Of a stretch of DNA of 40,675 nt, positions 1 to 40,675 are shown in pieces; within the stretch, counting starts at the first letter, position 1, and each line of letters begins with the position of its first letter. A program made the position numbers and the translations under genes. The notes beneath the pieces are model-generated. The model saw only the letters and a program-made list of their open reading frames with translations. It made no database searches and was not told where the DNA came from. The stretch spans positions 1-40,675 of the forward strand of contig JAJBVL010000105.1 of the NCBI GenBank assembly GCA_020859845.1, read 5' to 3'. This DNA comes from Bacteroidales bacterium. Its GTDB lineage: Bacteria > Bacteroidota > Bacteroidia > Bacteroidales > Muribaculaceae.

Positions 1-90
1 ATTAATTATTAATTATTTAAACCTTGTTAGGGAAAATTTCTCCGGACAGCAGTGACATAATATACCAATCTTTATTCTTACCTTCACAAA

Positions 91-3000
91 ATGAAAAGAA
101 AGCTCTTTGACCTTAGGTGTCTCTTGGCGGCGCTGCTCCTCTGCTTCTCGCTGACCATCTTCGCCCAGACGACTACCGTGAAAGGCATCGTGGTGGACAC
201 GACAGACGATCCACTGATAGGTGCCACCGTGCGTGAAAAAGACAATCCAGCCAATGCCACAGCAACAGGCATGGATGGTGACTTTACCCTCAATGTATCG
301 AGCCTTAAAGCCACACTCGTGGTGAGCTATATAGGCTATGACACTAAAGAAGAACCCCTCAACGGGCGCTCCGAACTGACCATTGTCCTCAGCGAAGCAG
401 GCAATCTGCTCGAAGAGGTGGTAGTGGTGGGTTATGGTACGCAGCGCAAGAGCGACATCACTGGCTCTGTGGCCTCCCTCAGCGAGGATCAGATGAAGCA
501 GACCATAGTCACCAATGCCGACCAGATGCTGCAAGGCAAGGTGGCTGGTGTGCAGGTGACCCAAAACTCAGGTGCTCCTGGTGGTGCCACTTCGATACGT
601 ATCCGCGGTGCGTCCTCTCTGAGCAGCTCCAACGAGCCTCTGTATATCATTGACGGTGTGCCGATGTCGACAGCCGGTAGCGAAATCGGTGGCTTTGACT
701 GGGCTGGTGGCTCCAATGGTCAGACCTCGGTCAACCCCTTGGCAGCTATTGCCCCGAGTGATATTGTCAGCATCGACGTGCTCAAGGACGCCTCGGCCTG
801 CGCCATCTATGGTGCTGCTGGCGCCAATGGTGTGGTGATGGTCACCACTCGCCGCGGTCAGGCAGGCCACTCCAATATCAACTATGACGGCTATGTGGCC
901 TGGCAGACTGTAGCCAAGAAAATCGACATGATGGACCTCCGCGAGTATGCTCAGTATCAGCAGCAACTTTACGACGAGGGCGTCCTCAACGACAGCAATT
1001 TTGACACCACCTACAGCGACCTTTCGCTGCTTGGCGCAGGCACCGACTGGCAAGACGAGATATTCCGCACAGCCTTCATGCAGAGCCATCAAGTGAGTGT
1101 CACTGGCGGTAACGATAAGACCACCTTTGCTCTCTCGGGCGGTTGGATGGATCAGGAGGGTACGATTATCGGCTCCGACTTCACCCGCTTCAATACGCGC
1201 TTCAACGTTGACAACCACTTCAACAAGTATATCTCCATCGGTGGTTCGCTGGCCTATACCCGCACCGATGAAAAGATTACGCTCAATGATGGTAGCGACG
1301 GTGTAATCATGCAGGCCATGACAATGATGCCCTCTGTCCCCGTGCGCGACTTCGAAGGCAACTGGGCAGGTCCTAACACCGTCAATGGTGCATCGACCTG
1401 GAACCCCGTGGCCCTTGCCCTTCAGAAAAACAACAAGCTGCTGCGCCAGCGCGTGATGGGCAATTTCTATCTCGGTGTAGACTTTCTGGAGCATTTCACT
1501 TTCCGCTCAGAATACGCCTTTGACGCCGGAGAGAATCAGAACAAGAGCTACGTGCCTCGCTATGAATTTGGCCTCGTGAGCAACGACATCAACCAGATGC
1601 TCCACCGCGAGAACCACTCCTTCTACTGGATGCAGAAAGACTACCTTACGTATCATCAGAAGTTTGCCCAGAAGCACGATGTGACGATGATGGTGGGCTT
1701 TGAAGCCTCCAAGAGCTCGTGGGAATACACCCAGCTTATCAAACAAAACTTCACCACCGACAATATCTTCGTGATGACAGAAGATGGCGACTTTGTGTCA
1801 AACGCTGGCTCCAAGGACGCAGCCTCTACCGCCTCATTCTTTGGCCGCTTAAACTATGGCTTTGACAATCGCTACCTCTTGACAGCCACGCTGCGTGCCG
1901 ATGGTAGCTCAAAGTTTGGTCCTTCCAACAAGTGGGGCTACTTCCCCTCGGTGGCTTTGGCTTGGCGTATCAATCAAGAGAAGTGGCTCCAAGACGTGGC
2001 TTGGCTCAACAATCTAAAGCTCCGCCTCGGCTATGGCGAGGTAGGTAACTCAAACATCGACACCTATCGCTACGCTTCTGCTATGGCTACTATGCTCACC
2101 CCCTCGGGAACTGCCTACTATCCTCAAAACCTCTCCAACCCCAAGCTGAAATGGGAAAGCTCGGTGCAGTATAACGCTGGTATCGACTTCTCGGCCTGGA
2201 ACAACCGTGTGGAGCTGACCGTCGACGTGTATCGCAAGGAGACCAAGGACCTCTTGATGCAGATCTTCACCCCCAACCATATAGCATCCAACGACTGGGG
2301 CACCATCCAAAACCCCTATGCCAACATCGGCAAGACACGCAACACTGGTATTGACATACAGCTCAACATTCGTCCCATCGTGACTCGCGACTTCTATTGG
2401 CAGTCGGCAATCACCATCTCCCACAACAAGAACAAGGTGGTGGCCCTGAACGACGATTCGCAGGTGCTCTACGGCAACATCGACTGGTATGCAGCCTTCC
2501 AGACAGCCACTATGTTTAAGGTTGGTGAGCCTATGGGCGTATTCTATGGCTATGTGACTGAGGGCCTCTTCCAGAACGAAGCCGACATCATAGGCCACGC
2601 CACACAGACGGGTGGCACTACTCCCTATGCCAACAAGATCGACAAGGAATCGGGCGTATGGGTAGGCGACATCAAGTTTAAGGACCTCAACGGCGATGGC
2701 GTGATCGACGACAACGACCAGACTATCATCGGCGATCCTAACCCCGACTTCACTTTCGGCTGGACCAACACCTTCACTTGGAAAGACTGGGAACTCAATA
2801 TTGGCCTCAACGGCGTGGTGGGTGGCGACATCCTCAACTGGGCACGCTATCGTACCGAGGGCCTCAACTCCATCTGGGACAACCAGCATACCAACGTGCT
2901 CAAGCGCGCTCAGATAGGACTTATCGACCCCAATGGCAGCTCTACCGACATCTCCAATCTCTACCTTGTGAACGACAACGGTATACCACGCTTCTCCTCG

Positions 3001-3294
3001 CTCGACGGCAACCAGAACAACCGCATGAGCGACCGCTGGATTGAGAGTGGCACCTACCTGCGCATCCAGAACATATCGCTGGCCTACAACCTGCCGGCAG
3101 CCTGGGCTAAGAAAGTATTCCTCACCTCGGCTAAGATATATGTCAACGTGCAAAATGTATACACCTTCACCAAGTATTCGGGCTACGACCCTGAAATCGG
3201 TGCCTTCAACCAGAGTGCTCTCTATCAGAACATCGACCGTGGACGTTATCCCACGCCCCGCACGTATACTCTGGGCCTCAACCTCTGTTTCTAA
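91..3294 (+). CDS. SusC-like TonB-dependent outer-membrane transporter of the mannan locus
   Basis: This 1067-residue protein imports oligosaccharides through the outer membrane, powered by TonB, with the next gene product (SusD) as its lid. An N-terminal signal peptide (about 1-25, ending FAQ) is followed by a carboxypeptidase-regulatory-like domain (about 28-100). Then come the conserved EEVVVVGYGTQRK segment (about 107-120), a plug domain with LYIIDGVP near residue 185, and a long beta-barrel ending in an aromatic residue (NLCF). Length and order are typical of SusC. It is the first gene of a nine-gene same-strand locus. The substrate is inferred from the downstream GH26, GH130 and epimerase genes, not from the transporter itself. 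No clear TAnnTTTG promoter is visible in the 90 bases before it, so the promoter or the regulator gene may lie left of the window. Confidence 0.95.
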   Translation: MKRKLFDLRCLLAALLLCFSLTIFAQTTTVKGIVVDTTDDPLIGATVREKDNPANATATGMDGDFTLNVSSLKATLVVSYIGYDTKEEPLNGRSELTIVLSEAGNLLEEVVVVGYGTQRKSDITGSVASLSEDQMKQTIVTNADQMLQGKVAGVQVTQNSGAPGGATSIRIRGASSLSSSNEPLYIIDGVPMSTAGSEIGGFDWAGGSNGQTSVNPLAAIAPSDIVSIDVLKDASACAIYGAAGANGVVMVTTRRGQAGHSNINYDGYVAWQTVAKKIDMMDLREYAQYQQQLYDEGVLNDSNFDTTYSDLSLLGAGTDWQDEIFRTAFMQSHQVSVTGGNDKTTFALSGGWMDQEGTIIGSDFTRFNTRFNVDNHFNKYISIGGSLAYTRTDEKITLNDGSDGVIMQAMTMMPSVPVRDFEGNWAGPNTVNGASTWNPVALALQKNNKLLRQRVMGNFYLGVDFLEHFTFRSEYAFDAGENQNKSYVPRYEFGLVSNDINQMLHRENHSFYWMQKDYLTYHQKFAQKHDVTMMVGFEASKSSWEYTQLIKQNFTTDNIFVMTEDGDFVSNAGSKDAASTASFFGRLNYGFDNRYLLTATLRADGSSKFGPSNKWGYFPSVALAWRINQEKWLQDVAWLNNLKLRLGYGEVGNSNIDTYRYASAMATMLTPSGTAYYPQNLSNPKLKWESSVQYNAGIDFSAWNNRVELTVDVYRKETKDLLMQIFTPNHIASNDWGTIQNPYANIGKTRNTGIDIQLNIRPIVTRDFYWQSAITISHNKNKVVALNDDSQVLYGNIDWYAAFQTATMFKVGEPMGVFYGYVTEGLFQNEADIIGHATQTGGTTPYANKIDKESGVWVGDIKFKDLNGDGVIDDNDQTIIGDPNPDFTFGWTNTFTWKDWELNIGLNGVVGGDILNWARYRTEGLNSIWDNQHTNVLKRAQIGLIDPNGSSTDISNLYLVNDNGIPRFSSLDGNQNNRMSDRWIESGTYLRIQNISLAYNLPAAWAKKVFLTSAKIYVNVQNVYTFTKYSGYDPEIGAFNQSALYQNIDRGRYPTPRTYTLGLNLCF

Positions 3295-3324
3295 CCTTTT
3301 ATGCTAACGCTTTACACTCCCAAC

Positions 3325-5004
3325 ATGAAATCAATACTGAAAAATATAGCAGTAGGCACATTGCTGGTGGGCTCACTGGCATCCTGCGACGACTTCTTGA
3401 CCATTGAGCCAGAGGACAAGCTCGTGCTCGACACCTACTATACCAGCGCCACGATGCTCCGCGCCAACACCTTGACGCTCTACGCCTCCAAGACATGGAG
3501 CAACTTCCATATGAACTTCCAGTGGAAGATGGACATGATCAATGGCGACATGTGGTACACCTACGATGCCGAGGGACAATGGTTTTTTGGCTCCTACACG
3601 GCCATCAATGCCTATATCGATGAGGGCTGGAAAGGCCTTTACAATGTGATAGCCTTTGCCAACTCTATCATCAACGACATGCCAGGCAAGTGCTCAGGCG
3701 TGGCCCAGGAGGATATCGACAAGGCAGTGGCTGAGGCCCGCTGTGTACGCGCCCTTTGCTACTGGTGGATAGCCGAGGTGTGGCACGATGCTCCTATCGT
3801 CTACAACAACACCGAGAATATCTCCAACAGCGACCTCGACCTGCCACGTAACACCCAGAAGAGCATCTATCAGTTTGCTCTTGACGACCTCAACTATGCC
3901 GAGGAATACCTTCCAGAGACCGATGCCGACGCCTTCCGTTGCACCAAGCAGACGGCTCGCGCCTTCCGTGCCAAGCTGCTCGTGACGATGGCCTCGCATA
4001 GCGACTATGGCTACGACCGCGCCGCCCTTTACGCTCAAGCAGCTCAGGATTGTATGGCCGTGATGGATGCCAACGATTGGCTTACCAACAACGACTTCTC
4101 TACGCTCTTTGACGTAGACGCCAACAATGGTCCAGAGTCAATCTTTGCCATCCAGTGTGCCGTGCAAGGTTATTCTTATGGCAATGCCCACAATGTGGCT
4201 TGGAGCCGCTCGTCGGTTATCGCCGACCAGACGTGGGGTGCAGGCAAGGGCCCGACTATCGCTCTCCAGAAACTCTTTGACTCTACCGACAAGCGCCGTA
4301 AGTGGACCTATATGACCAATGGCGACTATTATCCTAATCTTGCCAAAGCCAGTGGTGGCTACACTTATTATTATGTGAATCGCGACGACGAGGGCAACAT
4401 CGTTGAGGATCGCAACGAGGTGAATGCCCATATCAAGAAGTATATCATTGGCAAGAGCGCCGACTGTGACGGCAACGTGGGTATCAACCAAGATGCAGCC
4501 AACAACATCTATCTGATGCGACTGGCCGACGTCTACCTGCTCTATACAGAGGCAATCATGGGCACGGCAAGCTCCACCAGCGACGCTATTGCCATACAGC
4601 GCTTCAACGCCGTGCGCGACCGTGCAGGCCTTCCTCAAGTGTCGACCGTCACCTATGAAGACCTCATGAAGGAGCGTCTGCGCGAGTTTGCTTTCGAGTC
4701 GCAGTCGTGGTTTGACACCCAGCGTCTGCGCTATCGCGAAGGCGACCAGGCAGCTCTCAACTGGATCAACACTGGCTACCACACAGGCTACAACCGCGCT
4801 TCGCAATACATCGCCAAGGACGGAATGGACCAAGCCGATGAAAACCGCGACGACAGCTATATCATCGTGCAAAGCAAAGCCGAGTATGCCATGTACGACC
4901 CCATCATCCTTACTGCTGATGCCTTTGTATGTCCTATCCCAGCTTCAGTCTCCACCTCATCACCAGCCTTGGCAGGTGATCCAGTAGACTTCTATGTCGA
5001 ATAA
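3325..5004 (+). CDS. SusD-like surface glycan-binding lipoprotein
   Basis: This 559-residue SusD/RagB-family lipoprotein forms the binding lid over the SusC barrel. I chose the ATG at 3325 rather than the in-frame ATG at 3301 because it gives a clean lipoprotein signal (MKSILKNIAVG..., lipobox LASC with Cys21). After the Cys comes DDFLTIEPEDK, the usual SusD start, and the region around residues 100-140 has the TPR-like helices with WW(I/L)AEVWHDAPIVY. The C-terminal half has RERLREFAFE-type motifs (KERLREFAFESQSWFDTQRL) seen throughout the family. It starts 30 bases after susC ends, so the two are almost certainly co-transcribed. Ligand: probably beta-mannan oligosaccharides, inferred from the neighbours. 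Confidence 0.95.
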   Translation: MKSILKNIAVGTLLVGSLASCDDFLTIEPEDKLVLDTYYTSATMLRANTLTLYASKTWSNFHMNFQWKMDMINGDMWYTYDAEGQWFFGSYTAINAYIDEGWKGLYNVIAFANSIINDMPGKCSGVAQEDIDKAVAEARCVRALCYWWIAEVWHDAPIVYNNTENISNSDLDLPRNTQKSIYQFALDDLNYAEEYLPETDADAFRCTKQTARAFRAKLLVTMASHSDYGYDRAALYAQAAQDCMAVMDANDWLTNNDFSTLFDVDANNGPESIFAIQCAVQGYSYGNAHNVAWSRSSVIADQTWGAGKGPTIALQKLFDSTDKRRKWTYMTNGDYYPNLAKASGGYTYYYVNRDDEGNIVEDRNEVNAHIKKYIIGKSADCDGNVGINQDAANNIYLMRLADVYLLYTEAIMGTASSTSDAIAIQRFNAVRDRAGLPQVSTVTYEDLMKERLREFAFESQSWFDTQRLRYREGDQAALNWINTGYHTGYNRASQYIAKDGMDQADENRDDSYIIVQSKAEYAMYDPIILTADAFVCPIPASVSTSSPALAGDPVDFYVE

Positions 5005-5035
5005 AACATCACTTATCCACAACCAACGACACGAC

Positions 5036-6364
5036 ATGAAAACATTTTTCAGATATATAGCCCTCACGGCACTTGCTACCCTTGGCGCCACAACCCTCGC
5101 CAGCTGTAGCGACGACACCGATGCCGACAAGGATCGCGGACAGCTGCCGGTGATTAAATACGTGCGCGATTGTCGCGCCTCCCTCTCCGACTCGTTGATA
5201 GTCAGCGCATCGCTGGGCTCTCACATCTGCTTCGTAGGCGACAACCTCGGCGATGTGCAGCAGGTGTGGTTCAACGACCAGAAGGCCAAACTCAACCCCA
5301 CAATGGTGACATCCCACACCATCATCTGCGATATCCCCTCGGTGATACCAAGTGAGGTGACCAACAACGTAAGGTTTGTGACCTCCACGGGACTGGAGGC
5401 CAACTACTACTTTGAGGTGGTAGTGCCCGGTCCGCGTATCGACGAGATGTCGCTGGAATATGCCAAGCCCGGCACTACGGTGACTATCTCTGGCACCTAC
5501 TTTGTCGACGACCCCAACGTGCCTCTGACCGTCACATTCACTGGCGGTGTAGAAGCTCAGGTGACGAGCGTCAGCCAGACAGCTATTAAGGTGGTAATCC
5601 CCGAGGGCGCACAGCCTGGACCTATCACTATCACCACTATCTATGGCACTACCATCTCCACACTGGAATATATGGACCCCCGCGGTATGCTCTTTGACTT
5701 TGACGGCCTGACGGGGCTCGGCAACCACGGCTGGCATGATGCCGCTATCGAGACCGACGACAATGCCATCTCGGGCAACTACGTGCGCCTTGGCTCTGCC
5801 GACGTGACGATGAGCGCCGATGGCGGATGGGATGATGGCCACTACGCCTTCGAATACTGGCCTGGCGACTGGAGCGAGCCTACGCAGTATCCAGCCGATG
5901 GTGTGCGCCTCTACGATATCGTCGACTTCTCCGACTGGAAAAACATGGGCCTTAAGTTTGAGCTCTGTGTGCCTTCGGCCAACGCTTGGCAGGCAGGAGC
6001 CATGCAGCTTATCTTTGCGGGCACCAATCTGGTGACCACCGGCTGGGGAGGCATCGACATCTATGGCAACGCCATTGGTGGCCCCAACAACGACTACTTC
6101 CAGGACGCCTCCAACCCTGGCTATCCACGCGGACTGTATCGTCCTTGGAGCGCCACATCGGCATTCCATACCAACGATGAGTGGATCACGGTGACTGTGC
6201 CTTTTAGCGAGTTTGTCTACGACATGTCGGGTGGCAATGCTACCCAAGGCCTTACTGCAGAGAGCTTTGCCAGCTTCGTGATCTTCGTGACTGGCGGAGG
6301 CGTGACTGGTGTAGAATGTCAGCCCGTCATAAAGATTGACAACATCCGCGCTGTAGCCCTTTAA
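5036..6364 (+). CDS. IPT/TIG-domain surface glycan-binding lipoprotein (SusE-position)
   Basis: A 442-residue lipoprotein in the position usually taken by a surface glycan-binding protein. The start at 5036 is chosen over the longer in-frame ATG at 4994, which would overlap susD, because it gives a proper lipobox (LASC, Cys24) followed by acidic residues typical of surface export (SDDTDADKD). Residues about 40-130 and 135-215 look like IPT/TIG immunoglobulin-like folds (GDNLGDVQQVWFNDQKA; KPGTTVTISGTYF). The last ~210 residues begin LFDFDGLTGLGNHGWHD and are rich in Trp and Gly, resembling a beta-sandwich carbohydrate-binding module. No catalytic motif is seen. The role in mannan capture is an inference from position and domain type. 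Confidence 0.85.
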   Translation: MKTFFRYIALTALATLGATTLASCSDDTDADKDRGQLPVIKYVRDCRASLSDSLIVSASLGSHICFVGDNLGDVQQVWFNDQKAKLNPTMVTSHTIICDIPSVIPSEVTNNVRFVTSTGLEANYYFEVVVPGPRIDEMSLEYAKPGTTVTISGTYFVDDPNVPLTVTFTGGVEAQVTSVSQTAIKVVIPEGAQPGPITITTIYGTTISTLEYMDPRGMLFDFDGLTGLGNHGWHDAAIETDDNAISGNYVRLGSADVTMSADGGWDDGHYAFEYWPGDWSEPTQYPADGVRLYDIVDFSDWKNMGLKFELCVPSANAWQAGAMQLIFAGTNLVTTGWGGIDIYGNAIGGPNNDYFQDASNPGYPRGLYRPWSATSAFHTNDEWITVTVPFSEFVYDMSGGNATQGLTAESFASFVIFVTGGGVTGVECQPVIKIDNIRAVAL

Positions 6365-6405
6365 TCCTTTCATCCTTATTAACCATATATTATCGCAAGA
6401 AGAAT

Positions 6406-8769
6406 ATGTTACGCAAACTCAATATAGCAGGATGGCTCATCATGGGCGCCGCGATGCTGGCCCCGCTCTCACTGAGCCTCAGCTCCTGCAGCGACGACAA
6501 CGACGACTACGACACCAACCAATATAAGGGTGGAGTGAGCCTCAATTCCTTTGGCCCGAGCCCTGTGGCTCGTGGCGGCGAACTACGCTTCCTTGGCAGC
6601 GGTATGAATCGCATCACTTCGGTGACCATCCCTGGCTGTGAGCCTATATCGCAGATTGAGGTGATCGATGAGGGTGAGATACGTGTCACCGTGCCTCAGA
6701 CCGCCGAACCAGGCTACCTCACGCTCTCTTATTCCGGTGGCACCATCACCACCAAGACTATGCTCACTTATACCGAGCCTATCAGCATCGATGGCTTCTC
6801 GCCAGCACGTATTAAGCCGGGCAACGAACTGACCATCTCGGGCGAATATCTCAACCTCATCAATGAAGTATGCTTTGCCTTTGAGACGGATAGCGTCAAC
6901 GTCTTTGCCGACGACTTTACAGCTCATTCGCGCAAGGAGATTAAGCTCATTGTGCCAGAAGAGGCAGTGAGTGGTATAATCATCATCAGCGATGCAGCTG
7001 CCGTGCCCAACACCCTCAAGAGCGAGGATGAACTGGAGGTCATATTGCCCTCTGTATCCGCTCCGCTTGATCTCACGGATGTAAAGGGTGGTACTGTGGT
7101 GACTATCGCTGGCGACGACCTTGACCTCGTGCGCCGCGTAGAGCTGCCATCAGGCGAAGAAGTCGACTTTGAATACGATGCCGACGCTTCCACCATCAGT
7201 TTCACGCTCCCCGACGATGTGACCGATGGCGCCATCGTAGCTATCCCTGCATCAGGTGTAAAGGTAGCCGTGGCCAACATTGGTGTAGTGGTGCCCACCG
7301 AGCTTGAGGCGCAGCCTGCCGAAGGCCTGCGAGCCGGCGATGCTCTGGTCATCAAGGGCGTCAACATCGACCAAGTGACTACCGTTCTGTTCCCCGGCAT
7401 GGAGGACGCTGTAGAGCCAACAGCCATTAGCGCTACCCAACTGACAGTGACTGTCCCTGCCGAGGCTCAGAGCGGCGACCTGGTGCTCAACCTGCGTAGC
7501 GGCAAGACAGTAAGCTTGGCCATCGCCACTGCCAAGCCTGAGGAGATAGCCTTCACGCCCGATGCTGTGGCTGCCAATGCTGAGTTTAAGATTACAGGTA
7601 AGAACCTCGACCTCGTCACCAGCATCACGTTTACGGGCGATGTAGAGGTGGCCGTGGAGAATCCTTCAGCCACTGAGATTACAGTGACTGCCCCCGCCAC
7701 AGCCCAGACTGGTAATCTCGTGCTTCACATGGCCAATGGCGAGAGCGTAGAGACACCTCAGCTCACAATCCTGCTGCCTGAATGTGCCTACGTGGAGAGC
7801 GTAGCCACCGAGGAGCCAATGGCTGGCGAACTGCTCGTGCTTAATATCGCCAATGCCGACAAGCTTACCGACGTGAAGGTCAATGGCACCAGCGTGCAGT
7901 ATATCAGCAACAACAACGTCCTATATGTAGCTCTCCCCTCTTCGTGTGGTGCAGGCACTGTAGTGACCCTCATCTCCAGCAATGGCGAGATATCCTACAC
8001 CTACGATGTCACTCCCGCCACTCATGTGGAGATTGTAGCCTACGATGAAGGACCAGTGGACATGGGCAACTGGGAGGGCAACTTCCGCATCTATAAGGAC
8101 AAACTTGACGGTGTGCCCGCAGGCGCTATCATGACCATCCACGTGGCTCCTTACGGCGACTATTCCCAGCTGCAGCTCAACGATGCCAACTGGTCGTCGC
8201 TGGCCTTCCTCAACTTCGGTCCTGACGACACAACGATAGAGGTAGAGCTGACAGCCGAGATCCTCGCAGCAGGCCGCACCGTGGAAGATGGCTGGAGCGA
8301 GACAGCGTTTGTGTTCAACGGCTGCAACTGCGTGGTCAACAAGGTGACCCTCGCCTACGAGCAAGACCTGGGCACGACGGTCTTTGAAGGTCCAGTGGAC
8401 CTCACATGGGACGACACGGGCCGCTTTGGTCTCGCCCTCAACTTCTTTGAAGGTCTGAAGGCAGGTGCTACCATCACCTTCTATATCACCCAAAACGACA
8501 ATTGGGGACAGATACAGATCAACAATGGCTGCTGGTCGACCCTCTACTTTGACGAGCTCGGCGGTGGATATCTCTCTACCGACGCTATCGCCGACAAGAG
8601 CGCTACGGAATACACCTTGACGCTCACCCAAAGTGTGCTCGACGATATCCTTAACAATCCTGGCGACTACTGGGGCCTCAACACAGCCTACCAGAATGGT
8701 GACACCCGTGTGGGTATGGTGATCCAGGGCTCAGATATGCGTGTCAACAAGATAGTAGTAAACAAGTAA
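6406..8769 (+). CDS. Multi-IPT/TIG surface lipoprotein with duplicated C-terminal modules
   Basis: A 787-residue lipoprotein (lipobox SLSSC, Cys28, followed by SDDNDDYD) with a long string of IPT/TIG-like repeats. Recurring signatures such as PG.ELTISGEYL, GGTVVTIAGDDLDLV, AGDALVIKGVNIDQV and ANAEFKITGKNLDLV recur about every 75-85 residues from ~45 to ~530. The C-terminus contains two similar modules (about 540-655 and 658-787). Both open with a GPVD motif, then have a Gly/Ala-containing strand (GVPAGAIMTIHV; GLKAGATITFYI) and a Q-L/I-Q-(L/I)-N-(D/N) motif followed by W (LQLNDANWSS; IQINNGCWST). The repeats probably make a stalk that holds twin carbohydrate-binding modules away from the cell. 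The gene sits 41 bases after the previous one, in the same operon. Function is inferred. Confidence 0.8.
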   Translation: MLRKLNIAGWLIMGAAMLAPLSLSLSSCSDDNDDYDTNQYKGGVSLNSFGPSPVARGGELRFLGSGMNRITSVTIPGCEPISQIEVIDEGEIRVTVPQTAEPGYLTLSYSGGTITTKTMLTYTEPISIDGFSPARIKPGNELTISGEYLNLINEVCFAFETDSVNVFADDFTAHSRKEIKLIVPEEAVSGIIIISDAAAVPNTLKSEDELEVILPSVSAPLDLTDVKGGTVVTIAGDDLDLVRRVELPSGEEVDFEYDADASTISFTLPDDVTDGAIVAIPASGVKVAVANIGVVVPTELEAQPAEGLRAGDALVIKGVNIDQVTTVLFPGMEDAVEPTAISATQLTVTVPAEAQSGDLVLNLRSGKTVSLAIATAKPEEIAFTPDAVAANAEFKITGKNLDLVTSITFTGDVEVAVENPSATEITVTAPATAQTGNLVLHMANGESVETPQLTILLPECAYVESVATEEPMAGELLVLNIANADKLTDVKVNGTSVQYISNNNVLYVALPSSCGAGTVVTLISSNGEISYTYDVTPATHVEIVAYDEGPVDMGNWEGNFRIYKDKLDGVPAGAIMTIHVAPYGDYSQLQLNDANWSSLAFLNFGPDDTTIEVELTAEILAAGRTVEDGWSETAFVFNGCNCVVNKVTLAYEQDLGTTVFEGPVDLTWDDTGRFGLALNFFEGLKAGATITFYITQNDNWGQIQINNGCWSTLYFDELGGGYLSTDAIADKSATEYTLTLTQSVLDDILNNPGDYWGLNTAYQNGDTRVGMVIQGSDMRVNKIVVNK

Positions 8770-8782
8770 ATCACTCATCACT

Positions 8783-10234
8783 ATGAAATATATCCTTCCA
8801 GCTCTCCTGATGGCAGCCGCTACGCTGACCTTTACGGCTTGCGACGACGATGAGAGCAAGATCAATCCTTCCAATGTGACAGGAAAAGTGTATAACGTGC
8901 AGTCGGCATCCATAGCTGAAGGCGCCTCTGTTGACCCCGCCAACACTACCTCGCTTGAGGTAGTGTATGACGGCGAGGTGGCGCTCAGCACCCTCGTGTC
9001 GCCCACGCTCAATGGGCAGGCAGTCACAGCCACCATGGGCGACGACCAGCGCACCCTCACTGTGGAGCTTGCTTTGGCCGCTGGCGTCAGCTACACATTT
9101 GAGATACCCCAGCGTGCCGTGGCTGGCATCAATTCAGGCGAATATGCCGAGCCATTCACCCTCTCCTTCTCTACGCCGACCAAGGAAATAGTGGTGCCGC
9201 CCACCTCCTTCCTCGACCTCTGTAATACCTCGGCAACGGCCGAAGCTAAGGCCGTATATGCTTTCCTCCAGGAACAAAATGGCAAGAAGATACTTTCAGG
9301 AGCCATGGCCAACGTCAACAACAACAACCGCATGGCCGACTGGATCTACAGCATTAGCGGCAAGTATCCAGCCATCACGGGCTACGACTTTATCTCCCAT
9401 CTCTACTCAGGAAGCAACTGGATAGATTATACGGACATCACCCCCGCCAAGACCCAATGGGAGGCCAATGGATTGGTATCTTACATGTGGCATTGGTTCG
9501 TGCCCACCGATGAAGACGCATGGCGCAATGCCGACTACGACCGCTATGGTTGCCGAGTGCCTGGCGACGATGTGACCAGCGCTACGGAGTTTGACATCCG
9601 CAACGCCGTAGAAGATGGTACATGGGAAAATGAATGTATCCTTGCCGACATTGATCAGATAGCCGGCTATCTAAAGCTCCTTCAGGATGCTGGTATCCCA
9701 GTGTTGTGGCGTCCGCTACATGAGGCTGCTGGCAGCTACAAGTGGAGTGGCGCTTGGTTCTGGTGGGGACGCTACGGCGATGAGTATACCACCAAGCTGT
9801 GGAAGCTGATGTATGACCGCCTCGTCAATTACCACGCTCTTAACAACCTTATCTGGGTGTGGACTGCTCAGTATGAGGAAGGCTATGAGAGCCAGATGGA
9901 GGCTTCTTATCCTGGCAATGAGTATGTCGACATCGTTGGCACCGACATATATGCTGATGAGGGCGATGAATCAGCTCAATATGCAGCCTATGCAGCGCTG
10001 ATGAGCATGACAGGCGGCAAACGTATGGTGACTATCAGCGAGACTGGCTACCTACAGTCGACCGAGGAGTGTCTGGCCGCTGGCGCCGGTTGGAGCTACT
10101 TCATGCTGTGGTATACCTACGACATCGCCTCCGACGCCACTCATGATAGCTTTGGCAACACTGCCGAGCATATCTCTGCTGTAATGAATGCCTCCACGAC
10201 GCTCAATCGCGAGGATATGCCATCTCTTAAATAG
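8783..10234 (+). CDS. GH26 beta-mannanase lipoprotein
   Basis: A 483-residue glycoside hydrolase family 26 enzyme, expected to hydrolyse beta-1,4-mannan. The signal peptide ends in a lipobox (FTAC, Cys20) with acidic residues after it, so it is probably surface-exposed. Residues about 30-130 form an immunoglobulin-like N-terminal domain. The catalytic domain begins near TSATAEAKAVYAFLQEQ. The acid/base Glu is E314 in WRPLHEAAG, followed by the family motif WFWWG. The nucleophile is E420 in VTISETGYL. Both glutamates are present, so the enzyme should be active. It starts 13 bases after the IPT protein. GH26 includes endo-mannanases and mannobiose-producing exo-enzymes; which type this is cannot be told by eye. 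Confidence 0.92.
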   Translation: MKYILPALLMAAATLTFTACDDDESKINPSNVTGKVYNVQSASIAEGASVDPANTTSLEVVYDGEVALSTLVSPTLNGQAVTATMGDDQRTLTVELALAAGVSYTFEIPQRAVAGINSGEYAEPFTLSFSTPTKEIVVPPTSFLDLCNTSATAEAKAVYAFLQEQNGKKILSGAMANVNNNNRMADWIYSISGKYPAITGYDFISHLYSGSNWIDYTDITPAKTQWEANGLVSYMWHWFVPTDEDAWRNADYDRYGCRVPGDDVTSATEFDIRNAVEDGTWENECILADIDQIAGYLKLLQDAGIPVLWRPLHEAAGSYKWSGAWFWWGRYGDEYTTKLWKLMYDRLVNYHALNNLIWVWTAQYEEGYESQMEASYPGNEYVDIVGTDIYADEGDESAQYAAYAALMSMTGGKRMVTISETGYLQSTEECLAAGAGWSYFMLWYTYDIASDATHDSFGNTAEHISAVMNASTTLNREDMPSLK

Positions 10235-10288
10235 AATGAAGTAATAATAAAAATAGCCACCCGTAAAACCCTGTATACACTTTTTTAT

Positions 10289-10296
10289 TAATTTTG
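10289..10296 (+). promoter_or_regulatory. Candidate Bacteroidetes -7 box before the second GH26 gene
   Basis: TAATTTTG matches the TAnnTTTG -7 consensus and lies 33 bases before the ATG at 10330. No TTTG is seen at the expected -33 position, so it may be a weak internal promoter. Confidence 0.4.
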
Positions 10297-10329
10297 CGTA
10301 GACTATTAATCTACACCAATTATACAACG

Positions 10330-11460
10330 ATGAAACATCTTATCTCAACCCTCATGATGGGTGCTCTCCTGCCCCTCTCCATGGCTCTTACAATGAGCTG
10401 CTCCAACTCCAACAAGGCTTCTCAGGAGGTAGCTACAGTAGATAGTATCTCTCCCGCTCAGCAGCTGATACAGCGTCTTAACACCCTCAGCGAGCGCCAG
10501 CTGACCGCCTTCGGCCACGAAGACGACCCCGTATATGGCCATGCCTGGGTGGGCGATGAAGGTCGCTCGGACGTATTGGAGATCGTAGGCGAGTATCCCG
10601 CAGTGATGGGTTGGGATATGGGTGGCATCGAGATTGGCGACAGCCTCAACCTCGATGGCGTCTCCTTCGAGCGTATGCGCCGTGAGGCTATAGCACAGGA
10701 TGCTCGCGGAGGTATCAACGCCTACAACTGGCATCCCCGCAACCCCGTGAACGGCAACGATAGCTGGACTACGGCCGACACCACCATCGTAAGCCAGATG
10801 GTGCACAATCCCGAAGTGGCAGCTGCTTATCGTCAGCAGCTCTTGACGCTTGCCTCTTACTTCAACTCGCTTCAGCGCGCCGATGGCTCCAAGATAGGCA
10901 TCATCTTCCGCCCCTGGCATGAGCATACAGGCAACTGGTTTTTCTGGGGTACCCCCAACTGCTCAGCAGCCGACTACCAAGCCTTGTGGACCGAGATGCG
11001 TCGCGTATTTGACGAGCAGGGTGTAAACAACGTAGTGTGGGCATACTCGCCCGACCGCGTGGCCGATGATGCAGCCTACATGGAGCGCTATCCTGGCGAT
11101 GAGTATGTCGACATCCTTGGCGCCGACATCTACCACTATGGAGGCGAGAAGGGCATCGAAGGCTATCAGCGCGATGCCAAGCGTGCGCTGTCGATAGCTC
11201 GCGCTGAGGCTCAGAAGCGTGGCAAGATTGCTGCCTTCACCGAGACAGGCCTTGAGAGCATTCCTATCGCCAACTGGTGGACCGAGGTGCTGCTGCCTGT
11301 AGTCAAGGAAGAGCCAGTGGCCTACGTCGTAGTGTGGCGCAATGCCCACGACAAGCCCAACCACTTCTATGGCCCTTGGAAGGGACACGCCTCGGAGGAC
11401 AATTTCCGCGCATTTTATAATGATTCTACCACAGTATTTGTAGGGCAAATGCCTCGCTAA
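10330..11460 (+). CDS. Second GH26 beta-mannanase/mannobiohydrolase lipoprotein
   Basis: A 376-residue GH26 enzyme with no extra N-terminal domain. The start at 10330 gives a lipoprotein signal (lipobox TMSC, Cys24); the in-frame ATG at 10294 overlaps the candidate -7 box and adds a non-signal-like extension, so I reject it. The catalytic pair is visible: acid/base E198 in RPWHEHTGNWFFWG and nucleophile E305 in AAFTETGLES. The Asp-containing motif DEYVDILGADIYHY is shared with the upstream GH26 (NEYVDIVGTDIY). Two GH26 enzymes in one locus often split the work into surface endo-cleavage and periplasmic mannobiose release, as in the GH26A/GH26B pair of Bacteroides fragilis or B. ovatus loci. 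The assignment here is inference. A 95-base gap precedes it. Confidence 0.92.
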   Translation: MKHLISTLMMGALLPLSMALTMSCSNSNKASQEVATVDSISPAQQLIQRLNTLSERQLTAFGHEDDPVYGHAWVGDEGRSDVLEIVGEYPAVMGWDMGGIEIGDSLNLDGVSFERMRREAIAQDARGGINAYNWHPRNPVNGNDSWTTADTTIVSQMVHNPEVAAAYRQQLLTLASYFNSLQRADGSKIGIIFRPWHEHTGNWFFWGTPNCSAADYQALWTEMRRVFDEQGVNNVVWAYSPDRVADDAAYMERYPGDEYVDILGADIYHYGGEKGIEGYQRDAKRALSIARAEAQKRGKIAAFTETGLESIPIANWWTEVLLPVVKEEPVAYVVVWRNAHDKPNHFYGPWKGHASEDNFRAFYNDSTTVFVGQMPR

Positions 11461-11512
11461 AATTGTTAGACCTTTATACATAAAACACTACCTCTACACT
11501 TAAAGAGAATCT

Positions 11513-12679
11513 ATGAGTACGATTTTTGATCAACGCCGGCAGTGGGTGGAGCAGCACTACGAGGAGTATGTCTCCCGCCCCAACTCTCCCATCGAGGGTA
11601 ACGGCATCTTTGAGCGATATGTCAATCCCATCATAACCGCCGACACTGTGCCACCGCTGTGGAAGTATGACTACAATCCACAGACCAACCCCTTCTTCAT
11701 GGAACGAATAGGGGTGAACGCCACTCTCAATAGTGGCGCTATAAAGTGGCAGGGGAAGTATGTCCTCATGGTGCGTGTGGAGGGATATGACCGCAAGAGC
11801 TACTTCGCTCTGGCAGAAAGCCCTAACGGCATCGACAACTTCCGCTTCGTAGGGCACCCCATCACTATGCCTGATAACGATGTGCCAGGCACCAACATCT
11901 ACGACATGCGCCTCACAGCCCACGAGGATGGTTGGATTTACGGCCTCTTTTGTGTGGAGCGTCACGACGATGCCCATCCCGAGGACCTCTCGGCAGCGAC
12001 GGCTGCCTGCGGTATAGCCCGCACCAAGGACCTCGTCAATTGGCACCGCCTATCCGACCTCAAGAGCGCCTCGCAGCAGCGCAACGTGGTGCTTCATCCT
12101 GAGTTTGTGGATGGCAAGTATGCTCTCTACACACGTCCGCAAGATGGCTTCATCGACACAGGTAGCGGTGGTGGCATCGGATGGGCTCTGGTCGACGACA
12201 TAACCAACGCCGTGATAGAGCATGAGCGTATCATCGATCGTCGCCACTATCACACCATCAAAGAGGTGAAAAATGGCGAAGGCCCCGCGCCTATCAAGAC
12301 GCCTAAAGGCTGGCTCCATCTGGCCCACGGTGTGCGTGGCTGCGCTTCAGGCCTGCGCTACGTCCTCTACATGTATATGACCTCGCTTGAGGAGCCTTGG
12401 AAGGCTATCGCCACCCCTGGCGGCTATCTGATGGCTCCTGTAGGGGAGGAGTATATCGGCGACGTGATGAATGTGCTGTTTTCCAACGGCTGGATTGCCG
12501 ATGAGGATGGCCGAGTGCTGATCTACTACGCTTCGAGCGACACGCGTATGCATGTGGCCACCTCCTCGATCGACCGACTGGTCGACTACTGTCTCAACAC
12601 GCCCGAGGACCGACTGACCACCAGCTCCTCCGTGCGCGCTATCAATCAGTTAATAGATAAGAACTTAGCCCTCTCGTAG
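11513..12679 (+). CDS. GH130 4-O-beta-D-mannosyl-D-glucose phosphorylase
   Basis: A 388-residue cytoplasmic GH130 phosphorylase. It is expected to convert beta-1,4-mannosyl-glucose plus phosphate into alpha-mannose-1-phosphate and glucose. It has the length of the subfamily-1 enzyme of B. fragilis and lacks a signal peptide. The proposed general acid, Asp131 in [14 protein letters not shown], sits at the same residue number that I remember for the B. fragilis enzyme. Other family motifs are NPII near the N-terminus, [28 protein letters not shown] and [12 protein letters not shown]. It follows the GH26 gene by 52 bases and works directly downstream of the epimerase at 14272. The pairing with an epimerase favours mannosyl-glucose over mannobiose as substrate. 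Confidence 0.93.
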
Positions 12680-12705
12680 ACGAGACTCCCACGACTAAGC
12701 CAATC

Positions 12706-14160
12706 ATGAGTTCACTTAAGGAAAAAATAGGCTATGGATTTGGCGACATGGCGTCGTCAATGTTTTGGAAAGTATTCAGCTACTACTTACCGTTTTTCTA
12801 CTCCAACATCTTCGGGCTCTCGCTCGTAGATGCTGGAGTATTAGTGCTGATTACGCGTATATGGGATGGTATCTCCGACCCCGCAATGGGCGTCATCGCC
12901 GACCGCACCAACACGCGCTGGGGCAAGTATCGCCCCTACCTGCTGTGGGTGGCCGCGCCATTCTCTATATGTGGTATACTGCTCTTCACCACTCCCGACT
13001 GGGGCTATGCCGCCAAGCTGGTATGGGCCTATGTCACCTACATCTGTATGATGACTGTCTACACCGGCATCAACGTGCCTTATGGCGCTATGCTCGGAGT
13101 GATGAGCGACAATCCCAAGGAGAAGACTGTCTTCTCGGCCTTCCGTATGTTTTTTGCCTACGGCGGTTCGTTTATCGCCTTGGCAGCCTGGGAACCTCTT
13201 TGCAGCCTCTTCGAGGACCACTACGGTCTGTCGCTTCAGAGCTCGTGGCAGATGGCCATGGTGGTGATAGCCTCGGCCTGCTTCATCCTCTTCCTATGCT
13301 GCTTCAAGCTGACGCGCGAACGCATCAAGACCACCTCGACCGTGAGCGTGGGGAGCGACTTCAAGTCGCTGCTTAAGAATAAGCCCTGGTGGCTTCTTAT
13401 CGGCGCTGCCCTATGCTACAACCTCTTCAATACCGTGCGCGGCGCTACAGTGGCCTACTTCTTTGCCGACGTGATAGGCTTCGATGCCCACATCTTCCTC
13501 TTCTCCATATCTTTCCTCTTCTACTCGGGTCTCTTCCTGAGCATCGGCGAGGTTAGCAATATGGTGGGTGTAGGGTTGGCAGTACCTATTGCCAATCGTC
13601 TCGGCAAGAAGACCACGTTTATCCTTGTCAACGCCGTGTTGATAGGGCTTAGCGTAGCCTTCTTCTTCGTGCCTTTGAATCCTGGTGGGTATTGGGCAAT
13701 GCTTGGCCTCCAGATTGTGATATCTATCTTCACGGGTATCATGTCGCCGCTGGTATGGTCGATGTATGCCGACGTGTCGGACTATGCCGAACTGGAGTTT
13801 CACACGGCTTCTACAGGCCTCATCTTCTCGTCGTCGTCGATGGCTCAGAAGTTTGGCGGGGCCATCGGTGGGGCTGCCGTGTTGTGGCTCCTCAATGGCT
13901 TTGGCTACATTGCCCGCACCAACGAGCAGGCCAATATGGAGATCGACCAGCCTCCGAGCGCCATCACGTGCCTTTGGTGGTTGATGACCTTTATTCCGGC
14001 TATTGTGGCTCTTCTGGCTATCATCGTGGTATGGTTTTATCCCTTGACCACCAAGCGTGTAGATGATATTGTGGCTCGCCTCAAGGAGGTGCGTGCAGGG
14101 TTCGACCCCACGAAGTCGCCTCAGTATGACGAGATGACCGACCCCGCCGATACGCCTTGA
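12706..14160 (+). CDS. GPH-family sugar:cation symporter (MFS)
   Basis: A 484-residue inner-membrane transporter with about 12 hydrophobic segments. The N-terminal LKEKIGYGFGDMASSMFW, the RIWDGISDPAMGVIADRT loop and the following WGKYRPYLLW are diagnostic of the glycoside-pentoside-hexuronide (MelB-like) family. It probably brings mannobiose or short mannan oligosaccharides into the cytoplasm together with Na+ or H+. The same three-gene arrangement (GH130, MFS, epimerase) is known from Bacteroides mannan loci. It starts 26 bases after the phosphorylase. Confidence 0.93.
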   Translation: MSSLKEKIGYGFGDMASSMFWKVFSYYLPFFYSNIFGLSLVDAGVLVLITRIWDGISDPAMGVIADRTNTRWGKYRPYLLWVAAPFSICGILLFTTPDWGYAAKLVWAYVTYICMMTVYTGINVPYGAMLGVMSDNPKEKTVFSAFRMFFAYGGSFIALAAWEPLCSLFEDHYGLSLQSSWQMAMVVIASACFILFLCCFKLTRERIKTTSTVSVGSDFKSLLKNKPWWLLIGAALCYNLFNTVRGATVAYFFADVIGFDAHIFLFSISFLFYSGLFLSIGEVSNMVGVGLAVPIANRLGKKTTFILVNAVLIGLSVAFFFVPLNPGGYWAMLGLQIVISIFTGIMSPLVWSMYADVSDYAELEFHTASTGLIFSSSSMAQKFGGAIGGAAVLWLLNGFGYIARTNEQANMEIDQPPSAITCLWWLMTFIPAIVALLAIIVVWFYPLTTKRVDDIVARLKEVRAGFDPTKSPQYDEMTDPADTP

Positions 14161-14250
14161 GTTTAAGGCAAAAGGCAAAAGTAATAAGTCAAAAGTCAAA
14201 AGTAATAAGTCAAAAGTAATAAGTCAAAAGTCAAAAGTATCCTGCAGGGG
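14161..14250 (+). repeat. Short AT-rich tandem repeat between transporter and epimerase genes
   Basis: The gap holds a degenerate tandem repeat built from AAAAGTC and AAAAGTAATAAGTC units (about eight AAAAG blocks in 70 bases). There is no hairpin with a T-run. Such tracts can change length by slippage and might tune epimerase expression, but that is inference. Confidence 0.8.
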
Positions 14251-14271
14251 ATTCTATTAAATAACAAGATT

Positions 14272-15414
14272 GTGAAAGACGCTTTAGACAATATCCTCCG
14301 TTACTGGAAGGACTGCATGGTGGACCCTCGTGGTGGCTTTTATGGCCACCGCGATGCCCACGATGTCCTCGACCCTGATGCTCCCAAGGGGGCTATCCTC
14401 AATGCTCGCATACTCTGGAGCTTTGCAGCCGCAGCGCGTGCCACTGGCCGCGAAGATTACCGCGCAATGGCACGCCGCGCGCTTGATTATTGCCTCGACC
14501 ATTTCATCGACCGCGAGAATGGCGGTGTCTACTGGTCGCTCACGGCCGACGGCGCTCCGCTTGACACTAAGAAGCAGTTCTACGCCATAGCCTTCATGAT
14601 CTATGGCTTGAGCGAATATTATCGTATGGATCCCGATCCACGTGTGCTTGACGAGGCTATCGCGCTTTTCCGCGTGATTGAGCGCTTTAGCCGCGACCGC
14701 GAGAAGGGTGGTTACATTGAGGCTCTGACGCGCGACTGGCAGCCTATAGCCGACATGCGCCTGAGCGACAAGGATGCCAATTCGAGCAAGACTATGAACA
14801 CCCATCTGCATATCCTCGAAGGCTACGCCAACCTGCTGCGCGTGTGGCCTACGGAGGAGTGTAAAGAAGCGGTGGCGAGTCTGCTCCATATCTTCTACGA
14901 TAAGATAGAAAACCCGCAGACACATCATCTGGGCCTCTTCTTCGACGATGATTGGCATTGCGAAGATGGGGGCATACAGTCGTTTGGCCATGACATAGAA
15001 GCTTCGTGGCTGCTGCTTGAGGCTGCTCAGGTGCTCGGCGATGAGGCGCTTCTCCAAGAGTCGCTGGCCCATACTCGTAAGATAGCAGAGGCAGCGCTCG
15101 AAGGGCGTTGCTACGACGGCTCTATGGTCTACGAGCGCCATGCCGACGGTCGCTACGACAATGAGAAGCACTGGTGGGTGCAGGCCGAGCTAATGGTGGG
15201 GCTTCTCTATCTTGCGGCCTATCACCAACAGCCGCAGCGGGCAGCCGAGGCGCGCCAGACGTGGCAGTGGATCGACAGCCATCTCGTAGACCACGAGCAT
15301 GGCGAATGGCAGTGGAGTCCTGGCTCCCCAAAGGAGAAAGCAGGCTTTTGGAAGTGTCCCTACCACAATTCGCGCTCCCTCCTCGAAGCCATGGCCCTCG
15401 CCTCTAAAGTATAG
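14272..15414 (+). CDS. Cellobiose/mannobiose 2-epimerase (AGE family)
   Basis: A 380-residue cytoplasmic (alpha/alpha)6-barrel epimerase of the N-acylglucosamine 2-epimerase family. It is expected to turn beta-1,4-mannobiose into mannosyl-glucose, feeding the GH130 enzyme. The start is GTG at 14272; the AT-rich gap upstream has no in-frame ATG. Family motifs seen: MVDPRGGFYGHRD, a His-rich segment HLHILEGYANL (His178 and His180), SFGHDIEASWLL and HWWVQAEL (His300), which carry the expected catalytic and ring-stacking residues. It is the last gene of the mannan locus and is followed at once by a terminator. The GTG start together with the slippery upstream repeat suggests comparatively weak translation. 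Confidence 0.92.
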   Translation: MKDALDNILRYWKDCMVDPRGGFYGHRDAHDVLDPDAPKGAILNARILWSFAAAARATGREDYRAMARRALDYCLDHFIDRENGGVYWSLTADGAPLDTKKQFYAIAFMIYGLSEYYRMDPDPRVLDEAIALFRVIERFSRDREKGGYIEALTRDWQPIADMRLSDKDANSSKTMNTHLHILEGYANLLRVWPTEECKEAVASLLHIFYDKIENPQTHHLGLFFDDDWHCEDGGIQSFGHDIEASWLLLEAAQVLGDEALLQESLAHTRKIAEAALEGRCYDGSMVYERHADGRYDNEKHWWVQAELMVGLLYLAAYHQQPQRAAEARQTWQWIDSHLVDHEHGEWQWSPGSPKEKAGFWKCPYHNSRSLLEAMALASKV

Positions 15415-15421
15415 AGATTTC

Positions 15422-15464
15422 GACCAGATCTGACAAAATCCAAAGTCAAATCTGGTCTTTTTTT
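15422..15464 (+). terminator. Rho-independent terminator of the mannan locus
   Basis: GACCAGAT (15422-15429) pairs with ATCTGGTC (15450-15457); one mismatch further in, TGAC pairs with GTCA, leaving a 10-base loop. Seven T residues follow immediately. It lies 7 bases after the epimerase stop. Confidence 0.85.
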
Positions 15465-15484
15465 GATAAAATCCAAAGTCAAGC
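15431..15484 (+). repeat. Two-unit 33-bp-period direct repeat (array E)
   Basis: TGACAAAATCCAAAGTCAA at 15431 is repeated as TGATAAAATCCAAAGTCAA at 15464, exactly 33 bases later, with one difference in 19. The first copy is also part of the terminator stem. On the minus strand the same stretch reads as two 11-codon units (DFGFYQKKTRF, DFGFCQIWSKS). The architecture matches four other arrays in the window. Confidence 0.7.
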
Positions 15485-15509
15485 AATCCAAAGGGGTAAT
15501 CCTCTCACT

Positions 15510-15667
15510 CCTCTCTGCGGTAGCTTTCGCAGTGCAGCGCCCCTCCGCTGCTCTTTTTGAGCCAGCCCTCTGGCTCTCACAAGGCGATGGGCATAAAGTC
15601 GCGTCGGAGGGCCGACGCTTAATGAGCAGCGGAGGGCCGCTGCACTGCGAAAGCTACCGCAGAGAGG
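15510..15667. repeat. Long nested inverted repeat (44-bp arms, 43 of 44 paired)
   Basis: The arm at 15510-15553 (starting CCTCTCTGCGGTAGC) is the reverse complement of 15624-15667 with a single mismatch. The 70-base interior holds two more perfect hairpins: GAGCCA/TGGCTC around 15560-15577 and GCGTCGG/CCGACGC at 15601-15618. The whole would fold into a branched cruciform or RNA three-way structure. There is no ORF that I believe in. The arm start resembles the hairpin region near 34465, so it may be one copy of a dispersed non-autonomous element. The rest of 15668-15981 shows no gene or clear signal. Confidence 0.85.
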
Positions 15668-15981
15668 AAAGCTGTCCCCTTGAAAGAGTATGGAAGAATC
15701 TCTCTGGGATTCAGAAAGTGATAGTTTAATGTAATTGTGACTATTCACTTAATGACTATTAGAAGAGGCTTAGATTGTAGAATTTTTTTTTCATAAGTAA
15801 CATTTTTCTCTTTCAATGCATCTATAGGATATCCTATCAACATTTCTATTGCAGTAGAGAAAAAAACAGTAACATTCCTTAAAGAATTAACTTTATGAAG
15901 AAAAATCCAACAAGCGGGACTAGCGTTTTCAAGCTTACTCTCTCACAGACCATACACTTGCTGGTCTCAGACAGACTAGTA

Positions 15982-18831
15982 ATGAGACGTAGCATATCTA
16001 TAATTTTGCTCCTTATCACCACTTTATCGCTTCATGCGGCCAATCCATTGATTCTGACTGGTAGAGTATGCGACCAAACCGACACTGAGGATGTAATCGG
16101 CGCAACAATCAAATTGCTATCGCTACCTGACTCCTCCTACATATCTGCGACATCGGCTCACGACCGTGTGATTCGCAATGGAGAAGAGGAGATTACTTCG
16201 AGGTTTTCGGTTGTTCTCCCATCGCGTAGCGGGGAATATCTGCTTGCAATCAGCGCTCCCGGCTACGAAAACAAATTTGTCAGTATACTCTCGTCATCTT
16301 ACTCAAGCAAGGAACGCGTGGTCGAACTCCCGATAGTAATGTTGTCGCCAAAAACGCGAGAACTTGGAGAGGTTGCCGTAACATCTAGCCGGATTAAATT
16401 CTTCCATCGCGGTGATACTGTAGTGTTCAACGCTGATGCTTTCCAAATTGCCGGCGGATCGATGCTTGATGACCTTGTGGCTCAACTACCGGGAGTGGAA
16501 TTGAGGTCAAACGGTCAAATCTACTATAACGGAAGGTATATTGAATAACTGATGCTCGATGGGAAGCATTTCTTCAACGGCAATAACCAACTGATGCTTG
16601 AAAATATTGGAGCGTATACCGTGAAAGATATAAAGATTTATGACAAGGTGGGCGAAGCGAGTGAATTTGCAGGACGAAACCTTGGCAATGACAAGGAACT
16701 GGTCATGGACGTAAGGTTGAAAAAGGAGTATGCCACAGGATTAATTGCGAATATTGAAGGTGGAATCGGAACCGATAGCCGCTATCTGGGCCGATTGTTA
16801 GGAATGTGGTTTACAGCCGACACCCGTCTCACGCTGTATGTCAATTCCAACAACCTCAACGATGACCGCAAGCCGGGTAAATCTGACTCCTGGACTCCAG
16901 CTGATTTGAAGACGGGCGTAACACGCCTCACTACTGGAGGTCTTGATTATTCTGTCGATAAAAAGATGGCGGGATGGAAAGCAAATGGAGATATAGTGGT
17001 GAAGCACTCAGATTTGAAAGACCACACAGGGATATATCGAACCAACTTTTTAGCCGGCGGCGACACCTACGACCGCATATTCCATAACAACCATTACCGA
17101 AACCTGAGCATCAATACCAAGCATCTTTTCTATCTCAAGCGTAAAGCATTTGATATCAGCATTAACCCTCGGCTGGAGTATGGACACCGAAACAATAGCT
17201 CAGCTACTGCGGCCATAACCCTTCTGAGCAATGTCCAGGACATCACTTTTGAGAATTTGGTCGATTTCGGGCAAACTCCTGGTTTCCTGACGGATTATAT
17301 CAACCGATACACGCGTGACAATCTGTCGAAGGGCAATACCCTGACTGGTTCGTTGTCCGCCGACACACGCATAAAGCTCTCAGGCACATCAAATATAATA
17401 AGGGTGGGTATCAATGCCACCTACTCCGCCATGAAGGACGACCGTTTCGAACGTTATTACCTGTCGTATTCCTCCGGTGCCACCGCCGCTCAGTACTATG
17501 ACCGTTATTTCAAAAACCATCCCAACCACACTTCAAGAGTGGGTGGTCATGTAGGGTATAATATGCATCTTACCGAAGGCATTACGTTTGAACTGACCTA
17601 CAGATATGCTCACAATGAAGGTAAGACCACCTCAGAGCTATTCAATCTTCATGAACTTTCCGATGACGCCAATCGACCCTTTGGCTTGCTCCCGTCAACA
17701 AGCGAATATTTGGCGACACTTGACAGAAGGAATAGTTACGTCAGCCGCATCAAGAATGACGACCATACCATATCGCCGTTGTTGCTTTTTGAGAGGGGCA
17801 ATGTCAACGGGCAGTTCAACATTCCTGTAATCCTATCGGATAAAAGACTTGCCTATCACCGTGGTATAATTGACACGACAATCGTGCGCAACACCGTTTT
17901 GCTCAATATTGATGACACATTTATTGAGTGGAAGCCTAACCGGACAAAAAAGTTCACTCTCATGTATGGACTTCAGAGCGAGGCGCCTGACCTCGTTAAC
18001 ATGGTTGACATGACCGACACTACCGATCCGCTCAATATCTATGAAGGCAACGCAGGCTTGAAGAACTCGCGGCTTCACCGCGTGTCGCTCAATGCCGAGC
18101 TTATGAATCCGGCCAAAGGACTGATGCAATATATCAATCTCAAATTCTCTACAATAGAGAACGCCCTTGCCAGAGGATATATATATGAAAGCACAACCGG
18201 CATACGTCGCTTCAAGACATATAATGTCAACGGCAACTGGGATGGGAGCGCAAGCTATGGTCTCGGCCTTCAGTTCGGACCGGGAAAAACCATGACGCTG
18301 CAGTCACTGACCACCGGTTCAATGGTGCGTAGCGTAGACCTCGTGGGCGAAGATGACAATGTGCCCTCTCGAAGCAAGGTGACCTCGAAAGGTGTCAATG
18401 AGATATTGAAATGGAACTGGGGTATAGGGAAGAACCAAATTGGCCTGAATGCGGATGTCACATACCGCAGATACTCAGCCACTGCTGCAATGAACACGTG
18501 GCAGCATAAATATGGCATGACAGGATTGGTCAACATAACCAAGGATCTGCAGGTGTCAACAGATTTCAGCGTTTTTTTGCGATCCGGATTCTGTGATGAG
18601 TCTCTCAATACCACCGATTTGGTATGGAATACCCGTATTTCTTATTCCATGCTGAAAGGCAGCCTTGTGGCCATGCTTGACGGTTTTGATATGCTACACA
18701 ATCTCAGCAATGTCACCTACTCGGTCAATGCTCAGGCGCGCACCGAGACCTACGTCAATGTGCTTCCACGCTACTTCATGCTGCATATACAATATCGTTT
18801 CAACCGTCAACCAAAAAAGCGCAACAAGTAG
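15982..18831 (+). pseudogene. TonB-family outer-membrane beta-barrel protein split by an in-frame stop
   Basis: The reading frame encodes an outer-membrane beta-barrel protein of the TonB-dependent-receptor-like type. From ATG 15982 there is a signal peptide (MRRSISIILLLITTLSLHA), a carboxypeptidase-regulatory-like domain, then a plug-like domain with LPGVELRSNGQIYYNGRYIE. TAA at 16546-16548 stops it, and the same frame continues without any shift (LMLDGKHFFNG...) to 18831 through a long barrel ending in LHIQYRFN. The family normally reads straight through this region, so a single base change or short edit made the stop. An ATG lies one codon after the stop; restart there would give a product without signal peptide and plug. 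Codon choice is more AT-rich than in the mannan locus, suggesting a different history. No SusD partner is present. Confidence 0.85.
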
Positions 18832-18880
18832 CCCCGTTAATGAATATCTCCCCATGGATGCGAATACCAAGTGAAACTTT

Positions 18881-18998
18881 GGTAAGGTTTTGTGACAAAA
18901 ATCGGCTCAGGGGGTAGGATTTTGTGACAAAAAATAGTCTTAAGAGGTAGGGTTTTGTGACAAAAATTAGTCTCAAGTGGTGAGTATTCATGACAATT
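18881..18998 (+). repeat. 33-bp-period direct-repeat array in front of the DUF4143 ATPase (array A)
   Basis: Units start at 18881, 18913, 18946 and 18979 (spacing 32, 33, 33). The conserved part is GGTAGG.TTTTGTGACAAAAA; TTTTGTGACAAAA is a near-perfect palindrome, like an operator half-site pair. The fourth unit is decayed (ATTCATGACAATTTA) and runs into the promoter. On the minus strand the array reads as 11-codon repeats (LRLIFVTKPYL, LRLFFVTKSYP). Confidence 0.85.
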
Positions 18999-19001
18999 TA
19001 G

Positions 19002-19009
19002 TATCTTTG
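19002..19009 (+). promoter_or_regulatory. -7 box for the DUF4143 ATPase gene
   Basis: TATCTTTG matches TAnnTTTG exactly and lies 21 bases before the ATG at 19030. No TTTG is seen at -33; the repeat array occupies that position, which suggests an activator or repressor acting there. Confidence 0.65.
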
Positions 19010-19029
19010 TGGCTTAAAACTAGCCAAAT

Positions 19030-20364
19030 ATGATTGAACGAACCATACTTAACCAACTACGCCATTGGCGCGAAAAGGAGAATCGAAAGCCGTTGGTGCT
19101 TCGTGGGGCTCGCCAGGTGGGCAAGTCTACAGTCGTAGATATGCTAGGCAAGGAATTTGACAATTATCTCAAGTTTAATCTGGATGAGGACATGGATAAG
19201 GAAATGCTCGAAAATCCTCTGCCTTTAGATGACTTGATCAACTCCTTGTTTGCACGACGTTCTACCCTAAAAAGGCCTGGAGAGACACTGATCTTTATAG
19301 ATGAGATACAAAACTCTCCAAAAACCATATCGCGTCTTCGCTATTTCAAGGAAGAACGTCCTGATATACACGTTATAGCTGCTGGCTCTCTACTGGAAAA
19401 TGTAGTTGACGTTCAGGCGTCTTTCCCAGTAGGCCGAGTAGAGTATATTAGAATGCATCCGTGCTGCTTTAAGGAGTTTATGGGAGCCATGGGGCATGAA
19501 CTCTGGGAATACTTTATATTAAATCCCGAGCAGAGTCAGCCTATGCATTTGGCTTTAATGTCCCTCTTTAATCAATACACTATAGTAGGAGGAATGCCTG
19601 AAGTGGTGAATATGTATGCCCACGAGCGCGATGTGTTGGCCTTAGATGACATCTATGACTCTCTGCTTCAAGGTTATCGTGACGACGTGGAAAAATACAC
19701 TCGTAGAGGTAAACTGACTGAAATAGTAAGATTTCTTATCGAAAACTGTTGGCTTAAAGCCGGCGAAAAAGTGACATTGGCTCAATTTGAAGGATCGCCT
19801 TATCAAAGTCGTGAGGTGAAGGAGGCCTTTATGCTTTTAGAGAAAGCAATGTTAGTAGAACTGACATTCCCCACTACAGCCACCAGTGTGCCAGGCCTAC
19901 CAGAGATGACGCGCAAGCCCAAACTATTGACCCTTGACTGTGGGCTTACCAACTACAAAGCAGGTGTCAGAAAAGAACTAATAGCAGCTAAGGATATATT
20001 AGACGTGTGGCGAGGACATATGGCCGAGCAAGTAGTGGGCCAAGAACTTTTAGCGCTTACAAATAGAATATCCTCTAAGAGGCTTTTCTGGACAAAAGGC
20101 AAAGATGTGGCTGAGGTTGACTTTCTTCTCAACCATGATAGTATGCTGATACCTATAGAGGTGAAAAACGGTCATAACTCTCACTTAGGTTCGCTTCATT
20201 CCTTTATGGAGAAGGCTCCTCACCAGATAGGAGTGAGAATTTGGTCACAGCCATTTTCCGTAAATGATGTGACCACCACTATCGGGAAGCGACCTTTTCG
20301 ACTGATTAATCTTCCGTTCTATATGATAGGCAATCTGCCTGCGATTATAGATACATATTGTTGA
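19030..20364 (+). CDS. AAA-family ATPase with C-terminal DUF4143 domain
   Basis: A 444-residue P-loop ATPase of the AAA_14/DUF4143 group. Walker A is GARQVGKS (26-33) and Walker B is LIFIDEIQNS (Asp91, Glu92); the sensor-like AAGSLLEN follows near residue 120. The C-terminal part (from about 205) carries the DUF4143 nuclease-like fold with QVVGQELLAL, FWTKGKDVAEVDFLL and PIEVKNG. That E-x-D...E-V-K pattern is like the PD-(D/E)xK core. These proteins occur in many copies in Bacteroidetes and archaea, and their cellular role is not settled. The gene stands alone with its own promoter and repeat array. Base use is AT-richer than the neighbours, in keeping with an accessory gene. Confidence 0.9.
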   Translation: MIERTILNQLRHWREKENRKPLVLRGARQVGKSTVVDMLGKEFDNYLKFNLDEDMDKEMLENPLPLDDLINSLFARRSTLKRPGETLIFIDEIQNSPKTISRLRYFKEERPDIHVIAAGSLLENVVDVQASFPVGRVEYIRMHPCCFKEFMGAMGHELWEYFILNPEQSQPMHLALMSLFNQYTIVGGMPEVVNMYAHERDVLALDDIYDSLLQGYRDDVEKYTRRGKLTEIVRFLIENCWLKAGEKVTLAQFEGSPYQSREVKEAFMLLEKAMLVELTFPTTATSVPGLPEMTRKPKLLTLDCGLTNYKAGVRKELIAAKDILDVWRGHMAEQVVGQELLALTNRISSKRLFWTKGKDVAEVDFLLNHDSMLIPIEVKNGHNSHLGSLHSFMEKAPHQIGVRIWSQPFSVNDVTTTIGKRPFRLINLPFYMIGNLPAIIDTYC

Positions 20365-20387
20365 GGTCATTAGGACAAGAATGAATT

Positions 20388-20786
20388 ATGAGCAAGAGTT
20401 TTATTTCTCTCCTATTTGTGATTGGATGGCTATCATTGCTGGCAGAGGTGAAGCAGCCTGCAGCTCAGCGTATTCTTGGCTACTGGGTGGAGGCGGAGAC
20501 GGGCGACTATGCCGTGGAGTATCGCTCTGATGGGACAGCCATTAGCTATTATATCGATCCCGATACTACCACCCACCTCGTCTACCATTATCAAGTAGAT
20601 GATGCTAGCCTCCTACTCATCAACGACTATCAGACCCACGACATTGTGGAGCTCACCGACTCCACGCTCGTCACGGAGTATCACATGGGCATTACTGAGA
20701 CGGGAGATACGGTCTACGGCGACTTCCAAATTGTGCTTAAAAGGAGCGTTGATTACCAGCCAATTAATAATACTTATGACAAATAA
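20388..20786 (+). CDS. Small exported lipocalin-like hypothetical protein
   Basis: A 132-residue protein with a signal peptide (MSKSFISLLFVIGWLSLLAEV) followed by about 110 residues rich in alternating beta strands (ILGYWVEAETGDYAVEYRSDGTAISYY). GYWVE and repeated Tyr/Thr strands recall small lipocalin-like domains of Bacteroidales. I do not recognise a specific family. It begins 23 bases after the ATPase gene and may share its transcript. The last codons (TATGACAAATAA) are formed by the first unit of the 33-bp repeat array, so the C-terminus may have been altered by the array. Confidence 0.65.
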   Translation: MSKSFISLLFVIGWLSLLAEVKQPAAQRILGYWVEAETGDYAVEYRSDGTAISYYIDPDTTTHLVYHYQVDDASLLLINDYQTHDIVELTDSTLVTEYHMGITETGDTVYGDFQIVLKRSVDYQPINNTYDK

Positions 20787-20892
20787 GATAAATAGAAAAT
20801 GCCAAAACATGTCAAATAAGATAAATAGAAAGCCCATAAACATGTCAAATAAGGTAATTTGTTGATGCAATTTTTTGTCAAATAAGATAATT
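20777..20892 (+). repeat. Four-unit 33-bp-period direct-repeat array (array B)
   Basis: TGTCAAATAAGATAA-type cores begin at 20777, 20810, 20843 and 20876, exactly 33 bases apart. In units 1 and 2 the match extends to about 22 bases, leaving an 11-base variable part. Units 1-3 are open in one frame from ATG 20776 to TGA 20865 and would encode an 11-residue repeat peptide (MTNKINRKCQN, MSNKINRKPIN, MSNKVIC). Whether that is translated is unknown. Confidence 0.85.
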
Positions 20893-20893
20893 A

Positions 20894-20983
20894 ATGGTAC
20901 CTTTGCTGGCGGCGCTGCGGCTCGACCTACGCGACCACGACTTGATGGTGAAGACCCTCCAGGCGCTTGCACCAGTGGAGTAA
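20894..20983 (+). pseudogene. Remnant: C-terminal tail of an unidentified gene
   Basis: Directly after the repeat array comes a 29-codon open stretch ending in TAA. Its GC-rich, well-formed codons (LLAALRLDLRDHDLMVKTLQ) differ sharply from the AT-rich array before it. It looks like the end of a housekeeping-type gene whose upstream part is missing. I do not recognise the parent. It overlaps the -33 region of the next promoter. It might instead be a genuine tiny ORF. Confidence 0.4.
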
Positions 20984-20997
20984 ATTTCTTAATTTTG
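20966..20997 (+). promoter_or_regulatory. Promoter of the flavodoxin-fold oxidoreductase gene
   Basis: CTTG (20966-20969), 20 bases, then TAATTTTG (20990-20997) matches the Bacteroidetes -33/-7 arrangement. Its position means translation must begin at ATG 21033 and not at the upstream in-frame start at 20967. Confidence 0.65.
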
Positions 20998-21032
20998 CTA
21001 CTCCAATCTCAAAAATAATTTACCTACCATCA

Positions 21033-21569
21033 ATGAGTCAGACAGTAAAAGACAAGAAGAATAGGGTGTTGGTCCTGGTGGCCCACCCTGATATGAAGGC
21101 CAGCAAGATGAACAAGCTTCTGGCCCGCGTGGCTTCCGAGGTGGAGGGTGTCAAAGTGATGTCGCTTTCCGACCTCCCTATGGAGACTGAGGTGTATCGC
21201 GAGGCTGTGGCCGAGGCCGACACTTTAGTGTTTCAGTTTCCTCTCTACTGGATGAGCGCGCCGTGGGTGCTCAAGCAGTGGAGCGACACCGTGTTTATGG
21301 AGCTGTGCGAGGCAGGCTTCACGCCCGGCAAGCGCTTGATGACCGTGGTCACCACTGGCGCCGAAGAGCCTTCCTTCCGTCACGGCGAAAAGAATCTCTA
21401 CACCATGACAGAATACTTGCGCCCCTACGAAGGCCAAGCCAACTTTGCCCAGATGGGGTGGGTGGCTCCTCTGATAGTGTATGGCAATCCCGATGAGGCG
21501 CAGGCCGAGCACGACCTTCAGGAAGGCGCCAAGGCTTATCGTCAACGTCTCGAAGAACTTGCACGCTAA
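21033..21569 (+). CDS. NAD(P)H oxidoreductase, flavodoxin-like fold (KefF/MdaB-like)
   Basis: A 178-residue cytoplasmic flavoprotein of the Flavodoxin_2 family, expected to use NAD(P)H to reduce quinones or similar acceptors through bound FMN or FAD. It has the fold's first strand and phosphate loop (VLVLVAHPDMKASKMN), the FQFPLYWMSAPWVLKQWSD segment that marks this family, and a TTGAEEPSF loop. Length is typical. The start at 21033 follows the mapped promoter; the frame is open further upstream but there it crosses the promoter. The stop codon is followed directly by the ATG of the next gene, so the two are translationally linked. The physiological substrate is unknown. Confidence 0.88.
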   Translation: MSQTVKDKKNRVLVLVAHPDMKASKMNKLLARVASEVEGVKVMSLSDLPMETEVYREAVAEADTLVFQFPLYWMSAPWVLKQWSDTVFMELCEAGFTPGKRLMTVVTTGAEEPSFRHGEKNLYTMTEYLRPYEGQANFAQMGWVAPLIVYGNPDEAQAEHDLQEGAKAYRQRLEELAR

Positions 21570-22334
21570 ATGTTGCCCACTACTGTATTAGAGCCTCTCC
21601 CCCTAGACTCTGGGGTAGAGGCTTTTTACACACTGCGCGGCCCCGAAGCCAATGGCGTTGACTCGTATTCGGGTTTCAACGTATGCCACTATGTAGGCGA
21701 TAGGGAGGAGCATGTCAGTGAGTGCCGACGGGCGTTGGCTCTGCATCTCCGAGTAGCTCTTGACCATATTATCATCCCTCGTCAGGTGCATTCTGCTCGC
21801 GTGGCCGTTATCACTTCTCTGCCGGTCGATACTGAGATGCTGGAGGAGGTTGATGGCGTGGTGACAAACCTACGTGGACTCGTCATCGGGGTGTCAACGG
21901 CCGATTGCCTTGCGCTGCTGCTTGTGGATACTCGAGCAGGAGTGGTAGGAGCCATTCATGCTGGATGGCGCGGAGCTCTCGCTGGTGTCATCGCCAATGG
22001 CGTAAAGGCTATGGAGACGCTGGGAGCCGACCCTTCACGCATCCGAGTGGCTATGGGGCCAAGTATCTGCAAGGATTGTTTTGAGGTAGGGGAGGAGGTG
22101 GCTGTGCAATTTCCCGCCGAGGTAGTAGATCGCTCTTATCCCAAGCCTCATATCGACCTTGCGCTTTTTGCCTGCCGTCAGCTGGAGAATCTGGGCATAC
22201 CGCCTTCCAACATACAAGGCCCTCCATCTTGCACCCGCTGCCATCCTCGGCGCCACTTCTCAGCCCGCGCCCTCGGCATCGCCTCCGGGCGACAGTTCAC
22301 CTTTGTCCTTCTCAAATCTATTGCAACCCCGTAG
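21570..22334 (+). CDS. pgeF: PgeF/YfiH-type laccase-domain protein (purine nucleoside phosphorylase / peptidoglycan editing factor)
   Basis: A 254-residue member of the YfiH/PgeF family. The metal-binding active site is visible: His in PRQVHSARV, Cys in STADCLALLLVD and His in AIHAGWRGAL. A C-terminal CTRCHPRRHFSARA motif follows. Family members have been described as purine nucleoside phosphorylases/adenosine deaminases, and in E. coli as an editor of peptidoglycan precursors. The role here is not decided by sequence. The ATG abuts the preceding TAA. The last codons (SIATP-stop) are read from a REP-like repeat that supplies the TAG stop, so the natural C-terminus was probably a few residues different. 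Confidence 0.88.
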   Translation: MLPTTVLEPLPLDSGVEAFYTLRGPEANGVDSYSGFNVCHYVGDREEHVSECRRALALHLRVALDHIIIPRQVHSARVAVITSLPVDTEMLEEVDGVVTNLRGLVIGVSTADCLALLLVDTRAGVVGAIHAGWRGALAGVIANGVKAMETLGADPSRIRVAMGPSICKDCFEVGEEVAVQFPAEVVDRSYPKPHIDLALFACRQLENLGIPPSNIQGPPSCTRCHPRRHFSARALGIASGRQFTFVLLKSIATP

Positions 22335-22640
22335 GGTCTTTCCAAATAGATAATAAGTATATCATCCCTCCCCCATAAAAAAAGGCGCCTTTTTTATGGG
22401 GGAGGGATGAACTATTATTGGCTAATTGGAAAATCCCTACGGGATTCCACTGTGATCTCATGGCAACCCCGTAGGGGTTGTTCCAATTAGATTTGGGGGG
22501 CTCTTCCCTCCTGGCAACCCCGTAGGGGTTGTTCCCATTAGGGCGAGGGCATCATTGTGGCTAATTAGAAGAATCCCTACCGGATTCCCACCCAGAGGAG
22601 TGGGTGGATTGGCTAATTGGAAGAATCCCTACGGGATTCG
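22323..22640. repeat. Cluster of six REP-like palindromic repeats
   Basis: A ~29-base element with the palindromic core ATCCCTACGGGAT or CAACCCCGTAGGGGTTG and a CTAATTGGAA tail occurs in both orientations. Copies: 22323-22349, 22420-22448, 22462-22490, 22513-22541, 22559-22589 and 22611-22640. The second, fifth and sixth point one way and the others the opposite way. A seventh copy lies at 33332-33360. Apart from the terminator at 22362-22410, the gap holds nothing else that I can identify. Confidence 0.85.
22362..22410. terminator. Bidirectional terminator between pgeF and the lyase gene
   Basis: TCATCCCTCCCCCAT pairs with ATGGGGGAGGGATGA around a central A-tract/GGCGCC/T-tract. The A7 and T6 runs flank the stem core so that either strand ends its hairpin context in U-rich RNA. 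It serves two convergent genes. Confidence 0.75.
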
Positions 22641-22727
22641 CTCAGTTAGTGCGCAATTTTGATATAGCCTCAATACCTGCAAAAAGATTCTCAAATTGCT
22701 ATTGAAAAATCATTTTCTGGGAAAGCT

Positions 22728-24173
22728 TTAGAGGCTGTCGCCGAAGTCTTCGCGGAACTTCTTGGCGAGGCGCTGCTGCCAGTCGCCTTTGGGCTTCAGA
22801 CGCCCGAAGAAGAAGCGCAGCACGCTGGGCTCCTCTACCCACTCCAGACCGCCGATGAGGTCGCGGTTGTCGTAGAGCCACTTCACGCGGTCGGCGCAAT
22901 ACTTGATTTGCGACAGGGTGAACACACGGCGCGGGCAGGCCAGACGAAGCAGTTCCAGCTCGGCGTAGCGCTCGGTACCGTCGGGTTCGCGTTGCTCGGA
23001 GATAGAGCCACGCTCCATGCCGCGTATGCCCCCGGCTATGTAGAGGGCAGCTGCCAGCGCGCCAGCAGGATACTCGTTGTGGGGCATACCTTCGAGGAAA
23101 GCCGAGGCGTTGATGTGGGCACCCAGACCGCCTGCAGGCTTAATCATCGGCACGCCATAGTCGTCGAGCTCCTTCACCAGATATTCTATAAAGATAGGGC
23201 CTTGGGAGATTACCTCCATGTCGAGCGTCTCGTAGAGACCCTGTGCCATGGCCTCCATGGAGCGCACTTCCATCCCGCCGTAGGTCAAGAAACCTTCGTA
23301 GAGAGGCACAAACTCCATCAGCTCGCGATAGGTAGGCTCATGCTTGGTGATGATGGCGCCACCACGCGAGAAGCCCAGCTTGCGCGATGAGAAGTAGATG
23401 ATATCGCACATATCTGCTATCTCATGCATGATGTCCTTGAGCGACACATCCTTGTATTCCGGTTCACGCACCTTCACGAAGTAGAGATTGTCTTGCATCA
23501 GCGATGCATCAATCACCGTGCGGATACCGGCCTCGCGACACATCTTGCAGACGGCCTTCATGTTGGCCATCGAGATAGGCTGACCACCGATGAGGTTGGT
23601 ACCCGTCTCTATACGCACGAAGGCAATATCCTTGCGGCGAGTGTCGATAAGCTCGCGCAGACGGTCGAGGTCAAAGTTGCCCTTGAAGGGATTGTCGTTT
23701 TGGGGCTCGAGGCCACTCTCGCTCACCAGTTCTATCACCTCGCCTCCCACGCGGGTGATGTGGGCCTTGGCGGTGGTGAAGTGGAAGTTCATGGGCACAA
23801 TCATCCCAGGCTTCACATAGGCCTCAGCGAGGATGTTCTCGCAGGCGCGGCCTTGGTGGGCGGGGAGGAAATACTCCGTGCCAAACACCTCGTGGAGCGC
23901 CTTCTTCAGGCGGTTGCAAGTCTCCGAGCCGGCGTAGGCATCGTCGGCTTGCAGCATCGATGCTTGCTGGAGGTCGCTCATGGCGTTGACGCCCGAGTCG
24001 GTGAGCATGTCAAGGAAAACGTCCTTATTCTGAAGGAGGAAGGTGTTGTTGCCAGCCTCGTTGATTTTCTCTACGCGCTCTTCTACGGTGGGAAGAAAGA
24101 GTTTTTGCACGATACGCACCTTGTGCATCTCCAGAGGCACTTGATGCTCCGGGCGGTAAAATTTTACAGACAT
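22728..24173 (-). CDS. Tryptophanase-family PLP-dependent beta-eliminating lyase
   Basis: A 481-residue fold-type I PLP enzyme related to tryptophanase and tyrosine phenol-lyase, which release indole or phenol, pyruvate and ammonia. Supporting motifs are LTDSGVNAMSD, DDAYAGSE, LPAHQGRACENIL, GGQPISMANM, the PLP-pyridine Asp222 in VIDASL, EGFLTYGGMEVRSMEA and PAGGLGAHINASAF. The PLP lysine is Lys265 in SSRKLGFSRGG. In TnaA/TPL this motif is S-x-K-K-D, so the preceding Lys is Arg here and the following Asp is Leu. The enzyme may therefore belong to a divergent branch with a different substrate; the family is secure, the substrate is not. It is transcribed alone from the promoter near 24250. Confidence 0.78.
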   Translation of the reverse strand: MSVKFYRPEHQVPLEMHKVRIVQKLFLPTVEERVEKINEAGNNTFLLQNKDVFLDMLTDSGVNAMSDLQQASMLQADDAYAGSETCNRLKKALHEVFGTEYFLPAHQGRACENILAEAYVKPGMIVPMNFHFTTAKAHITRVGGEVIELVSESGLEPQNDNPFKGNFDLDRLRELIDTRRKDIAFVRIETGTNLIGGQPISMANMKAVCKMCREAGIRTVIDASLMQDNLYFVKVREPEYKDVSLKDIMHEIADMCDIIYFSSRKLGFSRGGAIITKHEPTYRELMEFVPLYEGFLTYGGMEVRSMEAMAQGLYETLDMEVISQGPIFIEYLVKELDDYGVPMIKPAGGLGAHINASAFLEGMPHNEYPAGALAAALYIAGGIRGMERGSISEQREPDGTERYAELELLRLACPRRVFTLSQIKYCADRVKWLYDNRDLIGGLEWVEEPSVLRFFFGRLKPKGDWQQRLAKKFREDFGDSL

Positions 24174-24244
24174 AATGGTATTAAAACTTATAATTTTGTG
24201 GAAATTAGCTTGTGTAAGTGACGATTCGGTTTACATTACGGCTG

Positions 24245-24252
24245 CAAAGATA
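24245..24252 (-). promoter_or_regulatory. -7 box for the tryptophanase-family gene
   Basis: CAAAGATA here is TATCTTTG on the minus strand, an exact TAnnTTTG match, 72 bases before the start codon. The ~65-base leader has no obvious structure. Confidence 0.65.
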
Positions 24253-24280
24253 AGGATTGTAATTCAGTTATGAAAGAAAA

Positions 24281-26644
24281 TCAACGAAGAAAACGCGGAG
24301 CGAGCATGAAGATGCCAAAAGAGATGCCAAAATTCCAGTTGCGGGCCGGATAGCTCATATAGTTGCCATAGGCTGTGACAGCCGCAAAGGGCAGATTGAT
24401 TATCAGGGCTGCCTCACCGAAAAATTCTGGCTGTGAGAACCATGAGCCATAGTGCGCAGTGCCGTCGCTCCGCTCTATAATCTTGCGCCAGGGCATGAAG
24501 CCGTGGAAGTCGCCGCGTAGCTGCACCGTCTGCGATATCTTCCAGATAGGCATCAGCCCCACGGTGGTCCACTGGTTGGCGCGGAAGGCCGGGTTAAACG
24601 TGTTGTAGCTTGATGGCGTAGGCTGGAAAGCTGGAGCGTCGATAATCGAAGCGTTGTAGCCTGGCTGCAGCTCGCGCGTGGAGGCGAGGATATGGGTGGA
24701 GAGTCCCAGTGCTGCATGGCGGCCTATGGAGAAATAGTTTTCGGTTGAGGCTTCTATCTGTCCCCAGCCGTGGTGGTTGTCGTAGGCCACCTCTTGCGAC
24801 GTGGCTGTAGGCTCGTAGTGATACTTGCCATATACACCCATTACGGCCAACTGATATCGAGCTCCTCCCGTGGGGTATTGCGGAGCGTTAAGAGTGTTGT
24901 ATTCATATCGGCCCACGGCTTGCATCAGGTCGCGCTTTAGGCGATCGCGATCACTTGCCGAGAAGTCAACGCGATTGTTCTCAAAGTAGCGATCGCGAAG
25001 CAATCCACCGCCCACTCCAATGTCGATTTTACCCCGTCGACCTGCCGCCATAGAGTAGCGCAGCCGAGTGAAAAACTCCATCGAGGTGATAAACGTAGGC
25101 AGATTGTCCTTATAAAATAGCTTGTCGCTCTCATAAAACTTATGACGCGAGGCCACGGCTTCGAGCACCAGCGCCGAGGGGAACGGCGTGCGCAGGTTGA
25201 CGCGAGCATCGTAAAGGCCAGCCAAATAGCTCTGTCCTATCCAGCCCGAGAGATTAGTGGAGAAGGAGTTGAAGCTCAACGTGCTATATCCTCCAGTAAG
25301 GAATATCATGCTGCTCGTCGATGAGCTGACGTAGCCGCCAGCGCCCACGCGCCACTTATCCTTGATCTGAGCCTTCAAGTGGAGATTGAAGAGCCCATTC
25401 TGGGGATTGTAGACGGCCCACGGCAGCAGGTCGGAGATCTTGCCGGGAGTAATGGCACGATAAAATGCGTCGCGTGCTTGCACGATACCAAAGGTGTCGC
25501 GGTGGTTGTGGGTGAAGAGATAAGTCAGGTAAGCATTCTGATTGTGGTTGCCACCCTCGACGGTCACTGAGTCAAAGCGCACGTAGGGCGTCTGCGACTT
25601 GAATACGTCGCGCTTCACGGTGCGCGTCTCTCGCGGTATACGCGATGTGACGCGAGCCTTGATAGAGTCCATCATCTCCATGGCCTTGTCGTAGCCTATC
25701 TTGTAGATGCGTGCCGCCTTGGGGAAATCCAGGAGGCCAAACTCCGATAGGTGGATCTTGATATTGATGCCATACTCTTCGGGGAGGTCGTAGTCGTTGT
25801 TTTGGATGATCATATCCTCCAGTTGCTGGAGTATGTCGTTGCTCTTTGGCTTCTTGTCGGGTCCGGAGACGTTGACGCCTATCATAATGGCTGGGGCAAA
25901 GTCGCTGCGCATCACGTTGACAGGATAGTTGTCGTAGATACCGCCATCGTAGACCAGCACCCCGTCAAGCTCTATAGGCTTGAATACCAAAGGGAAACTC
26001 ATCGAGGCGCGAATAGCATCGCCGAGCGAGCCGTGGCTGAGCACTATCTTTTTCTTAGTATAGATATCGGATGTGATGGTGCGCAGCGGCACGAAGAGCT
26101 TGTTGAAGTCGCCGCCACACTGCGCCGTGTAGGCCGAGAAGAGGTCCATGAAGGCGAAGTTCATCGGCAGCGGATTGATAAGGCTCGTAGGGAGGAAGGA
26201 GTAGGGGTTGGCCGAGTCGCGGTCGCCGAGGTTGAAATGGACCATGGCCGGTGTGGGTTGTGGCTCAGCCCAGTAGTAGGTGAGTTTCTCGTCGATGCGC
26301 CCTGTCGACCAGTAGGAAAAGCTGCGACTCTCTATCAGTTCCATCATCTCCTGTGGAGTGTAGCCAGCAGCGTAGAGGCCACCCACGATGGCTCCCATCG
26401 AGGTGCCGGTGATGTAGTCGATAGGTATATCGTTGTCCTCCAGCGCTTGGATTACACCGATGTGGGCTATGCCCTTGGCGCCCCCACCGCTCAATACTAG
26501 TCCCACCGACTGAGGCTTCCCTGCCGCCGAGTCGGCGGGGAGTGAGATAGTGGTGGTTTGGGCTGATAAAGAGACCGTGGCGCATATTATTGCGCAGATG
26601 CTGGCCACCGCCAACATTATATGTTTCCTACAGTTAGCTCTCAT
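24281..26644 (-). CDS. Patatin-like phospholipase fused to an outer-membrane barrel
   Basis: A 787-residue exported protein. After a signal peptide (about 1-29, ending LSAQ) comes a patatin domain (about 45-320) with oxyanion loop GGGAKG (53-58), nucleophile Ser82 in GTSMG and catalytic Asp233 in DGG. The domain should therefore be an active serine lipase/esterase. The remaining ~450 residues have a POTRA-like stretch (PYVRFDSVTVEGG) and then many amphipathic strands of a surface-antigen/BamA-type beta-barrel, ending in FGIFMLAPRFLR. The order resembles Pseudomonas PlpD. It probably sits in the outer membrane with the lipase exposed or released. Upstream it is divergent from dnaN with a 149-base gap. 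Confidence 0.9.
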   Translation of the reverse strand: MRANCRKHIMLAVASICAIICATVSLSAQTTTISLPADSAAGKPQSVGLVLSGGGAKGIAHIGVIQALEDNDIPIDYITGTSMGAIVGGLYAAGYTPQEMMELIESRSFSYWSTGRIDEKLTYYWAEPQPTPAMVHFNLGDRDSANPYSFLPTSLINPLPMNFAFMDLFSAYTAQCGGDFNKLFVPLRTITSDIYTKKKIVLSHGSLGDAIRASMSFPLVFKPIELDGVLVYDGGIYDNYPVNVMRSDFAPAIMIGVNVSGPDKKPKSNDILQQLEDMIIQNNDYDLPEEYGINIKIHLSEFGLLDFPKAARIYKIGYDKAMEMMDSIKARVTSRIPRETRTVKRDVFKSQTPYVRFDSVTVEGGNHNQNAYLTYLFTHNHRDTFGIVQARDAFYRAITPGKISDLLPWAVYNPQNGLFNLHLKAQIKDKWRVGAGGYVSSSTSSMIFLTGGYSTLSFNSFSTNLSGWIGQSYLAGLYDARVNLRTPFPSALVLEAVASRHKFYESDKLFYKDNLPTFITSMEFFTRLRYSMAAGRRGKIDIGVGGGLLRDRYFENNRVDFSASDRDRLKRDLMQAVGRYEYNTLNAPQYPTGGARYQLAVMGVYGKYHYEPTATSQEVAYDNHHGWGQIEASTENYFSIGRHAALGLSTHILASTRELQPGYNASIIDAPAFQPTPSSYNTFNPAFRANQWTTVGLMPIWKISQTVQLRGDFHGFMPWRKIIERSDGTAHYGSWFSQPEFFGEAALIINLPFAAVTAYGNYMSYPARNWNFGISFGIFMLAPRFLR

Positions 26645-26750
26645 AATAAATAGTTTTAGCTTTATAACATTTCGCGGCTGTTAATGGTTGTGGCCCAAAC
26701 CTCCGCAATGTTGGCCTAAGAAAAGCATTGTCTAAGCCAAAAAAAAGTAG

Positions 26751-26758
26751 TAACTTTG
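26751..26758 (+). promoter_or_regulatory. -7 box of the dnaN operon
   Basis: TAACTTTG matches TAnnTTTG. CATTG ends 20 bases upstream (26730) as a weak -33 element. The ATG is 35 bases downstream. The gap 26645-26793 between the divergent genes holds no other clear element. Confidence 0.65.
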
Positions 26759-26793
26759 CCCCTTAAGAAAAAAAACTAAAAATCTCCACATAC

Positions 26794-27915
26794 ATGAAAT
26801 TTAACGTTCCCAGCAAAGACTTCTACAACTTTGTATCAGCGGTAAGCAAGGTAATCAACTCCAAAAACACTATCGCTGTGCTCAACAACTTTCTCTTCAC
26901 CCTCGACGGCGACCAACTGACTATCAAAGCCTCCGATACCGAAAACTCCCTCGTAGGGCGCATGACGGTCTTTGAGGCCGAAGGCTCGGGCTCCGTGTGT
27001 ATCGATGCTCGCCTGCTGGTGGAGCTTCTCAAGGAGATGCCCGATCAGGGGATAACCTTCGAGATCGACGACGACACCTTTGAGGTGAAAATCTCCTATG
27101 CCAGCGGTAGCTACAACACTTTGGCCATCAACGGACAGGAATACCCCGTGCCTCTTCGCGAAGAGGAGGCAAACGTCATGGCCTTCACCGCTCCCAGCGA
27201 GCAGGTGATAAAAGGTATGGAGGCCACGCTCTTTGCTGTGGGCAGCGACGAGCTCCGCCCCCAGATGATGGGAGTGCTATGGGATGTGAAGGCCGACGGC
27301 ATCATCTTTGTGGCCACCGACACCCGCAAGCTCGTGAAGTATGTCAATCGCCTCGCGGCTCCCGGCGTTGAGGGCTCGTTTATCCTGCCTCTGAAGAGCG
27401 CCTCGGTGCTCCGCACAGTGTTTGCCCGCGAAGAAGAGATTAAGGTGACTGTCACCCCCAAGCGTGCCACCTTTGAGTCGCCATCGTTCGTGTTTGACTG
27501 CGTGCTCATCAAGGGCGCGTTCCCCGACTACAACCGCGTTATCCCCGCCAACAATCCTCTGGTAGTGACTGTCGACCGTCTGGGGCTGCTCAACGCCGTG
27601 AAGCGTGTGGGCGTATTTGGCGACGGTGGCGCTGGCCTGGTGAAGTTTATCATCACTCCTGGCAAGATTGAGCTCAACGCCCAGGACAACAACATGGGCA
27701 AGTCGGGCCGTGAGACCGTGCCTTGTGATTATGAAGGTAAAGCAATCACAATTGGCTTTGGTGGCCCCTACATTATCGAGATTTTCTCGTCGCTTCCATC
27801 GGCCGAGGTGGTGATGAAGCTTTCCGATCCCAGCCGTCCAGCAGTGTGCCTACCTGCTGAGGAGAGCGAGACGAGCCAGACGATTATCCTCCTCATGCCG
27901 ATGAACATCATTTAA
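26794..27915 (+). CDS. dnaN: DNA polymerase III beta subunit (sliding clamp)
   Basis: The 373-residue sliding clamp that tethers DNA polymerase III to DNA. The length is standard and the three-domain order is intact. Recognisable segments are KVINSKNTIAVLNNFLF at the start, SDTENSLVGRM, LFAVGSDELRPQMMGVLWD at the second domain, GAFPDYNRVIP and the C-terminal TIILLMPMNI, close to the usual MPMRL ending. It is the first gene of a same-strand block with the exonuclease gene, a pairing that fits replication. Confidence 0.96.
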   Translation: MKFNVPSKDFYNFVSAVSKVINSKNTIAVLNNFLFTLDGDQLTIKASDTENSLVGRMTVFEAEGSGSVCIDARLLVELLKEMPDQGITFEIDDDTFEVKISYASGSYNTLAINGQEYPVPLREEEANVMAFTAPSEQVIKGMEATLFAVGSDELRPQMMGVLWDVKADGIIFVATDTRKLVKYVNRLAAPGVEGSFILPLKSASVLRTVFAREEEIKVTVTPKRATFESPSFVFDCVLIKGAFPDYNRVIPANNPLVVTVDRLGLLNAVKRVGVFGDGGAGLVKFIITPGKIELNAQDNNMGKSGRETVPCDYEGKAITIGFGGPYIIEIFSSLPSAEVVMKLSDPSRPAVCLPAEESETSQTIILLMPMNII

Positions 27916-27934
27916 TCCCCTCTCTCTGCGCGCG

Positions 27935-28696
27935 ATGAAACTCCATCTACAAAAGCCCATCATATTCTTTGATCTCGAGACCACTGGCACCAACATCACC
28001 CGCGACCGTATAGTAGAGATATCGGCCATCAAGGTGATGCCCAACGGCGAGGAGATTGTGCGCACACGGCGCGTCAACCCCGAGATGCCAATCCCCGAGG
28101 AGGCCACTGCAGTCCACCACATCACGGATGAGGATGTGGCCAACGCCCCCGTCTTTCGTCAGATAGCCAAGGACCTGGCCAACTTCTTTACGGGATGCGA
28201 CATCGCTGGCTACAACTCCAATCGCTTCGACATCCCTATTCTCGACGAGGAACTGCAGAGGGCAGGCGTGAAGTTTGACTTCTCCAAGGCGCGGTTTATC
28301 GACGTGCAGACTATCTTTCATAAGAAGGAGCAGCGCACGCTCTCGGCCGCCTATCGCTTCTACTGCGACAAGGACCTGACGGAGGCCCATTCGGCCAACG
28401 CCGACACCCGCGCTACTTATGAAGTGCTGATGGCTCAACTCGACCGCTACGACGACCTCCCCAACGACATGGGCAAACTTTCAGAGTTTTCGTCGCAAAA
28501 CAACAATGTCGACTTCATGGGGCGCCTCATCTACGACGATAAGAAGCGCGAGGTGATCAACTTTGGTAAGTATAAAGGTCAAGTGGCCGAGGACGTGATG
28601 CGTCGCGACCCCGCCTATTACAATTGGGTGATGAACGGCGACTTCCCCCAGAACACTAAGGACGCTTTCACCCGCATAAAGCTCCGCCTCCATTAG
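27935..28696 (+). CDS. DnaQ-like 3'-5' exonuclease (Pol III epsilon type) with ExoX-like C-terminus
   Basis: A 253-residue DEDD-family exonuclease. ExoI motif: FFDLETTGTN (Asp13, Glu15). ExoII: the GYNSNRFDIPIL segment. ExoIII: AHSANADTRAT. Residues about 200-250 contain INFGKYKGQVAEDV and YNWVMNGDFPQNTK, a small domain also found at the end of exonuclease X-type proteins. It is probably a proofreading or repair exonuclease; the position after dnaN favours a role at the replication fork. It starts 19 bases after dnaN ends. Confidence 0.9.
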   Translation: MKLHLQKPIIFFDLETTGTNITRDRIVEISAIKVMPNGEEIVRTRRVNPEMPIPEEATAVHHITDEDVANAPVFRQIAKDLANFFTGCDIAGYNSNRFDIPILDEELQRAGVKFDFSKARFIDVQTIFHKKEQRTLSAAYRFYCDKDLTEAHSANADTRATYEVLMAQLDRYDDLPNDMGKLSEFSSQNNNVDFMGRLIYDDKKREVINFGKYKGQVAEDVMRRDPAYYNWVMNGDFPQNTKDAFTRIKLRLH

Positions 28697-28728
28697 ATTT
28701 TCTTTTATTCTATTACGTTTGTATCCTC

Positions 28729-29958
28729 ATGTCACCATTATCAGGCCGTCATATCATCCTTGGCATCACCGGAGGCATTGCTGCCTACAAGTCGGTGTCG
28801 CTGCTGCGTCTGCTGGTAAAGGCCGGAGCAGAAGTGCAGGTGGTCATCACACCCTCGGGCAAGGAGTTTATCACCCCGGTGACCCTCTCAGCCCTAAGTC
28901 ACCGACCCGTCGTCAGCGAGTTTTTCACGGCCAACACTGGCGAATGGCATAGCCACGTCGACCTCGGGCTGTGGGCCGATGCAATGGTCGTGGCGCCAGC
29001 CACGGCGTGTTCCATCGCCAAGATGGCCCATGGCGTGGCCGACAATATGCTCATCACTACCTATCTATCGGCTAAGGCCCCCGTCTTTGTGGCTCCGGCG
29101 ATGGACCTCGACATGATGGCTCATCCCTCCACTCAGGCAAACATCGCCCTTCTCCGTAGCTATGGCAATCATATCATAGAGCCAGCATCGGGCGAGCTTG
29201 CCAGTGGCTTGGTAGGGAAGGGACGCATGGCCGAGCCCGAGGAGATAATGGCCGCTTTGGAACTCTTTTTCGCACAGGAGATCAAGGGCCATGCCCTGCG
29301 TGGCAAACGTGTGCTTATCACGGCTGGACCTACGTATGAGCGCATCGACCCAGTCCGTTTTATAGGCAATTTTTCGTCGGGCAAGATGGGCTATGCTCTG
29401 GCCGAGGAGGCTGCCAAGGCCGGGGCGCAGGTGACGCTCGTCAGCGGGCCTGTGAGCCTCCGCGCCAATCATCCTTCTATTCAGGTGGTGGCCGTGGAGT
29501 CGGCGCGACAGATGCTCGCGGCTTGCCAAGAGGCCTTCCCCACGACGGATATAGCCATCATGTGTGCCGCCGTGGCCGATTATGCTCCTGCCGAGTATGC
29601 CGAGCGTAAGATAAAGCGCGAGGCTGGCGAGGCACCAGTGATCCATCTGGTGAAGAATCCCGATATCGCCGCTACACTCGGCGCTGAGAAGCGTCCAGGC
29701 CAGACCCTCGTGGGCTTTGCCTTGGAGACCGACCATGAGGAGACCAACGCCCTCGATAAGATGCGCCGCAAGCACCTTGATATGATAGTGATGAACTCGC
29801 TCCAGACCCCTGGCGCGGGCTTTGCTACTGACACTAATCAAGTGACCATCTACTCGGCCGATGGTTCTACACGTCAAGGCGAACTTAAGAGCAAGACCGA
29901 AGTGGCTCGCGACATTCTGCAAGCTATTATCCGCGAGAGAGAGGAGGCGGAGGCATGA
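28729..29958 (+). CDS. coaBC: Bifunctional phosphopantothenoylcysteine decarboxylase / phosphopantothenate-cysteine ligase
   Basis: A 409-residue cytoplasmic enzyme for two steps of coenzyme A synthesis. The N-terminal FMN-dependent CoaC half has GITGGIAAYKS, the active-site His near EWHSHVDLG and APAMDLDMMAHP. The C-terminal CoaB half starts near GKRVLITAGPTYERIDPVRFIGN and has AAVADYAPAEYAERKIKR, KNPDI and the GFALETD loop. Length is typical. The stop overlaps the start of the next gene (ATGA), so translation is coupled. Confidence 0.95.
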   Translation: MSPLSGRHIILGITGGIAAYKSVSLLRLLVKAGAEVQVVITPSGKEFITPVTLSALSHRPVVSEFFTANTGEWHSHVDLGLWADAMVVAPATACSIAKMAHGVADNMLITTYLSAKAPVFVAPAMDLDMMAHPSTQANIALLRSYGNHIIEPASGELASGLVGKGRMAEPEEIMAALELFFAQEIKGHALRGKRVLITAGPTYERIDPVRFIGNFSSGKMGYALAEEAAKAGAQVTLVSGPVSLRANHPSIQVVAVESARQMLAACQEAFPTTDIAIMCAAVADYAPAEYAERKIKREAGEAPVIHLVKNPDIAATLGAEKRPGQTLVGFALETDHEETNALDKMRRKHLDMIVMNSLQTPGAGFATDTNQVTIYSADGSTRQGELKSKTEVARDILQAIIREREEAEA

Positions 29959-30866
29959 GCCTACGAGGAGCGCTCATATCGGTCATCTTAGGGGTGGCCT
30001 CGTGGGCCTTGAACGCCCAGGAACTCAACTGCACTGTGGAAATCAATTCCCAGCAGGTGGCCAACAACTCTCAGTCGGTGTTTCAGACCCTCCAAGAGGC
30101 CATCTCGGAGTATATGAACACCAACAAGTTTACCCAAGCCCAGTTTTCGCCCACGGAGAAGATTGAGTGTAGGATGTTTTTCACCATCTCCGATTATACC
30201 GACGGGGTGATGACAGGCGACCTCCAGGTGCAGTCGTCGCGCCCGGTGTTTGACACCAGCTATACCACCACGCTCATCAACTTCAAGGACTCCAAGCTGC
30301 AGTTTGAGTATCAAGAGGGGGAGCCGCTCGTGTTCTCAGAGAATGTGATGCAGAGCCAGCTGACAGCCATCCTCAACTTCTATGCCTATCTCATCTTGGC
30401 CGTCGACTTCGACACTTTCTCGTCGCAAGGCGGACAAGCCTACTACGACAAGGCAGCCACGGTGGTGCAGCTCGGGCAGTCGAGCGGTCAGACGGGGTGG
30501 AAGGCCTTTGAGGACAATCGCAACCGTAGCGCCGTACTGAGCGGTTTTACCGACCCGTCTACATCGGGCATCCGCGAGCTCCTCTACCAATACCACCGTA
30601 AGGGGCTCGACGAGATGGTGCAGAGCCCCGACAAGAGCCGAGCCAACATCACCAAGGCCCTCGCGGCCCTGACGAAGATACAGCAGGTCAACTCCATGTC
30701 GGTCGTGCTGTCGATGTGGCGCGATGCCAAGCTCGACGAGATAGTCAATATCTACAGCCAAGCCCCAGAGGATGAGCGCAAGACCGTCTACGATCTCCTT
30801 ACCCCCATCTATCCCACCGACCGCAAGCGGCTGGAACAGATTAAGAACCCCGAAGTGAAAAAATGA
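29955..30866 (+). CDS. DUF4835 family exported protein
   Basis: A 303-residue protein with a signal peptide (MSLRGALISVILGVASWALNAQ) and then the DUF4835 signature ELNCTVEINSQQVANNS and VFQTLQEAISEYMN. Other segments typical of the family are IECRMFFTISDY and LNFYAYLILAVDFDTFS. The family is almost confined to Bacteroidetes and lies beside coaBC and recN in many genomes. Its function is unknown. It is probably periplasmic. The ATG overlaps the coaBC stop by four bases. Confidence 0.9.
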   Translation: MSLRGALISVILGVASWALNAQELNCTVEINSQQVANNSQSVFQTLQEAISEYMNTNKFTQAQFSPTEKIECRMFFTISDYTDGVMTGDLQVQSSRPVFDTSYTTTLINFKDSKLQFEYQEGEPLVFSENVMQSQLTAILNFYAYLILAVDFDTFSSQGGQAYYDKAATVVQLGQSSGQTGWKAFEDNRNRSAVLSGFTDPSTSGIRELLYQYHRKGLDEMVQSPDKSRANITKALAALTKIQQVNSMSVVLSMWRDAKLDEIVNIYSQAPEDERKTVYDLLTPIYPTDRKRLEQIKNPEVKK

Positions 30867-30879
30867 CCACTTTCTCCTT

Positions 30880-32544
30880 ATGTTAGAGACCCTTCACATA
30901 TCCAATTATGCGCTGATAGAGAGCGTTGACATCACGTTTCATGCCGGCTTCAACATCATCACAGGCGAGACGGGGGCCGGCAAGTCGATAATGCTCGGTG
31001 CCCTATCGCTGCTGCTTGGCGCCAGAGCCGATAGCAAGGCTGTGCGTCAGGCCGACAAGAAGTCGGTGATCGAGGCCACGTTCACTTGTTCGGACTATCC
31101 GGCGCTGGAGCGCTACTGTCAGGACAACGACATCGAGTGGGACGACCAGCGCTGCATCCTCCGTCGAGAGATAGCCCCCAACGGACGTTCGCGCGCGTTT
31201 ATCAACGATTCGCCCGTTCCGCTGTCGCGTCTTCAGGAGGTGGCCATGTATCTGGTCGACATCCACTCCCAGCATCAAAATCAGCTCTTGGCTCGCAGCG
31301 ACTTCCAGATGGACGTCATCGACACCCTGGCCTCCAATGCCGACCGCCTCGCGGTGTATCAGAAACGCTACACCTCCTTTCGCGATGCCCTGCGCCGCCT
31401 CAAGAAGGCCAAGCAAGACCTGCAGCGCTCCAAGGACGACGAGGAGTATACCCGCTTTCAGCTCGAGCAACTCGACGCTCTCCAACTCCGCACTGGTGAA
31501 CAGACCGAGCTGGAGCAAGAGCGCGAAGTGCTGGCCAACATGACCCGTATCAAAGCCGCGCTCTACGACGCTCTTCAAGCCCTTAGCGAGGGTCCCAACA
31601 ATGCTCTTGACGCTATCGCCGAGGTGCAGGAGGCCATGGAGGCGCTCCAGCCCGTAGTCTCTGCCGAGGATAAGATTGATGAACGACTGGAGACGTCGGC
31701 CATCGAGCTACGCGACATTGCCGACACCCTCTCGGCTATCGATAGCCGCCTCGCTGGCGACCCGGCTCAGCTCGACGCCGTGGAGGAGCGCCTCAATACT
31801 CTCTACACCATGGAGCATAAGCATAAGGTGGAGAGCGTGGAGGCTCTCATAGAGCTGCGCGAGCAGCTGCGCCAACGCCTTGACCAGATCGACAATGGCG
31901 ATGCACATATCGCCGAGCTCGAGAAGGAGGCGCGCCGCCAGCACGCCCTCACCAAGGAGGCTGCCGCAGCTCTCACCGAGGCTCGTCGCTTGGCCGCCAG
32001 CGCCTTTGCCGAGCAGCTGCGTGATCGCGCAATGCCCCTTGGGATGGCCAACCTACGCTGCGAGGTGGAGGTCAGCCCCATCGACCTTAGTCCTACGGGA
32101 GCCGACCATGTGGAGTTTCGCTTCGCCTTCAATAAGAATCAGCCACTGATGGCTGTGGGGGGCGCTGCTTCCGGTGGTGAGATTTCACGCCTGATGCTCA
32201 CCATCAAAGCCATTATCGCCGACAAGATGAGCCTGCCCTCGATTATCTTCGACGAGGTGGATACGGGCGTCAGTGGCGACGTGGCCAATCGCATCGGCCA
32301 GATGATGCAAGACATTGCTGGCTCGCTACAGGTGACGGCCATCACCCATCTGCCTCAGGTGGCTGCCCGGGGTCAGCATCATTACAAGGTGTATAAACTC
32401 GACGATGAAGATGCTACCCACACCCATATCCATGAACTTTCGCCCCAAGAGCGCGTTTCAGAATTAGCTCTCATGCTCAGCGGCAACCCACACGACGAGG
32501 CTGCCCGCGCCAATGCTGAGGCTTTGCTCAAGCGCAACGTATAA
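30880..32544 (+). CDS. recN: DNA repair protein RecN
   Basis: A 554-residue SMC-like ATPase acting in double-strand-break repair. Walker A is GETGAGKS (29-36) in the usual RecN context (NIITGETGAGKSIMLGALSLLLG). VDIHSQHQNQLL marks the start of the coiled-coil region (about 160-370, rich in Glu, Arg and Leu). The C-terminal head has the signature AASGGEISRLMLTIKA and Walker B SIIFDEVDTGVSG, then VTAITHLPQVAA. Complete length. It begins 13 bases after the DUF4835 gene. Confidence 0.96.
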   Translation: MLETLHISNYALIESVDITFHAGFNIITGETGAGKSIMLGALSLLLGARADSKAVRQADKKSVIEATFTCSDYPALERYCQDNDIEWDDQRCILRREIAPNGRSRAFINDSPVPLSRLQEVAMYLVDIHSQHQNQLLARSDFQMDVIDTLASNADRLAVYQKRYTSFRDALRRLKKAKQDLQRSKDDEEYTRFQLEQLDALQLRTGEQTELEQEREVLANMTRIKAALYDALQALSEGPNNALDAIAEVQEAMEALQPVVSAEDKIDERLETSAIELRDIADTLSAIDSRLAGDPAQLDAVEERLNTLYTMEHKHKVESVEALIELREQLRQRLDQIDNGDAHIAELEKEARRQHALTKEAAAALTEARRLAASAFAEQLRDRAMPLGMANLRCEVEVSPIDLSPTGADHVEFRFAFNKNQPLMAVGGAASGGEISRLMLTIKAIIADKMSLPSIIFDEVDTGVSGDVANRIGQMMQDIAGSLQVTAITHLPQVAARGQHHYKVYKLDDEDATHTHIHELSPQERVSELALMLSGNPHDEAARANAEALLKRNV

Positions 32545-32574
32545 TCCCCCTCATAACCCCCATCATCCCCCTCC

Positions 32575-33324
32575 ATGCAAGATTATATTTTTGGTATCCG
32601 CGCCGTGATTGAAGCTATCGAGGCCGGAAAAGAGATCGACAAGGTGTTTATCAAGAAAGACCTCAACGGCGACCTTGCCGGCGAGCTCTTCACCCTGCTA
32701 CGCGAACATCACATACCATCGCAGCGGGTGCCAATAGAACGCATCAACCGCATCACGCGCAAGAATCATCAAGGGGTGGTGGCTCTCCTGTCGGCTGTCA
32801 CCTATCATCGGCTCGATAATGTAATCCCCGAACTTTATGAGGCTGGGGTAGTGCCGCTTATCGTGGTGCTCGACGGCATCACCGACGTGCGCAATTTTGG
32901 CGCCATAGCCCGCACCTGCGAGTGTGCTGGCGTCAACGCCATAGTCATCCCCGAGCATGGAAGCGTCAGCGTGGGAGCCGACGCTGTCAAGACGTCGGCT
33001 GGCGCCTTGCTCCACATCCCAGTATGCCGCGAGCGCACAGTGCGTGGCGCTGTACGCTCGTTGAAGGATAATGGTTATCGCGTGGTGGCACTGTCGGAGA
33101 AGGCCGATATCAACTATACCCTGACCGACTACACTGTACCTACTGCGCTGGTGATGGGTGCTGAGGACGTGGGTATCTCGGCAGAAGTGTTGCGCGAGTG
33201 CGACCTCTTTGTGTCGATACCGATGTTTGGCAACATCGGTTCGCTCAACGTCTCGGTGGCCACAGGCGTGGTGCTATATGAAGTAGTGCGCCAGCGCCTG
33301 CAAGCCAACCTCGAGGTCATCTAA
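32575..33324 (+). CDS. rlmB: 23S rRNA 2'-O-methyltransferase RlmB (TrmH/SpoU family)
   Basis: A 249-residue SPOUT methyltransferase that methylates a guanosine of 23S rRNA (position 2251 in E. coli). An N-terminal substrate-binding domain (IFGIRAVIEAIEAGKEIDKVFI) is followed by the knotted catalytic domain. Motif 1 is LDGITDVRNFGAIARTCECAGV, motif 2 is LVMGAEDVGIS and motif 3 is IPMFGNIGSLNVSVATGVVLYE. Thirty bases separate it from recN. It ends 27 bases from the convergent cysK. Confidence 0.92.
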   Translation: MQDYIFGIRAVIEAIEAGKEIDKVFIKKDLNGDLAGELFTLLREHHIPSQRVPIERINRITRKNHQGVVALLSAVTYHRLDNVIPELYEAGVVPLIVVLDGITDVRNFGAIARTCECAGVNAIVIPEHGSVSVGADAVKTSAGALLHIPVCRERTVRGAVRSLKDNGYRVVALSEKADINYTLTDYTVPTALVMGAEDVGISAEVLRECDLFVSIPMFGNIGSLNVSVATGVVLYEVVRQRLQANLEVI

Positions 33325-33331
33325 TCCACCC

Positions 33332-33360
33332 TCAACCCCGTAGGAGGTGTCTCAATTAGC
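33332..33360. repeat. Isolated REP-like repeat between rlmB and cysK
   Basis: TCAACCCCGTAGGAGGTG followed by CTCAATTAG matches the repeat cluster at 22323-22640. It fills the convergent gap and runs into the last codons of cysK (AATTAGC = the Ala-Asn codons). It may serve as the transcription boundary. Confidence 0.7.
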
Positions 33361-34284
33361 ATACAATTCCGTTGAGAGATAGCGCTCGCCAGTATCGGGT
33401 AGGATGGCCACTATCCGCTTGCCCTTGTTTTCAGGCCTACGCGCCAGCTCCGTAGCTGCGGCTACGGCTGCGCCCGACGAGATGCCCACCAGAAGCCCCT
33501 CGGTGCGTGCCAACTTGCGGCTTGTAGCCATAGCATCGTCGCTCTTCACAGTCACTATCTCATCCACCACGTCGCGGTCAAAAATCTTAGGCTCGAAGCC
33601 AGCGCCAATGCCCTGTATCTTGTGGGGGCCCTTTTTGCCTCCGCTCAGCACCGGCGACTCTGCCGGCTCTACAGCCACCACCTTTATCTCGGGGCGCAGC
33701 GCCTTGAGATAGCGGCCTGTGCCACTCACTGAGCCACCAGTACCCACTGCGCTTACAAAGATATCGACGATGCCGTCGGTGTCGGCCCATATCTCCGGGC
33801 CAGTGGTGTCGGCGTGGGCTTGAGGATTGGCGGGATTTTCAAACTGCTGGAGTATTATCGCTCCCGGAGTGGCATCGCGTAGGCGCTCAGCCTCGCGGAT
33901 GGCTCCGCTCATGGCCTCTGAGCCAGGGGTGAGCACTATCTCGGCGCCGAGGGCGGCGAGCAGGCGTCGGCGCTCTATGCTCATCGTCTCGGGCATCGTC
34001 AGGATGAGTTTGTAGCCACGAGCAGCCGCCACAAGGGCAAGACCAACGCCGGTGTTGCCGCTTGTTGGTTCTATGATGGTGCCACCAGGCTTCAGCAGCC
34101 CGCGCTTCTCGGCATCGTCGATCATGGCCAAGGCCACGCGATCTTTGACGCTACCGCCGGGATTGAAGTATTCCAGCTTTGCCACGATGGTGGCGGGGAG
34201 CTCTTCTGAGCGCTCATAGTTGGAGAGCTCGAGTAGGGGAGTGCGGCCTATTAGTTCTGTGAGGCCTTTAGCAATACGTGCCAT
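33352..34284 (-). CDS. cysK: Cysteine synthase A (O-acetylserine sulfhydrylase)
   Basis: A 310-residue PLP enzyme joining O-acetylserine and sulfide to make cysteine. The PLP lysine is Lys47 in NPGGSVKDR. The substrate loop is [11 protein letters not shown], the phosphate-binding loop is [16 protein letters not shown], and [15 protein letters not shown] is near the C-terminus. Length fits CysK rather than cystathionine beta-synthase. It has its own promoter. The last residues overlap a REP-like repeat. Confidence 0.94.
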
Positions 34285-34330
34285 AATAGTAAGTTGGGGG
34301 AATATTGAGTAAATAAATCCGTTGACACCG

Positions 34331-34338
34331 CAAAACTA
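34331..34338 (-). promoter_or_regulatory. -7 box of cysK
   Basis: CAAAACTA is TAGTTTTG on the minus strand, matching TAnnTTTG, 47 bases before the cysK start. A TTGC about 20 bases further upstream is a weak -33 element. Confidence 0.6.
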
Positions 34339-34462
34339 CATCCTTCTCTCCACTTGTGCAATACCCACTATCAAAAACAGTAAACTATTCTATTTCATAC
34401 TATACAGAAAGCTCAAAATAGAAAATCATTCTAAATCTATCAACAATAATAGGCATCCGCCA

Positions 34463-34555
34463 TCCTCCTCTGCGGCAGCTCATGTAGTGCGGTTGCCTCA
34501 ACCGCCCATGTTTCGCGGCTGCCTCAGCCGCCCGAGGCGCCGAAGCCCCACTACA
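34463..34555. repeat. GC-rich region of tandem hairpins upstream of tRNA-Lys
   Basis: GCGGTTG-CCT-CAACCGC (34489-34505) and GCGGCTG-CCT-CAGCCGC (34515-34531) are two perfect 7-bp hairpins with the same three-base loop. They are enclosed by TGTAGTG (34483-34489) and CACTACA (34549-34555). The left edge CCTCTGCGGCAGCT resembles the arm of the inverted repeat at 15510. The remaining gap 34285-34620 otherwise holds only the cysK and tRNA promoters. Confidence 0.75.
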
Positions 34556-34572
34556 AAAAAACCGTCTAAAAG

Positions 34573-34604
34573 TTTGCACATATAGAATAAAAGCTGTAAT
34601 TTTG
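34573..34604 (+). promoter_or_regulatory. Promoter of tRNA-Lys
   Basis: TTTG (34573-34576), a 20-base spacer, then TAATTTTG (34597-34604) is a full match to the Bacteroidetes -33/-7 promoter. The tRNA begins 16 bases downstream. Confidence 0.8.
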
Positions 34605-34619
34605 CAGCGCAATTCGCAG

Positions 34620-34692
34620 GATTCGCTAGCTCAGCTGGTAGAGCACAACACTTTTAATGTTGGGGTCCTGGGTTCGAGCCCCAGGCGGATCA
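34620..34692 (+). tRNA. tRNA-Lys (anticodon TTT)
   Basis: A 73-base cloverleaf. The acceptor stem GATTCGC pairs with GCGGATC (one G-T). The D arm is GCTCAGCTGGTAGAGC. The anticodon stem is CAACA/TGTTG with loop CTTTTAA, so anticodon TTT at 34653-34655. The T arm is CTGGG-TTCGAGC-CCCAG. The discriminator base is A at 34692. CCA is not encoded. Its 3' end is the left attachment site of the downstream island. Confidence 0.97.
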
Positions 34693-34693
34693 C
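34681..34693 (+). repeat. Left attachment site (attL) in the tRNA-Lys 3' end
   Basis: CCAGGCGGATCAC, covering the T-arm end, acceptor strand and discriminator base, recurs exactly at 37329-37341. This is the usual site for tyrosine-recombinase integration. Confidence 0.75.
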
Positions 34694-34716
34694 AACCGGC
34701 TTAAAATCAATGAAAT

Positions 34717-34753
34717 GGTATGCAATCTAATGAAATGTTTGCATGCCTTTTTT
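34717..34753 (+). terminator. Terminator for tRNA-Lys supplied by the island
   Basis: GGTATGCAA (34717-34725) pairs with TTGCATGCC (34739-34747; one G-T) around a 13-base loop, followed by six T residues. Confidence 0.75.
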
Positions 34754-34840
34754 ATTTGGTTTTCAGCCATTTATGCATCGACCCCGCTGGAATGAAATCT
34801 TTGTCTTTACGTTAAAAAGTTGACTCATTAACGAACATAA

Positions 34841-35150
34841 ATGAGAACAACAGATACAAAAGAGAAGCGCCACTTCGATGAGGAGTTGAAGGTCAAAAAT
34901 AGCAGGAAGCTATCTCCGAGGCGAAGGCTCCTATCGTGAACTGGAGAAAAATTATGGCGTTGCCAAGTCAAAAATTCAAGCATGGGTTCGTAACTTTGCA
35001 AAGAAGATCAACGCAACACCATCCGAGAACATGAGAAAGGATACGACCCAGAAACAGCAGCCAGTTTGTGGCACGGCCAGTGAGCCATGCGACAAAGACA
35101 GAAGCAATATAACTAAAATTGCTTACCTTTGCAGAAAAATTGCATGCTGA
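34841..35150 (+). pseudogene. Frameshifted IS3-type transposase OrfA remnant
   Basis: ATG 34841 opens MRTTDTKEKRHFDEELKVK and then stops early. In another frame a helix-turn-helix continues as GSYRELEKNYGVAKSKIQAWV and on to TGA at 35148. The (K)RHFDEELK...YRELEKNYGV...IQAWV pattern is that of the small OrfA subunit of IS3-like transposases. A frameshift around 34900-34910 breaks it, and no OrfB (DDE integrase) follows. No terminal inverted repeats were found by eye. Confidence 0.7.
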
Positions 35151-35241
35151 CGGGAATTCAGGAAACTACACACACAAAACCCACTCTTCCTTTCTAAGAA
35201 CTCATATAACTCTACTAAATAAATAGGGTATAGTAGCGCCC

Positions 35242-35325
35242 TAATTGCAGTTTTTTGTAAAAATCAGCATTGTAATCGCAGAAATTTGTACCTATGAGTA
35301 CCTATAATCGCAATTTTTGTATGCC
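35242..35325 (+). repeat. 31/32-bp-period direct-repeat array in front of the AAA/RloB operon (array C)
   Basis: TAATTGCAGTTTTTTGTA at 35242, TAATCGCAGAAATTTGTA at 35273 and TAATCGCAATTTTTGTA at 35305. The consensus is TAATYGCA followed by an A/T tract and TTTGTA. The core ATCGCA.TTT is shared with array D (39453). It ends about 60 bases before the operon promoter. Confidence 0.7.
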
Positions 35326-35386
35326 ATGCCATGAATGGCAAAGTGAAAATATTGATATGGATAGGGCATAATCCAAATTAAAGTGC

Positions 35387-35394
35387 TATATTTG
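35387..35394 (+). promoter_or_regulatory. -7 box of the AAA/RloB operon
   Basis: TATATTTG matches TAnnTTTG and lies 29 bases before the ATG at 35423. There is no clear -33 TTTG. Confidence 0.6.
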
Positions 35395-35422
35395 CAAAAT
35401 AATTCCAAATACTACATCGAAA

Positions 35423-36577
35423 ATGATATTGGAAATCGCTCTCACGAATTTTTTCTCGCTAAATGAGAAAGTGACTCTGGATTTGCAGGCTGCAAATATT
35501 CAGACAAAGGAAGCACGCGCCCTTTCAGACAACACCTTTACTGTCGGAAATGAGCGTCTGTTGAAAACCGTGGCCATATATGGTGCCAACGCATCAGGCA
35601 AAAGCAACATAATAAAGGCGATCAAGGCCGCTGTTGATATGGTGTTGCAGTCGCATAACTTCAATGAAGGAGATACATTCGATTTCAAACCTTTCAAGTT
35701 TGGAAATACCGGTAAACCGAGTGAGTTTTATATCCGTTTTATAATTGACGGGATAGAACACGAGTATTCCTTTTCCTGTACCCGTGATGAAATACTGACC
35801 GAAAGCCTCTATTACTATCCGAAAGGGCGTAAAGCATTGATATTCTCCCGTGATGAGCGTAAGGAGGGAGGAAAGAAAGAAAAGTATGAATTTACCTCCG
35901 TTATCCGTCGTCCACTTGATGTAGCCAACAATACCTCGCGTAAAACTCTGTTCATCTCTCGTGCAAGCCAGATGGATCGTGACAAGGCAAAGGAAGTGTA
36001 CCGATGGTTTAACGAGCAACTTGTATTCAGTTACCGTGGCAAGACCACTGTCGCCATAGACCGTTTCCTCGGCGACAACAAAGATGCCGTTTTGCGTGTG
36101 CTGAAAGCCGCGGACAGCGACATTGTGGAATTTTCATTCAAGGACGGAGAACTGACAACATTCCATCGACGCAATCCCGAATTGCCGTTTGACTTCAACA
36201 CGGAGGAGTCCGAAGGCACGAAGATTCTTTTCAAGATAATGCTTACGGTGATGGATGTTGTACGGAACAACAAGGTGATGTTTCTCGATGAAGTTGAAAC
36301 GAGCCTGCATACCCGGTTGGTGGAGTATCTCATAAACCTGTTCCATACAAGCAAGTCCGCACAGTTGGTATTCACCACGCATAACACCCACTTGCTTGAT
36401 ATGACACGTTTCCGTAAGGATCAGATATTCTTCGTCAACAAGCGTGAGGATGGCTCGTCAGACCTATATTCTCTCTACGATTACAAGGACTTCCGCGAGA
36501 AAATGGACTTGGAGAAAGCATACCTTCAGGGGCGTTTTGATGCTGTGCCATACATCAATGAATTTGAAAACATCTGA
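35423..36577 (+). CDS. AAA-family (AAA_15/AAA_21) ATPase, RloA/AbiLi-like
   Basis: A 384-residue ABC/SMC-type ATPase. The N-terminal strand MILEIALTNFFSLNEKVTLDLQA is typical of the OLD/AAA_21 group. Walker A is GANASGKS (54-61). Walker B is VMFLDEVETSLH with Asp289 and Glu290, then the H-loop-like TTHNTHLLD. No nuclease or Toprim domain is fused to it. It is paired with an RloB gene two bases downstream. RloA/RloB pairs were first noted beside restriction systems, and the AbiL abortive-infection system has the same make-up, so I infer a phage-defence role. The setting in a tRNA island agrees with that. Confidence 0.88.
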   Translation: MILEIALTNFFSLNEKVTLDLQAANIQTKEARALSDNTFTVGNERLLKTVAIYGANASGKSNIIKAIKAAVDMVLQSHNFNEGDTFDFKPFKFGNTGKPSEFYIRFIIDGIEHEYSFSCTRDEILTESLYYYPKGRKALIFSRDERKEGGKKEKYEFTSVIRRPLDVANNTSRKTLFISRASQMDRDKAKEVYRWFNEQLVFSYRGKTTVAIDRFLGDNKDAVLRVLKAADSDIVEFSFKDGELTTFHRRNPELPFDFNTEESEGTKILFKIMLTVMDVVRNNKVMFLDEVETSLHTRLVEYLINLFHTSKSAQLVFTTHNTHLLDMTRFRKDQIFFVNKREDGSSDLYSLYDYKDFREKMDLEKAYLQGRFDAVPYINEFENI

Positions 36578-36579
36578 CT

Positions 36580-37131
36580 ATGGCACGGAAAATGAAACAG
36601 CCGAAAGGCAAGAAAATGAAGCCGACATTTTTCGTGTTCTGCGAAGGCAAGACCGAAGCCGCATATGTGGACTTGTTGCGACGCAGTTTCCGTGTGCCTA
36701 TGGAGATAATCGCCCGTGTCAGCGACTCAAACATTTCTCAACCATACATCGACCGAAGCAAACGGGAGAAATTCACTACCATTGATGACAAGACCTTCCT
36801 GATGTTCGATCTTGACGTACCGGGTATGATTGAACGCCTCCGAAAGATTAAAGATGTGGTTTTATTGCTTTCCAACCCTTGTGTTGAGTATTGGTTCCTG
36901 CTTCATTATAAAGATATATGCTGTGAGCTGTCCTCAGCTGAATGTGTCGCAAGATTGAAAAAACAAGATGATGATTATACCAAAGGAACATTTTCCAATG
37001 AGATGAAAAAGGTGCTGGTCGAGAGTATTGAGATTGCCACAAAAAGAGCGGTGGCAAAGGAGGCATATTCAAATCCGTCGTCAACCGTCCACTTGCTCAC
37101 AAATGAGATACTGAAAAATATGAGGGAGTAA
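36580..37131 (+). CDS. RloB-like protein (AbiLii-like partner of the AAA ATPase)
   Basis: A 183-residue protein of the RloB family, which has a Toprim-like core. Visible features are FFVFCEGKTEAAYVDLLRR with Glu22, the acidic FLMFDLDVPG with Asp77 and Asp79, and the family hallmark SNPCVEYWFLLHY (98-110). These acidic residues would bind metal for a nuclease-like activity; this is inferred from the fold. The start is two bases after the ATPase stop, so the two are co-translated and probably form a complex. The N-terminus is Lys-rich (about 13 residues). Length is somewhat short of typical RloB but the core motifs are all there. Confidence 0.88.
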   Translation: MARKMKQPKGKKMKPTFFVFCEGKTEAAYVDLLRRSFRVPMEIIARVSDSNISQPYIDRSKREKFTTIDDKTFLMFDLDVPGMIERLRKIKDVVLLLSNPCVEYWFLLHYKDICCELSSAECVARLKKQDDDYTKGTFSNEMKKVLVESIEIATKRAVAKEAYSNPSSTVHLLTNEILKNMRE

Positions 37132-37204
37132 TGATTTCGGAAAAACGACGAAATAAATAGGCTTAATTAATACTCTAAATTGCCGAAAATCAGAGGATTA
37201 TTTG

Positions 37205-37212
37205 TATCTTTG
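37205..37212 (+). promoter_or_regulatory. Orphan promoter at the right end of the island
   Basis: TATCTTTG (exact TAnnTTTG) with ATTG about 22 bases upstream. Downstream there are only ~170 bases up to the terminator at 37385 and no convincing ORF. It may be the promoter of a lost integrase or of a small RNA. Apart from this, the gap 37132-37386 contains attR and the terminator. Confidence 0.45.
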
Positions 37213-37328
37213 CAGTGTAATCGAAGAAGAACATTGAAATATCGGGGTGTACAAAAAGGGAGCAGCCTTGATTATTCAGAGAGTTAACTCATTGATAAAC
37301 ACGATACAAGATGCCTGATAGATATATT

Positions 37329-37341
37329 CCAGGCGGATCAC
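37329..37341 (+). repeat. Right attachment site (attR)
   Basis: Exact 13-base copy of the tRNA-Lys 3' end (CCAGGCGGATCAC), with unrelated sequence on both sides. Confidence 0.75.
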
Positions 37342-37346
37342 TAATG

Positions 37347-37385
37347 AAAAAGCCAATTCGCAAGGAAGCAGCGAGTTGGCTTTTT
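37347..37385. terminator. Strong hairpin terminator beyond attR (probable original tRNA-Lys terminator)
   Basis: AAAAAGCCAATTCGC (37347-37361) pairs with GCGAGTTGGCTTTTT (37371-37385) with one G-T pair and a 9-base loop. The T and A tracts let it act in both directions, so it can also end the convergent gene at 37387. Confidence 0.85.
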
Positions 37386-37386
37386 G

Positions 37387-38058
37387 TTATCTTAGGAAGG
37401 CGATGGCTCGGTTGATGAAGTCGAGAAAGGGCTTAGTAGAAGCAAGGTCGGAGGTGAGGCGTTTCTCCAGATTAGGTGATAGAAAATAGTCATGGCTCAC
37501 GTCCTTTGTAAGGCAAAAGTTTTTTAGTCGGAAGTATTGACTGTAGGGCTTTTCAGTGGGGAATCCTTTGGCTGGACGTTTTAATGCCTCTGAAAAATCG
37601 AGTTGCCAGCCTTCGGCTTGCTGGAGGGCCTTCATAAATTCTTTGCCTTCGTCAAGCTCTATGTCTTCGCGCAAAAGCTTCAACACTGCGGGCTCGCAAT
37701 AGTAGTTGCCGGTAGCTAAGACGCACCCATGAGGGAAGCCGTGGTCATCAGCTCCCACTTGGAAATAGTAGCCCGAAAAGCCCGACTTTTTGCCTTGAGG
37801 AGCAAGAAAAGCTCCGAAATGTTGCTTGTAGGGCGTCTTGTCGTTGGAGAAACGCGTGTCGCGATATATTCTGTAAGTGCAATCTTTTACCTGCAGGGGC
37901 CCGATTGAGGGGTCAAACTCATTTACATGGCCGATCATTCTCTCTACTAAGCCTTCAAAGAGTGCTCTTGCATGAAGATACTCATCCTTGTGGTCGTTAA
38001 ACCATGGGCGATTGTTGTTAAACTGCAGGTGCTGCAGATATGCTATAATTTCTTTCAT
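37387..38058 (-). CDS. DUF2461 family protein
   Basis: A 223-residue cytoplasmic protein of the DUF2461 (TIGR02453) family. The signature is near the N-terminus (LQFNNNRPWFNDHKDEYLHA), with YRIYRDTRFSNDKTPYK in the middle and GYYFQVGADDHGFPHGC after it. The last is a conserved strand pair that may form the active or binding face. Function is unknown. It is complete and of usual length. It is transcribed towards the island and ends at the shared terminator. Confidence 0.92.
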   Translation of the reverse strand: MKEIIAYLQHLQFNNNRPWFNDHKDEYLHARALFEGLVERMIGHVNEFDPSIGPLQVKDCTYRIYRDTRFSNDKTPYKQHFGAFLAPQGKKSGFSGYYFQVGADDHGFPHGCVLATGNYYCEPAVLKLLREDIELDEGKEFMKALQQAEGWQLDFSEALKRPAKGFPTEKPYSQYFRLKNFCLTKDVSHDYFLSPNLEKRLTSDLASTKPFLDFINRAIAFLR

Positions 38059-38182
38059 ATTGTGGCTTTATCTCTTAGATTAACGGAGCAGAAGGGCTAC
38101 AAATTTTGTTCCATCAATGAAACTTTCGATGGCTCTTGTGCTTGCCATATATAAACTTGTCACATAAACGGTAAAAAATGCT

Positions 38183-38190
38183 TATCTTTG
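38183..38190 (+). promoter_or_regulatory. -7 box of the carboxypeptidase-regulatory-like gene
   Basis: TATCTTTG lies 28 bases before the chosen ATG at 38218. It excludes the upstream in-frame ATG at 38188, which overlaps it. Confidence 0.65.
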
Positions 38191-38217
38191 TGCAAGTCTA
38201 AAAACAGATATTTTACC

Positions 38218-39450
38218 ATGAACATTAACTGTATAGCCAAGTACTCGATGGGCCTTCTGGCACTACTCTTAGCCTTACCTTTGTGGGCTGAGGGGCCTTT
38301 GCATGTGGTCGGCGGCGTAGTGCGCGACGCCAAAAGCAAAAAGCCGATTGTCAATGCCGTGGTTGCGGCTGTGGGGTCGAATATAGCTACGGTGACTAAC
38401 GATGATGGCGAGTTTGCCCTTAAATTGGTTGATGCAGATGTGGCCTTGGAGGTTTCGTGTTTAGGGTATAGAAATGCAGAGATAAACATGGCCGATGCTT
38501 CTTCCCCTCTGGTGGTTTTATTGCAACGCGCTCCTAAGCAGCTTAAAGAGGTGACAGTGTATAGTGGCGATCCTCGTGGGATTGTTGAGGCTGCTCTTCA
38601 GAAAATCCCTGAGGCTTACTCCTCGACCACCGACAGGCTGACGCTCTTTTATCGGGAGACTATCCAGAAAGGCAACCGATATATGGAGGTGGCTGAAGGC
38701 GTGATAGATGCTTTGAAATCCGATTACGGTTGTCGCACAATAGATTACGATAGAGTGCAAGTGGTGAAAGGCCGTAAACTCCTAAGCCAACGTCGGGCAG
38801 ACACTCTCTCAGTGAAGGTGGCAGGAGGCCCAATGCTGGCATTGTCGCTTGATTTCGTGAAGAATGAAGACTTTTTTCTTAGCAAGGAGGAATTGGACAA
38901 TTACCACTTTTCCTTGGCAGCGCCAGCTATGCTCAACGATCGTCAACAGTATGTGGTGGAGTTCAAGCCATGCCGCAGAGAGGAATATCCCCTTATGAAA
39001 GGCATTCTCTACATAGATGCTGAGGGGTTGACCTTTACTCGAGCTGAGTTTGAGATGGACTTGAGCGACCGCGCTTTGGCTGTGCGCTCCATCCTCTATA
39101 AGAAGCCTCGTGGGCTACGCTTCTCGCCTAAGAAGGTGGCGTTTACAGTAAGCTATCGGCAAGGTGACGATGGGCAGACTTATCTCAACTATATTCGCAA
39201 TGAGATGCGTTTCAAGTGTGATTGGAGTCGAAGGCTGTTTTCTTCCACCTATATAGCCGTGTCGGAGATGGTGGTCGTAGACCGTGAGGCCGATTGTGGA
39301 TGTTCTATTGCTGGGCGCGATGCTTTCCGCCAAAAAGAGCGATTTTCAGATGTGGTGGTTCAATACTGGGATGCCGACTTCTGGGAGCGCTACAATATCA
39401 TAGAGCCCTCGGAGTCGCTTGAAAAAGCCGTGGCGCGCCTCCTCCGCTAA
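38218..39450 (+). CDS. Exported protein with carboxypeptidase-regulatory-like domain
   Basis: A 410-residue protein with a signal peptide (MNINCIAKYSMGLLALLLALPLWA) and a carboxypeptidase-regulatory-like domain (about 27-110: GGVVRDAKSKKPIVNAVV, TVTNDDGEFALKL, VSCLGYRNAEI, VVLLQRAPKQLKEVTVYSG). This is the N-terminal extension seen in SusC-like proteins, but no plug or barrel follows. The rest has strand-rich segments (LTLFYRETIQKGNRYMEVAEG, EFEMDLSDRALAVRSILYKK) as in a Bacteroidetes family of unknown role in the periplasm or outer membrane. It is complete. A transcription terminator lies at 39573-39612. Confidence 0.82.
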   Translation: MNINCIAKYSMGLLALLLALPLWAEGPLHVVGGVVRDAKSKKPIVNAVVAAVGSNIATVTNDDGEFALKLVDADVALEVSCLGYRNAEINMADASSPLVVLLQRAPKQLKEVTVYSGDPRGIVEAALQKIPEAYSSTTDRLTLFYRETIQKGNRYMEVAEGVIDALKSDYGCRTIDYDRVQVVKGRKLLSQRRADTLSVKVAGGPMLALSLDFVKNEDFFLSKEELDNYHFSLAAPAMLNDRQQYVVEFKPCRREEYPLMKGILYIDAEGLTFTRAEFEMDLSDRALAVRSILYKKPRGLRFSPKKVAFTVSYRQGDDGQTYLNYIRNEMRFKCDWSRRLFSSTYIAVSEMVVVDREADCGCSIAGRDAFRQKERFSDVVVQYWDADFWERYNIIEPSESLEKAVARLLR

Positions 39451-39452
39451 GT

Positions 39453-39535
39453 TTATCGCAGTTTAGGAGTACCAAAAATCCCGATTTATCGCAGTTTAGA
39501 GGGGCCAAAAACGCCGATTTATCGCAGTTTAGAGG
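39453..39535 (+). repeat. Three-unit 33-bp-period direct-repeat array (array D)
   Basis: TTTATCGCAGTTTAG is repeated three times at an exact 33-base period (near 39453, 39486, 39519). Units 1 and 2 also share CCAAAAA and CCGA. On the minus strand it reads as 11-codon repeats (PLNCDKSAFLA, PLNCDKSGFLV, LLNCDK). No ATPase gene is adjacent; the array lies in a convergent gap. Confidence 0.85.
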
Positions 39536-39572
39536 AAAAAAGTTTTATGTTTATGATTCTAGAGTACTAAAG

Positions 39573-39612
39573 GACAGCCCTTTATTACTATTATGGGCAA
39601 TAAAGGGCTGTC
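39573..39612. terminator. Bidirectional terminator in a convergent gap
   Basis: GACAGCCCTTTATT (39573-39586) pairs perfectly with AATAAAGGGCTGTC (39599-39612), a 14-bp stem with a 12-base loop. T-rich sequence follows on the right. Confidence 0.8.
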
Positions 39613-39647
39613 GTTATTCTTTTTAGAGAAGAATATGCAATGAAGGA

Positions 39648-40675
39648 TTAGTCTTGGCGTTTGATATAGCCCCAGATGCCCTTTTCTATCTCTCCAAAAT
39701 TGTTGGTATGATTGGTGAACTTCCACCAAGGATTGGAATTCCCTATGAGTTGCACTATATAAAAAGTTTGCTCAATCGCTTTGCTCGAAGAAAAACCATC
39801 ATCCAAAGAGTAGGAAAGATATAGGCCTCCCTTATGGGGAGTATTATAAAGGTCAAATTCCTTGACTGTCCCTTCATAGAAGTTGTCGCTCTTGGGAGAA
39901 CGAAGATAGAGAAGCGACAAGGAGTAGTTGGTGTAGTAGTCCCTCTCTAACTTGGAAGTGCTATGAGTGACATAACGTTTCTGCTCAGGGAGAAAAGGTT
40001 TCCATTCCAGATTGACTATGGAATGAGGGGGGACAGAAATTATCCTTTGAGAATAAGTCACTGTCTGAGTAGAATTAGCGCTTGACCCTCCTACATTCAC
40101 TCCATTGGCCAGAGTCCCTACTGCGCCTCCTATTCCTAATGCCCCTGTTATAGCCCCAACGTTTACCGAACCTCCGGTAGTGTTAGTGCCACTTACAGAT
40201 GTTACAGTAGGCAGATAATAAGGTGTAGCGTTGTCGTTTTCTTTGAAGAACGTATTGCCTAAGTCAATATAAATTACCTTATCGGTAAGGTTCTTCACTA
40301 CTGGTCGGAAAGCGCTTAAACAAAAACGGTGTTCATTGGCAATCTCTTTGAGGTTCCCTTTACCATCATATTTAGCAAAGCCCCATTCATACTTTACCTC
40401 CACAAAGCCGTCGTTGAAGATTGAGGTGTCATCGAAGTTATATTGGCAAAGAAAGTATTGGGCATCTTTCTTCTTTGCTTTTGCCTCGTCATTTATAAAC
40501 TCTATCCTATCTCCATTCAGACGCTTTATGTATTCTCGGTTGAGTAGGAGGATAGAGTCTTGGTTAAGAGCATGAAATTCTACTTTTGAAGCAGCTACTT
40601 CTTGCTGGGCGGCAGATTGAAAGGTTTCTTTCTCGCCGTTCTCGTAGTTGATGGCGAGGACATCGGCTTGGGCAA
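39648..40675 (-). CDS. Partial hypothetical protein cut by the window edge (5' end missing)
   Basis: The minus-strand frame is open from the right edge of the window to the stop at 39648, about 342 codons. A GTG at 40403 is the first internal start-like codon, but the frame runs on upstream without a stop and with sensible codons (ADVLAINYENGEKETFQ near the edge, then EFHALNQDSILLLNREYIKRL). So the true start is outside the window. In the middle is a Gly/Ala/Thr-rich stretch (VGAITGALGIGGAVGTLANG) that could be a hydrophobic hairpin. It is followed by SQRIISVPPHSIVNLEWKPF, and the C-terminus has strands with aromatic residues. I do not recognise a family. AT-rich codon use suggests accessory origin. 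Confidence 0.7.
   Translation of the reverse strand, partial: AQADVLAINYENGEKETFQSAAQQEVAASKVEFHALNQDSILLLNREYIKRLNGDRIEFINDEAKAKKKDAQYFLCQYNFDDTSIFNDGFVEVKYEWGFAKYDGKGNLKEIANEHRFCLSAFRPVVKNLTDKVIYIDLGNTFFKENDNATPYYLPTVTSVSGTNTTGGSVNVGAITGALGIGGAVGTLANGVNVGGSSANSTQTVTYSQRIISVPPHSIVNLEWKPFLPEQKRYVTHSTSKLERDYYTNYSLSLLYLRSPKSDNFYEGTVKEFDLYNTPHKGGLYLSYSLDDGFSSSKAIEQTFYIVQLIGNSNPWWKFTNHTNNFGEIEKGIWGYIKRQD

Follow-up and report, generated by a model that had tools for sequence, protein, structure and literature searches.

What kind of DNA lies behind the tRNA-Lys(UUU) gene of this Muribaculaceae genome, where two defence-type genes are followed by an exact copy of the tRNA 3' end? Our reading, to which we give a probability of about 0.76, is that positions 34694-37341 are an integrase-less derivative, resembling a CIME (cis-mobilizable element), of elements that insert into the 3' ends of tRNA-Lys genes in Muribaculaceae and their neighbours. 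The segment has a right-end module with attR, carries the gene pair, lacks an integrase and is homologous to larger islands. The conclusion is drawn from the module, from attR and from an island in genome G120 that holds the same pair.

The tRNA-Lys gene and its repeated 3' end

The window, by which we mean the whole stretch of 40,675 nucleotides analysed, is all of contig C69 of a 2.92-Mb assembly (112 contigs, 97.9% complete). Over the contigs compared, congener L091 has the same sequence as a Paramuribaculum intestinale record (L126) and congener L092 the same as a Muribaculaceae isolate (L128), which makes the host a Paramuribaculum-like member of Muribaculaceae. The segment has these boundary features:

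34620..34693, forward strand: tRNA-Lys(UUU), the proposed integration site, its 3' end being attL (ARAGORN; Rfam RF00005)
34681..34693, forward strand: attL, 13-base repeat CCAGGCGGATCAC (repeat search, motif counts)
34717..34747, forward strand: terminator-like hairpin behind the tRNA (hairpin scan of boundaries)
37329..37341, forward strand: attR, exact second copy of the 13-base repeat (repeat search, module alignment)
37347..37385, forward strand: terminator-like inverted repeat behind attR (repeat search, hairpin scan)

An earlier note, made from the letters alone, had reported an exact downstream copy of the tRNA 3' end and had put the odds of a chance match low. Both statements hold: the copies lie at 34681-34693 and 37329-37341, and none of 2000 dinucleotide-shuffled versions of the 5 kb following the tRNA contained the 13-mer. 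These two copies of CCAGGCGGATCAC are the only ones in the assembly (2 forward, 0 reverse; reversed-pattern control, 0), and of 33 other congeners 21 have one exact copy and 12 have none. Thus attL and attR are both retained, as in a CIME, the second at the close of the conserved end module.

The terminator that the note placed at 37347 is also there, as an inverted repeat with a T-run (37347-37385) that is presumably the tRNA's own terminator. A terminator-like hairpin follows 83 of the 86 boundaries formed by att or a tRNA, compared with 87 of 1000 random 120-mers from the window; since nearly every boundary has one, a hairpin alone is no proof of an empty site. The right flank of the window was not found beside tRNA-Lys in any congener (one genome per species). 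Among 29 congeners with a match to DUF2461 (30-47% identity), none has it beside tRNA-Lys as the window does, and in G028 it lies on the opposite side of the tRNA-Lys. The gene next to DUF2461 has a full-length relative only in G010 (44%), where it is not beside tRNA-Lys as in the window.

The AAA/RloB pair and the conserved right end

Between the two repeats we recognise the following:

34841..35147, forward strand: frameshifted HTH remnant, possibly transposase OrfA (HTH_28 E=0.003, under the curated cut-off; weak)
35248..35326, forward strand: relic promoter/start region, which precedes a Fic-domain gene in related elements (alignment to relatives)
35387..35396, forward strand: -7-like element TATATTTGCA, the pair's likely promoter (motif; 35368-35420 conserved in relatives)
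35423..36577, forward strand: AAA ATPase of AbiLi type (AAA_21), Walker A at residue 54 (intact ORF; domain, PADLOC)
36580..37131, forward strand: RloB of AbiLii type, TOPRIM-like, invariant E22, D77 and D79 (intact ORF; domain, PADLOC, alignment)
37132..37341, forward strand: conserved right-end module of the element family (blastn, alignments and model R1, which matches 37198-37341)
37205..37214, forward strand: outward-facing -7-like promoter element TATCTTTGCA, conserved in the module (motif, aligned ends)

The note's AAA/RloB operon consists of two intact reading frames, and its kinship to AbiL is borne out by the best PADLOC models, AbiLi for the AAA protein and AbiLii for its neighbour RloB. 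Against 5027 PADLOC models at E<=1e-3, AbiLii was the sole match of RloB, and the PARIS effector AriB gave none; AriB was likewise absent among the 50 entries listed in a look-up bearing on the TOPRIM-like assignment. NCBIfam yielded no family for RloB, and for the AAA protein only matches far under the cut-offs. A sequence search of the PDB gave RloB one match at E=1 (a ribosomal protein) and the AAA protein none at 0.01. No match to RloB was found in phages at E<=1e-5, and the AAA protein matched 176 plasmid records, all under 60% identity. Functions are assigned here from protein families only. By analogy with PARIS and AbiL, the ATPase would hold or license the TOPRIM-like nuclease RloB until phage sensing released it; the freed RloB would then cut nucleic acid, perhaps tRNA, and stop the infected cell.

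The AAA protein is 91% identical in Bacteroides muris, which we take to belong to another family than the window's host, and in G120, whose CysK is 66.7% identical to that of the window (a single-gene yardstick). This difference suggests that the pair has spread horizontally. Our RloB alignment (A4) took in 44 of 80 RloB loci and the window, L127 being left out because its RloB frame has a stop. No tRNA-Lys was found at the 43 of 80 RloB loci scanned, and 40 of the 80 were given to R1. In eight of 19 close pair loci (RloB at least 64% identical, at least 1 kb of sequence behind) the pair is followed on its own strand by a right end, in two of the eight as a partial match; the other 11 lack one.

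The left part of the segment differs in places from its first description. A repeat array claimed between tRNA and pair is rejected: Tandem Repeats Finder on 34000-38000 gives only 34481-34533, upstream of the tRNA, and 35248-35326 is instead a relic promoter/start region matching that of a gene in L253 in which a Fic domain was found. Besides the 13-mer, the repeat search returned only two-copy families of 12-31 nt. Of the reported decayed transposase, the frameshifted stretch at 34841-35147 stands, but its identity is weak; the longer piece matches HTH_28 at the sub-threshold value given above and the shorter piece matches nothing. Homology to related elements runs from 35248 to attR (37341). 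For 34694-35247, HTH remnant included, no relative was found among the fetched loci, so that the evidence for the window's left junction is the 13-mer itself. As the note had it, the segment is bounded by att at the tRNA without an integrase: there are 0 integrase matches between the att sites, and once overlapping reading frames are removed AAA and RloB alone remain, with no integration or transfer genes, again as in a CIME.

The right end is conserved well beyond this genome. The note's "orphan" promoter does have its -7 element, TATCTTTGCA at 37205, of the Bacteroidales type, but it is no orphan, belonging as it does to the module at 37132-37341. By blastn, 37132-37345 recurs in 36 of 297 family genomes (own included; the weakest matches are short). 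The aligned ends show, in order, the -7-like element, a block GAAGAACATTGAAAT, a block around GGTGTGCAAAAAGGG, and att. A sequence-only model of 20 ends (R1, with the window as one training row) has matches in 60 of 397 family genomes, own included, spread over 12 of 30 genera. E is below 1e-16 for 24 matches and the weaker ones are less certain, all these E-values being rough (shortened calibration). The model alignment (A3) omitted L224, L228, L242, L243 and L270, and only part of the roughly 80 places matching the model was fetched. At E<=1e-5 the module matched no phage or plasmid record. The idea that the right end encodes a structured RNA was rejected, as RNAalifold on 20 ends gave 7 pairs at -4.46 kcal/mol and no convincing fold; Rfam at gathering thresholds reported tRNA only.

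Ends were mapped for 62 of 75 model matches, the remainder being five repeats under other locus ids and eight partial matches (L309 and L340 included); nine were shifted 1-6 bases to the model's last position. Exact agreement with GGCGGATCAC, the tRNA-Lys(UUU) end, or CCGGGGTCAC, the tRNA-Lys(CUU) end, was seen in 49, seven have one mismatch, and six differ more, at least the L321 end among these probably being a false match. Because the model includes the last bases of the tRNA end, weak matches are biased towards them. A strand control, which is independent of scoring and dependent on the choice of loci, found tRNA-Lys-end 10-mers 57 times on the module strand and 0 times on the other in 628,200 bp.

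Could the second 13-mer have arisen by chance, or be what is left of a decayed copy of the tRNA, with the pair an ordinary chromosomal operon? The repeat is only 13 bases long, the left end has no relatives among the fetched loci, and no empty site was found. However, the shuffles never produced the 13-mer, the second copy forms the last 13 bases of a module that recurs at the corresponding place in other species, and the strand bias is 57 to 0. We therefore consider this explanation very improbable.

The junctions point the same way. A junction displaced from the 13-base repeats had been named in advance as evidence against an island; on the right there is no such displacement, and in relatives the element end coincides with att. 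Pairwise comparison of 62 boundaries gave 162 pairs at least 80% identical inside, and homology in relatives ends at att. At their right att, L123 and L127 are 97% identical over the last 60 bp inside versus 55% over the first 60 bp outside, and L311 and L265 fall from 0.99 to 0.32. A few of the 162 pairs are alike beyond att as well (L311/L312, 1.00); taken over all boundary pairs, outside identity has a median of 0.55. At the window's own junction the drop is less sharp than in relatives: in comparison with L127 and L253, the stretch 60-120 bp inside is 0.82-0.87 identical, the 60 bp next to the junction on the inner side 0.62-0.68, and the outer side 0.62. The blastn match to G154 (82% over 207 bp) spans the 13-mer and stops one base behind it. 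These comparisons use one genome per species, many relatives being metagenome assemblies, and several of their contigs end at or near att repeats.

Larger elements, compact segments and the origin of the window segment

The closed genome G120 contains an 18-kb island between a tRNA-Lys(CUU) gene (555066-555139) and an att copy (573186-573195). Behind the tRNA stand an integrase that an IS21-like insertion has split, several recombinases and a PcfJ-like gene (the IS21-like and PcfJ-like names were assigned by eye); just inside the right end, at 571167-572854, are AAA (91%) and RloB (80%). A larger relative that has recombinases and carries this pair at this end is in keeping with the integrase loss that the note had suspected. 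Further, L308 holds a 10.9-kb att-bounded element with an integrase and with relaxase-like and Fic-like proteins (both by eye), adjoining a compact AAA_14 segment. Two groups, L097/L163/L308 (51-65%) and L107/L257 (62%), make up the five integrases that lie behind tRNA-Lys or att. Of the ends of the window segment, the right is homologous to such integrative elements and the left is without a homologue among the fetched loci. The parent elements would thus have carried tyrosine recombinases and other mobility genes, with defence-type genes just inside a conserved right end finishing on a copy of the tRNA-Lys 3' end. In the window the integrase part would be gone, leaving the pair, the module and attR behind tRNA-Lys.

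Can the host still move the segment? Its genome has 8 PF00589 matches, and two of these, on contig C35, fit a profile of the tRNA-Lys-linked integrases (E 3e-68 and 1e-64). A cognate integrase in this genome was nevertheless rejected: its integrases reach at most 37% identity to the five tRNA-Lys-linked integrases compared, no tRNA was found around the matches in the 10 loci scanned, and att motifs with one mismatch allowed gave a single match, in L114, in 12 loci scanned. The present genome probably does not supply the needed integrase; to move, the segment would depend on one from outside, or would have to travel with an incoming element as its cargo. With its left end unrecognised and no close integrase found in the genome, the window copy is probably immobile at present.

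The note had proposed a search for the same att-bounded segment elsewhere, and compact att-to-att segments are present in other species. If "closed" denotes tRNA-Lys, a module end or an exact att on both sides (L308, L314, L326 and L331 depend on one side on an att that has neither a tRNA nor an accepted module), there are 14 such segments under 6.5 kb, that of the window among them, in which no integrase match was found:

Window: AbiL (scanned)
L262: AbiD/Abi_2 (scanned)
L327: Fic (scanned)
L326: AAA_14/DUF4143 and a HEPN_Swt1 protein (scanned)
L308: AAA_14/DUF4143 (scanned)
L254: the same AAA/RloB pair (by homology)
L263: 81.6% to L262 (by homology)
L314: 91.7% to L326 (by homology)
L303, two in tandem: SLFN_AlbA_2 (one scanned; PADLOC matches weak)
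L268: HTH fragment
L270 and L331: no gene of at least 90 aa
L329: 5.8 kb, mixed block

Genes of AbiL, AbiD, Fic or AAA_14 type are present in 8 of the 14, or in 10 if SLFN_AlbA_2 is counted, and some segments stand in tandem and in different order.

Within the CIME-like reading, such segments may be mobile units, defence cassettes that have both ends and no integrase. Resident or incoming integrases would stack them at tRNA-Lys, defence arrays would grow and reshuffle, and the window would hold a single, partly decayed cassette. This is plausible, though we hold it at somewhat less than even odds. The lack of an integrase in all 14 segments is in keeping with it, and in L127 and L254 two att sites, 2.1 kb apart, enclose the pair and no other gene. 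The best evidence for two real ends comes from two assemblies. The cassette of L127 also occurs in L122, where its left end is the same and falls on an att-like site with one base changed; the two are 0.55-0.72 identical over the 240 bp that precede the left att (0.60 over the last 60 bp) and 0.93 over the 60 bp from att, where the blastn match starts. L123 and L127 share a right boundary at att, the AAA_14 gene (88%) precedes the pair in L122 and follows it in L127, and the SLFN_AlbA_2 segments of L303 are in tandem. However, no compact segment turned up almost unchanged in two different contexts with its left and right ends preserved. L122 has no right end behind its pair, L314 and L326 have only the right boundary in common, and the L303 segments, 98% identical over their left 300 bp, may have arisen by duplication in place. 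Further, the RloB frame of L127 is broken by a stop, its left att ends a weak module match only (E 2.9e-4), and the window's left end is unrecognised.

The CIME-like derivative may instead be a relic, a possibility close to an even bet. A full element in tRNA-Lys would have suffered an internal deletion, through an IS or recombination event, that took everything from its left end to about 35248; the right end would have stayed, as would the defence pair, kept by selection. The other compact segments would likewise be relics. The window's homology begins just there, a weak transposase-like remnant lies at the break, homologous compact segments agree at their right ends and differ at their left, and the G120 integrase is itself split by an IS21-like element. 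Against this stands the common left boundary of L122 and L127 at att. Moreover, an AAA_14 gene lies about 0.2-0.5 kb behind att or a module end in L254, L314, L318 and L326, so that repeated deletions with similar ends would be needed.

A bolder view, which we think unlikely, is that Muribaculaceae and neighbouring gut Bacteroidales possess an integron-like defence array, with the tRNA-Lys end as cassette site and integrases acting in trans. In this view short defence modules without an integrase, each closed by the same right end and tRNA-Lys 3' end, then a terminator, would be captured, stacked and reshuffled behind tRNA-Lys genes, and the window would hold one such cassette.

Comparison with known systems

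A tag of about 145 bp ending in the tRNA-Lys 3' end marks a mobile-element edge in a gut bacterial family, and directly within that edge lie several known or candidate defence genes. How small defence modules arise and become stacked can thereby be tested, and the tag allows a position-based search for new ones. Among the open-access matches listed, as represented by titles, abstract beginnings and passages, no description of such tRNA-Lys defence segments appeared.

CIMEs and ICE/IME accretion are described in PMC5704250. Like the window segment, a CIME keeps attL and attR, has no integration or transfer genes, and occupies a tRNA 3' end that integrative elements use; the window's relatives show tandem arrangements. 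The window segment departs from a CIME in being very short, in its mostly defence-type cargo, in its Muribaculaceae host and in its unrecognised left end, and its mobilisation is putative.

AbiL (AbiLi AAA and AbiLii RloB) and AAA/RloB pairs are discussed in PMC10440598. Both AbiL and the window have adjoining AAA_21 and RloB genes, with AbiLi and AbiLii as the top PADLOC models; the window pair belongs to a divergent Bacteroidales branch, in which abortive infection is putative. PARIS (AriA/AriB), whose AriB cuts tRNA-Lys(UUU) according to PMC12409363, similarly joins an AAA sensor to a TOPRIM(-like) nuclease. In the window, by contrast, the second protein is RloB/AbiLii, with no AriB model match. 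That tRNA-Lys(UUU) is both the target of AriB and the site in the window is so far a coincidence.

Integrons are gene-cassette arrays with short att-separated segments. The compact segments differ in that their sites are tRNA-Lys 3' ends and their conserved right end is without a convincing predicted fold; like integron cassettes, they are short att-separated units whose order differs between relatives.

Repeats upstream of the insertion site

Upstream of the tRNA-Lys gene, a GC-rich unit of 26 bp is present in two copies:

34481-34533, the two copies of the 26-bp unit
34500 to ~34556, a dispersed intergenic repeat

The second of these stretches has 48 further matches within its own genome, and they are spread over many contigs.

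Variation among related elements

A second AbiL-type AAA/RloB pair (about 25% identical) lies at the right ends of elements in loci L310, L311, L312, L316 and L265 from relatives. It is found in four genomes, with two occurrences in the closed genome G120, and its partner protein is 309-327 aa long. Inside att, the ends of L310, L311, L312 and L265 are at least 99% identical.

In G154 (L253, 4329-10203), the AAA gene is retained, and RloB is reduced to approximately 20 residues that adjoin the right-end module; the intervening stretch holds a Fic-domain gene and further ORFs. Three consecutive right-end modules spaced approximately 2 kb apart occur under L303 (G202:C2) and L131, together with two tandem SLFN_AlbA_2 segments that share 98% identity over their first 300 bp. 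Several consecutive Xer-like tyrosine recombinases are encoded in the islands L261 and L344 of this element family (G087, G120).

The insertion site and the target of PARIS

According to PMC12409363, AriB, the TOPRIM effector of PARIS, cuts tRNA-Lys(UUU). The window segment lies at the gene for this same tRNA (34620-34693).
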